This document shows, piece after piece, positions 1-64,000 of a stretch of DNA of 64,000 nucleotides. The notes below the pieces were generated by a model. That model was given only the letters and a program-made list of their open reading frames with translations, had not been told where the DNA came from and made no database searches. Source of the stretch: Desulfurococcales archaeon (GTDB taxonomy: Archaea > Thermoproteota > Thermoprotei_A > Sulfolobales > Desulfurococcaceae). The stretch is from positions 248,001-312,000 of the forward strand of contig JALVYU010000026.1 in NCBI GenBank assembly GCA_027022365.1, given 5' to 3'. Each line of letters begins with the position of its first letter. The stretch's first letter is position 1. The translations under genes were made by a program, and so were the position numbers.

Positions 1-1
1 G

Positions 2-502
2 TTTATTGTACCCGTAGTAGTACTAAGCATTACCGCTGGTCTAGGATTCATGGAGACCTTCGCTTTCTCATTGATAATGCTCTTCATAGGGCTCGGCATC
101 GCTAAGAAACCAGTAAAATCGGTTCTCCCGGAAAAACAGCTTCTCGTCTTTCTAACCGGGAGGTATAAGCCTCGGGCCTTGGCCAGGAGTGCTGAGACGG
201 TTGCCGAGAGAAGACATGTAGCAGGAGTTCCTGAAACAGTCGAAGTTGTAGCACGTGATTCTACCCGGATACCTACGGTCAAAATCGTGGGTGTCTTGAG
301 GGATCCTCTCGGAAACCCCCTTGCGAACCAAGAGCTGGAAGTCCATGTTAACGGTAGGCTGCATACCCGGGTTAGAACAGGGTCTTCCGGCGAGTACGCA
401 GTGTATTATACCCCGGATGGCCCGGGCCTATATGAGGTAGAGATCAGGCTTGGTGGTAGAACTATTCTCAGGAAAAGGGTTAGGGTGGGTGTGCGGGGTT
501 GA
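2..502 (+). CDS. Membrane protein with C-terminal Ig-like domain (5' end missing)
   Basis: The frame is open from the left edge, so the start lies outside the window. The visible part begins inside a hydrophobic stretch (two near-continuous membrane segments up to about base 105), followed by a basic linker and a roughly 75-residue beta-rich domain with a 'DPLGNPLANQELEV' strand pattern, as in Ig-like or carboxypeptidase-regulatory folds. It overlaps the next gene by 4 bases, so the two are translationally coupled. By position next to a VirB4-like ATPase it could be the membrane channel or platform (a CedA/VirB6-like role), but the visible sequence is too short to prove this. The exported Ig-like tail is unusual for such a protein. 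Confidence 0.75.
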   Translation, partial: FIVPVVVLSITAGLGFMETFAFSLIMLFIGLGIAKKPVKSVLPEKQLLVFLTGRYKPRALARSAETVAERRHVAGVPETVEVVARDSTRIPTVKIVGVLRDPLGNPLANQELEVHVNGRLHTRVRTGSSGEYAVYYTPDGPGLYEVEIRLGGRTILRKRVRVGVRG

Positions 503-2328
503 AGAGGTATTATTACCAGGTTTACCCGGTGAACTATTCTCTGCTCCACGAGGACGAGCAGATCAGTATTATCGAGGGCTTCAAGGATCTCCTAAACCAG
601 GTGAGGGGGGACCTGATAATAACCTGTAGGAGGGAGGTTAAGGAAATACGCTGGGAGGATCGCGTGTTCGAAGCCGACCTCTACAGCTTCTATATAGAGT
701 CTTTGGAGCGTATCGATGAGTTGTTAGAGGTTTCAGGCCTGCTCTACCAGCCTCTCCTGAACCCGCCTCCGAGCCTCCTCGATCCCGGCCGGGCCCTGGT
801 CAAGCCCAGATACATTATCCATGATGGGAGGATCTACCGTGTCCTATCGGCCTACAGGTTGCCTGCAACGCTTACAGAGGGCTTCTTGCAAGAGATCCTT
901 CCACTGGTCGATGAAGCGAGGATCCTTGTAAAGCCCCTCCACAGACACTATGCTGTCAGAATGCTTCAGCATAGATACAGGTTTCTAAGAGCCCTCATGG
1001 CCAGCTACCAGTATGAGGGTAGGCCACCCGACTTACACATCGAAGAGGAATATACCGTCCTCGAGGAGCTTCTTCAATCGCTTGTTAGGAGGGAGACCAG
1101 TCTATTCGGTATTAGATTCGTATTGGTAGTAAGTGGTGGTTCTCGTGAGGAGGCTAGGGCTAGAGCAGAGTATGTAAAACGTGAATTGGAATCTATGGGT
1201 TTTGACGTTGACAGCCCGGCTTTTCTACAGTGGCTTATGTATGAGCTAAAAGAACCTAACCCTATTTACACTGATACTCATACCTTGGGAGCTTTCTTCC
1301 CATTCATATCTAACACGCTTATGGAGACCGACGAGGTATTCCTCGGGCTGTCTAGGATCGATAAGAGCCCGGTGTTCTACGATATCTACATCCATACAAA
1401 CTATAACCTGGTGGTTCTAGGTATTCCGGGCGCCGGTAAATCGGTTACCGGCAAAGTACTCATATACAGGTATTATAGGAGGTATGGAGAGGACATCGAC
1501 TTCTACGTTATAGATCCTGAGAACGAGTACCGACCCCTTCTACATCAGTCAGGGGGGCAGGTCATAGAGGTCAAGCCCGGGGAACCCCTAGGCCTCGACC
1601 CGTTAAAGCTACTACCGAAAAGCGATGCCGTCGACGTAGTCTCTACACTAGCTAATATTCCAGGGCATCTATACGGAGAGTTAGCCAGCCTTGTAAAGAA
1701 ACATGAAAGTATATGGAGCCTTTACGGAGAAGCTTCCGATGAACTTAGAAAATATCTGAAAGGACTACTCGAGGGACCCGAGTCATTTGTTTTCCAGGGA
1801 GAACCGGTTGAATTGGGCAACCGTGTCGGTATATTGCTTCGCGGTGTTGAGAGCGAGAAGCTCAAAAACATTATATCACTCCTAGTATTCGCTAGGATCT
1901 GGAGGAACATTGAGGAAGCCCCAAGATCGAGGAGAAAAGTTGTTGTCGTCGATGAGGCCTGGCTCCTCCTAAAGAACCCTAATGCTGCTAGGTGGATGGA
2001 GGCTATTTCTAGGAGAGGCCGTAAACGCAATGTTGCATTCATATTTCTTACCCAGCAACCACAGGATGTTCTACGCAACCCGGTTGGTAGCCTCATAGTC
2101 AGGAATGCTGCTTCTAAGCTCCTCCTTATGCAGGATATTAATGCCATCGATGCGGTCTCTAAAGAGTTCAAGCTGAGCGAGGCCGAGAAGCAGGAGCTTC
2201 TCCGGGCTCAGCCAGGCGAGGGGATCCTTATCACGGAGAACACTAGGCTCTCGCTTAGGATCACCCTCTCGAAGAAGGAGTATAGGCTCTTCACTACCAG
2301 GCCTACAGAGGTCGAAGAGGCGGCCTAG
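499..2328 (+). CDS. VirB4/HerA-like secretion or DNA-transfer ATPase
   Basis: A 609-residue ATPase. The Walker A motif 'GIPGAGKSV' lies near residue 310, 'FYVIDPENEY' follows, Walker B 'VVVVDEAWLLL' is near residue 481, and a 'FLTQQPQDVL' sensor-like motif is near 517; this is the VirB4/TraC/HerA arrangement. Such hexameric motors power type IV secretion, conjugation and, in crenarchaea, the Ced DNA-import system (CedB). The TTG start overlaps the upstream stop codon. It is followed one base later by a VirB11/TadA-type ATPase, so the pair looks like a transfer or pilus engine. The assignment to the superfamily is firm; the specific substrate (DNA or protein) is inference. Confidence 0.88.
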   Translation: MKRYYYQVYPVNYSLLHEDEQISIIEGFKDLLNQVRGDLIITCRREVKEIRWEDRVFEADLYSFYIESLERIDELLEVSGLLYQPLLNPPPSLLDPGRALVKPRYIIHDGRIYRVLSAYRLPATLTEGFLQEILPLVDEARILVKPLHRHYAVRMLQHRYRFLRALMASYQYEGRPPDLHIEEEYTVLEELLQSLVRRETSLFGIRFVLVVSGGSREEARARAEYVKRELESMGFDVDSPAFLQWLMYELKEPNPIYTDTHTLGAFFPFISNTLMETDEVFLGLSRIDKSPVFYDIYIHTNYNLVVLGIPGAGKSVTGKVLIYRYYRRYGEDIDFYVIDPENEYRPLLHQSGGQVIEVKPGEPLGLDPLKLLPKSDAVDVVSTLANIPGHLYGELASLVKKHESIWSLYGEASDELRKYLKGLLEGPESFVFQGEPVELGNRVGILLRGVESEKLKNIISLLVFARIWRNIEEAPRSRRKVVVVDEAWLLLKNPNAARWMEAISRRGRKRNVAFIFLTQQPQDVLRNPVGSLIVRNAASKLLLMQDINAIDAVSKEFKLSEAEKQELLRAQPGEGILITENTRLSLRITLSKKEYRLFTTRPTEVEEAA

Positions 2329-2329
2329 A

Positions 2330-3925
2330 TTGAAGAAGATCAGGCTCCCCTTCAAGATTAAACTATTGTTTTCCCCACGGGAGAGGAGACAGCAGATCGT
2401 GGGGGCTGGCCCGCGTCTTATCAGCTATCATGCTAGTGCATATGTTACCTCTGGCGAGATTATCAAGGTCTACAATACTGGTTATGAGAACATGGCCACG
2501 GTCTACATCGTAGATGAGGGCGGTAGGGGACTATACATTGTTGATGAGCCCAGGGTGCCGGAGGAAGTCAAGAATGTCTATGGCCTCATAATGGAGCATC
2601 TGAGCTACTCCCTGAAGCCGGCCCAGGTTTCTAATATTGAGGACTATGTGAAGAACCTGGTGTGGGAGGCGGCTGAGGAGCTCGGAGTCGTAGATATTGT
2701 AGAGCAACACATCAAGACCCTGAACTACTATATTATGAGGGATGTCATAGGCTATGGCTATATTGATGTCCCTATGAGGGATCCCCTTGTTGAAGAGATC
2801 AGTATGGAGGGGCCGGGTGTACCAGTAGCTATTGTTCACCGCGATGTCTCTAACTATACGTGGCTGGACACAAACATTGTTATACCGAGCGAGGAGGAAG
2901 CGGCTGTATTTGTCCAGAAACTGGCCCAGAAGTGTGGTAAGTATATATCGACGGCTTTCCCGATCCTAGAGGCCCGTTCCCCGGAAGGTCATAGAATAGC
3001 CTTGGCTCTAGGCGAGGTATCTGGCCGGGGCTCCAGTTTCACGATTAGGAAGTTCCCTGAGAAGCCCCTCACGATTACTCAGCTCATAGATTATGGAACC
3101 CTATCCCCCCTCATGGCGGCTTATTTCTGGATCCTCCTCGAAAACCTAGCGTTTATCCTAATAATAGGAGGGATGGCTACAGGGAAGACCACTACACTTC
3201 AAGCCCTTCTAACTTTAGGTCCACCAGACTACAAGTACGTTACGATCGAGGACACGCCAGAACTAAGGCTTCCTCATACCCACTGGGATCCATTGTATAC
3301 CAGGAAAGGCTATACAATAGGATCCTCACAACTCGACATAGACCTCTTTGAGTTAACAAAATTCTCGCTAAGGAGGAGAGGCCAATATATTGTGGTAGGC
3401 GAGGTCCGTGGAAAGGAGATCCAGTCCCTGGTCCAGGCTGCGGCTACTGGCCAGGGGTCTATGTGTACTTTTCATGCTAACTCTATCGAGGAGGCTTTCT
3501 TGAGGATTACTAGCCCCCCGCTCGATGTTAAGCCAGCCTTCCTCATGCTGATATGGAGTATAGTCCTTATGAGGCGTGTAAGACTGAAGGACGGCCGTGT
3601 TGTCCGGAGAATGGCTAAGGTATGGGAAATAACCGGGCTAGATCTAGAATCAAACAAACCAATACCCCTAAACTATACGGAGGTATTCTCTTGGGATCCG
3701 TTCACGGACTCCTTCAAACCAGATACACCCGAGGAAGTTATCAGTAGGAGCTATAGGTTGAAGCAAGTAGCTAAAGCCAGCGGCTTAGCATCGAATGAGC
3801 TTCTGGAAGAGATAAGAATAAGGGCTAGGTATCTTGAGGAGATGGTGAAGGATAAGGTATTCGATTACAATGATGTATCCAAGAGATTGTTTAAATATTA
3901 TAAGAGTAAGATAAAAAAGAATTAG
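2330..3925 (+). CDS. TadA/VirB11/GspE-family secretion ATPase
   Basis: A 531-residue type II/IV secretion ATPase. It has an N-terminal domain of about 230 residues, Walker A 'GGMATGKTTTL' near residue 280, an Asp box 'YVTIEDTPELRLPH' and the later 'VVGEVRGKE' and 'GQGSMCTFHA' motifs typical of GspE/TadA/FlaI ATPases. These energise assembly of type IV pilus-like filaments or act as VirB11 in conjugation machines. The TTG start sits one base after the upstream VirB4-like gene. The matching TadC-like platform genes begin near 11.9 kb, after an intervening accessory block of about 8 kb. Family assignment is secure; which filament it serves is inferred from the neighbourhood. Confidence 0.9.
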   Translation: MKKIRLPFKIKLLFSPRERRQQIVGAGPRLISYHASAYVTSGEIIKVYNTGYENMATVYIVDEGGRGLYIVDEPRVPEEVKNVYGLIMEHLSYSLKPAQVSNIEDYVKNLVWEAAEELGVVDIVEQHIKTLNYYIMRDVIGYGYIDVPMRDPLVEEISMEGPGVPVAIVHRDVSNYTWLDTNIVIPSEEEAAVFVQKLAQKCGKYISTAFPILEARSPEGHRIALALGEVSGRGSSFTIRKFPEKPLTITQLIDYGTLSPLMAAYFWILLENLAFILIIGGMATGKTTTLQALLTLGPPDYKYVTIEDTPELRLPHTHWDPLYTRKGYTIGSSQLDIDLFELTKFSLRRRGQYIVVGEVRGKEIQSLVQAAATGQGSMCTFHANSIEEAFLRITSPPLDVKPAFLMLIWSIVLMRRVRLKDGRVVRRMAKVWEITGLDLESNKPIPLNYTEVFSWDPFTDSFKPDTPEEVISRSYRLKQVAKASGLASNELLEEIRIRARYLEEMVKDKVFDYNDVSKRLFKYYKSKIKKN

Positions 3926-4021
3926 CTATCTTTATTTATAATTTGTTATAATTTATATTGTTATAAAGGAAAAGTATTCTCAGATATGTATGTTTATTAA
4001 AAAGTGCTTGTTTAGAGATTT

Positions 4022-6328
4022 TTAAGATAGCTGTGGGGCTGTTACATGAATATTTATTTCACAACTTAGATAGTCTCCGACATCTTTATCGTAATTTATA
4101 TTCATATATGAGTCACTTGATGTTGCCAGATAGTTCCATTCTATATAGAATGATGCATGTGCTTCATTGACGCGTGTTCCACTACCTGAATAGTAGAATC
4201 TTATCGGTATATCGAGGCTGTTACTGCCAGTATCCATAGTACTCGGGTCAAGTGAATACAGTATTTTATCCGCGATACTAGCGCTTACTCCAATGACTGT
4301 AACTGCGGCTTCAAACACTGTTTCATATGGTATAGGAACTATAAGATCAGCTACAAATAGTATTGTCGAAGCCGCATTGGCGTAATCTTCGATTGCTACC
4401 GCTATGGATCTAGCTTGTGATATTTTCCTGTGAACATCGCTTGTTACATCGTTTTGGTTCATATCATTAGCATATACAACGTTGAAGTCTTTATACCCAA
4501 ATCCTGGCTGACCCTCATTGGGATTATTTGTGCCGACCTTTGCATTGATCTCCATCTTGCTGATCTTATAGTAGTTGCTTGTCGGATGATAGGGGGCTAA
4601 GCAAACAGATTCTTGACAGTACTGGTACCATACTTCCTTAGTGTACCCGAGATATAGACGTATTGTAGCATATTCTAAGTTTTTATTCCAATAGATATCG
4701 TAAATTCCTAGGTAGCCATGGTTGTTTATCCACCAATATCTCTCCTCACCGAATTCCCAGTTATAATACGCTACGGCTTTTGTTCCGTCGAATTCATGTT
4801 CGATATAAAAGTCGACTCTGCTTACATAAGCTTTTATGGGTGGAGGCGTTGGACCATAGTCGTAACATTCAAACTCGATCTTAAGCATGATTGATTCGGC
4901 ATCGCTCGGTATTTCAACGTAGTCTGCTATTTGATGATACTTGCCATCGCTGAGATCGATCCATGGTCCGTATGTGGTGGTAGCGGGGTCTCCTTCAACT
5001 TTATAATAGCCCTCTATTTCTAATAGTATATAACCATTATTGTTACGATGACGTAATTTATCCATTATTTTAAATGCTAAATCAAGTGAGCTACCATTTT
5101 TAATAACGATCTCTTGATCTTTATCGATTAAAGCTTGTAGTACGTTTAATTTTTCTGTACCATCCGAGAGAACCGCTTCGGCGAATTTAAGAGGCTCTAA
5201 TTGTTTCTTTTTAATTTCCTTAACATTATTTGAATCGGCTAGTGCTATGTAATTGATTTTATGAAAGCCCGTTGAGACTATCTTGATCGCTATGTCTCTA
5301 CTATTATGCAGGGGCGTTGCTGATAGATCTATTGCCTCAAGATACCAATTATGCCTAGGCTCTATCGTGGCTATTTTTATCCACTTCCCATTAGAATAAC
5401 CATATATTATTAATGATGTTTTATACAGAACATCCGTACCAAGTAGTAGTAACTTGGGCTTGTGCCCCAGTCTCGGAAAAATAACAGTATATGTATCATT
5501 AGGCCTTGTCGTGATGTAGCCTATGTTCATAAACCATACCTTGAATGCAAAGTTATTACCATATTTATCCAGTACCTTGATTGGTCTGACAAGTCTATTT
5601 TTGTCTTTTATAATAAAGACTTTGCCTGTACTGCTCTCAGAGACAACTATGTCCCCCTTAGTCTTTGTTATATAGTATGCTTTAATATTGTAAATATGGT
5701 CTTCTTCTCCATCTCTTTCTATGATTCTAAATTTAATCTTATTTTCATTTATACTGAATTGACTGGGATAGATCAAGTAATAATCCTTCTTCACCTCAGT
5801 ACCTTTAGCCAGTGGAAGCAGGTTATTGATATATACATATTTTCCATCGATAAAGCTATATAATCGGGGGCAACCACCTCCAGAAGAACCCGTGGATACC
5901 GTTACGGCTATTCTGGCTCTAATCTTCCCGGAAGATGGTTGTTCTGCTCTAACATATGCGTAAAAGAGTACTTTCTCGCTCTTCACAGAGTTTATATGTG
6001 TATTATCAGAGTACTGATATATGGATGCATAACCATTCGTAGAATAAAGGTACAGTGCATAATCTCCTCTAATACCCTTGCCATATGCTCTGCTATAACT
6101 GTCAGCTATAATGTTCCAATAACTAGGATCTCCTTCATGATCGAAAGTTAGACCCTTGAATAATTCACCTACATTATAGTACTTGCTAGGTATTGTAAAA
6201 TCATAGTTATACGGCCCTTCTACTAATGTAGTGGATTCAGCGTGCACTGTCGGAATATAGGCTGGTATAATGACAATAGATAATGTAATGAATATTGCGA
6301 GAAAGGGGATACCTGTCTTCCCCCTCAT
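4022..6328 (-). CDS. Large secreted surface protein
   Basis: A 768-residue protein with a clear signal peptide (residues 1-30, basic start, hydrophobic core, ending 'TVHA'). The rest is rich in beta-strand, tyrosine, asparagine and serine, with many potential N-glycosylation sites, and there is no C-terminal membrane anchor. One region around residues 430-520 resembles a lectin-like or carbohydrate-binding beta-sandwich, but I do not recognise a family. It stands alone, convergent with the ATPase gene and divergent from the next membrane protein. Probably a secreted or surface-attached protein. AT-richer codon use than the ATPase genes suggests a different history. Confidence 0.75.
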   Translation of the reverse strand: MRGKTGIPFLAIFITLSIVIIPAYIPTVHAESTTLVEGPYNYDFTIPSKYYNVGELFKGLTFDHEGDPSYWNIIADSYSRAYGKGIRGDYALYLYSTNGYASIYQYSDNTHINSVKSEKVLFYAYVRAEQPSSGKIRARIAVTVSTGSSGGGCPRLYSFIDGKYVYINNLLPLAKGTEVKKDYYLIYPSQFSINENKIKFRIIERDGEEDHIYNIKAYYITKTKGDIVVSESSTGKVFIIKDKNRLVRPIKVLDKYGNNFAFKVWFMNIGYITTRPNDTYTVIFPRLGHKPKLLLLGTDVLYKTSLIIYGYSNGKWIKIATIEPRHNWYLEAIDLSATPLHNSRDIAIKIVSTGFHKINYIALADSNNVKEIKKKQLEPLKFAEAVLSDGTEKLNVLQALIDKDQEIVIKNGSSLDLAFKIMDKLRHRNNNGYILLEIEGYYKVEGDPATTTYGPWIDLSDGKYHQIADYVEIPSDAESIMLKIEFECYDYGPTPPPIKAYVSRVDFYIEHEFDGTKAVAYYNWEFGEERYWWINNHGYLGIYDIYWNKNLEYATIRLYLGYTKEVWYQYCQESVCLAPYHPTSNYYKISKMEINAKVGTNNPNEGQPGFGYKDFNVVYANDMNQNDVTSDVHRKISQARSIAVAIEDYANAASTILFVADLIVPIPYETVFEAAVTVIGVSASIADKILYSLDPSTMDTGSNSLDIPIRFYYSGSGTRVNEAHASFYIEWNYLATSSDSYMNINYDKDVGDYLSCEINIHVTAPQLS

Positions 6329-6472
6329 ACTCAGGCACCATAGTTTTCTTCACCTAGGGAAATAAATATATCTTATATAAAATGATCATCTAATGTCATG
6401 GAGGTAACATTTATATAAACGTTTCTTTTTCGTGTATTATCGTTAGGAGTTGTTGGTTTTGAAGTGGTTGCA

Positions 6473-7570
6473 ATGCTTCTCAGGAAGTGGATGAAGCTGT
6501 TGTTTATTATTGTTATTGTTGTTGGTTTTGCTCTCTACACTTTCTTCTTCCTCACGTATTACAGATACTATCCTGGGGTATCGGGTAATAACGAGATCAT
6601 AGTTAGCATAGGGAGCGTTAAGAAAGCAGAGGATGTAGTAGAGAGGATACTCGATAAATATTGGGGTAAGGTTGATAAGCTTTGGATCTACAAGACGAAT
6701 ATTTACTGGAGCAGAAAAGACATACAGATCGAATATGATAGTTATCCCCTGAACTACTCGTATGAGTTCCGGGTTTTTATTCTCCGAAAAATACTCGGCC
6801 AGATCGAGGCGAGAACGGAGCTTTATTTTAGGGCGCCTCATCATCCGTGGGATAATGTTACATGGATACAATATGACCGGGTCCACAACAGGCTACTGAT
6901 ATACCATAACGGTATTTTCTCAGGAGATGAGCCATCGGGAGCTGGCAATGTTAATGCACTCTTCTACCTCGATAAGAATAGGTTCGTGATAATCAATCTC
7001 GTACCAGCAGAATACTGCATACCGAACGGAACCAGCCTAACCACCTTCAAATACAACGGAACATATATAAAGCTCCCCAGCCCCTGTAGCCCTAGAGATC
7101 GCGAACATCTAAGATTCTGGTACATTTATTTCGTCCCACCATACATTCACACCTTTACCGAGCCCTATGATGAAGAACTAGCCCCAGTATATATAGCAAA
7201 TATTGTCGTGATAACACATAATATGACGGATAAAGTCTTCATGGACAAGAACTTCAGAGAATATCTTGGGGAATTGAGGCGGCTTAGAGATGAATGGATC
7301 AAGAGGTTCAATGATACTGGGTTCACGGCATTACGGGATGAACATGGAAAAGTGGCCGAACTAGACTTCGACTCGAGAGAAATCCCGCAAACACTGGAAA
7401 ACACGAGGTTCTTCAAGGAGTTCGAGGAAAACCTCACAGATATCCTCTGGCACACGCTCATAAAACCCATCCTACAATACATACATGTCCACGCAAACAG
7501 CCTATGGGACATAATGTTCGCACTACTAATAAACAAGCATGAAGCAATATACCTAGAACCTCTAACGTGA
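6473..7570 (+). CDS. Membrane-anchored protein of unknown function
   Basis: About 365 residues. A basic start is followed by a single membrane segment (about residues 7-31), then a soluble domain that is probably outside the cell and has several potential N-glycosylation sites. No known motif recognised. The ATG at 6473 is preferred over the in-frame GTG at 6464. A TATA-like box (catttatataaacg, near 6409-6421) lies upstream. It is divergent from the secreted protein gene at 4022-6328; the pair may share surface functions. Confidence 0.65.
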   Translation: MLLRKWMKLLFIIVIVVGFALYTFFFLTYYRYYPGVSGNNEIIVSIGSVKKAEDVVERILDKYWGKVDKLWIYKTNIYWSRKDIQIEYDSYPLNYSYEFRVFILRKILGQIEARTELYFRAPHHPWDNVTWIQYDRVHNRLLIYHNGIFSGDEPSGAGNVNALFYLDKNRFVIINLVPAEYCIPNGTSLTTFKYNGTYIKLPSPCSPRDREHLRFWYIYFVPPYIHTFTEPYDEELAPVYIANIVVITHNMTDKVFMDKNFREYLGELRRLRDEWIKRFNDTGFTALRDEHGKVAELDFDSREIPQTLENTRFFKEFEENLTDILWHTLIKPILQYIHVHANSLWDIMFALLINKHEAIYLEPLT

Positions 7571-7955
7571 TAGAAATAAATTAATTAGGAATTTTGATCC
7601 GATAAAAGTGAAGTAGCCTTAGGAGGGGCTGACGCGGCCTCACGCCTCTAGCACGGGTATTTGGCGACCTCCGGTGCACTCTAGTCATAACTATAAAAGA
7701 GGATCTAGCGATTCCGCTCATTTTGAGTAAAAATGATGGAGATTAGAAATTTAGTGAGCCATTTTAGCTGGGAAAGACTACTCTTTCTCCTTAGCATGAG
7801 TGTTAATTTCTATATGGACAATGTATGTATTCGGTTAAACATGTATCGAACATACTTCATATAAACAATTACGTAGAAAGGTTATCTATAGGTTGATAAA
7901 GCAAAGTTACTTATAAATAACAATGCTTGTACACCAAGTTTTTCTCTATATAGAA
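7571..7955. other. Intergenic region with a GC-rich patch
   Basis: A 385-base stretch without a convincing gene. Bases about 7611-7690 are markedly GC-richer than the flanks and could be a small RNA or the remnant of a gene. A good TATA box (actataaaagagg, 7690-7702) lies after it and precedes a 43-codon reading frame listed separately. The remainder is AT-rich with nothing recognised. Confidence 0.4.
7733..7864 (+). CDS. Possible 43-aa small protein
   Basis: A short frame starting with two ATGs about 35 bases downstream of a good TATA box (actataaaagagg). The predicted peptide is hydrophobic in its middle ('LLFLLSMSVNFYMD') and could be a small membrane peptide. No Shine-Dalgarno site is evident, which would fit a leaderless or near-leaderless transcript. 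No family is recognised; it may equally be chance. Confidence 0.22.
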   Translation: MMEIRNLVSHFSWERLLFLLSMSVNFYMDNVCIRLNMYRTYFI

Positions 7956-8333
7956 TTACATAAGCATAGGCTCTCTGAATTTGCCTATCTTTTCTAACAA
8001 TACTCTAACTGGTATGATCTCTAGAGTGTTGTCTCGGCCCACGACCAATACCAAGTCGCCTTTCTTGATATCCAGCGATTTAGCGAAAGCCTTGGGTATA
8101 GAGTATACCGCACTTACGTTTGTTTTCCACACTTTAACTTTCTTCACATTCCACGCAGTCTTCTTAACTACACGTACAGCGTACTCTCTACCTATATTGC
8201 TATCGATAGGCACATAAAGAATCCTATCAATACCTAGAACAGCAAACACCTCCTCTCCAGCTGGTACTATGAAGTGTCTAGACGTTATATAGTACGATAC
8301 ATTACCCATAACTTTAAGTACTTTAATGTACAT
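7956..8333 (-). CDS. AbrB/SpoVT-type DNA-binding protein
   Basis: About 125 residues. The C-terminal half carries the swapped-hairpin AbrB signature 'SIPKAFAKSLDIKKGDLVLV', as in archaeal transcription regulators and antitoxins. The N-terminal half (beta-rich, about 65 residues) is not recognised. The ATG at 8333 is preferred to the GTG at 8342. It is divergent from the ParB-DUF488 cassette, so it may regulate it. A second AbrB-type gene lies at 20009-20350. Confidence 0.75.
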   Translation of the reverse strand: MYIKVLKVMGNVSYYITSRHFIVPAGEEVFAVLGIDRILYVPIDSNIGREYAVRVVKKTAWNVKKVKVWKTNVSAVYSIPKAFAKSLDIKKGDLVLVVGRDNTLEIIPVRVLLEKIGKFREPMLM

Positions 8334-8559
8334 ATGTACCACCGGTCAACTCCTATTTTCATCCTAAATAAATACTTACTGAACTCTTAATGAACTTCAT
8401 TTAGAATACTATAAAACTATGGAATAGTATTTCTTTTATATAATTTTTCATTAGTTATACATCATATTGTTAAACTCTATGAGAAGAACAGCTATAATCC
8501 TATACACGTCATATTTTTTATAAGATTAAAGTGGTGATATAGTACTTGGTGTCTCGTAG

Positions 8560-9612
8560 TTGAAAATTCCTATAGGTAAGCTTATTATAAATCCCGAGAT
8601 CGTTGCTAGAACTAAAATTGATGAGGAATACCTTAAGCTTTTAATGAAGAGTCTTAAGGAGGATGGCCAATTACATCCTATTACTGTGAGACCACTACCT
8701 GATGGAAGATATGAAATTATTGATGGTCTTCACAGAGTGGAAGCTGCTAAAAGACTTGGCTGGAAGGACATTGAGGCCAACGTTGTATCAGTAGATGATC
8801 TTGAAGCTAAGTTTCTATCACTTAAGGCTAATCTTGTTAGGAGGAACCTTGAGCCTGTTCAAGAGGGCGAACTGATATACCGTATAATGGTTAAACACAA
8901 ACTTACTGAGAAGCAAGTAGCTGAAAGGCTCGGGGTATCTGTTGAATGGGTTTCAAAGAGACTAGCACTAGTACTTAAGGTACATGAAAAGGTTAGGAAG
9001 CTGGTAGCTGAAGGTAAGTTATCGTTAGGTCACGCTGTAGTTATATCGAGGATCAAGGATCCTACTAAACAAGTAAAGTTCGCTTACTTAATAATAAGAA
9101 ATAGTTGGAGCGTTAAACAAGCAGAGGAAGCACTCATAGAGTTCATAAACGATACCATATTCACGATAGGCTATGAAGGTAGGAGTTTTGAGGAGTTCGT
9201 AGACTTATTGAAGAAGCATGAGATCAAGGTTGTTATGGATATTAGGCATGAAGTAGACTTCGTTAAGCAGGAGTTCTCGGGAGAGCTACTAAAGAGGCAA
9301 CTCCCTGTCTATGGTATCAGATATATTCAGTTGAAGGAGCTTGGAGTACCTAGAATGATAAGAGAGCCATATATAGAGGGTAAACTTTCATTTGAATGCT
9401 TTAAGCAGTGGTATCTATGGTGGATTGAGAAGAATCGTGATGAATGGGAGAAGAAGCTAAGGGAAGCAAAGAGAATAGGGTACATTACTTTACTATGTGT
9501 CGAAAGATATCCTAAGCCACATGGAGCACAGAAACATTACTGTCATAGAGATATCCTTGCTGATTATCTAATAAGACAAGGCTTCTTCGAAAAAAGAGTT
9601 GATATTATATGA
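8560..9612 (+). CDS. ParB-like N-terminal domain / HTH / DUF488 fusion protein
   Basis: A 350-residue fusion. Residues 1-100 are a ParB/sulfiredoxin-type domain with the 'DGLHRVEAAKRLGW' box (residues 55-68); residues 115-137 form a KorB-like helix-turn-helix ('LTEKQVAERLGVSVEWVSK'); from residue 200 a DUF488 domain begins with 'FTIGYEGRSFEEF' and ends with the diagnostic 'CVERYP...CHRDILADYL' near 320-345. ParB-type domains bind CTP, act as nucleases or kinases, and appear in DNA-modification defence systems; DUF488 has no firm function. The TTG start follows a stop codon in frame, with a TATA-like box (tttttataaga) upstream. It heads a tightly packed four-gene operon ending in a nuclease-like gene. 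Confidence 0.88.
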   Translation: MKIPIGKLIINPEIVARTKIDEEYLKLLMKSLKEDGQLHPITVRPLPDGRYEIIDGLHRVEAAKRLGWKDIEANVVSVDDLEAKFLSLKANLVRRNLEPVQEGELIYRIMVKHKLTEKQVAERLGVSVEWVSKRLALVLKVHEKVRKLVAEGKLSLGHAVVISRIKDPTKQVKFAYLIIRNSWSVKQAEEALIEFINDTIFTIGYEGRSFEEFVDLLKKHEIKVVMDIRHEVDFVKQEFSGELLKRQLPVYGIRYIQLKELGVPRMIREPYIEGKLSFECFKQWYLWWIEKNRDEWEKKLREAKRIGYITLLCVERYPKPHGAQKHYCHRDILADYLIRQGFFEKRVDII

Positions 9613-9623
9613 GGGAGGCTACA

Positions 9624-9899
9624 ATGCTTGTAGGCGTTATATATCGAAGTAAAGAGGTAGAGATTCTAGGTATTGAGTTAGTTACATCTAGAGAACTATT
9701 TGGTCAAGCAATATACTGTCCTCTCTGCCGTAAAGAACTTAAGGGATGGAGTGAAGGATGTACAGTATTTCACTTATATTGTGATCACTGCGGTATTGCG
9801 ATAACAGTGGCTAACACCAATATTCTTGAAGATAAAGATCTTAGCGATCTAGAAGCTAAGCTCCTTTCTCTATTCGACGAAATAAGCTCTAGGTGGTAG
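9624..9899 (+). CDS. Small zinc-ribbon protein in ParB-DUF488 cassette
   Basis: About 91 residues. Two CxxC pairs, 'CPLCRKE' and 'CDHCG', with additional His residues between them, indicate a zinc ribbon of about 25 residues in the middle. The ATG at 9624 is preferred because GGGAGG lies 5 bases upstream; the alternative ATG at 9609 overlaps the previous stop codon. It overlaps the next gene's ribosome-binding region. Function unknown; possibly a nucleic-acid-binding partner of its neighbours. Confidence 0.72.
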   Translation: MLVGVIYRSKEVEILGIELVTSRELFGQAIYCPLCRKELKGWSEGCTVFHLYCDHCGIAITVANTNILEDKDLSDLEAKLLSLFDEISSRW

Positions 9900-9901
9900 A
9901 A

Positions 9902-10783
9902 ATGGTTGTCGAGAGGATAATAGTTTTAGCGAAAACGTATCCAGAGCTTAGTTCAAAACATGGTCCACTAGTATGTGTTGCTGGAGTAAATGAGTATAAG
10001 GAGTGGCGTAGACTTTATCCTATACCGCTTAAGATATGGATAAACGAGAAGTATGAGGATATAAGATTCAGGAAATGGGATAAAATAGAAGTTGAAGTTA
10101 GTGAGAAACCGCCACCACATGATAGAAGATCTGAGAGTAGACGCGTGATTAACTGGAAGAACATAAGGGTTGTAGGCCATATAAAGGATTGGGAAACTAG
10201 GTTAGCCGTAATTAAAGAGCTACTTGATCCAGATATAGAATCGATCATTAATTCTGGTAGGAGTTTAGGTGTTATAAAACCTGCTAAAGTATTAGACTTC
10301 TTCAGTAAGCCTAGGCATAGGCTTAGAGATGAAGCTGAGAAAGAAGTTCTGAAGAAGATGGATGAAGCTGATAGCACGGTAACACTCCTAGAATATCTTG
10401 AGATAGGTGATAAGTACCTACTACCTGAGGTAAGGGAACCTGACGTTAAGGTAGAAGAACTTCCATGGATAGGCTACAAGTTTTACTGTGGTAATCCTCG
10501 ATGCAGAGGACATGAGATGATGGTTATTGACTGGGAAGCGCAGGAACTATTCCGCAAGTATAGGACTGTTGAAGGACCGGTAAAACAGAAGTTGTTCAAT
10601 GAGCTAGTGTTTAAGAGGGATCTCTACTTCATAGTAGGTAATACGTGGAAGTATCACAAATCCTTCATGATAATAGGCTTGTTCTACCCACCAAAAGGAA
10701 CAGTTCCAGTAAAGCCGCTCGTACCAATATTCAAGGATAAACCAAAGCAGAAGACTCTCTTCGATATCCTGCAACAAAGGTGA
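9902..10783 (+). CDS. Uncharacterised conserved protein with a YPIP motif
   Basis: About 293 residues. The N-terminus reads 'LAKTYPELSSKHGPLVCVAG' followed by 'EWRRLYPIPLK', then an acidic/basic segment 'HDRRSESRR'; I recall this pattern from a widespread uncharacterised family that travels with DUF488 and nuclease genes, but cannot name it. Near residues 196-210 'CGNPRCRGHEMMVIDWE' looks like a metal-binding knuckle (two Cys, one His). The start at ATG 9902 is preceded by aggtgg; the upstream stop codon is within 5 bases. The role is unknown. Context suggests it acts with the ParB-DUF488 protein and the nuclease. Confidence 0.75.
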   Translation: MVVERIIVLAKTYPELSSKHGPLVCVAGVNEYKEWRRLYPIPLKIWINEKYEDIRFRKWDKIEVEVSEKPPPHDRRSESRRVINWKNIRVVGHIKDWETRLAVIKELLDPDIESIINSGRSLGVIKPAKVLDFFSKPRHRLRDEAEKEVLKKMDEADSTVTLLEYLEIGDKYLLPEVREPDVKVEELPWIGYKFYCGNPRCRGHEMMVIDWEAQELFRKYRTVEGPVKQKLFNELVFKRDLYFIVGNTWKYHKSFMIIGLFYPPKGTVPVKPLVPIFKDKPKQKTLFDILQQR

Positions 10784-10795
10784 AAGGATGATAAT

Positions 10796-11317
10796 ATGCC
10801 TACAATGTTCGAAAACGAAGAACAAATGAAAGAACTGCTAATAAGATGGCTGAGAGACAACGGGTTCATAACAAGGAGAGGACTATATGTTAAGAATTTT
10901 GAAATAGATGTAGCTGCACTAGCCTCAGCGAGGATAACTAGAGAGGGAATAAGACTAGTCAGAGATAGATATGTGTACGCGTTCGAAACCAAGGTTGCTA
11001 CAACATATAAACTTATAAAAGAGGTTGTCGAACAAGCGATCATAAGGCTGTTAGCAGTAGACTATGTCTATATAGTTGTACCTAAAATAGCCGAGATTTG
11101 GAAAGATGGAACAACTAAGGACATTATAACGCCTCCTATCAATGTTAAGAAGATAGCTTCAGGAACATACTCTAAAAACATAGGAATCATAGCAATAGAG
11201 CCCAACGGAACAATCGAAATAACCAGAACAGCACGAAAATCTGGACTAACAATAAAAGAACTAAGAAATCTCGTCATAAGAGAGCTAAGAGGAGAAAACA
11301 TAAGACCATTATATTGA
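10796..11317 (+). CDS. PD-(D/E)XK-like nuclease candidate
   Basis: 173 residues. An N-terminal helix ('ENEEQMKELLIRWLRDNGF'), then 'NFEIDVAAL' with Asp38 and 'YVYAFETKVA' with Glu64-x-Lys66, is the order of catalytic residues in PD-(D/E)XK restriction-type nucleases; a following helix and 'VDYVYIVVP' fit the same fold. It is the last gene of the ParB-DUF488 cassette, 12 bases after the previous stop. The C-terminal 50 residues are basic and may bind DNA. The fold call is by eye. A catalytic role in nucleic-acid cleavage or defence is inference. Confidence 0.65.
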   Translation: MPTMFENEEQMKELLIRWLRDNGFITRRGLYVKNFEIDVAALASARITREGIRLVRDRYVYAFETKVATTYKLIKEVVEQAIIRLLAVDYVYIVVPKIAEIWKDGTTKDIITPPINVKKIASGTYSKNIGIIAIEPNGTIEITRTARKSGLTIKELRNLVIRELRGENIRPLY

Positions 11318-11406
11318 CAAATTATCATTTTTAGCACTAGAGTAGTCATGATATACCAATCATTTTAATCTAAGTGAGATCGAGATTATGTGAATCATAG
11401 ATATAG

Positions 11407-11496
11407 CTACTTGCTGAAACGGATAGGAACGGGGTGTTTGATATAGCCTTTCCTGCGGAGATTCTCCACGAGCACTGCTTTATGGGGCCTGGCCAT
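11407..11496 (-). CDS. 29-aa basic microprotein with its own RBS
   Basis: A short frame starting 'MARPHKAVLVENL' and ending '...RFSK'. It has a strong Shine-Dalgarno (gggggaggtg) about 4 bases before the ATG, and a TATA-like ctttaaaaga about 40 bases upstream. These signals are too good for most chance frames. The peptide is strongly basic and has no recognised family; it may also be a truncated gene start. It is followed by AT-rich DNA towards the nuclease gene, with which it is convergent. Confidence 0.4.
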   Translation of the reverse strand: MARPHKAVLVENLRRKGYIKHPVPIRFSK

Positions 11497-11513
11497 GATG
11501 CACCTCCCCCTTA

Positions 11514-11843
11514 CTAAGCCGTAGGGGATCTTTTAAAGCTGAATCTAAGGACTTTTTCGCTAGGGCAGAGGTTCTGATCCCTATATGGGCAGTGGATGTA
11601 GTCGTAGATTCTACAGGGTTCTGGGTGGTGGATCGTTGCGTGGATTATTTCTCAGCATACCTTGCATTTCCCGATTACTTCGCCTCTACGAGTAATGATG
11701 TGTTGTCCGGGTTTGAGCTTGAGGGTTTTCAGGGTTAGAGTGTATATCCGGACTATTTTCCCCGCCTCGTGTTTACTCTTTAGACTTAAGAGTATAAACT
11801 TTATACTCTTAAGTCTAAAGAGTAAAATATCACTGTGATCCAT
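11514..11843 (-). pseudogene. Cys-rich small protein frame split by one in-frame TGA
   Basis: One reading frame runs from about 11843 to a TAG at 11514-11516, interrupted only by a TGA at 11652-11654. The part before ends 'RRGEVIGKCKVC'; the part after continues with 'HHPEPCRIYDYIHCPY' and 'NLCPSEK', so Cys and His residues on both sides suggest a single metal-binding protein that lost its continuity. The start is uncertain because the upstream end runs through a perfect 25-bp inverted repeat. No TGA-recoding machinery is expected in crenarchaea, so nonsense mutation is the simplest reading. The upstream portion could still be made as a protein of up to 63 residues. Confidence 0.45.
11772..11826. 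repeat. Perfect 25-bp inverted repeat with 5-bp spacer in divergent promoter region
   Basis: Left arm 11772-11796 (starts tttactctttagacttaag) and right arm 11802-11826 are exact reverse complements, separated by 5 bases. Each arm contains a TATA-like element (agtataaa). It lies between the frame at 11514-11843 on the minus strand and the pilus platform gene on the plus strand, so it could be a symmetrical divergent promoter/operator or an RNA hairpin. It overlaps the 5' end of the minus-strand reading frame. Confidence 0.85.
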
Positions 11844-11909
11844 TGTTACGGTTTGATAATAGTCTGTTCCTATGTCTATACGGTCCTTCTATATAATTCG
11901 GTGTTGCTA

Positions 11910-13289
11910 ATGGGCAGGATGTTATATGCTGTAATCTATATCGTCTTGATGATTTCTTCCAGCTTGTTATTTGTAGAAGCAACGCTCTTAACAGGGAGCT
12001 TATTATTTGCTGTTCCGTTAGCGGTTCTCAGTATGGCTTTACTGTTTGCGGATGTTATAATATGGTACAGATATATTCATCCCGTAGTCGTTAGGAATGT
12101 CGAGATGCTTATTGCCGTAGTATTTACATCTTTCATGCTCTTAATGATCCCGCTTCTTCTCGGATTCCTACATCTAGCCCCAGCTTTGGTGATGCAGGCT
12201 ACTCTCGCTTCCACGGGCCTTATAGATGGTTGGAGCCGTGTAAGGGGTTTAATCTCTAGGTCTAGGCGAACAGCTGTTAGGAGAATCCGGGAGAAGAAAG
12301 GCTGGAGCAGGTCTGTTCCCAGGGAGCTGGAGATATTTGTTTATATAGACTTGTTTACGGCAATGCTCTTCATACCATCTATACTTCTCGGGTTCTACCT
12401 CTTGGTAACGGGTGTTGACATACTTGTATCCAGCCTGGGCTTTGCCCTAGTCATGTATGGTTTAGCGGGGATGGGGTTTCATGTAGCTAACCTGCTGAAA
12501 CCCCCCGTGGAGGTTAGGATTCGTGTCTTGAGGAGGAAGTGGTATACTGCTTTCTTGGTCAGGCATCCGAGGATCTATTCTTTCGCTGAAAAGTACACGG
12601 GCTATATTAAGCGTCTCCTCGTTGAAGCCGGGGTGTTTCAGGGATCCCTCGTATTTGCTTCTAGGTATTTTGTCCCGGCTTTGTTAATGCTTGTTTCGCT
12701 GGGCCCGCTAGGTGTGGTTGCTCCTCTGCTACTGGGTAGGCTTGGTTTCATAGTCCTGGGTATAGTGTTTTCTGTTCCAGCGATCCTCCTATTGTTCCCC
12801 ATCATGTACTTGTCCTCGAGGAGGGGTGATAGGAGGCGTAGGGTTGAGGATGAGCTTCCCTGGTTCGCCCTATACGCTAGTATTATGCAGAGTGCTGGGT
12901 TGAGCCTATACGAGTCCTTTAAGAGGCTGATAGGTAAGGGGATCCTCCCGGCTATAGAGAGTGAAGCAACTATTATTGAGCGTAATGTTAAGATGCTCGG
13001 TATGGATCAGGTGAACGCTATTGAGGCTCTGGCTAGGCGTCATCCCTCTAGGAGGTTCAGCGAATTCCTATACTCGTACACAACCATATTGAGGACCGGT
13101 GGGGACCTGGTATCGTATCTTGAGGGCAGGGTTAGAGAGTACTTGGAGCTTCTCAAGTTCAGGCTTAAACGATATGCTGAGAGATCGGTTGATTTAGGCG
13201 AGATACTCATAACAATGTTCTTTATATTGACGAGCATTGTTGTTTCACTGGTTATTGCTGCCTGGGGATATAGCCCTTACAGCTATTAG
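11910..13289 (+). CDS. TadC/T2SSF-like pilus platform membrane protein 1
   Basis: About 459 residues from ATG 11910; an in-frame GTG at 11835 would add 25 residues. The first half has multiple membrane segments; from about residue 310 a cytoplasmic type II secretion F-type domain appears ('ELPWFALYASIMQSAGLSLY', 'AIEALARRHP', 'FLYSYTTILRTGGDL'), then a C-terminal membrane pair. This is the membrane platform of archaeal type IV pili. A TATA-like tatataatt lies 12-20 bases before the ATG. It is followed immediately by a second platform protein, an arrangement like TadB-TadC. Confidence 0.85.
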   Translation: MGRMLYAVIYIVLMISSSLLFVEATLLTGSLLFAVPLAVLSMALLFADVIIWYRYIHPVVVRNVEMLIAVVFTSFMLLMIPLLLGFLHLAPALVMQATLASTGLIDGWSRVRGLISRSRRTAVRRIREKKGWSRSVPRELEIFVYIDLFTAMLFIPSILLGFYLLVTGVDILVSSLGFALVMYGLAGMGFHVANLLKPPVEVRIRVLRRKWYTAFLVRHPRIYSFAEKYTGYIKRLLVEAGVFQGSLVFASRYFVPALLMLVSLGPLGVVAPLLLGRLGFIVLGIVFSVPAILLLFPIMYLSSRRGDRRRRVEDELPWFALYASIMQSAGLSLYESFKRLIGKGILPAIESEATIIERNVKMLGMDQVNAIEALARRHPSRRFSEFLYSYTTILRTGGDLVSYLEGRVREYLELLKFRLKRYAERSVDLGEILITMFFILTSIVVSLVIAAWGYSPYSY

Positions 13290-13290
13290 G

Positions 13291-14205
13291 ATGTATAACT
13301 ATCTCGCGATACCGCTGATCACGATCGTGCTTTACTCGGTAATTAATTCTATTCAGCCGAGGCTCTATGACAGGTATAGGGTCAGCCATGCTCTGCCAGC
13401 CATTACAACTCCTCTTGCAACCCTCATAGCCGTGGTCTCGGGCTGGGACCCGTCCTTGATCATTGCATCGTTCGTGATAGGGCTGGCTGGCGGTTATGGG
13501 TTCCAGTACTATATGCAGCAGAAAGTCATCTCTGCTCAGGAGAGGGCGTTGCAAGATTTTCTCCGGGATGTTGCCGAGTACCGGAAGATCGGGTTGCCGG
13601 TCTCTAGAGCTATTGTCTCTATTGCTGAGAGGAGGAGCTATAACTCGTTCTTCGATGACTTGCTCTCCTATATCGCTTTCCAGCTAAGGATGCATAAGAG
13701 GCTGGGAGAGGTAGTAGTGCCTACGAGCTCCCGGCTCGTCAGAACGGTGTTCTTCATATTGGGCGAGATAGAGGCTAGTGGTGGGGGTACGATTAGGGTT
13801 CTCGAGGAGCTTGTGAACTTTGTCCAGGAGTATAATATTGCGAAGAACGAGATGCGGGGAATGCTCCGCCTCTACGAGCTCCTAGCCTACACTACCCCGG
13901 TAATGCTGGTATTAACAGTTTCACTTGTAACAGGGCTCAGCACAGGATTCCAAGCCCCCGCGTCCTCGGCTTTCTCGAGCCTCCCAGGCTTCAGCCTCAG
14001 TATAGGGCGTTTCGACAAAGCAGTCCTAAGCAAAATAAGGACATCGACCCTGCTAGCCTCGATATCCCTAGCAGTCCTTACCAGCAAGACCATAGATTTC
14101 ACCGTGAAGAACACGCTCCGAGCAGTAATAGTCATAGTGATAACCATTGCCTCGTTCAGCTTCCTGCAACCATTAGCCGAGGAGATTATCAAGACGCTAG
14201 TCTAG
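13291..14205 (+). CDS. TadC/T2SSF-like pilus platform membrane protein 2
   Basis: About 304 residues from the ATG directly after the upstream stop; a TTG at 13237 would extend it. It has two N-terminal membrane segments, a T2SSF domain ('FLRDVAEYRKIGLPVSRAI', then 'GEIEASGGGTIRVLEELVNF'), and C-terminal hydrophobic segments. The pairing with the preceding platform protein suggests a two-part platform for the TadA-like ATPase encoded at 2330-3925. A pilin gene follows about 530 bases downstream, after a small convergent gene. Confidence 0.83.
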   Translation: MYNYLAIPLITIVLYSVINSIQPRLYDRYRVSHALPAITTPLATLIAVVSGWDPSLIIASFVIGLAGGYGFQYYMQQKVISAQERALQDFLRDVAEYRKIGLPVSRAIVSIAERRSYNSFFDDLLSYIAFQLRMHKRLGEVVVPTSSRLVRTVFFILGEIEASGGGTIRVLEELVNFVQEYNIAKNEMRGMLRLYELLAYTTPVMLVLTVSLVTGLSTGFQAPASSAFSSLPGFSLSIGRFDKAVLSKIRTSTLLASISLAVLTSKTIDFTVKNTLRAVIVIVITIASFSFLQPLAEEIIKTLV

Positions 14206-14224
14206 CGGGTATAGTTTAAACACG

Positions 14225-14557
14225 TTATCCCTTACATGTACGAGCATGAATTTTGGTGGGTTTCCTTTTGGGCCATGGATTATATTCTTTTTCTCTGAAG
14301 TAGTGTTTAAAGAACTCGTGCCTGAGCTCTGAGCATTTTCTCCAGAATGAATCCGTTATCTCCACGCTTATACGGTACTTATCCTCAATGATTAGCTCGA
14401 CGTAGCTCCAGGTTCTGCTGAACAACGTGTCTCTATCGGGCTTTCTTATCCTGATCCCGTATGTGAACCTCTTCCAGTCACGGTTTTCCCTTCGTGCTCC
14501 GCCTTTCCACGCTGTAGCTATAATATAGTCGTTCATAGGCCTGCCCCGCTCATTCAC
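14225..14557 (-). CDS. Small basic protein, unknown
   Basis: 110 residues or about 103 from the internal ATG at residue 8. Rich in Arg, Lys, Trp and Tyr, with 'DYIIATAWKGGARRENRDWK' at the start and 'FWRKCSELRHEFFKHYFREK' later. No family recognised. It sits between the pilus platform and pilin genes on the opposite strand. Its codon-like third-position pattern and length support a real gene, with modest confidence. Confidence 0.5.
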   Translation of the reverse strand: MNERGRPMNDYIIATAWKGGARRENRDWKRFTYGIRIRKPDRDTLFSRTWSYVELIIEDKYRISVEITDSFWRKCSELRHEFFKHYFREKEYNPWPKRKPTKIHARTCKG

Positions 14558-14731
14558 TTGCTATGTGGGTCGTCGTTAATAAGGAAATGGAGGGGGTACT
14601 GCTATGCTTGTGTAGAGGATCCGATCATTAACGGATATGCTGGCTAGACCCATGTTGAAGGAAAAATGCAACGTGTGTTCATTGATAAGTAACTATGTTT
14701 TTGTGTCTATTCTTTCCTAGTGGTGATGGTA

Positions 14732-15167
14732 ATGAAGGCGATAAGCCCTGTAGTGGCGACTATACTGATAATTGGGATAACCATTGCGGCCGTAGCAGGT
14801 CTCTGGATGCTGGTGCAGAGAAATGCCAGGACGGGGAGCGTTGTGAAGCTCGACGTTGTGAGCATACAAGCCAATGCGGCCCCTGACGCGAAGAGCTGTG
14901 GCTTCGTCGTGACTCTGAGGAACTCTGGTAACGTACCTGTAACCGTGTCAAAGGTCGAGGTAAGCGTTGGCTCCGGGAACAACGTGATCAATACGACGCT
15001 GAGCCCCCGGAACGCCAGGATAAGCCCTGGTAGCACAGAGGACTTCACCGGCGAGGCCAGCAGCCAGAGCCCGGTCTTCACGGATGGCGCCATCCGTGAA
15101 GACCGGGCCGGACGGGGCTCAGCACACTATAATCCAGTACGCCACCATAAGGACATCCACGTTCTAG
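14732..15167 (+). pseudogene. Archaeal type IV pilin interrupted by a palindromic insertion
   Basis: Starts 'MKAISPVVATILIIGITIAA', the class III signal peptide/pilin N-terminus (short basic start, then a hydrophobic helix), with ggtgatgg just upstream. A beta-rich domain follows ('GFVVTLRNSGNVPVTVSKVE'). At 15069-15108 a perfect 40-bp palindrome occurs; continuing in frame gives an implausible tail, whereas moving one base forward at 15111 gives 'DGAQHTIIQYATIRTSTF' and a stop at 15165-15167, which fits a pilin. The 28 bases between 15083 and 15110 look like a frame-breaking insertion. Either the gene is broken, it is phase-variable, or the palindrome is a sequencing artefact. Confidence 0.7.
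15069..15108. repeat. Perfect 40-bp palindrome inside pilin gene
   Basis: Bases 15069-15088 are the exact reverse complement of 15089-15108 with no spacer (centre ggcgcc). It is GC-rich and would form a 20-bp hairpin in RNA. The left half is the native coding sequence; the right half is its inverted copy, so it looks like a fold-back (templated) duplication. Confidence 0.95.
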
Positions 15168-15259
15168 CAGTAGCTTCCCATAAGGTATTTGGAAATACAA
15201 AACTGTTTTTTAGCCCTTCAACCACCCCCTCCGTCTCCATTATTCCTTAATCCGTAACT

Positions 15260-15586
15260 ATGTCCCCCTCCTCCCCTAATCGGTATCGGTGCAGCTGGAT
15301 GGACTGCGGACTGCTTAATGGTTGCATAGACTATGAGTTCCTCGGCAAACTAGTAGATGCGCTAGAGATCAAGCTTGTACCCTTCGCCGACAAGTGGTTA
15401 CTGATAGTAGTCATAGGCTACACGTTCTATGATGATATAGAGTCGACCATTAGAGCTGTGCAGAAGTTCCTGAAAGAAAATGGTGTAGAATCCAGACCCC
15501 GGGAAATAGCCCCCGACTTCTACAATGACCTACCTGTTCTCAGGCTCGTGTTCGAGATAAATGGGTTCGGCGGTGATAATGGTTGA
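15260..15586 (+). CDS. Small protein in pilus locus, unknown
   Basis: 108 residues, or 95 if the ATG at 15299 is used. The core has an amphipathic region and a hydrophobic strand ('KWLLIVVIGYTFYDDI'), suggesting a small soluble alpha/beta domain. Its stop overlaps the TTG start of the secreted Ig-like protein gene by 4 bases, so they are coupled. No family recognised; probably an accessory of the pilus locus. Confidence 0.6.
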   Translation: MSPSSPNRYRCSWMDCGLLNGCIDYEFLGKLVDALEIKLVPFADKWLLIVVIGYTFYDDIESTIRAVQKFLKENGVESRPREIAPDFYNDLPVLRLVFEINGFGGDNG

Positions 15587-16893
15587 AGGTCTCCGTGTTT
15601 ATGATTCTTTTACTCTTCTTCTCATCGATATCATCGATATTGCTTTTATCCCCAGTTGAGGGTAGCGGAGATGCAGGGGCCTCCGCAAGTATTGGTGTAG
15701 AGACCCCTATACCCGGGAATAAAAGCTATCGGGGAGGCAATGTATCGCTAGCTCTAAGTATTTATAATGGATTAGATGAACCCGTAAACATTAGTGTTGA
15801 AACGTTCCTGGATCCGATGATTCTCTTATGGTCTAACTATACGGTGGAGAGCCTTGATCCCGGAGCCCGGGTCAGGTTTATGTGGTTGGTGAAGGTGCCT
15901 GAGGATATAGGCTTCGGCAACTATACTCTGGGCTTCAACATAACCTATGTACACGGATCTGAGATCAACAACGTGTATGAGGAGGCTTGGGTCGATGTTA
16001 TACCTAGAAACATTACTCTGCTAACGGCTGACCTATACCACAACGCTACCGGATACTATTTGGTGGTCTCGAACCCGCTAACTGATCCCGGACAGTATAT
16101 AGTAGAGAACGTGTCGATAACTATAGAACCATTTAATATAAGTGTGGTTCCACGGGAAGCCGTTATTAATGAACTCTACGCTACCAGCTCCTACACGATA
16201 CCCCTATCTATAAGCTTCAATGAATCGGATATCGGAGCATTAACGGTAAACATGACAACCCATGATGACGTTCACGGACTAGTGTATTTCAACTACACAT
16301 TCATAGTAGTTAATGCTACGGCTTACCTGGATCTCCGTGTAGTAAATGATTATGGTGAGCCGTTATCCGGAGCCGTTGTCAATATAGCTAATGGGGCCTA
16401 TCCTACAGATTCAAACGGCCATATAAGCCTGGTTCTACCCGTAGGGATCTATAATTATACAGTTGAGTATCAAGGACATAAGGCCTTAGGGAAGATAGTT
16501 CTCTATACGGGATATAATCAATACACTATAATAGTCGATCTAACACCACCTATAATATTGAGTGCAAGACAAGAAGGCTATGGTATTATGGTTAAAGCCT
16601 ACGATCCGGGAAGTAACTGTTCTGGCGTTTCATCGATTATATTCGTCCAGGGAGAAAAAGTTTGGAAATATATGTTCTCCGCGCAGAGAAACATATCATT
16701 GATGCTTTACCCGTCGTTAAAATCGGGAAGCGCAACTATAATCGTGTTTGACGCGCAAGGAAATAAAAACAGCACCACGATCCAGTATATTGAACCAGTA
16801 AAAACAGATATCATATTGGAAGTTATCATTGTCTTCTCAATAGTTTTCATAGCGTTGATTGCATTATTGCTTTTAACTTCAAACCATTGGTAA
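15583..16893 (+). CDS. Secreted Ig-like protein with C-terminal membrane anchor
   Basis: 436 residues. N-terminal signal peptide (residues 1-27), then repeated beta-sandwich modules: a NEW3/CARDB-like domain with 'GNVSLALSIYNGLDEPVNIS', a carboxypeptidase-regulatory-like segment 'VNDYGEPLSGAVVNI', and a final membrane segment 'IIVFSIVFIALIALLLL' with a short positive tail. Many N-glycosylation motifs. This topology is that of an archaeal cell-surface protein linked to a pilus or S-layer. Translationally coupled to the small gene upstream. Confidence 0.8.
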   Translation: MKVSVFMILLLFFSSISSILLLSPVEGSGDAGASASIGVETPIPGNKSYRGGNVSLALSIYNGLDEPVNISVETFLDPMILLWSNYTVESLDPGARVRFMWLVKVPEDIGFGNYTLGFNITYVHGSEINNVYEEAWVDVIPRNITLLTADLYHNATGYYLVVSNPLTDPGQYIVENVSITIEPFNISVVPREAVINELYATSSYTIPLSISFNESDIGALTVNMTTHDDVHGLVYFNYTFIVVNATAYLDLRVVNDYGEPLSGAVVNIANGAYPTDSNGHISLVLPVGIYNYTVEYQGHKALGKIVLYTGYNQYTIIVDLTPPIILSARQEGYGIMVKAYDPGSNCSGVSSIIFVQGEKVWKYMFSAQRNISLMLYPSLKSGSATIIVFDAQGNKNSTTIQYIEPVKTDIILEVIIVFSIVFIALIALLLLTSNHW

Positions 16894-16916
16894 GCGATTT
16901 TAATTTAGTACTTATA

Positions 16917-16926
16917 ACGTTTAAAT
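16917..16926 (+). promoter_or_regulatory. TATA box upstream of twin-hairpin RNA candidate
   Basis: AT-rich element cgtttaaata, about 25 bases before the first hairpin of the structured element at 16952. Spacing fits an archaeal TATA-to-start distance, so it could drive a short structured RNA. Confidence 0.35.
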
Positions 16927-16949
16927 AGCCAGAAAATTAGATACGTATA

Positions 16950-17030
16950 TTGGAGGCGGCGGTCCTATAGGCCGTTGGCCTCCGGAGAATCCCGCGGGTA
17001 GCGGTCCTATAGGCCGCGGACCGCGGGGAG
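16950..17030 (+). ncRNA. Candidate structured RNA: two tandem hairpins with the same loop
   Basis: A GC-rich island in AT-rich DNA. Hairpin 1 (16952-16983) pairs GGAGGC with GCCTCC; hairpin 2 (16991-17027) pairs CCCGCGG with CCGCGGG. Both contain the same segment GCGGTCCTATAGGCCG at the tip, itself a short palindrome. The sequence codes for no protein. A TATA-like box lies about 25 bases upstream. It may be a small RNA or a double hairpin at the 3' end of the surface-protein transcript. The strand is assumed from the TATA box. Confidence 0.5.
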
Positions 17031-17043
17031 ATGTTCTAGCTAT

Positions 17044-17772
17044 TCATTCTATCTCCCATATCTTCAACCCGCATCCTTCGTAAGTATTCTGTCCGGGGCA
17101 CCTCCTAATTCTCGGCTCTATGGTGAGGAATGCTTTTTCGAAATCAAAACTTTGCCATCTATACTGTTTCGTAACTATGTATCTAGTCAGATATGCCACA
17201 TAGTCGGCTATCTGGATCGCTGGTTCTAAGTGGGAGTAGGAGAAGGTGATGTATGTTCTATATGTTGGATTTGCGAGTGCTTCTTCTATACCCTTCTCGA
17301 TATCATGTCTAATATTTGCATCTTCGCGTAGATTCTTTGAATCAAATATGATGAGCGCTATGTTTTCATCTGCTCTAGTCATATATAGTCTCTCGACAAG
17401 GAGTTTTAATGCATGTTTTCTTATACCTCGGGCCCTCTTCTTCGAAATCTCTACTCCTGGTCTTGATTTAACAACAGCTACAATATTTAGTACTATGTCA
17501 AGCCTTGAAACGAGTTCGGCGATTTCTTGAAATATCCTTGCCCTATCCCGCATGGGGAGTCTCCACGGAGAATTCCCCTTAACCAGATGCTTGGTATGGA
17601 CCTCATTAACCCGGATACCATATTGATTATTAATATGTGAGAGGAAACGCGAGAAACTACTATCAACTACACCAAGTTTATCCTCACAGACGGCGACAGA
17701 TGACAAAATATATGGGCCTTCATCGAGCTGAAGAGGATCACCCGACTCGTCAACAAATATTAATAGCGTCAA
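17044..17772 (-). CDS. DUF3800 family protein (RNase H-like fold)
   Basis: 242 residues. It opens with 'LLIFVDESGDP', the DUF3800 hallmark, and ends with the conserved 'AIQIADYVAYLTRY'; central Asp in 'LIIFDSKNL' fits an RNase H-like active site. Such proteins are widespread in mobile and defence contexts but biochemically uncharacterised. It stands alone, convergent with the pilus surface gene, with the twin hairpin between them. Confidence 0.88.
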   Translation of the reverse strand: MTLLIFVDESGDPLQLDEGPYILSSVAVCEDKLGVVDSSFSRFLSHINNQYGIRVNEVHTKHLVKGNSPWRLPMRDRARIFQEIAELVSRLDIVLNIVAVVKSRPGVEISKKRARGIRKHALKLLVERLYMTRADENIALIIFDSKNLREDANIRHDIEKGIEEALANPTYRTYITFSYSHLEPAIQIADYVAYLTRYIVTKQYRWQSFDFEKAFLTIEPRIRRCPGQNTYEGCGLKIWEIE

Positions 17773-17952
17773 CAGTCACCTACCCTGTGCTCCTTGTACA
17801 TACACTAAGCTATTTCGGATATATTTAACATCCACGTATGATATAAGCTTAAACCGTTTAGTAAAGAAATCTATCTCATAGATCTGCTTTCACAGTTCAT
17901 CAATGATATGTTCCTATGTGTTTGCTTCACTGTTTTTATCGGTGCATACTAT

Positions 17953-19104
17953 ATGAGGGGCCAGGCGGCTGTTATTGGTGTTGCCTTGTTCTTCATAGCC
18001 ATGATCATAATGGGGGCCGTGTTCCTCAGCCTAGTCTCCAAGACTGTGAAGCTGTTCATAGCCGAGGAAATGTCGCTAAAGTACCTGGAAAGAAGGGCCC
18101 AGGAGAGCTTAAAGATTGTATGGGGCTGGGATATGGTGTCGGCTACAGAGGGGTATCCCAAGCTTATCATAAATAATACTGGGTCAGTGCCGATACATAT
18201 TGTCCAGGTTAGGCTCAGTATAAGGGAGAAGGATCCAGACAGGCTCTCGTGGTCCAAGATAGTCCAGGGACCATGGATCATAGCCGAGGATAGGGATCTC
18301 CCTGTAGGAGGCTCACTAGTAATAAAGGCTAACCAGAAACTTAACAGGACACAAATAGAGTACTGGTACAAGAACAACATGACAAGAATACTAGAAGCAA
18401 GAATAGTGACAAGATACGGAAACGTATTCAGAACTGTATATGTCCCGAGACCTCCGAAGTCAGGTCTAAAACCGGGATACAACACGATATTATTCTACTG
18501 GTCTGCTCATGACTGGATGGATATAGAGAATAATGACTGGTGGCATGGAGACAGGCTGGGCTACTATAAGATGACTGCTCCGGATGGTGCTTGGAGCATT
18601 GACGGGGGCAATATCGAGATCCCCGAATGGACTACGGTCTCCTCGAAGACCATTAGCTTTGAGTTCATGGTTTATCTGCCGGGCACGGATAGTGACGGAT
18701 ATGTTTTGGGCAGTAAGAACTATCTCGTCCTGGCCGTAGAGTTTATTGATAAGGGCACGGGGCCCGCCTATCCCGCGACGGTCTACTATTCATGGTCCCT
18801 GATAATTACCGGTCTCGATGGTAGTAGCGTATACAGTGTCTCTACGGGAGAGATAGAAGACACAATATCTGTTCCTGACGGGGTTCCCCACACGGCGTGC
18901 TTCAAGCTGGAACCAGGCAACCCCAAGTTCATAGTATTCGACGACATCCATGTAGAGAAGTCTCTCGACAAAACACCTAAGAATATCGAGCCAGGCTGGT
19001 ACATCGTAGAGCTGAAAATAAGGCTCAGAGCAGAGGCCGGGGGATCCGCTACACTTGGCCTTAAAAGCGTATTCCTATACATAAGCAACAAGAATTTATG
19101 GTAA
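17953..19104 (+). CDS. Large pilin-like protein
   Basis: About 383 residues from ATG 17953; an in-frame ATG at 17908 would add 15. The start 'MRGQAAVIGVALFFIAMIIM' resembles an archaeal class III signal peptide with pilin helix; the rest is a long beta-rich extracellular domain including a Trp-rich module ('DWMDIENNDWWHGDRLGYYK'). It may be a minor pilin or adhesin of the type IV pilus-like locus. Confidence 0.7.
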   Translation: MRGQAAVIGVALFFIAMIIMGAVFLSLVSKTVKLFIAEEMSLKYLERRAQESLKIVWGWDMVSATEGYPKLIINNTGSVPIHIVQVRLSIREKDPDRLSWSKIVQGPWIIAEDRDLPVGGSLVIKANQKLNRTQIEYWYKNNMTRILEARIVTRYGNVFRTVYVPRPPKSGLKPGYNTILFYWSAHDWMDIENNDWWHGDRLGYYKMTAPDGAWSIDGGNIEIPEWTTVSSKTISFEFMVYLPGTDSDGYVLGSKNYLVLAVEFIDKGTGPAYPATVYYSWSLIITGLDGSSVYSVSTGEIEDTISVPDGVPHTACFKLEPGNPKFIVFDDIHVEKSLDKTPKNIEPGWYIVELKIRLRAEAGGSATLGLKSVFLYISNKNLW

Positions 19105-19107
19105 TTT

Positions 19108-20025
19108 TTACCAGAGGGGTCTTCCTATATCATATAGTTTTTTATAATATGGTGCAATTATATTCTCCACCTCAGAACATGGGTAGGGTTTAATTGGGAA
19201 TTCTGGCTCATAGCCTGCTGACAGTTCTGCCAGGTAGAATATGTGGTTTTTCCATGTGAAGTTAAAGCATCCTTTCAATCTAGGAGGGGGATTATCAATG
19301 GCTATTGCCACGTATGCGTGATCAGCTGGGAAACCATTTGCTGGGCAGGCTTTAGCTGTTATATAAGCCACCCATAAACCAGCGTCAGCCGCTAGCTCGA
19401 TAGCTAAGCCAGATTTAGTCATACAGTTTCCCTCGTCATATACTATTTCAAGAAGTGCATCGTATGATCGTGGTTCCCACTTGTAATGGATCTGTGAGGC
19501 TATACTTAATATCATTAGGGCTAGTCTGTACTCAGTGTAGTTTGACGGGTATTCTTCAACGTATTTTCTTAGTGTAGTAGCTATTGCCTTTATGATTGGT
19601 TCTGAACCCCATTCCGGCATGTTGTTAAGGTGTAGTTCTATTACGAATTCTGGAATAATTATTTCTAAGACAACATATCTATGAATTATGTCATCGTAAA
19701 AGTAGAACTTTCTAGTAATTGTTGAGGAGTTTGCATGGTCTATAATGCTTAGTAATTGCAATAAGTTGTATTTCCCTGTTACTAGCTTTCCCTCTCTAAC
19801 CATTCTATCAGAGTACAGTATGTAGTCTCGGTATATCCTTTTCCATTCTTCAATTGTTTTATTAACAACGAGTATTATTCTATTGTTCTGTGTTGTTGTG
19901 GTTTGGTTTTCTTCTTGTTCTCTCTGTTTCAGTTCTGCAACTATGTTTGTATACATTACGTGTACGAGGAGTATGAGCACTATGACGATTAATGCCGTAG
20001 CGGCCGCTTTATGTATTGTTCTCAT
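19108..20025 (-). CDS. Membrane-anchored transglutaminase-like protein
   Basis: 305 residues. An N-terminal membrane anchor (residues 8-27) is followed by an extracellular domain with 'YDEGNCMTKSGLAIELAADA' (candidate catalytic Cys) and 'PADHAYVAIAI' (candidate His), the order seen in transglutaminase/papain-like folds. It overlaps the upstream AbrB gene by 17 bases, and ggaggggg precedes its ATG, so the two are co-transcribed. Substrate unknown; cell-surface peptidase or cross-linker is possible. Confidence 0.72.
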   Translation of the reverse strand: MRTIHKAAATALIVIVLILLVHVMYTNIVAELKQREQEENQTTTTQNNRIILVVNKTIEEWKRIYRDYILYSDRMVREGKLVTGKYNLLQLLSIIDHANSSTITRKFYFYDDIIHRYVVLEIIIPEFVIELHLNNMPEWGSEPIIKAIATTLRKYVEEYPSNYTEYRLALMILSIASQIHYKWEPRSYDALLEIVYDEGNCMTKSGLAIELAADAGLWVAYITAKACPANGFPADHAYVAIAIDNPPPRLKGCFNFTWKNHIFYLAELSAGYEPEFPIKPYPCSEVENIIAPYYKKLYDIGRPLW

Positions 20026-20350
20026 CTTCCCCCTCCTTGAAAGGCTCTATTATTATCTTGTCGCCGTCCCCGCGTATTTTTACCAGTTCATACTTATCCA
20101 GGCCGGTTTTCTCTGCTAGTTCCCAGGGTATGTTTACCCTGTACTGTCCCCGCCCTTTGGTCGGCTTCACGACGTAGTAGTCTATACGCTTGACCACCAG
20201 CTTATCGTCCTGGACCGTTACCAGGACCCGCTCTCCTTCTTTGAAGGGGGCTTTATCCTCACCAATATACAGTCTCAGCTTCCCCCTCCCCACATCCACT
20301 ACCCTGACCGGGCCCATGCCCCGTCTAAGCACAATCTTATCACTGGTCAT
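20009..20350 (-). CDS. AbrB-like DNA-binding protein
   Basis: 113 residues from ATG 20350. The C-terminus 'GQYRVNIPWELAEKTGLDKY' followed by 'ELVKIRGDGDKIIIEPF' is an AbrB/SpoVT swapped-hairpin domain. It overlaps the end of the decayed helicase and the start of the transglutaminase-like gene. Possibly a regulator of the latter. An N-terminal 60-residue beta-rich part is not recognised. Confidence 0.75.
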   Translation of the reverse strand: MTSDKIVLRRGMGPVRVVDVGRGKLRLYIGEDKAPFKEGERVLVTVQDDKLVVKRIDYYVVKPTKGRGQYRVNIPWELAEKTGLDKYELVKIRGDGDKIIIEPFKEGEDENNT

Positions 20351-21551
20351 CAACACTATTTCCAAGGAGCCCGGCTTCAGGTATATCGACGCCTTCTTCC
20401 CCGACAAGTGTAGATATGATAACATCTACCTCGCCACTTTTAGCCTTCTTAACAAGTTTTAGTCGCTCTTCCTTCTTCGTATCACTTGTTAAAACGGCTA
20501 CTTCATCGTCAGAGAACCCCATGTGGTTAACAATTGTTCTTTGGAATTCCTTAGCAGTAGCTTTACGAGATGTATATACCAGTACTGGCTTCAGGTTATC
20601 ATTTTCTTTAATACCATAGACCGTTAAAATATCAATTAATATTCGAGCTTTATGCGAGGGTTCACTCGAGTTGTATAGTTCGTCGAGGTCTCTATGGGGT
20701 ATTATCTTGTTTCTTTCGATGGCTCTCCTGTAGCTTTCACGGAATGCTTCCTTACCGTATCTTGATAGTGTTGACTCGAGGAACTTAATTATCTTGGGAT
20801 CTCCACTAGGTAGTGCTCTGAATAGGGCATTGTAGACCTTGTTTTCGAGATCGCTCATTTCTGCATCGAACAGGTCTGCTATGGCTTTTGGAGGCTTGAA
20901 GTTAGGGTCCATTTCTTCTAATCTCCTGAAATCATACGATAAGAGATGAGGATCACCGGTCACTTCTACAACTCCAAGGTCTAGCCGGTACCTCTTATAA
21001 CTGGGTAGTAGAGCCGTAAAACCAATTATAATATCCGGCTTGAGCTCCGTGAGTAGTTCCATGTAGTATTTCCCGCCAAAAAGCATGGTGTACCTCATCA
21101 ATTATTATCATTCTGAAGTCTTCCTTGAGAATAGATGTACATTTGAGGGCCGTCTGTGGTGTTGATATAACAATTCTTTTGCCAAGTTCAAGAAAGCTAT
21201 TACAGTTTCCCTCATATTCTTTACCGACGAGATCCCCGAATACTCTACTCCATAAGCCACATTCCCTTCCTCTCCCATACATTTGGTCACAGAGAAATCT
21301 GGTAGGCTCAATACAAGTATACGAGGGATACCATGTTGGAGACCGTAAAATGCCGTAAACATCTCGAGTAATGTTTTACCGCTACCAGTAGGCATAGAGA
21401 CTATAATAAACCTTGAACCTCTTTCTATAGCTCCAATAACTTCATTAGCAACATGTTCCTGATACTTTCTAAGCTTAAAACCAAGTATATTATAAACACG
21501 ATCATTGAAAGAGCCGAGTAAACTGCTCATATCCAAGGCCTTACGATACAT
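20340..21551 (-). pseudogene. Decayed superfamily 2 helicase
   Basis: Motif I 'MPTGSGKTLLEM' lies in the first part (21551 downwards), 'PTRFLCDQM' and motif II 'IIIDEVHHAF' in a second frame, and 'VLVYTSRKATAKEF' plus 'VGEEGVDIPEAGLL' in a third. Two single-base shifts break it: one near 21312 just before the PTR motif and one in a T5 run near 21080. The C-terminus stops after motif V, so motif VI is missing and an AbrB gene overlaps its end. It is a pseudogene unless the shifts are sequence errors. Next to a decayed integrase, it probably derives from a lost mobile element. Confidence 0.8.
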
Positions 21552-22257
21552 GATAACATGACATAATAATCCGAAGAAGAATTATTTTTAATTTATTTTT
21601 TTAATATTTCCGGGTACTTCTTAATGACTGCTAGGAGCTTCCTTAATTTTTCTTCAGTTTCCTTTTTCTCTTATTTCCAGTTCCAATGTTGCTTGTTGGT
21701 GTAGTGGATAGGCACATCTCCAGCAGTAATTGGCTTTCTTAGGGTTGGTTGCTCCGAATTCCTGACATATTATGATTGTATTGTGTATTGTATTGATGTT
21801 TTTCTCTTATTCGTCTGCCCCTTTTAAGTACAAGTGAATGGTTAATAGACCGATTACATTTGTGTCGTCAGCATATCGTAAGAGTCTTTCAATAACAGCG
21901 ACTTTATAGTATCCTCGCTAACATATAATTGAACCACTGCTGTGGCCCCGCAGAAGTTGCTTCTCTATGTATTTAAAGAAGAGACTCGAACGCAAAAGTG
22001 AGGGCTCCCTGGCGGAACCATATATTTTAGTTCGGGTTTCCAATCTCTTACATTCTTCTATACCTCCATTTAGCCTCTTGTTATGATTTCAGTAAAGCAT
22101 GTTGAGCCCTTGTCTTGGTAATGCGTTTGTTCCGATCATTATAGCTTTTATAAACCTCTTATCAGTCCACTAGAGACAATAAGAGTAGTACCTAACATAC
22201 AATATAATATTCTATTCAATGAAGATCATAAAATAACTTAGTAAAAAAGCAATGAGC
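21552..22257. other. Intergenic stretch without intact genes
   Basis: Contains the integrase relic on the minus strand (21593-22080) and otherwise AT-rich sequence. No intact reading frame over 60 codons is seen. The bases between 22081 and 22257 show nothing recognisable. Confidence 0.6.
21593..22080 (-). pseudogene. Decayed tyrosine recombinase/integrase (3' part)
   Basis: Reading the minus strand across two in-frame stops and one frameshift gives a recognisable integrase tail: 'VAVIERLLRYADDTNVIGLL', a 'HLYLKGADE' element, a zinc ribbon 'CQEFGATNPKKANYCWRCAY' and a helical end 'TEEKLRKLLAVIKKYPEILK' with a stop at 21593-21595. The zinc ribbon plus coiled-coil tail is typical of archaeal chromosomal integrases. 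The catalytic region is decayed or absent. No attachment site is visible. Confidence 0.6.
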
Positions 22258-23631
22258 TTATCTACTAATCATGGATATTTCTATAGCTGAGGCATCGACT
22301 AGCGAGTTATACCCGATACAGAATACCTTGTCTACTATCATTGGCAACGCGTTGTACAATAGCCCGGTAGTTACGGACATTTCTAATTCTAGAAGTGAAC
22401 CGTCATTGCTGTATGTGAGGTTTATTAGTCCTAGATTTATCCCTATAACGTAGCAGTTGTCTCGTATTTTAACGCCATAAATTATATGTTTGACTATTAT
22501 CTCACCATTAATAGTTTTGTATATATGTTCATGTTTTCCAACGATGACTATTGTCATTAGCTCCTTATGATGATTAGCTCTTGAAAACATATTTGTTTTC
22601 ACATCATACATTATCAGTGTTTTGTTCTCTGGAACTATTTTACGATATGTCAAGAACGGGGGTAGATTCATGATTCTTATATTCTCCCCACAGATGGGGC
22701 AAGAGCCGATGTTTTGGTAGGGAGAAATTATTTTCTCTATTAGGATTAGTCCGCCTCTATGTACAATAGTCCCATTTCTTAATATCATAATTGGTTTAGC
22801 TATATATTCATCACCGCATTTTTCAACGTATATTAGGTTTGCTAACGAGTATGTCTTATTATCTATTTTCATTATGGTTTTGGGGAGTACATTGTATAAT
22901 ATTAGAGTTTCGTTACTATACATGCTCCTATTTGTTAGATGGAAAATCCACTCTCCAATGAATCTACCATGGCTATCAACTACTGATCCCGTCTGCATAT
23001 TAACATGTACGGTTCTAGTAATGTTTAGATAGTTGAAGACCGCGATATGAAACCCATCTTTAATTATCCAGCTAGAGTCTATCCGTGGAAGCGGCTTGTA
23101 TTTCTCACCGCACACAGCTATCCCTTTCTCGAAAACGAGCGTTATGTTAATCTTCGCTTTACTGTTATGCTGTATAACTACATACATTCTTTCCGATAAT
23201 ATTCTACATGATATCTTATTTAATAGGTTGCTTATGCTTTCTAGATCATTATGCTGGCACATAATAGCTCTGTAATCCTTATAACTATTGTATAATACAA
23301 CATAATATCTTGGATAAAATGAACCGTTGATTAATCCTTTCCCATATTTATTGATTATCTCATTAGCAATGCTTCTGAATATGTATAAATGTATCGTATC
23401 ATTAATATCACCCAAGGTTCTGACCTGATATAGCGTTTCTACCGGCTTTACAACAACGTCATGTGAGGCACTGGTAGTATTTATTGAGCTAGGCGAACTA
23501 AATTGATTAATGGATGGGGGGACGTTATATATCGTACCGCTAAGTACAAGTAATAGAATTAATATAGCGGTTGCGGCACCAGCTAGAACATATGTGGAAG
23601 TTTTACTTCCAACCATATATATCGCCTTCAT
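22258..23631 (-). CDS. Membrane-anchored extracellular protein, unknown
   Basis: About 457 residues from ATG 23631; upstream in-frame codons overlap the preceding gene. One N-terminal membrane segment ('VLAGAATAILILLLVLSG') then a long extracellular, Asn-rich domain with many glycosylation sites and a 'CPICGE' pair near residue 320 that could bind metal. No family recognised. It follows the small Cys-rich secreted protein by four bases, so both are probably one operon. Confidence 0.62.
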   Translation of the reverse strand: MKAIYMVGSKTSTYVLAGAATAILILLLVLSGTIYNVPPSINQFSSPSSINTTSASHDVVVKPVETLYQVRTLGDINDTIHLYIFRSIANEIINKYGKGLINGSFYPRYYVVLYNSYKDYRAIMCQHNDLESISNLLNKISCRILSERMYVVIQHNSKAKINITLVFEKGIAVCGEKYKPLPRIDSSWIIKDGFHIAVFNYLNITRTVHVNMQTGSVVDSHGRFIGEWIFHLTNRSMYSNETLILYNVLPKTIMKIDNKTYSLANLIYVEKCGDEYIAKPIMILRNGTIVHRGGLILIEKIISPYQNIGSCPICGENIRIMNLPPFLTYRKIVPENKTLIMYDVKTNMFSRANHHKELMTIVIVGKHEHIYKTINGEIIVKHIIYGVKIRDNCYVIGINLGLINLTYSNDGSLLELEMSVTTGLLYNALPMIVDKVFCIGYNSLVDASAIEISMISR

Positions 23632-23635
23632 ACAG

Positions 23636-24130
23636 TTATGTGAAGCATGTTCCAGCAAGAGATGCTGCTACAGAAGGTTCAACACTACCGCACATATTCT
23701 GGACAACTGAGGTGTACATTATATTGCCAGCGGGATGATAGCTGGCAGATACTGTGCTCCCATCGAGCCAGAGGACTAGAGTTGTATGGTTATATATTCC
23801 TAGAGATATATCATAGTATCCTATTTGAACTAATGCGTAGCTATCAGCAACACAGCACGCGCCCCCTAGTAAGGCATCGCCTGTAGCGGTTCCTACACCA
23901 TAAGAATCTAAATCATTTGAACCAGTTATCTGAGCACTTACTTCGATAGAATCACAGTTACTGCTGGCCTGATTAGTGCAGTAAGGATCCCCGACACTAG
24001 TATTGATTTTACTCGCATTGTTAGCGTGAGTGATGAAAGGAATACTATATAGCCCTACGTATCCAGCCATAATCACTATAAATAAAAGCGGCATCATAAG
24101 CGTTAGAGCAATAAGCGAACGTTTCTCCAT
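23636..24130 (-). CDS. Small Cys-rich secreted protein
   Basis: 164 residues. N-terminal signal/anchor helix ('LIALTLMMPLLFIVIMAGYV'), then a Ser/Thr/Asn-rich domain with seven Cys residues, including 'GGACCVADS', suggesting disulfide bonds. No family recognised. It lies upstream of, and almost touches, another exported protein gene. Could be a minor pilin-like or surface protein. Confidence 0.6.
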   Translation of the reverse strand: MEKRSLIALTLMMPLLFIVIMAGYVGLYSIPFITHANNASKINTSVGDPYCTNQASSNCDSIEVSAQITGSNDLDSYGVGTATGDALLGGACCVADSYALVQIGYYDISLGIYNHTTLVLWLDGSTVSASYHPAGNIMYTSVVQNMCGSVEPSVAASLAGTCFT

Positions 24131-24571
24131 ATGTTTATCGCCTGATATTTTCCTAAATTAATAAATAACTTATATTTTTTCTTTCATAGAATGATTTTTC
24201 CTTTGGAAAAAGGCTTTAATACGGCTTGATGGTTGAAGAGAAAAGCGTCATGGTATCGAAGTTTCTAATACCTCAGATGATGATCTTGAAAACACTATAG
24301 CTACAGGAAGGATCTAGTTGTATAATTGTTGGGCAGTTTTTAGTGTGGTTTTTAATGTTAGCTGATAAACGACTTGGAACTAGTGTTCGTTAAATATCCG
24401 GCTTGTATATGTTCTTTCCCATGCGTATTTCATAAGTTTTACAGAAATGATTATCAATGTGTTTTTATAGGTGTCTATGCACCATAATTGTGCGTTAGGT
24501 GATATGAGGGATGTGTTTTAACTAGTGGGTCTGAAACACGTGTTCTTCACCCCAAGTCCTTATCCGTATAC
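24131..24571. other. Intergenic region, 441 bases
   Basis: AT-rich and without an evident gene. A TATA-like sequence (aataacttatatttt) near 24163-24177 on the minus-facing side could serve the secreted-protein operon; the rest may hold the promoter of the downstream synthetase-like gene. Nothing else recognised. Confidence 0.5.
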
Positions 24572-25834
24572 ATGTCTAGGCGGTCTCTCCTCAAAGATCT
24601 AGGGAGAGACGAAGAAGCCATTATTGTGGCATGGATAGCTGACAAGCACGAAGACAAGATCGTTCTTAGAGATGCTAGTGGCTACAGGGAATTTAGAGTT
24701 AAGGGCTCGAAGGATCTCTCTGAACTGCCGCTTGAGACACTCGTAGTTATCGAAGGGGAGATTAGAGATGATATCCTATTTGTCAAGAAGGTTATACCCC
24801 TGACATTACCGCGCAGGGAAAGAGGCTTCGACTACACAAGTGTAACGCGGGACACCGACCCTGTTGCCGCGGCCAAGTATTCACCATGGGTTCTCCGCAG
24901 CAAGCTACTGCAGTCCGTAGTGAGGCTTCAGCAATATATCCTGGAGTATGTCCGCGAATTCCTTTACCGGGAGGGGTTCACAGAGCTACTGCCCCCGATA
25001 GCCAGCGTTGTCAGTGATCCTGGCCTTAGGGGTGCTAGGAAGCTTAGGACGAGCCTATATGGCGTCGAGTATGAGTTGACGAGCAGTGTTATAATGTATA
25101 AACAATCCTCCGCGGCAGTGTTTGAGAAGATATTTTACGTTGCGAGAAACATTAGGGAGGAGCCTCCCGAGAACATAGGGACTGGGAGGCACTTGGTGGA
25201 GTTCACGCAGATAGATCTGGAGTGGGCGCTGGCTAGCGTGGATGATGTGATAAGGCTTGCAGAGAGACTCTTAGAATACGTCTCGGAGAAGCTTGCGAGA
25301 GAGAAGAGCTGGTTGTATGGGGAGCTCGGCGTGGAGCCGTACGTGTTTAAGCCTCCCTTCCCAAGACTAACATACGATGAGGCACTAGAGGTTGCGAAGA
25401 GGCTCGGATACAGTGTTGAGTGGGGTAAGGAGCTGAGCCATGAGGCTGAGACAGCGATAGCGATGGAATACGATTCGCCAGTGTGGATCACAGGGTTCCC
25501 GGTCGTGAGCCGGGGCTTCTACTACCTCCCTGACCCAGACAGCCCACGGTATAACAGGGACTTCAACCTAATACTGCCTAGAGGCTATGGCGAGGTAATA
25601 GATGGGGGAGAACGTGAGTACAGGTACGAGGAACTCGTCAAAAGGATAAAGGCTGTCGGCGAGCCGCTGGAGAAGTATGAGTGGTTCCTCGACCTCGCAA
25701 GGGCGGGAGGTATCCCTCCCAGTGCTGGCTGGGGCCTAGGACTGGAGAGGCTGACAAGGTTCTTGGCGGGACTAAAGCACGTGGGGTTAGCAACGCCATT
25801 CCCGAAGCTACCAGGCGTGGCCGGAACTCCGTGA
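24572..25834 (+). CDS. Aspartyl/asparaginyl-tRNA synthetase family enzyme
   Basis: 420 residues. N-terminal OB-like domain (residues 15-90), then a class II core: 'GTGRHLVEFTQIDLEWA' (motif 2 region) and 'GWGLGLERLTRFLAGLKHVG' (motif 3). It belongs to the AspRS/AsnRS family. The order OB domain then core is complete, so it may charge tRNA-Asp or tRNA-Asn; but the archaeal asparagine-synthetase-type paralogue (AS-AR) is an alternative, and I cannot decide from motifs alone. A 440-base gap upstream, and a small minus-strand gene downstream. Confidence 0.85.
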   Translation: MSRRSLLKDLGRDEEAIIVAWIADKHEDKIVLRDASGYREFRVKGSKDLSELPLETLVVIEGEIRDDILFVKKVIPLTLPRRERGFDYTSVTRDTDPVAAAKYSPWVLRSKLLQSVVRLQQYILEYVREFLYREGFTELLPPIASVVSDPGLRGARKLRTSLYGVEYELTSSVIMYKQSSAAVFEKIFYVARNIREEPPENIGTGRHLVEFTQIDLEWALASVDDVIRLAERLLEYVSEKLAREKSWLYGELGVEPYVFKPPFPRLTYDEALEVAKRLGYSVEWGKELSHEAETAIAMEYDSPVWITGFPVVSRGFYYLPDPDSPRYNRDFNLILPRGYGEVIDGGEREYRYEELVKRIKAVGEPLEKYEWFLDLARAGGIPPSAGWGLGLERLTRFLAGLKHVGLATPFPKLPGVAGTP

Positions 25835-25851
25835 CCTTGCAGAGATTATGC

Positions 25852-26043
25852 TCAGCGGCAGTAACGATTCATGATCCTAATTATTTTCTGGCCCTTTGAC
25901 CTACTCTTGGTTCTTGCTATTACCTCGTCTCCAGCATCGATGACGTCGATTCCGGCAAGATAATCTTTAATACTTTGGTAGCAGCGCTTATCGATTATAA
26001 TGATGTAGTAGCCGCTTGGATCACGTGGGCCCAGAGAAGCCAT
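25852..26043 (-). CDS. Small hypothetical protein, 63 aa
   Basis: Begins 'MASLGPRDPSGYYIIIIDKR' with ggtgg spaced six bases before the ATG at 26043; the frame also opens at 26055. A central hydrophobic strand then a basic end ('SKGQKIIRIMNRYCR'). No family recognised. Convergent with the synthetase gene. Confidence 0.45.
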   Translation of the reverse strand: MASLGPRDPSGYYIIIIDKRCYQSIKDYLAGIDVIDAGDEVIARTKSRSKGQKIIRIMNRYCR

Positions 26044-26123
26044 TATCGCCACCATTATAGTAAAATATATGTTATCTGGTCGAGTATTATTATTTAAGAG
26101 CCAAGTTTTATGGTGAACGTTAT

Positions 26124-26786
26124 ATGAAATGGAATGTTACATGTAAACCGTCCTACTCGTTATTAAAAGTAGAGCTCGAGCCAGGTGAAACTGTCACGAC
26201 CGAGCCGGGCGCGATGGTCTATATGAAGGGAGATATAGAGATCAAGACGAGTAGCGGCGGAATACTAAAGGGCATTATGAGATCAATGCTTGGAGGAGAA
26301 AGCTTCTGGCTCAACACATACCGTGCACGCTCACATGCAGAAATATGGTTCGCCCCAAGCCTTCCAGGCGATATAGAAGCACTTAACATAGATGGTAAAG
26401 GACTCATAATACAGGACACTAGCTACCTTGCACATCACGGAGACATATCAATAGGCACTGCTTGGCGGGGATTCCGCGGACTACTCGCGGAGGGAGAGCT
26501 CTTCTGGCTAAAAGCCGAGGGACGGGGACTAGTATGGGTTACGAGCTATGGCGGCCTCGAAAAACTCGAGCTGAAGCCTGGTGAAAGAGTAATCGTTGAC
26601 AACTTCCACTTCGTAGCAATGGACGACGGCATGAAATGGAAAGTGAGAAAGTTTGGTGGATTAAAATCATTCTTATTCGGTGGAGAAGGCCTTGTGATAG
26701 AGGTAGAGGGACCTGGTAGACTGGTATTACAGACAAGATCACTGCCACCATTCATAGGGCTAATATCAAAATACCTTAGAAAGTAA
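26124..26786 (+). CDS. AIM24/TIGR00266 family protein
   Basis: 220 residues. 'VELEPGETVTTEPGAMVYMK' near the start, 'GESFWLNTY' and 'LVLQTRSLPPFI' near the end are hallmarks of the AIM24/TIGR00266 family, a beta-rich trimer of unknown function widespread in prokaryotes. Length matches the family. Starts with ATG and stands alone upstream of tRNA-Val on the other strand. Confidence 0.9.
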   Translation: MKWNVTCKPSYSLLKVELEPGETVTTEPGAMVYMKGDIEIKTSSGGILKGIMRSMLGGESFWLNTYRARSHAEIWFAPSLPGDIEALNIDGKGLIIQDTSYLAHHGDISIGTAWRGFRGLLAEGELFWLKAEGRGLVWVTSYGGLEKLELKPGERVIVDNFHFVAMDDGMKWKVRKFGGLKSFLFGGEGLVIEVEGPGRLVLQTRSLPPFIGLISKYLRK

Positions 26787-26792
26787 TGATAG

Positions 26793-26889
<97 letters not shown>

Positions 26890-26950
26890 AACCAGTATTT
26901 CAGAGTAGCAGGTTACCAAATTAAATCTTTTCTTCAAAAGGATTCTAGAT

Positions 26951-27028
26951 GGGTGCCGCCCGACGGAACCCGTACTCACCGGTCCCCGTGAGTCACGGGG
27001 ATCTTGTACGGGCGAGGCTCCGCCGTGC
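26951..27028. ncRNA. Candidate structured RNA between two tRNA genes
   Basis: A GC-rich, foldable stretch flanked by AT-rich DNA. Inner hairpin CCCCGTG-AGT-CACGGGG (26984-27000) is enclosed by CCCGTAC (26969-26975) pairing with GTACGGG (27006-27012). TATA-like sequences exist on both sides, so the strand is undecided. No long conserved protein frame. It may be an H/ACA-type or other small RNA; not identified. Confidence 0.42.
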
Positions 27029-27112
27029 AATAATATTTCTTCTCGTCTATCCTTTATTTAGGATTTTTCTCAACCGAATGAATATCGGGCTAGAAGATGG
27101 ATCGGGGAGAGA

Positions 27113-27256
27113 TGGTGGGCCCGGGGGGATTTGAACCCCCGACCTACGGGTCTCTCCCGGCTGTCCATTCTCCAGATCTATTTCATCCCCCTGATAGGGT
27201 CATAAGACCCGTAGAGATCTGGAGCCCGCCGCTCTGCCTGGCTGAGCTACGGGCCC
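27113..27256 (-). tRNA. tRNA-Trp (anticodon CCA) with 67-nt intron
   Basis: Acceptor GGGCCCG/CGGGCCC, discriminator A at 27116 with CCA encoded at 27113-27115, T-arm GGGGGTTCAAATCCCCC, anticodon loop CTCCAGA. The intron is at the canonical 37/38 position, 27152-27218. It contains AGATCTGGAG (27170-27179 on the + strand as ctccagatct) complementary to the anticodon loop and the start of the intron, with a box C-like GGGATGA ahead of it, suggesting a cis-acting 2'-O-methylation guide. Confidence 0.93.
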
Positions 27257-27363
27257 ACCAGGCTGTCATCCAGGAATTACGGTTAGTTTTTGGAGGTATA
27301 AAGGTTTTTGCTGTAGTATAACCGGATTAACTTTATCTTCTAAGCAAGGGATAATCTATTAGT

Positions 27364-27441
27364 GCCCCCGATGAAGAATGAACCCGGGTATAAAACCCGT
27401 CTGAATACCTGCAATGTAGATAAGGCCCGCATGTGAGGGGG
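27364..27441. ncRNA. Candidate C/D-like small RNA
   Basis: Between tRNA-Trp and the KH-domain gene: flanking CCCCC (27365-27369) and GGGGG (27437-27441) could close a terminal stem; inside is a box C-like CGATGAA (27369-27375), a box D'-like CTGA (27401-27404) and a D-like GTGA (27433-27436). The match to box C/D is imperfect. It lies immediately beside the KH-domain gene's stop codon. Confidence 0.28.
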
Positions 27442-28044
27442 TTAGATCTTTTCTTTCCATAGCATGCGCATCTTTCTGCGTTTTTCAAGGAATGTTTCAC
27501 GCTCTATATACCTGTATACTGTCCCGTGTCTTCTCCCTTCTATAAGGAGCTCGATAGCGTTTTTCGCTATGTTCGCTGACTCGAAATCACCTATAATTGC
27601 AACATAGTGCTTATATACTGATATGTAGGTGCCTGTCATCTCTTCGAGAACACGCCTAGCCTTTCCCCCCTCACCTATAATTCTACCTTTTATCCTCTGC
27701 AGGTGGTTGAGCTTATCTCCAACATACTGCTTAAGATCAATTATTATGAGCACTTGGTCCTCATCGAGCAGTCTAAAAGCCCTCTCTGGGCTGAAACCAT
27801 ATGCTATCGCTCTCACTATGTCGCGTGCTTTCATAAGGTTTAGAGCGGTAGTTGATGGTGATGCTGGTTCTATTATCACGGAGCCTGTAGTGGAATCTAT
27901 TGTTATCAACGTGTTTGTACGGCGCATAATCTCTTCTTTTACCTTGCCGTCCTGTCCTATGAGTACACCTATCCTATCCGGCGGTACTTTCTCATATAGT
28001 CTTGTCACGCCTATTGTCAGTCTTCCCTTGTCTTCATTAGACAC
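27442..28044 (-). CDS. KH-domain RNA-binding protein (archaeal Pno1/Dim2-like)
   Basis: 200 residues with two KH modules: 'GVLIGQDGKVKEEIMRRTNT' (residues 26-45) and 'RIKGRIIGEGGKARRVLEEM' (near 115-135), the GxxG-containing pairs of the archaeal KH protein related to Pno1/Krr1 in small-subunit maturation. It overlaps the end of rio1 by 28 bases, forming a ribosome-biogenesis operon with rio1 and aIF1A. Confidence 0.9.
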   Translation of the reverse strand: MSNEDKGRLTIGVTRLYEKVPPDRIGVLIGQDGKVKEEIMRRTNTLITIDSTTGSVIIEPASPSTTALNLMKARDIVRAIAYGFSPERAFRLLDEDQVLIIIDLKQYVGDKLNHLQRIKGRIIGEGGKARRVLEEMTGTYISVYKHYVAIIGDFESANIAKNAIELLIEGRRHGTVYRYIERETFLEKRRKMRMLWKEKI

Positions 28045-28823
28045 GACTTGATCTCCTCCAATACTTTGTTCGGGTCGGGTGTATCTATACCTACTTCATC
28101 CTTGAAGAACCTAATAAGGTTCTTAATATCCCTGATCAAGAATTCCATGGAGTTAGGATGATCTAGGAGAACGGCTTGACCTACATCAATGATGACTATA
28201 TCGAGATCTGGTGTTACCATTATGTTGAACTCAGATAAATCGCTGTGGACGAGCTTGGCTTTGCATACAATCTTGTTGAGTTCCGCTAGGATCTTATTCA
28301 GTATCTCGGCAAGTGATTCCTTATCCAGCTCATTGTATACTTCTGCTAGTAATGGGTATCTTTTTCCATTTTCACCCATAAATTCCATGACTAATACATT
28401 GTTTAGGAAAGTAATAGGTTTGGGTACTTTAACGCCCGCTTCATATAGTCTTTTCAGGTTTCTGAATTCTTTTCTGGTCCACGCATAGATTAGTGCCCTC
28501 GTGTTTCGGGGCTTAAACCCCTCGAAGCGGGGGTCTCCAATGATGTATTTTAGGATGCCTTTCTTGAACATTGCGGTTGATGTTAAATATATTTTTACGG
28601 CTAGAGAAGTGTTTTTGAGCCCGTATGCAAGGTAGACTCGCGCTTCTTTACCGGAACTGATTACACCCGCCATTCGCTTTATGATCTTGCGTCTCATTAG
28701 ATTGTATATCGTCATAACTGTTCTTGTATCAAACACTTCTTCGACTGTCTCGTAGAGATCTTTGTCCTTTATTCTTTTCTCACGGCGAGGATAGGGGTAG
28801 AAGATGTCATCATCTATGCTCAT
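28017..28823 (-). CDS. rio1: RIO1-type serine kinase
   Basis: 268 residues. ATP-binding 'VISSGKEARVYLAYG', catalytic loop 'LVHSDLSEFNIMV' and metal site 'IVIIDVGQAV' define RIO1; the S-G-K-E-A loop replaces the glycine-rich loop. RIO1 assists maturation of the small ribosomal subunit. It overlaps aIF1A by four bases and the KH gene by 28. Confidence 0.95.
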   Translation of the reverse strand: MSIDDDIFYPYPRREKRIKDKDLYETVEEVFDTRTVMTIYNLMRRKIIKRMAGVISSGKEARVYLAYGLKNTSLAVKIYLTSTAMFKKGILKYIIGDPRFEGFKPRNTRALIYAWTRKEFRNLKRLYEAGVKVPKPITFLNNVLVMEFMGENGKRYPLLAEVYNELDKESLAEILNKILAELNKIVCKAKLVHSDLSEFNIMVTPDLDIVIIDVGQAVLLDHPNSMEFLIRDIKNLIRFFKDEVGIDTPDPNKVLEEIKSCLMKTRED

Positions 28824-29167
28824 ATGTACTCACTTAGTGCTTCTAGGAATTCCTGTGGCAGTACACCCTTCTCCAGTAGCTTCGCTACCTCGCCCCTACT
28901 ATACTTGTGTACTATTTCTCCCCTATCCGGCGAGAAATCCCATAGCCCGACTAGTACGATGTCGCCTTCGTTCATCCATACCCTTCTACGCATTTTTCCG
29001 GGTATTCTGACTTTTCTTTCAGCACCGTCGATGCATTTGACCACTAGGTAGTCTCCGCCGAGCAACCTGATAACTCCACAGATAATTGTTCCTTCGCCGG
29101 GCAGTGGCGGTTCTTTACTACTTTCCTCCCTATATCTTCGTTTTTTCTTTTTCCTTTTTCTAGGCAT
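28820..29167 (-). CDS. eif1A: Translation initiation factor aIF-1A
   Basis: 115 residues. Basic N-terminal tail 'MPRKRKKKKRRYREESSKEP', then an S1-type OB fold ('GVIRLLGGDYLVVKCIDGAE', 'MNEGDIVLVGLWDF') as in IF1/eIF1A. Acts in start-site selection on the small subunit. Overlaps rio1 by four bases, so translationally coupled. Confidence 0.96.
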   Translation of the reverse strand: MPRKRKKKKRRYREESSKEPPLPGEGTIICGVIRLLGGDYLVVKCIDGAERKVRIPGKMRRRVWMNEGDIVLVGLWDFSPDRGEIVHKYSRGEVAKLLEKGVLPQEFLEALSEYI

Positions 29168-29183
29168 GGTTTCACCAATTAAA

Positions 29184-30245
29184 CTATTCTTTGACCATGT
29201 ACACTTTATCCCTTACTCTTACTCTTTTCAATCGTTCACCGGTCTTTACGTTCTTTAAGCCCTTTGTCCGTGGGAACTCGTCTAGCTCTCCGGTCTCCTC
29301 GTTTAGGAGATATAGAGTTGATTCATCTTCTGCAACTACTAGGAATTCCTTATCATACACCATGTAGCCCGGCTTCTTCAGCCTGCCCTTCCAATAGTCA
29401 TCATATGGTACACGTATGTTTGAACCATCATCGAGCATGCTGATCTCTACTCCGTGCACATCACGCGACTTCACAACACCTGGGCGGCCACGGTATTCTA
29501 CCAAGTCGCCTCTACTTAGATCAGGCAGTCTCACGGATAACGTAGTGATCCCGTCCCAAGCGCCTTTATCGGGATTATATTTTGTCGGTTTAAACGATTC
29601 TACAACCTTAGCACCAGCGTCTCTACTCAAAAGCATTGATAGTCTCTTAGCTGCGACCTGGCTCAATAGTCTCACATCTAAACCTGTCTTCTTCTCTTTA
29701 ATCTCGACTATCTCCGCCGCGACACCGGGATCCCTTAGAGCCCTTCCTATGATCTTCATGTCATTCTCGTCCAGATGGCCACGTGCACTCCTAATCTGCA
29801 CTAAAGCCTTGTGTGCTCCCCCGGCTACAGCTAGGCATCTGGGACAAGGCACCCTCTTTATGTTGAGCACTAACTCTATCTCATGCTTTACCGGATAGCA
29901 ATCTGCTAGAATAGCCGAGACACGGGCCTTGACACCATGCTGTGTCTTATTTATCTTGTAAAGGTCTGAGACTATATCTATGTCCACTATCGTTATTTTG
30001 TCACGCAAGTTTTTCTCCAGCTCTCTTAGAGCTATTCTCCTGATAACTTCTCTCATCGGTAAGGGATCTCTCCACTCACCTTTATACAACCAGGACCCGC
30101 ACCGAGGACATATTGTTATAGTCAGTACTGGTCTTTCCCTAAATAATCCCTTACGATCTAAGAAGCAGGTTGGACACATCCCGTCTATCAAGGGCTCGTT
30201 CTCGCCGAGCTTCCGGCCACATACTACACAGTATTTTTCACGCAT
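29184..30245 (-). CDS. nmd3: Nmd3-family 60S export/assembly adaptor homologue
   Basis: About 353 residues from ATG 30245. Four CxxC pairs near the N-terminus ('CVVCGR', 'CPTC', 'CPRCGSWLY', 'CPRCLAVAGG') bind zinc as in Nmd3; the rest ('TYDLYKINKTQHGVKAR'-like) matches the archaeal family. In archaea its role is probably in ribosome assembly. It overlaps the DUF424 gene's stop codon by eight bases; the operon runs towards aIF1A. Confidence 0.88.
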   Translation of the reverse strand: MREKYCVVCGRKLGENEPLIDGMCPTCFLDRKGLFRERPVLTITICPRCGSWLYKGEWRDPLPMREVIRRIALRELEKNLRDKITIVDIDIVSDLYKINKTQHGVKARVSAILADCYPVKHEIELVLNIKRVPCPRCLAVAGGAHKALVQIRSARGHLDENDMKIIGRALRDPGVAAEIVEIKEKKTGLDVRLLSQVAAKRLSMLLSRDAGAKVVESFKPTKYNPDKGAWDGITTLSVRLPDLSRGDLVEYRGRPGVVKSRDVHGVEISMLDDGSNIRVPYDDYWKGRLKKPGYMVYDKEFLVVAEDESTLYLLNEETGELDEFPRTKGLKNVKTGERLKRVRVRDKVYMVKE

Positions 30246-30561
30246 GACTAACCCCCAGTACCGCGAACTGGGCATGTTTAATTCCTCTAACCACGAGAAT
30301 AGCGTCAGGATGAACCAGTCCACGATTAATTGCTGCTTCAACTATGTTATTGCCTACGAGGTTAGCTATGGTTGCGCCCGCCAACATATTGAGGGCTTCA
30401 TCTATTGTGACCAGTTCTCCCTTGTAGAAAGCCGGGTCTACGTAGAACTTTATATTATCGTCGCTGAGCGTGGCGCCGAGTAGGTCAGCGTCGCAAACAG
30501 CTATAATTATTTCTCCGTCGTACTCGTATCTCTTGATATAAACCATGTCATTGTTACTCAT
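30238..30561 (-). CDS. DUF424 family protein
   Basis: 107 residues with 'ICDADLLG'-like 'AVCDADLLGATLSDDNIKFY', 'TIANLVGNNIVEAAINRG' and 'GIKHAQFAVL', the DUF424 pattern. Archaeal-conserved, function unknown, typically beside aIF2-beta and Nmd3, as here. Overlaps the nmd3 start. Confidence 0.9.
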   Translation of the reverse strand: MSNNDMVYIKRYEYDGEIIIAVCDADLLGATLSDDNIKFYVDPAFYKGELVTIDEALNMLAGATIANLVGNNIVEAAINRGLVHPDAILVVRGIKHAQFAVLGVSHA

Positions 30562-30632
30562 AATCTCTACTACCCCTAGGGTTTGGTGTTCTAGAATGTT
30601 GGATAAATGTTTCTGTTAATGAAAATAAAGCA

Positions 30633-31094
30633 TTAGAATGCTTGGAGAGATGTTTCGGCACCGCATGCAAGGCATTTCAGTATGAATACTTTTCCTGACC
30701 TCTTGAGCTCCGTGAACCTGCTACCGCATGTTGGGCATAATACGTATTTCTTCACGAATATCTCGATTAGCTTATTTATGACGTGCGCGCCGAACCTGCC
30801 TTGGAGCACTAATTGCTGTGATTCATCCATATATGCCGGGACAGCTAGTTCTTTCGCAAAGTAGCGCTGGAGAATCTTGGGATCCCGGTTGAGATAATCA
30901 GCTATCCACCTGAAATTACGTATTACAGTCTTCCCACCAACAATTATTATCTCGGCCTTCGGTATCTGGAACGCCTCCTGCGACCTAGCCTTAGTCGGTA
31001 ACTTCGAATATGCTCTCTCGAGTAATTCGTCGTATGTGTACTCACTCACTTTTTTGACCAAATCAACCACCTCATTAATGGTATTCAAAAACAT
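30633..31094 (-). CDS. eif2B: Translation initiation factor aIF-2 beta
   Basis: 153 residues. Alpha/beta core ('IVGGKTVIRNFRWIADYLNR') then a zinc finger with 'CPTCGSRFTELKRSGKVFIL' and 'CLACGAE', as in aIF2-beta, part of the initiator-tRNA carrier complex. Divergent from the methylthiotransferase gene at 31189. Confidence 0.95.
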   Translation of the reverse strand: MFLNTINEVVDLVKKVSEYTYDELLERAYSKLPTKARSQEAFQIPKAEIIIVGGKTVIRNFRWIADYLNRDPKILQRYFAKELAVPAYMDESQQLVLQGRFGAHVINKLIEIFVKKYVLCPTCGSRFTELKRSGKVFILKCLACGAETSLQAF

Positions 31095-31188
31095 CTATTT
31101 ATTTACTATTAAGTGCTAATGCGTGTTTAGAATAGTGTCATAGATACCTTATAAAGGGGTTTCTCCCCTTGAAAATCGAGGGGTAGAA

Positions 31189-32472
31189 GTGAGGATATAT
31201 ATTGAAACATATGGCTGTGCTCTGAATAGAGCTGATGAATCAATTATGAAGACTGTGCTTACTGAGAGAGGCCACGAGATAGTATCTTCGCCGGATCATG
31301 CCGATGTCATAGTAATTAACACGTGTACTGTCCGACTAGACACTGAGTTAAGAATGGTAAAAAGAATCGAAGAACTACGAGATTTCTGCCGAGCACATGG
31401 TAAGAAACTGGTGGTGGCTGGATGTATGGCTCAGGCGCAACCCTACAAGATCTCCAAGATAGCGCCAGAGGCCAGCCTTATATCCCCACAGAATAGTAGC
31501 AGAATACACCTGGCTATCGAGGAAAATAGTAGGGTAGTACTCCTAGACGGCGATAGAGACAGGAATTGTATTGGTTTATGGGTTGAGAAGGGAGTAGCAT
31601 ATATTCCGCTCCAAGACGGCTGTACAGGCGATTGCAGTTTCTGTATAGTGAAAAATGCACGTAGAAAACTCACTAGTTATCCAATGGAAAAAATTATTGA
31701 TGTGATCAAAAAAGCCGTTACTAATGGTGCTGTGGAAATTGAGCTTACAGGACAAGATACTGCGTCATACGGCCTAGACCTTTACGGCTCCCAGAAGCTT
31801 CCGGAACTACTAGAACGCATCGATGACTTACCCGGGAATTTCATGGTTAGAATAGGCATGATGAACCCAGACACATTGAGAAATATATTGGATCAAGTGA
31901 TAGAGGCCATGAGGCAATGCAGGAGAATTTATCACTTTCTCCACATACCGCTCCAGAGCGGAAGTGATAAGGTATTAAAGATCATGAGGAGAAGATACAC
32001 TGTCGACGAATATGTTGAGCTAGTCAAAGAGCTCAGAAGAAAAATACCTGAGGTAAGCATAGCAACAGACATAATTGTGGGGCATCCAGGCGAGGAAGAA
32101 GAAGATTTCGAGGCTACGATCAATATTATAGAGAAACTAGAGTTCGAAAGAGTACATGCTGCTGTTTACAGTATTAGACCTAACACTCTATCCGCTAGAA
32201 TGCCTCAAGTCCCGACCAAGACAAAGAAAAACAGGATGCTAAGACTACTTAGAGTAGTAGAAGAGGTCGGCTACAAAGTACATGCGCGTTACATTGGGTC
32301 AACGCTGAATGTGTTTATCACGGAGAAGACCAATAAGTGGATCGGTAGAACTAGGAACTATATTCCCGTGATCATATTGGACGACTTCAGCCCACTTAAC
32401 TACGGCAAACATGCAACAGTATTTATCAGGGACGCTACATTCTATGATCTCCGAGGAGAAATAGCTCGTTAG
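31189..32472 (+). CDS. tRNA t6A methylthiotransferase (e-MtaB-like)
   Basis: 427 residues. N-terminal MTTase domain '[16 protein letters not shown]' with Cys residues (also 'INTCTVR' and 'VAGCMAQ'), radical-SAM CxxxCxxC '[18 protein letters not shown]', and a C-terminal TRAM-like domain. It converts t6A37 to ms2t6A in tRNAs. GTG start after gaggggt. Divergent from aIF2-beta. Confidence 0.92.
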
Positions 32473-33269
32473 ATCGTAGTTTCTATAAATTCTATCTCAG
32501 GGTTATACTTAATCAACGACCTGTTTATCTCGTTAGCCAGTCTGACAAGATCGGATAACCTAATAGGGGTTGATACGGGATAAGCCCTTATCCTTGCAAC
32601 AACCTCCCCAACGCCTATTTTCTCTATCATTATTTTCTTCGAGTCTATCCTGAATATTCCCAGATCTATCTCCTCGATACTTTTTATAAGGTCGTCGACA
32701 ACTCTTAGTGGATCTATCTCACCAGTATTTAGTCTGATTCGTATCTGAACCGATGGTACGTACTCTTTGATAATAGCGTTAACTAGTAGGCTGTTTGCAA
32801 TGTATATTCTCTTACCATATATATCCTCGAGTGTTGAGACCATAGGCTCTACATCAATTATTCTTCCATAAACAGGTGTTGTGTGCCCGGGCAACCTTAT
32901 TTCATAGCTCTTCCCCTTGATGTGGCGGAGTAGCTGCAGATTGATATATGCGACGAACTCCCTGATCTCATAGAAGAACAAGATGAAGCTTGATACAACA
33001 AATATCGATATAGCTATAATAACTATATCGGGAGGAACAAATAAGTTCAGGATTGTTACCAGAATTATGAATATGACAATGACATCTATGAATCTGCTGA
33101 TCGTGTTCTTTGTTGAAGCAGATACTATTCCTCTATTCATGAGCGAGGTCAGAAATCTAACGAGCAGTATTCTCATGAGTACGAGTATTATTATTACGAG
33201 TATGACTGACTGGAATTTAAACAGTAGTTGCTCTGGCGATGGAAAAGTGAACGTCCAGTTAAAATACAC
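32469..33269 (-). CDS. MscS-like mechanosensitive channel family protein
   Basis: 266 residues. Three hydrophobic segments (about 13-36, 57-79, 85-107), then a beta-domain and alpha/beta C-terminus ('[20 protein letters not shown]', '[13 protein letters not shown]') like MscS. Four bases overlap the preceding methylthiotransferase end; the gene follows trkA and trkH on the minus strand with short gaps, suggesting an ion-homeostasis operon. The pore helix glycine-alanine pattern is weak, so it may be a divergent member. Confidence 0.75.
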
Positions 33270-33275
33270 GTGTAT

Positions 33276-33920
33276 TCACCCTTTGAAGTACCTCTCAACA
33301 TCTTCTACTCTGGATAACACTATTAATTGGTAGCCTGGACGAAGCACGTCATCCTCTATAGGGGGGCGAAGAGTTTTTCCATCGAAGAGCAAGAGTATCT
33401 TCACGTCCTCAGGGAGTTTTAGGTTTCGAAGCTCTGTCCCTATGACAGGATCTGTTTCTGCGAGTGATATCTGGTATATCTTATAGTTTCCTACGATGCT
33501 GATCAGTCTTGGTGAGGATATTGAGTCTAGATAGCTATTGAGGATTGATGCTATGAGACTGGCCTGAGAGATGGGTACTCCTAGTCCGAGTTCTTGGAGT
33601 AGATTCGCTATTCTATGATCGGTGACTTTGGCTAGCCTGTAGGGGACATTATATAGTTTGGCGATTGCAAGCACGAACAAGTTTATCTCGTTCCTACCCG
33701 TCAGCGCTATTACCATGTCGATTTCATCCATTTGTATGTCGCTTGCATATAGTGTTACATCCGTCGCATCCTTTCCTATGACAAAAATATCATATTTACT
33801 TGATAGCTCAGCTCTCCTCTGAGGATCCTTTTCTACGACGTAGACTTGGTGCTTCTTCAGGTCAAGAAGACTCAATAACTCCTCTGCAACTCCTCCGCCG
33901 CCAACAATGAGTATTCTCAA
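33276..33920 (-). CDS. trkA: TrkA-type potassium uptake regulator
   Basis: 214 residues. N-terminal Rossmann fold 'RILIVGGGGVAEELLSLLDL' with acidic 'VVEKDPQR', then a TrkA-C-like domain ('GTELRNLKLPEDVKILLLFD'). A cytoplasmic NAD-binding partner of TrkH. Located between trkH and the MscS-like gene. Confidence 0.92.
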   Translation of the reverse strand: MRILIVGGGGVAEELLSLLDLKKHQVYVVEKDPQRRAELSSKYDIFVIGKDATDVTLYASDIQMDEIDMVIALTGRNEINLFVLAIAKLYNVPYRLAKVTDHRIANLLQELGLGVPISQASLIASILNSYLDSISSPRLISIVGNYKIYQISLAETDPVIGTELRNLKLPEDVKILLLFDGKTLRPPIEDDVLRPGYQLIVLSRVEDVERYFKG

Positions 33921-33956
33921 GGAATCATCACTCCGTGCTTAGGGATCAGCGCTTCT

Positions 33957-35414
33957 TTACCTTAGTATTTTAATAACCTTGCGCCCAGATATAAGTCCTA
34001 CTAATAAGAAGACCTGTGTATATTCGACTCTCCCGATCAGCATCAATATCATTATCACAGCTCTTACCAGTAGGGGAGCATTGGGTGCGACTACTCCAGC
34101 GCTTAAACCTACACATCCTGCTGCGGATGTTGCCTCGAATAAAGCGTTTATGAAGCTGTATCCCTCGGCGGTTATTAGTAGGGCTCCGATAAATATTGCG
34201 AACATATGGACTATTGTGAAGAGAAGAGCTTGCCCTATTTCTTGCTCGGTGATGGCGTTCCCATCTATTTTTATCGTCTTCTGTATCTTGTCTCCAACAA
34301 TGGTATTTATTGATGCGTATTTGAATTTCTTCACTAAAACTAGTAGCCTGAAGCTCTTTATACCACCAGCTGTTGAGAATATCATTCCGCCTATGAACAT
34401 AGATAGTATAAGTATGAGTTTAGTGGTTGTTGATAGTCCGGCGATAGTTCCTATATTGAATCCTGTTGTTGTCATAGCCGATACTAGATTAAAGGAGCCA
34501 GCAACAAGAGAATATTCTAGGGGTTTATGATCTACTAGCACGTAGCTGAGGTCTGTTGCTATGACCAGTATGATCATTGAGTAAAGATATGTTCGGAACT
34601 CCTCGCTTCTCCATACGCTACGTAGTTCTCCTCTCAACATCTTATCCAGCAAAACAAAGTTCATACCTCCTAGAAACATTAGAGCCATTACCGGTATGTA
34701 TGTCAGGGGCGCCCTATTGAATATGACTTGATAGCCTTGATCATATGTTGACATACCACCAGTCGCTACTGTGGTTAATACGTGGTTGAATGCCTCGTAG
34801 AAATTCATGCCCGTATAAACATACGCTATTATTCCGCCTATCGTTAGGATCAGATATATCCTTATGAGTCTCTGCGCGGTCCGATAGAACGTCGCCTCTA
34901 TCTTTAGTGGTCTCTCAACACCATAGGCGGCCGCGCCGACTCGGTAAAAGTATGGAAACAATACCATGGCAAAAACAACTACACCGAGCTCGCCGCTCCA
35001 CTGCATTATGCTACGCCACGTTACTATGGATGGCTTCATGTGATCGAGGCCTGTCAGGACAGTAAAGCCTGTACCGGTGAAGCCCGAGATCGATTCAAAC
35101 CATGCGTTGACAAAGCTTATCTTCAGAGATATCATTAGCGGTATGGCTGCTTCGAGGGAGATCAATGGCCAAGCTATAGATGTAGCAATTAATCCTTCAA
35201 GGAGAGAGAGGGGTTTTGCCTCGATTTTCTGGAGCAGGTAACCCGCGAATATAAGGACTATTGAGGCGATAAAGAATGGCCAAGTTATAGGTTTCAAAGT
35301 GATCATATCAATCAATGGTACGCTCAGCATCAAAAGACCAAGCACTATCTGTAGAGCACCAATTATCTTCAAGATACTGCTCCAGTTAATCACCGCCAAA
35401 GCACCATTGCTCAA
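33957..35414 (-). CDS. trkH: TrkH-type potassium transporter
   Basis: 485 residues with about ten membrane segments and selectivity-filter-like 'SISGFTGTGFTVL', 'TTVATGGMST', 'AMTTTGFNIGT' and 'TSAAGCVGLSAG' in the four-repeat pattern of the TrkH/KtrB family. Mediates K+ uptake with TrkA. First gene of the minus-strand operon trkH-trkA-mscS. Confidence 0.94.
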   Translation of the reverse strand: MSNGALAVINWSSILKIIGALQIVLGLLMLSVPLIDMITLKPITWPFFIASIVLIFAGYLLQKIEAKPLSLLEGLIATSIAWPLISLEAAIPLMISLKISFVNAWFESISGFTGTGFTVLTGLDHMKPSIVTWRSIMQWSGELGVVVFAMVLFPYFYRVGAAAYGVERPLKIEATFYRTAQRLIRIYLILTIGGIIAYVYTGMNFYEAFNHVLTTVATGGMSTYDQGYQVIFNRAPLTYIPVMALMFLGGMNFVLLDKMLRGELRSVWRSEEFRTYLYSMIILVIATDLSYVLVDHKPLEYSLVAGSFNLVSAMTTTGFNIGTIAGLSTTTKLILILSMFIGGMIFSTAGGIKSFRLLVLVKKFKYASINTIVGDKIQKTIKIDGNAITEQEIGQALLFTIVHMFAIFIGALLITAEGYSFINALFEATSAAGCVGLSAGVVAPNAPLLVRAVIMILMLIGRVEYTQVFLLVGLISGRKVIKILR

Positions 35415-35550
35415 AGATCATTGTAAATCTCCGTAACGATACCCAGGCCACGATGATAATCTAAAGTATGTTTTTAAAATTAAATATTCCCCAAAGAACA
35501 ATAGGATCACCAACAATATTCATATGGGCTCTAAAATGATAGAGAATATG

Positions 35551-35625
35551 CGGGCCCGCGGGGATTCGAACCCCGGGTCTCCGGCTTAGAAGGCCGGCGC
35601 CCTATCCTGGCTAGGCTACGGGCCC
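35551..35625 (-). tRNA. tRNA-Arg (anticodon TCT)
   Basis: 75 bases. Acceptor GGGCCCG/CGGGCCC, anticodon loop CTTCTAA in stem CCGGC/GCCGG, T-arm GGGGTTCGAATCCCC. No intron and no CCA encoded. Confidence 0.95.
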
Positions 35626-35678
35626 ACTGCCCCACGCCAGCCTTCATCTTAGGAAATATTTTTCGGGGGATATAGGCT

Positions 35679-38417
35679 TTATGGAGCTGGTTTACACTGG
35701 TTTGCTATGAGCTCTATTATTTTATCTATGTGTTTCTCTGGTTGTTCAATCCTTATTGTTACATGATCTTTCTTCCCTCCGCCTCTAGCACCATATTTTT
35801 TAAGCTCCTCTACGACCTTGGTTAGATCTACCTTGTTATTCCTGCATGTTTCGGGATGAGTTGCTATTTCAACTAGTTTTTCATCATAACTGATCACTAT
35901 GTATTTCTTCTTTAGTGAGTAATATTCTACAAGTTCGCGGAACAATTGTTTGTCTCCTATGCCCTGCTTTATCACAGCTACGTAAGTGTTGCATACAGGT
36001 GTCTTGGAGTTCTCTATGTCTTTCATGAGAAGTTCTTTCACTAATTTCCTATACTCGGAGATGAGCATGCGTTGCTCATATAGTTCTCTAGCCTTCTTCC
36101 GAGCCGAGTTGACAGGACTTCCTGTGTCAAGACCTAGCACGTCTGCTATTTCTTTTATTTCGTTTTCCAGCTTCTCTATGTAGGGCGGTAGCCTTGTGCT
36201 AGCGATGTATTCTAAACGGTATACTCCATCCTGTATTTTCTCAGTATTTATGATCTTTATTGCACCGACCTCCGATGTATTCGCTACATGAGTTCCAAAA
36301 CATGCTTCTGCATCATAACCGGGGATCTCGACTATTCTGATTATTGGCTGAATTACCGCTCCGCCCTCGTATATTTTCAGGCCGTACTTCTTCTCTGCCT
36401 CGAATTTTGGTAGGTAATGTAATTTCAGCCCTATATGCTCCTGTATAACCTTGTTGGCTATTTCTTCGATCATTCGTATCTCTTCCCCTGTTATTTGCTT
36501 ATAATGAGTTATATCCAGCCTAGCCTTCTCAGTAGTCTTCTCAGCTCCTGCTTGCCACACATGTTCGCCGAGGACTCTACGTGCGGCAGAGAGAATAATG
36601 TGTGTGGCTGTATGGTGCTTCATCAACGTGTATCTTCTATCCCAGTCAATAACTCCTCTGATCTCTGTACCGATGTCTTCGGGGGAGGGTTCCTTGTCTA
36701 GTCTATGTATAATGACGTTTCCTACCTTGTAGACTCCTTCGACTCGGTACTTGTTGTCCGCTATCTCGATAACGCCTGTATCGTGTTCTTGCCCGCCTCC
36801 ACGCGGGTAAAAGGCCGTCTGGTCAAGTATGACGTAATTATCTCTGATACCGAGTATTCTCGCCTTGAATTCCCTCATATATGGATCCTTATGAAATAGA
36901 AGGCTTGTTTCTGGAAAGTTACTAGCCCACGAAGCTATATCTGATGATACATCGGTCTTCTTTTCCTTTATTAGGGCTCGAGAACCACCATGTCTTGACG
37001 CGACGATACTATAGAAGTTTGGTGGAACATCTATTTTTACACCGAGTCTCGACGCGTATGATACTACTATTTCGGGCGGGATGCCATGGGAGTCATATAT
37101 CTCTATCATGGCGTCGAGATCGAGTTTCTTCTTTTTCTTAAGGATCCTTTTCACTATGCGGAATCCTCTATCGATGACGTCTAGGAATCTCTTAGTCTCC
37201 ACGCTTAATACGTCTACGATATAATTCATTCTTTCCCTAAACTTTGAGTAGATGTACTTGTCTTTCCAATAATTGGCCTGTAGTTTGAACAGCTCTAAGA
37301 TTATATCCTCTAGTCTCGAAGGCTCGACATTCAGCTGGAGAAGGGTTTTGAGGGTCCTTCTTATTACTAGGCGGGCCAGATAGCCTTCACCAACATTTGA
37401 CGGGACTATATAGTCTGATAGCATCAGGGATACAGTACGGATGTGGTCTAGGAGAGTGTATAGCCTTATTGATTCGATCAGTTGTTCGTAATACTTAGAA
37501 TACCCGATCCTTTCTACCTCATGTTTCAGTTTATCCAGACTATCAATCTCCTTATCGCTAAGCAGGTATGCAACCCTTCTTAAAACATCATATGGCGGCT
37601 CCTCTATCCCTAGTAGATCCTTGTATTTGCCGACCAGTTCTCCGTAGATGGTGTGGTACGAGGTTGGTAAGCGCTGAGTGAACCATGCTATTCTCTCTAT
37701 GCCGTACCCTGTATCCACCACTGTTATAGGCATAAGCTCGCGCTTATCATCTCTTATACGGTACTTCATAAATACAAGCGTTGCAAGTTCAAGACCGTCA
37801 ACCACTACCTCGTAAGCAGGCCCGGCGTTTCCTCCGCCTTCCCACCATGATTCTTTGAATACTAGATCGTCGGGATCAATACCTATTTCTTTAGTGAAGA
37901 ACTCAAATGCGTGGCTTAGAGTTTCGTCTACCCAGTAGACGCGATTATCTTTTTTATTGAATGCATGGTGCCCGCCCATTTCGAAGCTTGTAAGATGTCT
38001 ACCGAATGTTAGGCCGACATTGTCTATGTCTTCTAGCCTTATACATGGTTGTACTATCACTAATGGATTATAAGGAGGATCAACTATTCCCTCAGTCACT
38101 GCCGGCTGGAAAACAACTATTGATGCTATTGTCAAGTATAAGTCGTTCCTCCAACGAGCGAGAACAGGATAGGGTTCAATATAGCCGTGATTATTCCTTA
38201 CGAAATAGTCTATGAATCTTCTGCGGACCTCCTCCAAACCCAAGCTCTCGATATTAGGGTAGTCTTTGATTAGGAAATCATATTTACTGCACGGTCTATC
38301 GGGACACGTTTCCCGAGGTACTCGGCTCCAAAACGTTGCACCACATACTTTACACTTATAGGGCTTATAGTCGTGTTCTGGCAGAAACTTGTTCTTGAAC
38401 TCGGGCTCTACTGTCAT
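35679..38417 (-). CDS. alaS: Alanyl-tRNA synthetase
   Basis: 912 residues, archaeal size. N-terminal zinc finger 'CKVCGATFWSRVPRETC', class II core ('GGHHAFNKKDNRVYW', 'GYGIERIAWFTQR'), editing-domain 'HHTATHIILSAARR' with a later 'EACFGTHV' and a C-terminal DHH-associated part. Charges tRNA-Ala with Ala. Starts at ATG 38417. Confidence 0.97.
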   Translation of the reverse strand: MTVEPEFKNKFLPEHDYKPYKCKVCGATFWSRVPRETCPDRPCSKYDFLIKDYPNIESLGLEEVRRRFIDYFVRNNHGYIEPYPVLARWRNDLYLTIASIVVFQPAVTEGIVDPPYNPLVIVQPCIRLEDIDNVGLTFGRHLTSFEMGGHHAFNKKDNRVYWVDETLSHAFEFFTKEIGIDPDDLVFKESWWEGGGNAGPAYEVVVDGLELATLVFMKYRIRDDKRELMPITVVDTGYGIERIAWFTQRLPTSYHTIYGELVGKYKDLLGIEEPPYDVLRRVAYLLSDKEIDSLDKLKHEVERIGYSKYYEQLIESIRLYTLLDHIRTVSLMLSDYIVPSNVGEGYLARLVIRRTLKTLLQLNVEPSRLEDIILELFKLQANYWKDKYIYSKFRERMNYIVDVLSVETKRFLDVIDRGFRIVKRILKKKKKLDLDAMIEIYDSHGIPPEIVVSYASRLGVKIDVPPNFYSIVASRHGGSRALIKEKKTDVSSDIASWASNFPETSLLFHKDPYMREFKARILGIRDNYVILDQTAFYPRGGGQEHDTGVIEIADNKYRVEGVYKVGNVIIHRLDKEPSPEDIGTEIRGVIDWDRRYTLMKHHTATHIILSAARRVLGEHVWQAGAEKTTEKARLDITHYKQITGEEIRMIEEIANKVIQEHIGLKLHYLPKFEAEKKYGLKIYEGGAVIQPIIRIVEIPGYDAEACFGTHVANTSEVGAIKIINTEKIQDGVYRLEYIASTRLPPYIEKLENEIKEIADVLGLDTGSPVNSARKKARELYEQRMLISEYRKLVKELLMKDIENSKTPVCNTYVAVIKQGIGDKQLFRELVEYYSLKKKYIVISYDEKLVEIATHPETCRNNKVDLTKVVEELKKYGARGGGKKDHVTIRIEQPEKHIDKIIELIANQCKPAP

Positions 38418-38616
38418 GAATTAACACCACTACTATTTTGCATGCTCCATATTGTTTCTCTATAGTACGTCTTACTGAGAATAATATCATGGTTTTTACA
38501 ACTAATTATACCTAATCACGAAAACACGCTAGCAAAACAACATAGATAGAATTGAACTAACAGGTTACGTTTTCCTAAAAACTAATACGTTAATACTCTA
38601 CACAATATAACCACTG

Positions 38617-38746
38617 TTTTTAGCCGAAGAGGGCGCCTAGACCCTCAGCAAGCTCCTCCTCGCTAACAGTCTCCTTCTCTTCCTCCTCAGCAGCCTCTTC
38701 CTCCTTCTTCTCCTTCTCCTCAGCAGGCTGCACAGGAGCAGCGGCT
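38617..38746. repeat. 130-bp direct repeat, copy 1 (P1 gene tail)
   Basis: Identical to 39047-39176, 430 bases downstream in coordinates. It covers the acidic tail and stop of P1 plus a few bases of the trailer. Confidence 0.95.
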
Positions 38747-38943
38747 GGAGCAGCTGTTACTGGCGCTGCAAGAGCCTGTTCGAGAACCTTGGCTATGTCT
38801 ATGTTCTTTATTGCCGCTACCAATGATTTTACCTTTACATCGTCTACCTCTACTCCAGCGGCTTCCAATACCTTCTTAAGGTTCTCTTCATTTATCTCCT
38901 TGCCTGCTTTGTATAGTAATAGAGACGCGTAGATGTACTCGAT
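38620..38943 (-). CDS. rpl12: Ribosomal protein P1/L12, apparent AUC start
   Basis: The frame extends N-terminally beyond the TTG at 38868 to 38943, giving '[20 protein letters not shown]' typical of archaeal P1 after the initiator. But the initiator codon itself reads ATC; the previous in-frame codons are GCG, GGA and then a TGA stop. A Shine-Dalgarno (ggtgagg) sits four bases before ATC. With it the protein is 107 residues, the family's usual size. Starting at TTG would remove the P0-binding helices. The acidic C-terminal tail is identical to that of P0. Part of the P1-P0-L1-L11 operon. Confidence 0.88.
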
Positions 38944-39046
38944 CGCTCCTCACCCCGTCCTTTATCTATCCAGCCTTTTATTCAAGCATACAAGTAACAT
39001 GGGTTTAGGAGTTTTAAATCCTTTCCTTTCTAGTGTCAGGAAAAAC

Positions 39047-39176
39047 TTTTTAGCCGAAGAGGGCGCCTAGACCCTCAGCAAGCTCCTCCTCGCTAACAGT
39101 CTCCTTCTCTTCCTCCTCAGCAGCCTCTTCCTCCTTCTTCTCCTTCTCCTCAGCAGGCTGCACAGGAGCAGCGGCT
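39047..39176. repeat. 130-bp direct repeat, copy 2 (P0 gene tail)
   Basis: Same 130 bases as 38617-38746. Divergent sequence on both outer sides indicates recent duplication or gene conversion, not a shared ancestor for the whole genes. Confidence 0.95.
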
Positions 39177-40072
39177 ACTGTTGGTACTTCTAGCCCTAGG
39201 TCCGGTGCGTACTTGGAGATCTCTGCGGCTAGTGCATAGGCTTTCATCAATGCTGTTCTGAACACATGTTCTGCGGTGTCCGGCGCCACGAATCCTGCTT
39301 CAGCAGCTAATGCTAGCGCGTGCCTGTATGCCTTGGTTATTGATAGCTCGATTACCTCTGGTACAGGCCATGCTATCTCAGAGCCCAGCTTCAGTGCGTC
39401 TAGGTGAGCATTGGTGAACATGTTCTCGTATTCTCCGAGGTCTAGGACTAGCTGATCACCTGGTATTAGTACTCCTGTATCATAGGCTATCTTTACCTTG
39501 AGCTTTACCTCCTTGAGCGCTATTCCTAGCCTCTGTAGTATGCTTGCTAGCTCTTCGGATATGACATCGCCCGGCTTTGCTACCTTTGTGTCCTTAGTTA
39601 TCCATATTGTGTTGCCCTGTATCTTTACGGGTATCTTGAGCTTGCTGAAAGTGCTTAGAATCGGTCCTGGCGATAACCCGGTGTTACCCTCCGGGACTAT
39701 TATTTCTTGGTCAGCTACTTCGCCTGGCTTGTAGAAGGTCTTGGCCTTGTATTTCTCGAACAGTAGGGCTAGTTCGAAAGCATTGAGGTTACTGAACACG
39801 AGGAGGTTCTGGCCTGTCAGTAGGTTTTCAAACTTCGACACGTCTAGCCCGGCTTTCTTTAGAGCTCTAAGTATGAGCTTGTTCTTGGATACTCTAAATA
39901 CGGCTACTTTGGCGAGCTTTTTCCTAAGTTTTTGTAGATGGTTTGTAGGGAATCCCTGTATATCCGCTATTAGGAATACGGGGTACTGCTTGAACAGAGA
40001 CGTCAGGTATTCTACCTCCTTTATCTTCCATTCAGGTATCCTCTTAGCTCTAGGCACTGCAGTCGCTGACAC
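39050..40072 (-). CDS. rplP0: Ribosomal protein P0/L10
   Basis: 340 residues. 'WKIKEVEYLTSLFKQYPVFL' at the start and 'FRTALMKAYALAAEIS' near the P1-binding region, ending in an acidic tail identical to P1's. P0 carries the stalk dimers on 23S rRNA. Follows rpl1 by seven bases. Confidence 0.96.
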   Translation of the reverse strand: MSATAVPRAKRIPEWKIKEVEYLTSLFKQYPVFLIADIQGFPTNHLQKLRKKLAKVAVFRVSKNKLILRALKKAGLDVSKFENLLTGQNLLVFSNLNAFELALLFEKYKAKTFYKPGEVADQEIIVPEGNTGLSPGPILSTFSKLKIPVKIQGNTIWITKDTKVAKPGDVISEELASILQRLGIALKEVKLKVKIAYDTGVLIPGDQLVLDLGEYENMFTNAHLDALKLGSEIAWPVPEVIELSITKAYRHALALAAEAGFVAPDTAEHVFRTALMKAYALAAEISKYAPDLGLEVPTVAAAPVQPAEEKEKKEEEAAEEEEKETVSEEELAEGLGALFG

Positions 40073-40079
40073 GGCTCAC

Positions 40080-40727
40080 TCACCCTATAACTTCCACTGG
40101 TGGACCCATAGTTGTTTTTACAACTATTTTAGCTATATTATTTGCACCGTTAGGCAACTTTGTCTCGAGCAATGAGAGTATTGTCTGCGCGTTCTCAACG
40201 AGATCATCTATGTTCATGTCCTCAGTACCGATACGCGTCATCAATTGGGGCTGATCCTTGTTTCTAAGGAGAACTGCTGACTTGTATCTCTTGATGAGAA
40301 CAGAGATATCTGCCGCTGGCGGCACAGGAACGGGGATCTTGCCTCTAGGGCCAAGTGCCGGTCCTAGTTTTCTACCAGCAATAGCCATTAAGTCCGTTCT
40401 CACGAGAACCCAGTCACACTGCTGTGCAATCTTCTTGGCTCCCTTCTTGTCTAGTGCTTCAAGCTCGGGCTTCGTTATGACTTTAGCTGCGCCTGATTCT
40501 CTCGCTTTTTCGGCCATTGCTCCATCGGCTACTACGCATATTATTTTATCCTTACCTAGCCCTTTGGGCAGAACGATTATTTCACGTATTCTACCCTCAG
40601 GAGACCTGGGATCAATATCTCTTAACACAATGATTAACTCGACGCTTTGTTTAAACCTGCGTGGCGGACTATATTTTATTGCTTTTTCAATTGATTCCCT
40701 TAGTTTCTCCTTTGATGGGAGAGGCAT
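40080..40727 (-). CDS. rpl1: Ribosomal protein L1
   Basis: 216 residues from ATG 40727 (an upstream in-frame start would add 13). 'RRFKQSVELIIVLRDIDPRS' and 'GRKLGPALGPRGKIPVPVPP' are L1 signatures. Binds 23S rRNA at the L1 stalk, and autoregulates in some archaea. Follows L11, preceding P0. Confidence 0.96.
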   Translation of the reverse strand: MPLPSKEKLRESIEKAIKYSPPRRFKQSVELIIVLRDIDPRSPEGRIREIIVLPKGLGKDKIICVVADGAMAEKARESGAAKVITKPELEALDKKGAKKIAQQCDWVLVRTDLMAIAGRKLGPALGPRGKIPVPVPPAADISVLIKRYKSAVLLRNKDQPQLMTRIGTEDMNIDDLVENAQTILSLLETKLPNGANNIAKIVVKTTMGPPVEVIG

Positions 40728-40732
40728 TATGG

Positions 40733-41257
40733 TTACACCTCTTCTTCCTCTGTTTCTTTCTCCCACTCAGGCTCGTACTTGGCTAGCACCGCGTCATATA
40801 TGCCTTCATCGATCTCCTTCTGGACTATCTTCGGATCCTTGCCGTTGACTGTAATACCTATACTTCTAGCGGAGCCTAATATTGTTTTAACACCTGCTTT
40901 GAGTGTTTTGGCTGTTAATTGCTCTTTCTTCATTAGAGCTATCTCTATGATCTTCTCAATGGGCAGGTCTCCTATCTTTTGATGCGCCGGATCGCCGGAT
41001 GGGTTCTTTGCACCAACGGCTTTAAGGAGAAGAGCTGTAGTTGTCGGTATTCCGACTTTTATCTCAAATTTCTTTGTTGCAGTATCAACTATTATCTCGA
41101 CCGGGACTGTTAATCCTTCGAACTGTTTCGTCGCTTCATTAATCGCTTTTACTACTTCCATGACATTGACCTTGAGGGGAGAGAGCGTCGGGCCTAGCGG
41201 TGGGCCCGGGTTCGCCTTACCTCCTTCAACCATTACTTTTACTACTTTTTTACCCAT
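40733..41257 (-). CDS. rpl11: Ribosomal protein L11
   Basis: About 174 residues from ATG 41257; a GTG at 41269 is in frame. '[20 protein letters not shown]' is the L11 hallmark. Its C-terminus is acidic and extended. Overlaps the end of spt5 if the GTG is used. Confidence 0.96.
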
Positions 41258-41258
41258 T

Positions 41259-41741
41259 TTACCCACCACCTTTCTTCACGGGCTTAACATAATCACCTGG
41301 AACGGTTATAGGCACATTGAAAGCAGCCTCTAAGATACTAAGCATTACCATATTCTTATTTCTATCTACGCTCACGACCTGGGCCTTCATACCTCTGAAC
41401 GGACCACGCACAATTTCGACAATATCTCCCTCACTAACCATCTCAATAACTGGTTTGGGCTTGACCAGCCTCTCTATTTCTTCGGGCTTAACTTTTACGA
41501 GCTGGCCTCGCTTCACGTACTTAACATCTGTTATTAATGGGTAAACTGAACCCAGATTAGGGGCTTCTATAAAGACGTAACCCTTGATCCCGGGAGGAAC
41601 AATAATTGATCGAGCGTCTATTCCCCTTTCTTCCCTAAGGACGCGAGCCCTATTTTCCACTATTAAAGCAACATCCAGTTCCCGGCCAGCCGTCGTCCGT
41701 ATTGCGAAAAACTGTGAAGTCCTTGTTGCCAACGATATCAT
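41259..41741 (-). CDS. spt5: Transcription elongation factor Spt5 (NusG)
   Basis: 160 residues: NGN domain ('[20 protein letters not shown]', '[17 protein letters not shown]') then KOW ('[20 protein letters not shown]'). Processivity factor for archaeal RNA polymerase. Overlaps secE by four bases. Confidence 0.96.
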
Positions 41742-41923
41742 CCTCCGTAGAGCTGCGGGAATAGGAACGTTAGGAAGATCAGTCTGATGACGAAGGCTAT
41801 AGCACCTACGAGGGTCAGGCCGAGGAGACTTATTTTTAGACTGGTCATGTATTCTTCACGTGTGGGTTTAGTGGCAAGCCTGATTATACGGCGCCATGAA
41901 TCGATTAATTCTCTAAACCCCAT
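41738..41923 (-). CDS. secE: Preprotein translocase subunit SecE/Sec61-gamma
   Basis: 61 residues; an amphipathic helix ('ELIDSWRRIIRLATKPTREE') then one membrane segment, the SecE pattern. Start overlaps the spt5 gene (ATGA). Next to ftsY, in the usual archaeal gene order. Confidence 0.95.
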   Translation of the reverse strand: MGFRELIDSWRRIIRLATKPTREEYMTSLKISLLGLTLVGAIAFVIRLIFLTFLFPQLYGG

Positions 41924-41943
41924 TATCGATCCGCTCCATATCC

Positions 41944-42900
41944 TTAATATATATTCGGTAATATCTTATTTACAAATTCATCGATGCTGAAAGGCTTTAA
42001 ATCTTTATATTCCTGTCCAACACCTATCATTATGATCGGTTTTCTTATTGCATAGACTATGCTAAGCGGAACACCGCCTTGCTCATACGCATCGACCTTA
42101 GTTACAATAACGCCATCAACCCCGATGTATTCGTCGAAGAACTTTGCCTGCTCAATCGCATCATTACCAGTCAAGGCATCCACAACAAGTATTTTACGGT
42201 GAGGTTTAGAAACTCTAACCAGTTTCTTGAGCTCGTTAGCTAGATCTATATCTGTATGCATCCGCCCAGCAGTGTCTATTAAAACAACATCGTATCCACG
42301 GTTCTCAGCGTACTTGATAGCGTCAAAAGTTATAGCCGCAGGATCAGCGCCGTACTTCCCCATGAACACCGGTATACCTGTTCGTTGACCATGCAATTTT
42401 AATTGTTCCTGCGCACCGGCGCGGAACGTGTCAGCTGCAACCATTAGTGGCTTGTATCCCTTCTCCCTATATGCAACAGCGAGCTTGGCAATGGTTGTCG
42501 TTTTTCCAACACCATTAACCCCGAGAAAGACTATCTTATAGGGTTTATGGTTTTGGGCTTCCTCAAATATATCTAGATTTCCTGCTTCTCTGAATAAGCT
42601 AATTATCAGTTCTCTAAGCTTTATCACAAGCTCCTTCTTATTCCTTATATTGCCTCTCTTTATCTCTTCCCGAAGAGAATTTATTATGTATTCAGCACAT
42701 TCATAAGCAACATCGCTTTCAATAAGGCTGAACTTGAAATCTTCTAAAATCTCATCTAGTTTTTCTCTGGCTCCCAAAAACGAGGAGGCTTTCTCTATAA
42801 ACCTGGAAAATACTTTCTTTATCTTTCCAAACAATTGGAATACACCGATGCTATTTTTCTCCCTATCCTTGAGCTTTACTGGTCTGTTGTACCTGCGCAT
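41944..42900 (-). CDS. ftsY: Signal recognition particle receptor FtsY
   Basis: 318 residues. N domain of helices, then GTPase motifs 'GVNGVGKTTTIAKLA' (G1), 'DTAGRMHTD' (G3), 'TKVDAYEQGG' (G4). Couples SRP to the membrane translocon. The first 37 bases overlap the prefoldin gene, so the true start may be somewhat internal. Confidence 0.95.
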   Translation of the reverse strand: MRRYNRPVKLKDREKNSIGVFQLFGKIKKVFSRFIEKASSFLGAREKLDEILEDFKFSLIESDVAYECAEYIINSLREEIKRGNIRNKKELVIKLRELIISLFREAGNLDIFEEAQNHKPYKIVFLGVNGVGKTTTIAKLAVAYREKGYKPLMVAADTFRAGAQEQLKLHGQRTGIPVFMGKYGADPAAITFDAIKYAENRGYDVVLIDTAGRMHTDIDLANELKKLVRVSKPHRKILVVDALTGNDAIEQAKFFDEYIGVDGVIVTKVDAYEQGGVPLSIVYAIRKPIIMIGVGQEYKDLKPFSIDEFVNKILPNIY

Positions 42901-43327
42901 ACACGGACGCTAGGATCTGCTGTATGTAATTATATTCCGTCAGTGCCGACGCTAATTGTCTCTGAAGCCCATCTAATAGACGGCGTGTCTCGGCTATCCT
43001 CTTGTTTAGAAGTTTCATAGCATTTTCTTTATCAGTTTTGATATAATAGTTGCCACCAATATTTACCAGAAGCTTCTTATGCCATTCATCAACTATTTTA
43101 ACGGGCAGAAAGACTGTATTCATTCTATCCAACATGACATAAGAATCAGTGGAGCCTTCTGGGAGTTCATCTATTGTTGTTAGAGATAGTTGTAGCTCTG
43201 TTAGTTGAGCTGACAGTTCTTGTACTTGGGTTTGCAATATACCAATATATTCACGTAACTCGTTAGCCCTTATCATCAGCTCTGTCAAAGATATTTTTCT
43301 ACGTCCTTCTCTTGGTTGTTTACTCAT
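42863..43327 (-). CDS. pfdA: Prefoldin alpha subunit
   Basis: 154 residues. Two long coiled-coil helices flank the beta core 'YVMLDRMNTVFLPVKIVDEW'; typical of prefoldin alpha (GimC). It passes unfolded chains to the thermosome. Overlaps the LX gene by four bases. Confidence 0.92.
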   Translation of the reverse strand: MSKQPREGRRKISLTELMIRANELREYIGILQTQVQELSAQLTELQLSLTTIDELPEGSTDSYVMLDRMNTVFLPVKIVDEWHKKLLVNIGGNYYIKTDKENAMKLLNKRIAETRRLLDGLQRQLASALTEYNYIQQILASVYAQVQQTSKAQG

Positions 43328-43584
43328 ATCTCAAACCCCTTGATCATGGCGAGTGCTGCGATTCTTCTGTCTCTAACCTCGTCCAAACTGATCTCTTTGA
43401 CACTCGTGATCTTTATGTGCTTTCTCCTAAGCTTATGGTTGCTCCCCAGTACCGAGTATACATATTCAATCGCTTGTTCCTTCGTTAATGCTCTAACTTC
43501 TTTGGAGAATTTCTGCCATGTTGGATACCTATCATGGCTTATTAGCATGTAGCCCTCTACCTTGAATATTTTGACCTCGCTCAT
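43324..43584 (-). CDS. rplX: Ribosomal protein eL20 (LX)
   Basis: 86 residues. 'KIFKVEGYMLISHDRYPTWQ' with 'ALTKEQAIEYVYSVLGSNHK' matches LX/L18a. Sits between aIF6 and prefoldin, overlapping both by four bases. Confidence 0.93.
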   Translation of the reverse strand: MSEVKIFKVEGYMLISHDRYPTWQKFSKEVRALTKEQAIEYVYSVLGSNHKLRRKHIKITSVKEISLDEVRDRRIAALAMIKGFEI

Positions 43585-44264
43585 TTTTCTGCACCTTCGA
43601 AGCCTCTTTTAATACGTAGTATTTCAGGTCCGGTGGTTATTTCCCCAACTATAATGCCATAATTATTAGCTACTAGACCACTCTTTATAAAAGGTATTCC
43701 TGCATTTACAGTGCTTCTTTCAATACCTATGTTTAGTATCTCCTCAAGTTCTTTGATCTCATCATCGCTCACATCTGGGTGTATTACTCCCCCATTATCA
43801 TTTATCACGGCTAAGCTTCCCGGTATGGGCAGCCCCATTATGTTCTTCTTTATGATCTCTATACCTAACGTATCAGATATTTTGTCAATCTCCGAATCCT
43901 CTATCTCCTCGCTCGCTATTCCTATCTTATTGTTTACGAGGAACATGTTCCCCAGAGCAGTATATCTAGAGCCAGATAAGTATATGTTTAAGCCATATTT
44001 TTTCAAGAGCCTAGACAATGCATCGATTTCCTCATAATTAGTATTCCTGGGTAGTATGATGCCGTTGTTATTACCAACTACAAGTATTCCATGTAGAAAA
44101 GTCCCCGCGATCGTTATCCGAACTGTTTCAACGTTGAGAGCTTCCTGAATAGTATTTTCCTCTTCCCTAGTTATGCCGGGTGGTACTAGCGCTACCTTGT
44201 CATTAGCATAGATAAATACGCCGACATTGGCGTTACCCATTAATCCCAGCTTATATATTTCCAT
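43581..44264 (-). CDS. eif6: Translation initiation factor 6 (aIF6)
   Basis: 227 residues. Five-fold repeated structure with 'NANVGVFIYANDKVALVPPG', 'LSGSRYTALGNMFLVNN' and 'VIHPDVSDDEIKELEEILNI'. Anti-association factor of the large subunit. Directly upstream of eL20 with a 4-base overlap. Confidence 0.95.
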   Translation of the reverse strand: MEIYKLGLMGNANVGVFIYANDKVALVPPGITREEENTIQEALNVETVRITIAGTFLHGILVVGNNNGIILPRNTNYEEIDALSRLLKKYGLNIYLSGSRYTALGNMFLVNNKIGIASEEIEDSEIDKISDTLGIEIIKKNIMGLPIPGSLAVINDNGGVIHPDVSDDEIKELEEILNIGIERSTVNAGIPFIKSGLVANNYGIIVGEITTGPEILRIKRGFEGAEK

Positions 44265-44424
44265 AATTCACTCCCGCATCAGCTGTATTTCAATATATAT
44301 TGACATATTATATAGGAGATATTATAGTAATCTACCATACTACCGATAGAGACAATGCAGTTTATCAACTGAGCAACAAGGAAATAATTCCGGCTTTCTA
44401 GATAATCCAGATCATGTAAAAGAA

Positions 44425-44730
44425 TTATTTCTCGGTCCTCGAGCTAATTATGTTTTGTTTGCGGACAAGCAATACCTTGGCTACTTTTTCTTCTTTGTCA
44501 AATCTTATCTCGACCATGACTCGTCTCGGTGGCTTTTCTCTACTGAACCGCCATATATAATTGTTGACTTCATTTGATATCACGATTCTCTCTGCGTCCT
44601 TAAAGTGTCTAGCTACATACTTTCTGATCAGCCTTATCGCCCTGTCTGCCCTATTTGTTCTCCTTCCCCAGTACACGCGCTTTAAGGGGATCACATGTAT
44701 TGATTTCACGATTTTTCCTTCCTCACTCAT
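44425..44730 (-). CDS. rpl31e: Ribosomal protein eL31
   Basis: 101 residues; 'VIPLKRVYWGRRTNRADRAI' and 'ISNEVNNYIWRFSREKPPRR' identify eL31. A 160-base gap separates it from aIF6. Downstream of eL39, with a 30-base gap. Confidence 0.94.
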   Translation of the reverse strand: MSEEGKIVKSIHVIPLKRVYWGRRTNRADRAIRLIRKYVARHFKDAERIVISNEVNNYIWRFSREKPPRRVMVEIRFDKEEKVAKVLLVRKQNIISSRTEK

Positions 44731-44760
44731 AGGGGCTCACCCAAGCCATGTGTGATATCA

Positions 44761-44916
44761 TTAGACTTTTAGCTTGTTTCTCCTCCAGTGTCTTCTTCTC
44801 ATGCCTCTTCTTACTTTGAGGCGTGTCCTTATACTTACCCATATAGGTACGGGTGCGTTGGACTTGTAAGCTGCTGCAAGCCTGAGTTTGCGGGCGAGTG
44901 GCTTATAGCGGGCCAT
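44761..44916 (-). CDS. rpl39e: Ribosomal protein eL39
   Basis: 51 residues, missed by length filters. Starts 'MARYKPLARKLRLAAAYKSN' and ends 'RRRHWRRNKLKV'; the basic, short eL39 pattern. Lies between eL31 and PDCD5-like genes in the usual archaeal order. Confidence 0.95.
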   Translation of the reverse strand: MARYKPLARKLRLAAAYKSNAPVPIWVSIRTRLKVRRGMRRRHWRRNKLKV

Positions 44917-44928
44917 ATATGTTCACCC

Positions 44929-45255
44929 TTATTTCCTAATAATACGAATACGTGTCTCCCTATGGGTCTGTTCATATATCTGGGCAAGCAGAGTTTTCAA
45001 TAACTCATCCGTCACTGGAATAGGTAGTCTACCAGCCTGAGCTAAAGCAATTATCTGTTGTTCCACCAGGGAAGCGAGCTCGGGTTTGACGAGTCTTAGA
45101 TTAGCCAGTCTTTCACGAGCTTCTGGAGTCATTATTTTGCGGAGCAATGCTTCTACTTGTAGCCTACGCTGTCGCTCCTCCTCCATTTTCTTCTGTAGTT
45201 CTATCAGTTTTCTCCGCTTAAGCTCCTCGAGATCAGCATCGTATCCTTCAGCCAT
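44929..45255 (-). CDS. PDCD5-like DNA-binding protein
   Basis: About 108 residues from ATG 45255 (GTG 45264 in frame). Acidic start, then a three-helix bundle with 'RLANLRLVKPELASLVEQQI' as in PDCD5/TFAR19 proteins. Binds nucleic acid. Next to eS19 and eL39. Confidence 0.9.
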   Translation of the reverse strand: MAEGYDADLEELKRRKLIELQKKMEEERQRRLQVEALLRKIMTPEARERLANLRLVKPELASLVEQQIIALAQAGRLPIPVTDELLKTLLAQIYEQTHRETRIRIIRK

Positions 45256-45274
45256 TCTTGTCACCGCTAAAATA

Positions 45275-45769
45275 TTACTTTCTAAGGACCTTATTACGTA
45301 TATTGACTGGCAGGTACTTCGCTAGCTCTGGCTGCTCCTTTACGAGCTCAATCATTATCTCGAAGGCAAGCCTGTCTAGAAGGGCTCTTCCTTGTGGTGT
45401 GAGTATTCTTCCTTTCCCTCTAACTTTCCTTACTAGGCGGGCCTGCTCCAGTTGCTGTAGTATTTTCCTCGCAATACTGCCACTACCCTTTACGAAGTGC
45501 TCTGGGGCGGAACCATAGTTCTTTCTACCACCATATATTGTCCTGAAAGTCTCTATGCCGATGGGCTCTGAGGACTTGTATAGTTTTCTCAGTATACTGG
45601 CTGCTCTATAGTACCACCAGTCGGGATCACTTGGAGGCTTCTCCTTATGGGCACCTGTTTTGACAAAGTATGCCCACTCCGGAGGCTTCACCTGCGGTAC
45701 ATTATTCTTTAGGTACAATGCTAGTCGCTCTATGAGTTTGTCAGCTGGTACTTCAAGCGCTGTTACCAT
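45275..45769 (-). CDS. rps19e: Ribosomal protein eS19
   Basis: 164 residues. '[20 protein letters not shown]' and '[20 protein letters not shown]' are eS19 signatures. ATG overlaps the previous gene's stop codon (TAATG), so co-translated. Confidence 0.95.
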
Positions 45770-46137
45770 TATCTTCCCCCTCTTCTAATTGGATTTTCCA
45801 ATATAGATTCAGTGTTTTTATTTTTACCTATACTTTTTCCCTTTAATGCGAGTATGAAAGTATTCCCCCTTACTTCTATAAGTCTTGCCCCGGCGAGTTC
45901 GGCTACTTTTCTAGCTATGCTTCTCCTATCGTTCTCCCCGGATTTGAGATAGGATCTAAGAATTCTTATCTTGACAACACCCTGTTTCTTCAGACGCCTT
46001 TTCACCTCGTTTATGAATCCCTCGGTTAGCCCTGATTTTCCGAGCTGTATGTCTACTTTTCCGCGTCTTCTTTCCTTGATAAGGTTCTTGATCTTGTTTT
46101 TATCATATACCTCCTCTTCCATCCACACATCAGGCAT
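45769..46137 (-). CDS. YhbY/CRM-domain RNA-binding protein
   Basis: 122 residues or 117 from the second ATG. '[20 protein letters not shown]' and '[15 protein letters not shown]' match the YhbY (CRM) fold, which binds ribosomal RNA. The N-terminal 85 bases overlap the rnp4 gene; a longer overlap than usual. Confidence 0.85.
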
Positions 46138-46433
46138 GTCACAACTACCCTTGAACCTCTATGTCCCTCACTTCTTATTCTGACCCTTGAGGTCAATCCC
46201 GGTATTAGGGGTATATGGCATTTTCTACAATATCCCCTCCTTATATATCTTGGAGGTTTTATTCTAGCTTTGTGCGCGATCCTAATAATTAGTTCAATAT
46301 ATCTTCTCGCTAGCCAGTACCTTCCCTGCCTGGTCTCGGTGAGCGCCAATCTATAGAGCAGAGCTATTCTCTGCCTCGCCATGTCTTTCATGAGCCTTAG
46401 TTTATTTTTCCATTTCATACGGCTTAGCCCCAT
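46053..46433 (-). CDS. rnp4: RNase P protein component 4 (Rpp21)
   Basis: 126 residues. Basic helix-rich start, and a zinc site 'CRKCHIPLIPG' and '[10 protein letters not shown]' as in Rpp21. Forms part of archaeal RNase P for 5' tRNA processing. Its C-terminal 85 bases overlap the YhbY gene. Confidence 0.92.
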   Translation of the reverse strand: MGLSRMKWKNKLRLMKDMARQRIALLYRLALTETRQGRYWLARRYIELIIRIAHKARIKPPRYIRRGYCRKCHIPLIPGLTSRVRIRSEGHRGSRVVVTCLMCGWKRRYMIKTRSRTLSRKEDAEK

Positions 46434-46490
46434 ATCCCTTATATTACTATTATGTAATATTATTTTGAAATCCTAGTAGGGTGTACAAGC

Positions 46491-47177
46491 ATGAATAGGC
46501 TGAGAATAATACTGCTTGAATCAGCGCTGGAAACAGTGCCTCAGGAGATATGGGGGCATCCCGCAGTAGTTAAGAATGCGAGGAGGAGAGGTAAGAAGCC
46601 AGGCGAGACACTACTTGATGTTTCATTACACTATCATGCTATGAAGAACCTGGAGGATCGCGAGAAGAGAGGTCGGCCAGACATAGTTCACATAACGCTT
46701 CTTGAACTTCTTGAGAGCCCACTTAATAAGGAGGGACATCTGGAAGTATATGTTCATACTTATCAGGGCCACGTAATATTCATAGATCCATCTACGCGTA
46801 TCCCTAGAAACTATAATCGATTTGTAGGACTAATGGAGCAATTATTCAAGTACGGCAAGGTTCCACCAGACGCGGAAAAACCGTTAATTTATATCAAAAC
46901 ACTAACCCTTGAAAAATTATTAGAAAAACTAGGGTGCAAGGGCTTAGCTATACTATGGGAGAAGGGAGAAAGGGCTAGTCCCGAAAACATAGTGTCGATT
47001 GCGATGAACAATAACTATGCGATAGGGATTGGCGGGTTCCCGCATGGTGATTTCAGCGAAAAGATTATTTCGCTTGCATCATACAAGTTCTCGATATATA
47101 GGGATCCGCTGAATTCATGGGTCGTGGCCTCTAGGATCGCATATGCTGCGGAGAAAATACTTGGAATTCTGCCGTAG
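46491..47177 (+). CDS. nep1: rRNA N1-pseudouridine methyltransferase Nep1
   Basis: 228 residues. 'LRIILLESALETVPQEIWGH', 'RGRPDIVHITLLELLESPLN' and the knot-region 'GIGGFPHGDFSEKI' identify Nep1, a SPOUT enzyme acting on 16S rRNA. Divergent from rnp4; followed by nrdD. Confidence 0.95.
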   Translation: MNRLRIILLESALETVPQEIWGHPAVVKNARRRGKKPGETLLDVSLHYHAMKNLEDREKRGRPDIVHITLLELLESPLNKEGHLEVYVHTYQGHVIFIDPSTRIPRNYNRFVGLMEQLFKYGKVPPDAEKPLIYIKTLTLEKLLEKLGCKGLAILWEKGERASPENIVSIAMNNNYAIGIGGFPHGDFSEKIISLASYKFSIYRDPLNSWVVASRIAYAAEKILGILP

Positions 47178-47294
47178 AGTATATTAAATTGTTTATATAT
47201 GAATAATCTGTTCTAAGATTTATACAATATTAAATACCCGGTACAATTAAATGGTAATACCATTGAATACTTCTTACGAGCGGAGGAGGTAGTC

Positions 47295-50198
47295 ATGACT
47301 AGCGTTGTTGAGAAACGCGAAGAGACCATTCCGAAGAATGACCCAATTGTTGAGTACGCCAAGTGGAACAGTATAGATGTGAATGAGAATGCGAATAGAT
47401 ACATGGGACCAACGGGCTTCTTCTCCTATCTACTCGAGACATATATGAGGAGAGACTTATTATCACTGCTTCCACACGACCTGCTACGAGCTCATTTCGA
47501 CGGCTACATATACATCCATAAACTACCACACAGCCTATACATCCCATACTGTACGGGCCACAGTGTATCCAGGATGCTCAAGAAAGGGTTAAGAACACCT
47601 ACAATTGTTTCTAGACCTGCCAGACATTTCGATACATATGTTGATCACATAGCTAACTACCTCATAACACTACAACACTACTTCACCGGCGCACAGGCAT
47701 TCAGCAGTGTAGAATGGTATGCAGGACCATTCATAAGAAGAGATAAGCTAAGCTATGAACAAGTAAAACAACAAATACAACGCCTAGTATTTAATCTAAA
47801 CTACCCAACAAGAGTTGGGATGCAATGTCTATCAGAAGATACAAAGATACTAACTCCAGAGGGCTGGAAGGGCTATAGTGAAATAAGAGAGGGAGATCTC
47901 ATATATACCTTTAACATTAAAACAAAAACAATCGAAATTAAGCCTGTAAGGCATATATACGTAGATAAATATCGTGGAAAAATGTATAATCTAAGAAATA
48001 GAACACAGAACCAACTGGTTTCACCTAAACACAGAGTAGTATGGCTTGATTTTAAGAATAAAGATATTGTCAGATACAACCCTATAGAAGAAATATTAAA
48101 GTACAAATCTCCGATACCCATCCCAACAACTGCTTATCCGGCCTATGACAGTAAAGATTACCCTATAAGCGACGACGAATTAAAATTAATAGCATGGATC
48201 TTGTCTGAGGGCTCCATAGACCTGTATAGAAGAAGAGGGGAGAAGAAATACTATAGAATAAGAATTATACAATCAGATATAGCTAATCCAGATAATTTCA
48301 ATGAAATTTTATCCCTTCTTAATAGGCTGGGTATTAAATATCGTATCGTAGAAGATAAAGGCTTAGGATATGCTAAGGCAATAGTATTAAGTGCTAAAGA
48401 TTCTGAGAAAATATTTAATCTATTAGGAAAGCCAGAAAAGAAACCTCCAAAATGGCTTTATAAGTTAAGCAGACGACAGGCAAGAATATTTATTGAAACA
48501 TATGTTAAAGGTGATGGATGGGTAGAATATAAAGGTGGTGTTCCAAAGAGAATTAGAATATCAACAGTAGAACCAGATATAAAGGATGCATTAGTTGCCC
48601 TTGCAGTACTCGCCGGTTATAATGTATCATTAAAAGAAAGAAAACCATCATCTAAAATAAGTAAGAAGACTCAATATGTAATCTCTCTTACTACGACGAA
48701 ATCTGATTATATTAAAGAAATAAAGGAAGTTGATTATGACGGGATAATTTGGTCTGTCAATACGGAAAACGAAACAGTCATAGCAATGAGGGAAGGGTCA
48801 ATATTCATAACAGGCAATACCCCCTTTACTAATTTTACAGTAACACTTGATGCTCCGAAGAAGATGCTTGAGGGTGATTATGCAGTATATAATGGTAAGA
48901 AAATAGCCCGCCTCGGAGAGTACTATAAGGAGGCTAAGACATTCATATTGGCATTAACAGATATACTTTATCATGGAGATATGTATGGACAACCATTTAC
49001 ATTTCCGATCCCAACATTAATGACAACAGCCGATATGATATGGGAGGAGCCAGAAGTATATGAGGCAATATTTAGAACAGCTGCGCGCAGAGGGAGCTTC
49101 TACTGGCTGAACACCCGTATAGTAGATCCTGATGCAAGCTTCAGCATGTGTTGTAGAATAAATATAGATCGCAACGAGCTACTCTACGCTTACAACGGCA
49201 AGGCAAAAGGACTGGGCCTTAATTTCAGCATTAAGAAGGATCTGGAGGAGCTACACGAAGAAAATCTCGAGATGATCGAGAAACAAAGGTTCGGGGGACT
49301 CTGGGCAATGCCGGACGTAACTGGCAGTGTTAATGTAACAACAATAAATCTACCGCGCATAGCGTTGGAGTCAGGTGGTAATGATACAAGGTTCTGGGAA
49401 ATATATGATAGGATACTAGAACTCGTCAAGAAGAGCGAGGACTGGTTTAGAAAGAGATACGTTAAATTAATGTCCAGATACCCTGGAATGTATATGATGA
49501 TCAAAGAATATCTTACGGAGTTCCCGAGCAGCCACTTTAATACGATAGGTATACTTGGACTGCCAGAAGCAGCCGCTATCCTTATGAGAGAGCCGAGGCT
49601 ATGGTGGGAGGGAAGTAAGAAGGATTGGCTACGCGCAACCGAGTTGATGAAGAAGATGGTAGAATACGCCGTGATGAAGGCCAGAGAATGGATGCGCGAG
49701 TCGGGTATCCCGTGGAATGTCGAAGAAGTGCCTGGTGAGAGTGCGGCGGCTAAACTAGCTATTAAGGATTCAGAGAAATTCCCGGAGGTAGTAGATTATC
49801 TGAGCGATCCCGAGAACCCGATCTACAGCACCAGTATCGCTCCCTACTATGGAGAACTAGAGCTAGCTGATAGGATCGAGATCGAGTCTATGGTGCAGAA
49901 ACACTTCACCGGCGGAGTAATGATGCACATATTCCTAGGAGAAGAGCCTGACCCGGACGCATTAGCCAAGCTCACCAAGAGACTCATCAACACGGATCTA
50001 ATATACTGGAGTTACACACCGGCAATAACACATTGCCCGAGATGTAGCAAGACATTCACCGGCCTCTACAGGAGATGTCCTGCATGTGGATATGAAGGAG
50101 TAGAAATATGGAGCAGAATAATAGGATACTACAGACCGCTCAAGAACTGGAACCCGTATCGTAGGAGGGAGTTCTGGACAAGGAAACACTATATGTAG
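47295..50198 (+). CDS. nrdD: Anaerobic ribonucleoside-triphosphate reductase with intein
   Basis: 967 residues including a 331-residue intein. Host segments: 'PHSLYIPYCTGHSVSRML' near the N-terminus, 'VTGSVNVTTINLPRIALESG' later, a four-cysteine zinc site 'CPRCSKTF...CPACGYE', and 'SRIIGYYRPLKNWNP' at the end carrying the radical glycine. Reduces NTPs to dNTPs anaerobically. The intein sits within the conserved 'GMQ|TPFTNFT' site. First of a dNTP cluster with nrdG, thyX and dcd. Confidence 0.96.
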   Translation: MTSVVEKREETIPKNDPIVEYAKWNSIDVNENANRYMGPTGFFSYLLETYMRRDLLSLLPHDLLRAHFDGYIYIHKLPHSLYIPYCTGHSVSRMLKKGLRTPTIVSRPARHFDTYVDHIANYLITLQHYFTGAQAFSSVEWYAGPFIRRDKLSYEQVKQQIQRLVFNLNYPTRVGMQCLSEDTKILTPEGWKGYSEIREGDLIYTFNIKTKTIEIKPVRHIYVDKYRGKMYNLRNRTQNQLVSPKHRVVWLDFKNKDIVRYNPIEEILKYKSPIPIPTTAYPAYDSKDYPISDDELKLIAWILSEGSIDLYRRRGEKKYYRIRIIQSDIANPDNFNEILSLLNRLGIKYRIVEDKGLGYAKAIVLSAKDSEKIFNLLGKPEKKPPKWLYKLSRRQARIFIETYVKGDGWVEYKGGVPKRIRISTVEPDIKDALVALAVLAGYNVSLKERKPSSKISKKTQYVISLTTTKSDYIKEIKEVDYDGIIWSVNTENETVIAMREGSIFITGNTPFTNFTVTLDAPKKMLEGDYAVYNGKKIARLGEYYKEAKTFILALTDILYHGDMYGQPFTFPIPTLMTTADMIWEEPEVYEAIFRTAARRGSFYWLNTRIVDPDASFSMCCRINIDRNELLYAYNGKAKGLGLNFSIKKDLEELHEENLEMIEKQRFGGLWAMPDVTGSVNVTTINLPRIALESGGNDTRFWEIYDRILELVKKSEDWFRKRYVKLMSRYPGMYMMIKEYLTEFPSSHFNTIGILGLPEAAAILMREPRLWWEGSKKDWLRATELMKKMVEYAVMKAREWMRESGIPWNVEEVPGESAAAKLAIKDSEKFPEVVDYLSDPENPIYSTSIAPYYGELELADRIEIESMVQKHFTGGVMMHIFLGEEPDPDALAKLTKRLINTDLIYWSYTPAITHCPRCSKTFTGLYRRCPACGYEGVEIWSRIIGYYRPLKNWNPYRRREFWTRKHYM
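47826..48818 (+). mobile_element. Intein with LAGLIDADG homing endonuclease in NrdD
   Basis: Residues 178-508 of the reading frame (331 aa). N-terminal splice block 'CLSEDTKILTPEGW' (Cys1), block B-like 'LVSPKHRVVWLD', C-terminal 'SIFITGN' with terminal Asn and Thr as the +1 residue. Two dodecapeptide-like motifs, 'LKLIAWILSEGSID' and 'ARIFIETYVKGDGW', show an intact homing endonuclease. AT-richer than its host gene, consistent with horizontal entry. Confidence 0.95.
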
Positions 50199-50237
50199 CA
50201 AACACGTTTCCCTTAACTCATTTTTAAATATCAATAT

Positions 50238-51071
50238 ATGGGAATAACTATAGAAGGTAATACAGGCTTGAAAACTATCTCAAGATCACTACAACTATCA
50301 GAAAACAATAAACCCGCATATCTATACGGTTCCGGATGGAAATCCATAAGCATGGTAGATGTCTATAAGAGCGTCACGTTCACACTATGGCTATGTGGAT
50401 GTAACTTAAAGTGTCCTTTCTGCCATAACTGGCACCTAGCCACGAATGATCCATTATACTGTCGTCCTCTTGACGTTGGCGAAATAGTAAAACGCGTAGA
50501 CGCCGCGAAGCCCCTTATTGACTACCTACACATAACTGGTGGCGAGCCAATAGTACAGTACAAGGTGTTAGAATATCTTCTAGAACGAATTAGAGAACTA
50601 CATGTGAAGATTAGTATAAACACTAATTTGACTCTCCTGAACCCTCTCAAAAAACTCCTAGAGAGACACCTAGTTGATCACATAGCAACAGATCTAAAGA
50701 CACCACATAGAATACTCTACGGATACGAAGAGAATACTTCGGATAAGCTATGGGAATTATTCCTTGAAGGCCTCAAGCTAGTTAAGAAATACGATATTCC
50801 TCTAGAACTACGTATACCCGTTCCGAGAAAATTGGTTAGAACGGATGAATATATGGAGGATTTATCAAAGGCATTATCGAGAATCAAAGATCATAGAGGA
50901 AGCTATATAATTGTTCAGCCACTCCTAGGCCCCCCGATTACAGACCCTAGAAATAAGGACTGGTGCAACGAATTCTGTGATCCTGAATGGCGAGAATTAG
51001 AGTATGTGGCTGAATACGTGAGAAGCTTTACAAATCTACAAGTTATTGTTAAGAGGCATGTTACCTTATGA
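50238..51071 (+). CDS. nrdG: Anaerobic RNR activating protein (radical SAM)
   Basis: 277 residues. 'LWLCGCNLKCPFCHNWHLA' is the radical-SAM cluster site. Generates the glycyl radical on NrdD. The start may be internal, since a TATA-like tttttaaatat lies only about 7 bases before the first ATG. Overlaps thyX by four bases. Confidence 0.92.
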   Translation: MGITIEGNTGLKTISRSLQLSENNKPAYLYGSGWKSISMVDVYKSVTFTLWLCGCNLKCPFCHNWHLATNDPLYCRPLDVGEIVKRVDAAKPLIDYLHITGGEPIVQYKVLEYLLERIRELHVKISINTNLTLLNPLKKLLERHLVDHIATDLKTPHRILYGYEENTSDKLWELFLEGLKLVKKYDIPLELRIPVPRKLVRTDEYMEDLSKALSRIKDHRGSYIIVQPLLGPPITDPRNKDWCNEFCDPEWRELEYVAEYVRSFTNLQVIVKRHVTL

Positions 51072-51994
51072 ATGACGAGTATAAACCCAGTGTCAGACTA
51101 GTGTCATATCTTCCAGAGGCACCCAAGATAATTGCTGTGGCATCGAAGCTAACCATTTCTCACAAACCAGTTGATAGAATAAAACAGAAAATCACAGAAG
51201 AAGAAGTTAGGAAATGGATCCGGGAATTAATTCTGCACGGCCATGGCTCTCCACTTGAGCACAGTATCTATATATTCGAAATAACTTGTAGTCGTGTAAC
51301 AAGCCACCAGATCGTCAGGCACAGGATCGCTTCATATACCCAGCTGAGCCAAAGATATAGCGACAAGTACTTGAGGCGAATGATCAGTGCTATAACCGGG
51401 TCCATGTCTCAAGCCGCTTACAATGGCGGATCACGGGTAAAATTCCATCAATACAGTATTGTATTGCGAGATTTCACGGACAGTACGAATGATTGGAACG
51501 AATTACTTGATATAGTTTCGAAGGCCTTCATCATACCTCCAAAGATCGTATCCGAGCAAGACACTGGTTTTCTGAAAAACCTGCTTAACGCCGTATCAAC
51601 TTATTATGAGCTACTGGCCCATGGCGTACCATACGAGGATGCCCGATATGTTCTGCCACAATCTATCAAGACACGGATTATTATGACTATGAACGCGCGA
51701 GAGCTCATTGAATCATTTCTTCCGCTACGCATGTGTAGTAGGGCACAATGGGAAATAAGATATATTGCCTGGTCTATGTGGCGGATCCTGAACACGGTAC
51801 ATCCAGAGATATTCGTGTATGCTGGGCCTAGATGCGTATATTATGACCAGAGATCGAGGAAAGAATTATGTCCTTTAAAGGAGTACCTCAGCAACGAATG
51901 TGTTCCCTCCATAGAGCGTTGCCCCGAGAAAGTGGAAAGAGAACAAATAAAGAAGTGCATAATATATGGCTCACGGGATCCATGGTCTTTATAG
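51068..51994 (+). CDS. thyX: Flavin-dependent thymidylate synthase
   Basis: 308 residues. 'QIVRHRIASYTQLSQRYSDK' is the ThyX motif; 'HGHGSPLEHSIYIFEITCS' and 'ELIESFLPLRMCSRAQWEIR' also fit. Makes dTMP using FADH2 and folate. Coupled to nrdG by an ATGA overlap. Confidence 0.96.
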   Translation: MNDEYKPSVRLVSYLPEAPKIIAVASKLTISHKPVDRIKQKITEEEVRKWIRELILHGHGSPLEHSIYIFEITCSRVTSHQIVRHRIASYTQLSQRYSDKYLRRMISAITGSMSQAAYNGGSRVKFHQYSIVLRDFTDSTNDWNELLDIVSKAFIIPPKIVSEQDTGFLKNLLNAVSTYYELLAHGVPYEDARYVLPQSIKTRIIMTMNARELIESFLPLRMCSRAQWEIRYIAWSMWRILNTVHPEIFVYAGPRCVYYDQRSRKELCPLKEYLSNECVPSIERCPEKVEREQIKKCIIYGSRDPWSL

Positions 51995-52048
51995 GGAGAG
52001 ATCAATAGAAGATTTCTTCAGACTTATGAAAGTCTACGGTGATACCAT

Positions 52049-52582
52049 ATGATACTCAGCGATTGGGATATCCGATTATATATTGAGAAGAAACTGTTGA
52101 AGATAGATCCCCTGTACCCTGATACTATTAGGGAGAACGGCATAGATCTAAGGTTCGGTAAAGAGTTCTGCAGATATACGGCCGGTGAAGAAGTAATCGA
52201 CTCACGCTCAGGCGTTCCGGAGAGATATCTTGTTTGTGAAGAAATTGATGCTGAGAAAGGCTACGTTATAATGCCCGGGGATAGAATTCTTGCTACAACA
52301 CTGGAGTACGTAGAAGTACCCATCGATCTTGTTGGGCTGGTTAATCTGAGAAGCACATTCGCTAGACTCGGCCTCTATATACCGCCTACGGTAATTGATG
52401 CTGGATTCAAAGGCCAGGTAACGATTGAAATAGTAGGGGCTAAACGCCCGATAAGAGTTTATCCCGGGCAGCGATTCCTACATGTAGTATTCCTAAGGAC
52501 AAGCAGCCCTGTCCATAGTCCTTATTCAGGCAAGTATCAGGGGCAAAGAGGCGTTACACCACCAAGACTGGATAAATCTTAA
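52049..52582 (+). CDS. dcd: dCTP deaminase
   Basis: 177 residues. 'NGIDLRFG', 'NLRSTFARLGLYIPPTVIDA' and 'GFKGQVTIEIVG' are Dcd motifs; the trimer deaminates dCTP to dUTP for dTMP synthesis. Completes the nrdD-nrdG-thyX-dcd cluster. Confidence 0.95.
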   Translation: MILSDWDIRLYIEKKLLKIDPLYPDTIRENGIDLRFGKEFCRYTAGEEVIDSRSGVPERYLVCEEIDAEKGYVIMPGDRILATTLEYVEVPIDLVGLVNLRSTFARLGLYIPPTVIDAGFKGQVTIEIVGAKRPIRVYPGQRFLHVVFLRTSSPVHSPYSGKYQGQRGVTPPRLDKS

Positions 52583-52659
52583 TATGTTTATTAGAATCTC
52601 TAACATCATGTTTTTATATCCCTAATTATATTATTAATTATTAGAAAAAGGTGGTTAGC

Positions 52660-53367
52660 ATGCCTGGACAAATACCCCTAATAGGTGAAAAATTCCCTGA
52701 GATAACAGTACATACAACACACGGTACAATAAAGCTCCCAGACGACTACAGCGGAAAATGGTTCGTATTATTCAGCCACCCAGCAGATTTCACTCCTGTG
52801 TGTACAACCGAGTTCGTGGCCTTCGCCAAACGGTACGAGGACTTCAAGAAGCTCAACACCGAGCTTATAGGACTCAGCGTGGATAATACGTATAGCCACA
52901 TAAAATGGGTTGAGTGGATTAAGGAGAAGCTCGGCGTCGAGATACCTTTCCCAATAATAGCTGATCCACAGGGTAATGTCGCTAAAAAGCTTGGAATGAT
53001 ACATGCAGAGTCATCCGTAGTAACAGTACGTGCTGTCTTCGTTGTTGATGACAAGGGCATAATCAGGACAATACTTTACTACCCGCTGAACCTCGGCAGA
53101 CTGGTGGACGAGATACTGCGTATCGTGAAGGGACTGCAGATCACCGATGAATACGGGAGAGCGCTCCCAGCGAACTGGCCGAATAACGAGATCATAGGTG
53201 ATGCTGTAATAGTGCCCCCGGCAAGCACTGTCAAAGAGGCAGAAGAAAGACTAAAGACTTATGAGTGCCTTGACTGGTGGCTATGCTATGAGAAGGGCAA
53301 GGTGCCGAAGGAAATCATCGAGATGGTCAGAGGCTTCCTGAAGAGAGCGGCGGGCCTATCCCAGTAA
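52660..53367 (+). CDS. Peroxiredoxin (Prx6-like)
   Basis: About 235 residues from ATG 52660, preceded by aaaggtgg. '[20 protein letters not shown]' holds the peroxidatic Cys; a C-terminal '[14 protein letters not shown]' with two more Cys is the thermophilic crenarchaeal 1-Cys/2-Cys type. Reduces peroxides. Stands after dcd. Confidence 0.95.
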
Positions 53368-53369
53368 CA

Positions 53370-53645
53370 CTATGTTTTTTCAATACTCAATACCCTTCTA
53401 TACATGTATTTTGAAACCAAGTGTTTTCCAACAGCAAGCAATGCCTTCTTTCGGGCTTCCTCGATGAAGTCCATGACGTTGAAATCACATTCATAGGACT
53501 TATTGCCTACATACCAACATATACCATTATCTACACATGCCTCAAGGATTAGCAGGGCGATAACAGCATCAACAGGACTGAGGATCTCACTATTACCATT
53601 CACACCTATAATACCATATCCCTGAATCTCTATACTATACCGCAT
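53370..53645 (-). CDS. Small protein of unknown function
   Basis: About 91 residues. 'MRYSIEIQGYGIIGVNGNSE' at the start, 'VIALLILEACVDNGICWYVG' in the middle. No family recognised. Convergent with the peroxiredoxin gene, two bases apart. Confidence 0.5.
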   Translation of the reverse strand: MRYSIEIQGYGIIGVNGNSEILSPVDAVIALLILEACVDNGICWYVGNKSYECDFNVMDFIEEARKKALLAVGKHLVSKYMYRRVLSIEKT

Positions 53646-53959
53646 CATTATCCCCATACACATAAATCATATATATTTAGCAGAGTCGCCCGTAAGAATT
53701 CCTACTAAAAACCAGAAATGATAAAAACCAATTCCCCCTCATGCAGTAACAAGGAATTCCAAACGGACTTACTAGAAGTACCTCTCAGGATTCTCTTCAG
53801 GCCATTAATATATTAATACACATGATTTAACAACCATAATGCTCACGTAATGAAATAAGAAGTGTATTGATCGTGATGAGTCAACCTAATAGACCAAAAA
53901 CGACTGTGTGCGAGGAACGGTAATACAAGAGCATATAGGTATTTATTTTGTAAAATAGG

Positions 53960-54065
53960 TGCCGCCGCCGGGATTTGAACCCGGGTGTCCCGCGCACGGG
54001 CCATGAGGACCCGCGGACACGGGCTCGAGAGGCCCGCATACTTGGCCGGGCTATACTACGGCGGC
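53960..54065 (-). tRNA. tRNA-Glu (anticodon CTC) with a non-canonical intron
   Basis: Acceptor GCCGCCG/CGGCGGC, anticodon loop CTCTCGA in an intact stem CGGGC/GCCCG, T-arm CCGGGTTCAAATCCCGG. Between the anticodon stem and T-stem there are 35 bases (53985-54019) where five are expected, so about 30 bases must be an intron in the variable region. It forms its own hairpin (TGTCC with GGACA). No CCA encoded. Confidence 0.9.
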
Positions 54066-54108
54066 ATCCAGACATAATGGATTATCGAGGGGAGTTTTTA
54101 TAGGTTAC

Positions 54109-54459
54109 TCATCCTCCTTTATGTAGTCTTGTAATGATTTCTTTTCTCCATAGAACTATGTTTGTTAGTATGAGTAATTGGCCATAATCTATCGCGAAGG
54201 CTTCTCCATGACTGTTTTTCTCTAAGAATATTAGGGGGAGCATTGTGACTTTTTCAAATAATGATACCTTGTATAGAATAATGTAGTGGATCACTATGAT
54301 CAATGCCGATACAGCAGTTATTACTATCTTGCCCTTCTTGTTTAGGTCGAGGAATGCGAGTAGACCTATTAGTACTATAAGCAGAATACAAGCCACTTGC
54401 TCCAAAAGATATATTGGATCTATTACACTAGTCGGTACGATATAATATGGCTTAAACAT
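54109..54459 (-). CDS. Small integral membrane protein
   Basis: 116 residues with three or four hydrophobic segments ('ACILLIVLIGLLAFLDL', 'IVITAVSALIIVIHYIILY', 'GQLLILTNIVLW'). No family recognised. Between tRNA-Glu and the divergent dehydrogenase. Confidence 0.55.
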   Translation of the reverse strand: MFKPYYIVPTSVIDPIYLLEQVACILLIVLIGLLAFLDLNKKGKIVITAVSALIIVIHYIILYKVSLFEKVTMLPLIFLEKNSHGEAFAIDYGQLLILTNIVLWRKEIITRLHKGG

Positions 54460-54519
54460 AATTAATCAGCTCGGGAAACCCGGATTAATCATAGTATAGG
54501 TTATAGGAGGGCGAGTTTT

Positions 54520-55524
54520 ATGAAGGCTATGGTTCTGAAGAAACAAGCTCCTATTGAAACCAATCCTCTTAAGCTCATGGATGTGGATACTCCTAGTCCC
54601 AAGGAAGGAGAGGTACTGATAAGGATAAAGGCCTGCGGAGTATGCAGGACTGATCTCCACATCGTCGAGGGCGAACTCCCAGCCGTAAAGCTACCACTGA
54701 TACCCGGACACCAGATAGTTGGAGTTATTGAGGAAGTAGGTGATAACGTGGAGGGGTTGAGGAGGGGGGAACGAGTAGGTATCCCATGGCTCTACTGGTC
54801 CTGCGGTAAATGCAAGTACTGTAGAAGAGGCTTAGAGAACCTCTGCGACAACGCACTATTTACAGGTTATAGCGTTGACGGGGGATACGCTGAATATGTG
54901 GTGGCGCCAGCCGCGTTCGTCCACCCAATGCCTAGAACCCATGACGACCTACACGCGGCACCGCTTCTCTGCGCTGGAGCAGTCGGCTATAGAGCTTTGC
55001 GTCTAACAGGCCTCATTGATAGACGTGAAGGAGTCCTAGGGCTATTCGGGTTCGGGGCATCGGCAAACCTGATGTTAAAGGCCGCTAAAGCCCTTGGGCT
55101 TGAGGTTTACGTGTTCACGCATTCTCCATGGAAAATAGAGTATGCGTTAAAGCTAGGAGCGGACTGGGCTGGAGACACTAGGGAGGTGCCACCGAAAAAA
55201 CTGGATGCAGCAATAGTCTTTGCCCCCGTATCATGGGTTTTCATCGAGGCACTAAAGAAGCTCGATAAAGGTGGGAGAGTTGTCCTCGGAGAAATCTATA
55301 TGACACCAATAGAGAAGCTGGACTATAGTCTCCTCTGGCTCGAAAGAGAGGTAAAGACGACAGCTAACGTAACACGTAGGGATGTACGTGAATTCCTCGA
55401 GTTAGCTGAGAAGCACAGGATCATGCCTGACATAACAATTTATAATCTCAAGGAGGCCAATAAGGCTCTACAAGACCTTAAGAAGGGACGTGTTAAGGGA
55501 ACTGCCGTGCTTAGGATCAGCTAG
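54520..55524 (+). CDS. Zinc-dependent alcohol dehydrogenase
   Basis: 334 residues. 'KACGVCRTDLHIVEG' and 'GHQIVGVIEEVG' give the catalytic zinc site; 'SCGKCKYCRRGLENLC' the structural zinc; 'GLFGFGASANLMLKAAK' the nucleotide-binding site. MDR-type ADH. Ends overlapping the helicase gene's stop by eight bases, convergent. Confidence 0.92.
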   Translation: MKAMVLKKQAPIETNPLKLMDVDTPSPKEGEVLIRIKACGVCRTDLHIVEGELPAVKLPLIPGHQIVGVIEEVGDNVEGLRRGERVGIPWLYWSCGKCKYCRRGLENLCDNALFTGYSVDGGYAEYVVAPAAFVHPMPRTHDDLHAAPLLCAGAVGYRALRLTGLIDRREGVLGLFGFGASANLMLKAAKALGLEVYVFTHSPWKIEYALKLGADWAGDTREVPPKKLDAAIVFAPVSWVFIEALKKLDKGGRVVLGEIYMTPIEKLDYSLLWLEREVKTTANVTRRDVREFLELAEKHRIMPDITIYNLKEANKALQDLKKGRVKGTAVLRIS

Positions 55525-58500
55525 CAATAGCGGACAATAATAGATAGGCGTAATATAATGCCTTAGCGTCCTCTTCTAGATATTTTTCTATTTTCTCACG
55601 CCAAAACCTCGATCTAATCCTTATCTCTGCTTTTTTCAAAGAATCAACTACATCCGGCAGATTCAGCTCAAGTCTCAGTACTCCGGATTCATTAACTATT
55701 GTACGGTAGCTTGAAGGTGATAGATTATTGCGCTTGAGAATATCATTTAGCGTGATGATGTTTTCACCAAGCTCTACTATTCTAGCCAGCATTCTAAGAT
55801 TAGCTGTTCGCAGGAACTTCAGCATAGCATCCCTGTCCGAGATTAGGATTTTGAAATTATCGTATGATATAAGCTCTATTACCCGTGCCTCTATAGATCT
55901 TAGCGTCTCCGGCGGCTTAATATAAGGGACTGGCGGATAAACCTCAGCTCTCGCAACTGATTCCTCGCCGTCAAAGAACGATAAACCAACAACTAGTCTT
56001 GGCAGCTCAGCAGGTGATTCAATGATCTCTGCAATACCAGATAATGCGACAAGCTTTAACGACTTACTGGGCCTTGGTATGGTGATCTCTCTATCCATGA
56101 AAATCGCGCGTATCTTATCTCTCAACAAGATATAGTCTATTACACGTAGACAGACCTGCTTTATTACGCTCCAATCAAATCCCAGCGTGATATAGTCAGC
56201 ATAAGCGATATCATCGATCTCAGACAACAACACCAGGTCCAATTCATCAGGTTGATAATTCTCCACTATCCTCCTAATCCTCTGCCAATCAAGATCCACT
56301 AGTATACCCGCAGCCTCCGGTTCATGTAGGCTGAAATACTTTTTCTCGCCAGCTTTAACCACATCATACATTATTGTTTCAAACGCTATACCCGTCTTCC
56401 TCCTAAGAATTATCATTAGGAAAGACAGAGCTATACGCAGGAGAGTCGCATCCTCCGATTCATCGACATCATAAGAGAAGCCATACGTGTAGTCGCGGTA
56501 CTCGCCCCCGGTGCTCTTGGGCACATATATGTTTCTTCTGTCGTAGACAACCACAGTGTTTCCAGGCATCCTTAGTATTCTCGGCTTCTCGGATCTCAGT
56601 GTCCATATGCATCTGTTTGGGATTTTTCTATAACGGCCAAACCCGTTTGAAGGTGTATATACAACGCATAGCATCTCGGACGATAAGCGGCCGCTAAATA
56701 TGTCTCTGACTATGTCCGGCTTCTCTCCCCATCCCATCTTAATATAACGATACTCTTCCAGAGCGGTGGCCAATGCGTCGTCTTTATAGAATAAACGATA
56801 GCTGATCGGTTCCTCATAGACGGCTTTTACATGCCTCGAACTACGTCCGAATTCTAGTCTTGTCACGATGGCATCGTTACCTATGTCTATACATCCGGGC
56901 TGGAACTTCTCCACGAGATCACAGTGGCCTATCGGCTCGAGGGGCTTTTCCTCACTATTTTCCACTAAATAGCGTTTGATCCCATATGGTGGTGCAAACT
57001 CGTAGAAGTTCATCCTTTCCCATGTCCATTTTAACAGCTTCTCGTTTAGCTTATCTTTTGATAATATTCCTGTCTTGTTTAAAGCTTCCTTCTCCAAGAG
57101 AGTAAGCTCCTCATTAATCCAAGGAGATATTAATTTGAGTAGGCCTGTGAAGAGATGCATATATAGATTCCTGGGATTGACCAGAGTTCTCTCTACTCCT
57201 AGAGACAACCATTTATTCAATGTCTCTATTCCTTTCGTAAGAAGTTCTCTATCCCATCTAAGAATGGGAATTATTATTGACTCTGTGAACGGTATATTCG
57301 TCCTACGACCTTTACGTCCTTCACGTTGTCTAAATTCACGTACTTCGTCGGGTAGACCGACATGCACTATTCTGGCCACAACACCTATATCGATTCCTTG
57401 AGTCAATGTTCTTGGAGAAACTATTACCTTTACTCTTCCGTTTCGGGCATCATCTTCTATCTTCTCCCTAATAGCCTTGGGGACCAAGTGGTGATGAGAC
57501 GCTATTGGCGCGTTTTCACCATATCTAGATTTGATTGTTCTAACTATTTCCTCAGCCGAGTTAATACCTCTCGTGAATACCAGCGTGACATATTCATCGT
57601 CGAGATATCTCGATATTATCTCGGGGATATCAACAGATATGTTAGGGACATCTAGTCCGTAGGAGGCTTGGAGATAGGCAATGATCTTGTATGGGTCTTT
57701 CTTGAAGTACTCGTAGTTGTCTATGGCTTTAAGTATCTGTTCGTCGTCGATCAATATTTTGTTCTTGAAAACTTGTTCTCTTATCTTATTCCATACTTTC
57801 TTGAGATCCTTACCCAGAACTATAATGATCCTGTTCTCGACATGGAATGGTTTACCCTCAATAACCTTATAGTTTCTCCCTGTCATCTCCCTTAGGTATT
57901 GTCCTAGATCATCCGGATTAGAGAGTGTTGCTGTCAGTATGCATACTTGTATCTTCTTTTGACTAACGTAGGAGATGAACCATAATATTCCGAGTAGGAG
58001 TGCAATAGATCTTGGACCATAAAAGTCCATTTCATCTATAATGACTAGATCTATATTGGTTAAATAATTATACAATATACTGGAAGATGTTGATATTGAT
58101 GCCTTCTTGATATCGTGCATGAGAAACGCCGGATTAGTTATGATAATGTTTGCTGATTCTACCCGATTTCTCAGTCCTTTCATACCGGTTTCACGGATTA
58201 TCTCGTGTTTCTTGACGCTATCCAGCTGCAATGCTTTGGCTCCAATGGTTGAAACATATTTTGATATTCTCCTTATTTGGTCGTTTGCGAGAGCGAGAGT
58301 AGGATAAATAACTATTGCCCGATATCCTGGGTTCTCACTTGTTTTTCTTAGGAAATAAAGAACCCATGCTTCGGTTTTTCCACTGCCAGTCCCTGATCTG
58401 AGGATCACGTTGAATCCATTCTTGAGAGAATCATATGCTTCGAGCTGGTGCTTATAAAGTTTCATAGAACCGATCTCGAGGCTGGAAAGTTCATTAATTA

Positions 58501-58606
58501 TGTCCATAAATCTGAGAGGTACTTTCTCCGGGATCTCCGGTGGTTGTTTATGATAGTATATTTCATATCCCATGTCTAGAAGTATTTTTCGTGAATCAAG
58601 AGGCAT
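55517..58606 (-). CDS. Large superfamily 2 helicase
   Basis: 1029 residues. Motif I 'LRSGTGSGKTEAWVLYFLR', motif II 'DLVIIDEMDFYGPRSIAL' (DEMD), 'CILTATLSNPDD' (motif III), 'YVTLVFTRGINSAEEIV' (motif IV), 'VIVSPRTLTQGIDIGVVARI' and motif VI 'FRQREGRKGRR'. A long C-terminal half (about 480 residues) of unknown fold with four or five segments. Similar to Lhr/YprA-type DNA helicases, but the family is not certain. Last gene of an operon with two VWA proteins and an RHH/PIN-like protein. Confidence 0.85.
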   Translation of the reverse strand: MPLDSRKILLDMGYEIYYHKQPPEIPEKVPLRFMDIINELSSLEIGSMKLYKHQLEAYDSLKNGFNVILRSGTGSGKTEAWVLYFLRKTSENPGYRAIVIYPTLALANDQIRRISKYVSTIGAKALQLDSVKKHEIIRETGMKGLRNRVESANIIITNPAFLMHDIKKASISTSSSILYNYLTNIDLVIIDEMDFYGPRSIALLLGILWFISYVSQKKIQVCILTATLSNPDDLGQYLREMTGRNYKVIEGKPFHVENRIIIVLGKDLKKVWNKIREQVFKNKILIDDEQILKAIDNYEYFKKDPYKIIAYLQASYGLDVPNISVDIPEIISRYLDDEYVTLVFTRGINSAEEIVRTIKSRYGENAPIASHHHLVPKAIREKIEDDARNGRVKVIVSPRTLTQGIDIGVVARIVHVGLPDEVREFRQREGRKGRRTNIPFTESIIIPILRWDRELLTKGIETLNKWLSLGVERTLVNPRNLYMHLFTGLLKLISPWINEELTLLEKEALNKTGILSKDKLNEKLLKWTWERMNFYEFAPPYGIKRYLVENSEEKPLEPIGHCDLVEKFQPGCIDIGNDAIVTRLEFGRSSRHVKAVYEEPISYRLFYKDDALATALEEYRYIKMGWGEKPDIVRDIFSGRLSSEMLCVVYTPSNGFGRYRKIPNRCIWTLRSEKPRILRMPGNTVVVYDRRNIYVPKSTGGEYRDYTYGFSYDVDESEDATLLRIALSFLMIILRRKTGIAFETIMYDVVKAGEKKYFSLHEPEAAGILVDLDWQRIRRIVENYQPDELDLVLLSEIDDIAYADYITLGFDWSVIKQVCLRVIDYILLRDKIRAIFMDREITIPRPSKSLKLVALSGIAEIIESPAELPRLVVGLSFFDGEESVARAEVYPPVPYIKPPETLRSIEARVIELISYDNFKILISDRDAMLKFLRTANLRMLARIVELGENIITLNDILKRNNLSPSSYRTIVNESGVLRLELNLPDVVDSLKKAEIRIRSRFWREKIEKYLEEDAKALYYAYLLLSAIAS

Positions 58607-58632
58607 GGATCCACCCTGTCAAAATTATGTAA

Positions 58633-59139
58633 TCATATGATTTTCCTTAGATATTTTATCAAGGAACCTTTTCTTAAAATACTCACTTCTTTAGCGATAT
58701 TATTTGATAACCATTTCGGCCTCCTACTACTGGTTGTGAATATGTAATAGTTTAGACCATCAATAGATCGGGCATATACTATAGCGTCTGCTAATGATAT
58801 TTTAGGCTTGGACGAGAAACTAGCCGTCAAAAATAATATTCTACGGCTGGAAATAGGTTCGTATAGATCCTCGAGCATTTCGATTGCCTCGTAAAGAGCT
58901 AGCGCAGGCTCAGCCGGGTGTTGAAGCAGTGGAATATTACGTATGTCGCCAAGCAATTTATCAACAGCACTGGTCTCGACCAGGTCTATGAGGGGTAATG
59001 GCTCCTTACCGTACAGTACTACACCCATCCTGGCAAACTGGTTCTTCGAGACAAGTGCATAAGTATTCTGTAGAAATTCGATTGTTAACTCTAGATCAGA
59101 TGATTTAGTCCACTCGAGAGCCAATACTATGTCAATCAT
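58633..59139 (-). CDS. VWA-like protein lacking the MIDAS motif
   Basis: 168 residues. Predicted alternating strands and helices ('IDIVLALEWTKSSDLELTIE', 'RILFLTASFSSKPKISL') fit a von Willebrand A fold, but DxSxS is replaced by 'ALEWTKSS'. Overlaps the previous VWA gene by eight bases. Probably a structural partner. Confidence 0.6.
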   Translation of the reverse strand: MIDIVLALEWTKSSDLELTIEFLQNTYALVSKNQFARMGVVLYGKEPLPLIDLVETSAVDKLLGDIRNIPLLQHPAEPALALYEAIEMLEDLYEPISSRRILFLTASFSSKPKISLADAIVYARSIDGLNYYIFTTSSRRPKWLSNNIAKEVSILRKGSLIKYLRKII

Positions 59140-59704
59140 ACTGTTTACCCGTAATATGTTCTACCGTGTTTTTGAGAACGGAATAAAGCTCTGCCTTTGT
59201 CTCGACAGTATGCATTGTGCCACCCGTGTTTTTTACGGCTTGTTCTACTAATAATAGATCGTTCTCTCTTATCCTACCGAGACATACTATATTTAGTCTT
59301 ACCGAAGAGTTTTTAGCATAAATTGAGGCTACATCTAGAGGAATCCCCATGTTGAACCCGCCATCCGTTATCATTATAACATCCTTACTGCCATGTACTC
59401 TACGTAGAATTTTCACTGAAACTATCACGCCATCACCTGGTGCACTACCTTCACCCATTATCCTTAGCCTTGACAAAGCATCTAGAGCGAGGCTATAGTC
59501 TCTTGTAGGATTTAGGATAGGATATGCTTTGCCGAAGAAAACAGTCATACCTATTCTAACAGGTATACTGGTCTTTTTAAGTAGCTTCACAACTATATAA
59601 TCAACAGCGTCTCTTACAGCAACTAGCTTATTGGGTGTTAGATCGTTATAGGATTTCCTCATACTTAATGAGGTATCCAGTAGAAACACCATGTTATGTG
59701 CCAA
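59132..59704 (-). CDS. VWA-domain protein with intact MIDAS
   Basis: 190 residues. 'MVFLLDTSLSMRKSYNDL' is a perfect MIDAS (DxSxS); 'GMTVFFGKAYPILNPTRDYS' and 'DVIMITDGGFNMGIPLDVA' complete the VWA fold. Binds partners through a divalent metal. Starts overlapping the RHH/PIN-like gene by 11 bases. Confidence 0.88.
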   Translation of the reverse strand: MAHNMVFLLDTSLSMRKSYNDLTPNKLVAVRDAVDYIVVKLLKKTSIPVRIGMTVFFGKAYPILNPTRDYSLALDALSRLRIMGEGSAPGDGVIVSVKILRRVHGSKDVIMITDGGFNMGIPLDVASIYAKNSSVRLNIVCLGRIRENDLLLVEQAVKNTGGTMHTVETKAELYSVLKNTVEHITGKQYD

Positions 59705-60470
59705 CTTCTAGCACCCTGGCGACATCCTCGTGAATTATTGTTGGAAACGACTTTAATCCAAACAATATGGTTCTAAGCTTATCATCGTCTATTTCGTTTC
59801 TAAGTGTCATGAGAATGGATAGGAGACTACATGTTCTGACCCCATATTCGCTGGCTATAAGTCGTGTTCTCATATCCTCAGTCATATAAACGATTCTTTT
59901 GCTACTCCTCGCATAAGCTATAGCTATTGCTTCATGAAGAGTTATTTTGACCTTGGGTGTTATATGTATGCGACGAGGTTTCTCCACGAACTTAACTATT
60001 CCCCTCATTTTAACCGAATAATATAGTCTCGGATACATTATTGTCTCGAGTATTGTTTCAGCCGATATTGGGGCAAAGAACTGGTATCCGTCCAGCGCCA
60101 GTTTCTCAAAGTATTCCTGAATGTCATAGGTGTATATAAGGTATATCGTTAAGGGATCAACAACATATATTTCATCAGTCGTCATCCTCATTATTTCATC
60201 GACGCTGTTAACTCCAACTAATGGTATAATGCCCTTTGAGATCATGTAGTCCGACATTTCGGGAAAAGATAGCTCTGCAAAATATGCTGCATATTGAAAA
60301 CTAGTTTTCTCGTTAACATAAAGTTTTATTGATAGCTCTTTGAGATCTATCTCCTTCAATAGTCTCCTAACAGCATCTCTAACAGCTTCACTTAAGCTAG
60401 AATACAATCCGAGTTCTACTAGTCTTCTCAGCTTTTCTTCAAGTACTCCAGTAAGTTCTACATCTACCAT
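59694..60470 (-). CDS. RHH-PIN-like protein
   Basis: 258 residues. Residues 1-40 form a ribbon-helix-helix ('SSLSEAVRDAVRRLLKEI'); residues about 95-220 look like a PIN-type domain, with 'IYVVDPLTIYLI' (Asp), 'LHEAIAIAYARSSKRIVYMT' (Glu/Asp) and 'EDMRTRLIASEYGVRTCSLL'. First gene of the helicase operon. It may be a nuclease or an inactive version; the catalytic set is only partly visible. Confidence 0.62.
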   Translation of the reverse strand: MVDVELTGVLEEKLRRLVELGLYSSLSEAVRDAVRRLLKEIDLKELSIKLYVNEKTSFQYAAYFAELSFPEMSDYMISKGIIPLVGVNSVDEIMRMTTDEIYVVDPLTIYLIYTYDIQEYFEKLALDGYQFFAPISAETILETIMYPRLYYSVKMRGIVKFVEKPRRIHITPKVKITLHEAIAIAYARSSKRIVYMTEDMRTRLIASEYGVRTCSLLSILMTLRNEIDDDKLRTILFGLKSFPTIIHEDVARVLEVGT

Positions 60471-60619
60471 GTTGACACTCTCAGCAATCAGTTATTAGTA
60501 ATATATGGGTATTCATCATCAAATCCCAAATATCGAGAATTCTCCTCTATATTTCCTTGCTACAATAAATAATTGTTTTCAAAAAATATTTTGTTTTAGT
60601 TATAAAATTCTTACAATTT

Positions 60620-63600
60620 TTACTTTGTCGGTACTATATACAGTACTACCGGCACATATGCAGGAGCTATTAGTAGGAATGATCTATATCCTAGCATTGT
60701 GTAGCCTACTATGTACTGATAATATCCAGGCAATTCTATCAGCATAACGGCTATCGATGTTTCATTCGCCTTAACTGTGACTGGTATCTTCTGGTAGTTT
60801 CCGAAACCTGTAATAGGTGGCGTCGATACTACTGCGTCGCCCTGCTCAGTTATGGTCATTATCGGTGCATAGCTTAGGGCATAGCTACCCCATATTGTTA
60901 TGTTTGCTTTACCTGTTCCATTGATGACTGGTATTACTACTGCGCCGACCTTCGGATTTATCGATGCACGGATCGGTATTATCTCTACCTGTATGTTCTC
61001 GGGATACTGTTTAGACGCTCCTATCAAGGTGTTTCTAATAACTACCCAGTATGTTCCAAGCACGGGTGTTGGTGCAAACACAGCTGATTGTGTGTCTGAT
61101 GGTGTATCAAAGTGTGTGCCCCATCCGGAACTGCCATGGATGAACCAGCTGAACTTACCAGCTATCACTGAGCCGTAGAAGAATGAAAGCGGCGGTCCTG
61201 CGAGTACGTATGGCGTGTAATAGCCTGCCACGAATAAGTCGATGTTGGTGTTGCTGTCTTTCCACATAACTTTAACGATTAATCCTACAACGCTGGGATC
61301 ATCAACGTCTACTGGGAATATTCTCCAGTCACCGCTCTCGTATCTCCAAGACCAGTCGAAGGGTCCCGCCACGTAGTAGTTATTGTATAACGTCTCGTTA
61401 TGTGTTGAAGTGAGTATTAGTCCTGGTGTGTTCGGTGTAATTGCTGCCTTAACAACTATTGATACCGGTACAAGTACGGGTTTATTGCCTCCACATACGA
61501 TCACGTATCCCTGGTAAATTCCGGGCTTTGCGTCTGATGGTACCTTTACCGTTACAGTCACGTTGCCTGGACTCACTTGTCCTGATGGTAGGGTTATCCA
61601 GTTCCATGGAATCCTAGACGCCTGTATGAGATCTAGTCTGAACGGTATAATGCCGTAGCCGTAGACATAATAGTAGGTATTAGAGAATACTCGTATGTCC
61701 AGCAACAATGATTGCTCGGCGTTCGCTGGTAGTTTTCCTAGGTATTCCTTGAGGTAGCTTAGTATGTTTTCGACCTTCGCATTGGGGTCTCCGAAGGCTA
61801 CGTGCCAGACGTTCGCATAGCGTATATCATAGTTTATACGTGCTGTTTCGTTGAGCTCTATCTTCTTGTCTCCGTTCAAGTCTATCCAATAATGAAGATC
61901 TAATCCCGCGATAATCCATGGCAGGTACTGTCCTTTTCTTCCAAGCGGGTCGTAGACACTATATGGTATGCTTGCAACGAATTCTACGAAGTCCTTGTTC
62001 TCCCACGCCTCCTTATTTACGGGTATCAATATATGAGTTATTGCAGGGTATGATAAATTCAGGTAGAGTACATCACCTTTTACAGCTACCATCAAGTCCT
62101 TCAAAGGCACCGCACCAGCAGGGGTAAACGCTATTGCATCGTTTAGATCAAGATACTTCAGTAGATCCTCTCTCACAGCCTGGTACCTAACAGCCTTCAG
62201 CGTGTATTGGCCTTTACCATTGATGGTCAATGTAATGTTCTTTGTTTCTCCAGGGTATAGCGGCCCAGTGTAGATCTGTGTATCGCCGACAGGCTTGATC
62301 GTCAGGTTCAGGTCGTGGTAGTCCATGTATGGTAGCTCATTGTAAAAAGTATCGTAGCTATAGACTACTGGTACCCCGCCGCTCACTATTGTCTTCACAG
62401 CCGTGTATACGTCTACTTGTCCCGAGCCCTGCGTGAATGGATCATAGCCTAAGTCTTTGGCTGTGCTCTTCAATAATGCTTTAACATATGTTGGTGTTGG
62501 TAGCTTACCGTATTTTTCTAGATAGGCTTGTAGAATCAATGCTATGCTCCCAGCAGTCATTGGTGTTGCTTCGCTTGTTCCTCCGAATAGATCATATGCT
62601 CCCAGCCCGTTTCCTAATCCAAAGTGCCACGGCGCTGGCGCCCATGCGAAGCTACCGATGTTTACTACGTCGGGCTTCGCTACCCCCATATCGGTTGGTC
62701 CGCGGTCACTCCAGCTGACAACCTCTCCTCCAGGTGCTGGTAGGTAGCCGTATAGCGGCCTATAGGCGAAGAGCGTTGATGCTCCTACGCTTATCACCAG
62801 ACTCGCCGCGCCAGGTATTGTAGCGGTGCCGTATCCTGGTCCTCCATTACCCATTGCGAACACTATTATCGTCCCCGTCTCCGATACTAGGTAGTTTACT
62901 AGGAGGCTGTTGGGATCCATTCCTGACGCGAAGCCCACTATGCCTATGTAGCTCATGCCCCAGCTATTGCTTATTATGTTGGCCTTGTGCTCGCCTGTGT
63001 ACTGCCAGTTCCACGGCATGTTGTTGATTGCTGAGAATCCTGACCAGAAGAACTCTGCTGTGAAAGCGTTTATCAGGTATCCTGGAGTCGACGCTATCTT
63101 GGCGTCGGGCGCTATGCCCTTTAGATGGAATACGCCATAGCCTAGGTTGTATGCTACTCTTCCACGGCTGGCTATTACTGATGCGCAGCTGGTACCGTGT
63201 CCTAGCCAGTCATAGGCTATGTCAACATAGTTGCCATTGGTATCTAGTCCTGGCAGTATGACCGCGTTGAACTCCCAGTCCTTGTCCCACCCGTATTCCT
63301 TGGTGTAGCCTGTTAGTATTCCTAGCCAGTCGTACACCCATCCAGCCAGTTCTCCAGCGCTGAAGTCATTCACGCCGTCGCCGTTGAAGTCGCGTGCCAT
63401 GACCTCTTGGCCGTAGTAGGCCGGTTTTTCATCAGCGAAGCTATAGTCTTCCCATGCCGGGTTAGGTGCTGGGGCTATGCCTGCCTCGTGTAGAACATAC
63501 ATTATGTAATAGTATGTTGTTGATAGGTCGGCGTAGACAGTGTCGTATTTACCATCATCATTGGTGTCGGCTAGTATAATGGGTATAGTGTACTGTAGTA

Positions 63601-64000
63601 TTCCTGACGCTCCGTAGTGCGGGTATACTGTTTGTACAGCTATTCCAAACTTGAACACGTTGTCCTTGCTATGTATGTTTCCTACATAGAATGTGCTTAG
63701 GGGAAACGAAGCCGAATATACATGGCCGGAGGGCGATATGTAGAGCACCCATCCATAATCTGTTTCACCTATTGTTCCAGGCCAGCTGAAGAAGGTTACC
63801 GGCAACTGTACTTTCAGTGTCCCATTATCATCGATTGCTTGGCTCAGTGTCAGGGTTAGCCCTAGCTCATCGGCATCAAAGATCATGGGTACTCCATTAG
63901 ATGTCCTAGCTATAGCATCCACACCTAGATCAGATATACCAAAATCAACGCCAGTATCGACAACGGCTACCGTTATCCCTTTACCAGTAATGTTGTACCG
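60620..64000 (-). CDS. Large secreted S8 subtilisin-like protease (5' end missing)
   Basis: At least 1127 residues in the window; the frame is open to the right edge. Catalytic triad: Asp in 'VAVVDTGVD' (codon 63956-63958), His in 'WLGHGTSCASV' (63197-63199), Ser in 'GGTSEATPMTAGS' (62573-62575); oxyanion Asn in 'AMGNGG'. The sequence between Asp and His (about 250 residues) is a long insertion, as in pyrolysin/STABLE-like proteases. A C-terminal part of about 650 residues holds beta-sandwich repeats. Surface or secreted protease; perhaps tied to an S-layer. Confidence 0.94.
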   Translation of the reverse strand, partial: RYNITGKGITVAVVDTGVDFGISDLGVDAIARTSNGVPMIFDADELGLTLTLSQAIDDNGTLKVQLPVTFFSWPGTIGETDYGWVLYISPSGHVYSASFPLSTFYVGNIHSKDNVFKFGIAVQTVYPHYGASGILQYTIPIILADTNDDGKYDTVYADLSTTYYYIMYVLHEAGIAPAPNPAWEDYSFADEKPAYYGQEVMARDFNGDGVNDFSAGELAGWVYDWLGILTGYTKEYGWDKDWEFNAVILPGLDTNGNYVDIAYDWLGHGTSCASVIASRGRVAYNLGYGVFHLKGIAPDAKIASTPGYLINAFTAEFFWSGFSAINNMPWNWQYTGEHKANIISNSWGMSYIGIVGFASGMDPNSLLVNYLVSETGTIIVFAMGNGGPGYGTATIPGAASLVISVGASTLFAYRPLYGYLPAPGGEVVSWSDRGPTDMGVAKPDVVNIGSFAWAPAPWHFGLGNGLGAYDLFGGTSEATPMTAGSIALILQAYLEKYGKLPTPTYVKALLKSTAKDLGYDPFTQGSGQVDVYTAVKTIVSGGVPVVYSYDTFYNELPYMDYHDLNLTIKPVGDTQIYTGPLYPGETKNITLTINGKGQYTLKAVRYQAVREDLLKYLDLNDAIAFTPAGAVPLKDLMVAVKGDVLYLNLSYPAITHILIPVNKEAWENKDFVEFVASIPYSVYDPLGRKGQYLPWIIAGLDLHYWIDLNGDKKIELNETARINYDIRYANVWHVAFGDPNAKVENILSYLKEYLGKLPANAEQSLLLDIRVFSNTYYYVYGYGIIPFRLDLIQASRIPWNWITLPSGQVSPGNVTVTVKVPSDAKPGIYQGYVIVCGGNKPVLVPVSIVVKAAITPNTPGLILTSTHNETLYNNYYVAGPFDWSWRYESGDWRIFPVDVDDPSVVGLIVKVMWKDSNTNIDLFVAGYYTPYVLAGPPLSFFYGSVIAGKFSWFIHGSSGWGTHFDTPSDTQSAVFAPTPVLGTYWVVIRNTLIGASKQYPENIQVEIIPIRASINPKVGAVVIPVINGTGKANITIWGSYALSYAPIMTITEQGDAVVSTPPITGFGNYQKIPVTVKANETSIAVMLIELPGYYQYIVGYTMLGYRSFLLIAPAYVPVVLYIVPTK

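Follow-up and report, generated by a model that had tools for sequence, protein, structure and literature searches.

The window analysed here is a 64,000-nucleotide stretch (G000:C26:248001-312000) of the 1.74-Mb genome of a Desulfurococcales archaeon. An ORF check confirmed four open reading frames at positions 8560-11317 of its forward strand. Gene 1 (8560..9612, 350 aa, TTG start) encodes a fusion of a CTPase-type ParB_N domain, an HTH_ParB domain and a DUF488 domain (9142..9609), and gene 2 (9609..9899, 96 aa) encodes a zinc-ribbon protein. These are followed by gene 3 (9893..10783), encoding the YPIP protein with a predicted tandem OB-fold of the single-stranded DNA-binding kind, and by gene 4 (10796..11317, 173 aa), encoding a predicted PD-(D/E)XK nuclease. 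Genes 1 and 2 overlap by 4 nt, genes 2 and 3 overlap by 7 nt, and genes 3 and 4 are separated by 12 nt, which is the arrangement that the initial annotation had given; the YPIP protein, from its GTG start, measures 296 residues rather than the 294 stated there. The claim that the genes lie in an accessory block between an AbrB regulator and broken frames, within a pilus locus, also held. A divergent AbrB/MazE-fold gene (7956..8342, minus strand; PF04014, 6.6e-7) stands upstream, no solid frames are found in the window directly 3' of gene 4 (11318-11834), and the GC content of the cassette is 0.39, compared with 0.465-0.486 in the flanking pilus-type genes. In L002, an Acidilobaceae MAG, a 57% identical homolog of the AbrB-type protein occupies the corresponding position, and a fragment persists in another copy (L004); the protein probably regulates the cassette. 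In the comparison with the Acidilobaceae MAG, the dN/dS ratios of about 0.04 to 0.16 (gene 1, dN 0.07 and dS 1.8; gene 3, dN 0.13 and dS 2.6; gene 4, dN 0.40 and dS 2.5), obtained with dS near saturation, indicate that the three genes are under purifying selection.

The same low-GC insert holds a gene for a 768-aa predicted secreted protein (4022-6328, minus strand) and one for a 368-aa membrane protein (6464-7570, plus strand), neither of which could be assigned to a family. The former is missing from five same-genus genomes, and an empty-site comparison of the flanks in same-genus genomes recovered only distant copies of the pilus gene. A nearly perfect (98%) 55-nt palindrome lies at 11772-11826, just upstream of a GspF/TadC-like gene at 11835; it is single-copy in the genome and is thus not a repeated element end. 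The stretch of pilus-type genes also includes a DUF3800 protein (17044-17772, minus strand; 8.6e-12). Further along, at 20340-21551 on the minus strand, a helicase appears to be split across two frames (N-terminal motor at 21108-21551; Helicase_C at 20340-21101, PF00271, 2.3e-11) and is possibly a broken gene.

The union of ParB, helix-turn-helix and DUF488 domains in the gene 1 product was borne out by Pfam, with all three matches exceeding the curated cut-offs (ParB_N, PF02195, 1.1e-13; HTH_ParB, 1.8e-19; DUF488, 7.9e-17). The GxxRxxA P-motif of ParB_N is retained, and its G56, H58, R59 and A62 are invariant across five archaeal copies. A recent study (PMC12704722) showed in vitro CTP binding by one archaeal ParB fusion with HTH and DUF488, and the P-motif arginine is the residue mutated there for the binding-null control. 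Together with the GxxR motif kept in gene 1, this CTP binding leads us to propose CTP-dependent DNA docking. Canonical ParABS partition was considered and rejected, as no ParA is annotated near the copies on plasmids pSOG1, pBEU9E1 and PL100 or among the searched neighbors in the window. In the DUF488 domain, alignment identified GY, DxR, LG, CxE and CHR as invariant, and the C-x-E...C-H-R set is shared by all five archaeal copies. The invariant D-x-R, C-x-E and C-H-R residues suggest an enzyme, and in Pfam one subclade of DUF488 is itself split into families labeled 'active' and 'inactive'. The domain was modeled with high scores (pLDDT 93, pTM 0.88); a search of this model against the PDB found no fold match at E<=0.001, and the best hits, weak at E 0.011, were corrinoid adenosyltransferase, dual-specificity phosphatases and KaiC. 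In Gordonia phage Nymphadora, the DUF488 gene gp42 (NC_031061.1 33857-34249) is annotated as 'HipA toxin', a name to which its sequence gives no support.

The gene 3 product has no Pfam family, and no protein in the PDB resembles it significantly in sequence; it matches the PADLOC model for PDC-M19B (PDLC04508, 2.4e-41). An AlphaFold2 model built from six sequences (pLDDT 68, pTM 0.72), in which the N-terminal beta barrel is the best-modeled part, was compared with the PDB. The leading matches were almost all tandem-OB proteins, binders of single-stranded or telomeric DNA, including archaeal RPA (E 8.8e-4), LEF-3, CST, HIN-200, Teb1, TEBP and POT1. The E-values are about 1e-3 and the TM-scores are low (0.17-0.32), as would be expected from a different placement of the two OB folds, and we accordingly treat the OB match as a lead and not as proof. 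In the same direction, the Pfam Dual OB-containing domain (DuOB) weakly matched five of the 11 YPIP family members (best 5.8e-4), the one match with bits displayed being sub-cut-off (18.6 versus 27). We describe the YPIP protein as a predicted dual OB-fold protein resembling single-stranded DNA binders. Its invariant residues include C28, R40, P43, D77-x-R79-x-E81-S82, R103 and P130.

Gene 4 yielded no Pfam match and no PDB sequence match. The Asp38 and Glu64-x-Lys66 singled out in the initial annotation are indeed invariant in five cassette copies, as are E8, E36-I-D38, Q80 and R84. Orphan relatives retain D38, Q80 and R84; in the remote relatives L090 and L091, the D, Q and FE-x-K positions are conserved, and L089 has D-x-R in place of (D/E)-x-K. 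By this conserved residue pattern, gene 4 likely encodes a PD-(D/E)XK nuclease. An hhalign profile comparison of gene 4 with Hjc and with Mrr (the latter an alignment of four sequences, at least one of them doubtful) gave no match, and neither did the positive control, Hjc against Mrr.

Recurrence of the four genes together had been set beforehand as the test of a joint system. Using tblastn, we found genes 1, 3 and 4 in the same order in the window, two MAGs and two Sulfolobales plasmids, and the zinc gene proved optional. Identities to the window for genes 1, 3 and 4, respectively, are 87, 78 and 51% in the Acidilobaceae MAG, 74, 61 and 51% in a Culexmicrobium MAG (L003, the same as L006), where the N-terminus of gene 1 is cut or diverged, 52, 57 and 39% in pSOG1, and 51, 54 and 35% in pBEU9E1. 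The plasmid cassettes differ from that of the window in being plasmid-borne, in lacking the zinc gene and in having a short unrelated ORF upstream instead of AbrB. Gene 2 carries two CxxC pairs (C37-x2-C40 and C58-x2-C61) and gives only weak zinc-ribbon matches in Pfam. A 38% identical homolog that keeps both pairs lies between genes 1 and 3 in the Culexmicrobium MAG, and the gene is absent from the cassettes of the Acidilobaceae MAG, pSOG1 and pBEU9E1; it is an optional member outside the conserved core. Two further copies are reduced. Plasmid pSOG2 retains genes 3 and 4 with gene 1 cut down to a 34-residue stub, which counts against the reading favored below, and in the decayed L004 locus an AbrB fragment continues directly into the final third of gene 3, while gene 4 is interrupted by a stop. 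Searches of 300 genomes from the phylum and of 229 from the class each recovered the YPIP family in 3, and five same-genus genomes lack it, a patchy and rare occurrence that fits horizontal acquisition.

Beyond the archaea, gene 3 relatives were found on bacterial plasmids, in seven Gordonia phage records and on IMG/VR contigs; scans of viral contigs returned no matches when the query was gene 4 or a single gene 3 sequence. In 22 distinct loci, distributed over archaea, plasmids, prophage-like contigs and a temperate Gordonia phage, YPIP has DUF488 as its neighbor; this sample was picked by similarity to gene 3 rather than counted genome-wide, and it draws on 15 of the 22 plasmid records. Ten of these loci are tandem with DUF488 first, three are tandem with YPIP first and nine are convergent, often with overlap. 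That one pair occurs in three arrangements points to a functional link and not to descent from one ancestral operon. In the Gordonia phage, the pair stands beside an immunity repressor and an integrase; in viral contig L020, its neighbors read by eye as an XRE-like repressor and an HExxH-type peptidase; and on Haloquadratum plasmid PL100, it adjoins a restriction endonuclease and two methyltransferases. Such locations, like that of YPIP near a HerA ATPase in locus L092 (below), are typical of conflict cargo. Bacterial homologs also lie in plasmid cargo regions, some of them next to metal-resistance genes. The repressor beside the pair in Gordonia phage Eviarto (gp44; L011 4018-4968) has an HTH and then a C-terminal part with, by eye, the look of a degenerate PD-(D/E)XK domain. 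Exceptions to the adjacency are the pSOG2 and L004 remnants and locus L092 (G154:C42:22000-32000), where a ParB-ASCH protein (PF04266, 3.6e-7) replaces the DUF488 protein before YPIP and is followed, after YPIP, by a long protein, NurA-like by reading and unmatched in Pfam, and then by a HerA ATPase (DUF87, 3e-15). This locus is possibly a separate DNA-conflict island; a GIY-YIG-like protein, recognized by eye, lies upstream of it.

Residues 185-341 of gene 1 match the PDC-M19A model (PDLC04505, 3.9e-20), and the pSOG1 and Gordonia phage proteins also match PDC-M19 models in PADLOC. On balance, and with modest confidence, we favor the reading that the cassette is PDC-M19, a candidate antiviral pair, in an archaeal and mobile-element-borne form to which a nuclease and a front end for DNA docking have been added. 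Gene 1 would use its ParB_N/HTH part to bind an NTP, probably CTP, and to load on DNA, thereby bringing the putative DUF488 enzyme to it. An element that is entering or replicating might then have its single-stranded DNA held by the YPIP tandem OB protein and cut by the gene 4 protein; the presumed targets are competing plasmids or viruses, and the zinc protein could serve as an optional adaptor. The proposal that these genes form a defense module is partly supported by the PDC-M19 candidacy of DUF488 plus YPIP, by the recurrence of the genes together and by the mobile-element placements; the window copy itself lies in a pilus-type locus with no known defense genes around it, which counts against a defense reading. 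In addition, the nuclease gene was seen only in Thermoproteota versions of the cassette, and neither it nor the zinc-ribbon gene accompanies any bacterial pair examined. The core pair must therefore work without the nuclease elsewhere, which counts against a nuclease-based reading. A more ambitious version, which we consider improbable, is a new archaeal immunity in which a ParB clamp switched by CTP would mark or patrol DNA and hand invader single strands to the dual-OB protein for destruction by the dedicated nuclease, with DUF488 adding a further reaction on DNA or nucleotides. The alternative idea of a DNA-modification module did not stand, since the cassette contains no methyltransferase, Dnd or similar gene, and a Dnd, BREX or R-M system was rejected because the four genes include no modification domain.

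The architectures of DUF488 raise a different possibility, namely a toxin-antitoxin-like or lysogeny-control pair in which the DUF488 protein controls or neutralizes the action of YPIP on DNA and so stabilizes the mobile element. Besides the archaeal fusion to ParB-HTH, which extends to a Haloquadratum PL100 copy of about 35% identity, DUF488 is joined to an XRE HTH (L013) or to Panacea-like, antitoxin-type domains (L016 and L017; in L017, PF13274 at 2.2e-4, under its bit cut-off), and pairs are located in phage repressor regions. Nevertheless, the domain also occurs alone and has the enzyme-like invariant C-x-E...C-H-R, the genes are often convergent rather than in a co-regulated operon, and YPIP looks like a binding protein, not a toxin; we regard this explanation as unlikely. 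Plasmid maintenance or replication control, with ParB acting without ParA to set copy number or segregation and with the OB protein and nuclease serving replication or conjugation, would suit the presence of the cassette on pSOG1 and pBEU9E1, where the gene is annotated as a partition protein, and the HTH in the ParB core. We consider it quite unlikely, since no annotated parA lies beside any copy examined, the window genome carries a chromosomal copy that same-genus relatives lack, and the bacterial homologs reside in phages and plasmid cargo regions. Finally, a housekeeping DNA-repair module for end resection or gap processing, to which the HerA and NurA-like neighbors of YPIP in L092 and the repair-like OB fold and nuclease might point, is very improbable for genes that are so rare and patchy, often mobile and, in L004, decayed.

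Returning to the PDC-M19 reading, PADLOC's PDCs derive from guilt-by-embedding and most are unvalidated (PMC12988326). For PDC-M19, we found no defense assay in the open-licence literature, and nothing relevant there on PDC-M19, COG5483 or DuOB; its label is guilt by association. The DUF488-YPIP pair as a PDC-M19 candidate and the ParB-DUF488 fusion are already known, and the word 'undescribed' in the initial annotation was therefore too strong: the core pair is in PADLOC, and CTP binding by an archaeal ParB-HTH-DUF488 protein has been shown (PMC12704722). Three points may be new, in that we found no description of them in the open-licence literature: the nuclease-bearing archaeal cassette, a pairing that holds in archaea, plasmids and phages whatever the gene orientation, and the prediction of tandem OB folds for M19B. 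Little is known of archaeal immunity other than CRISPR and restriction-modification, and few systems are recognized in Thermoproteota (PMC12988326). The cassette unites a predicted CTP-dependent DNA clamp, an unexplained Cys/Glu/Cys-His-Arg enzyme domain, a predicted single-strand binder and a likely nuclease; for the M19B protein, a predicted fold can now be proposed. Conjugative plasmids carry the cassette in an experimentally tractable host group (Sulfolobus), so that the role of DUF488 and the PDC-M19 candidacy can both be tested directly.

Other known groups share parts with the cassette. The tandem OB-fold single-stranded DNA binders (RPA, POT1, CST and LEF-3; DuOB) have the fold predicted for gene 3, whereas gene 3 has invariant residues of its own and a C-terminal Cys/His region. 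Among the ParB-CTPase fold fusions (PMC12704722, PNAS 2025), the archaeal DUF488-HTH fusion has the same domain set as gene 1, and the available part of that paper does not mention its neighboring genes or its function. A further parallel is PDC-M19, composed of the DUF488 protein M19A and M19B, whose two core proteins strongly match window genes 1 and 3 and are encoded by adjacent genes. In the window, one small gene separates the M19A and M19B genes, and none does so in the Acidilobaceae MAG, pSOG1 or pBEU9E1. Relative to PDC-M19, window gene 1 adds a ParB_N-HTH front end, and the zinc-ribbon and PD-(D/E)XK-like genes are further additions.
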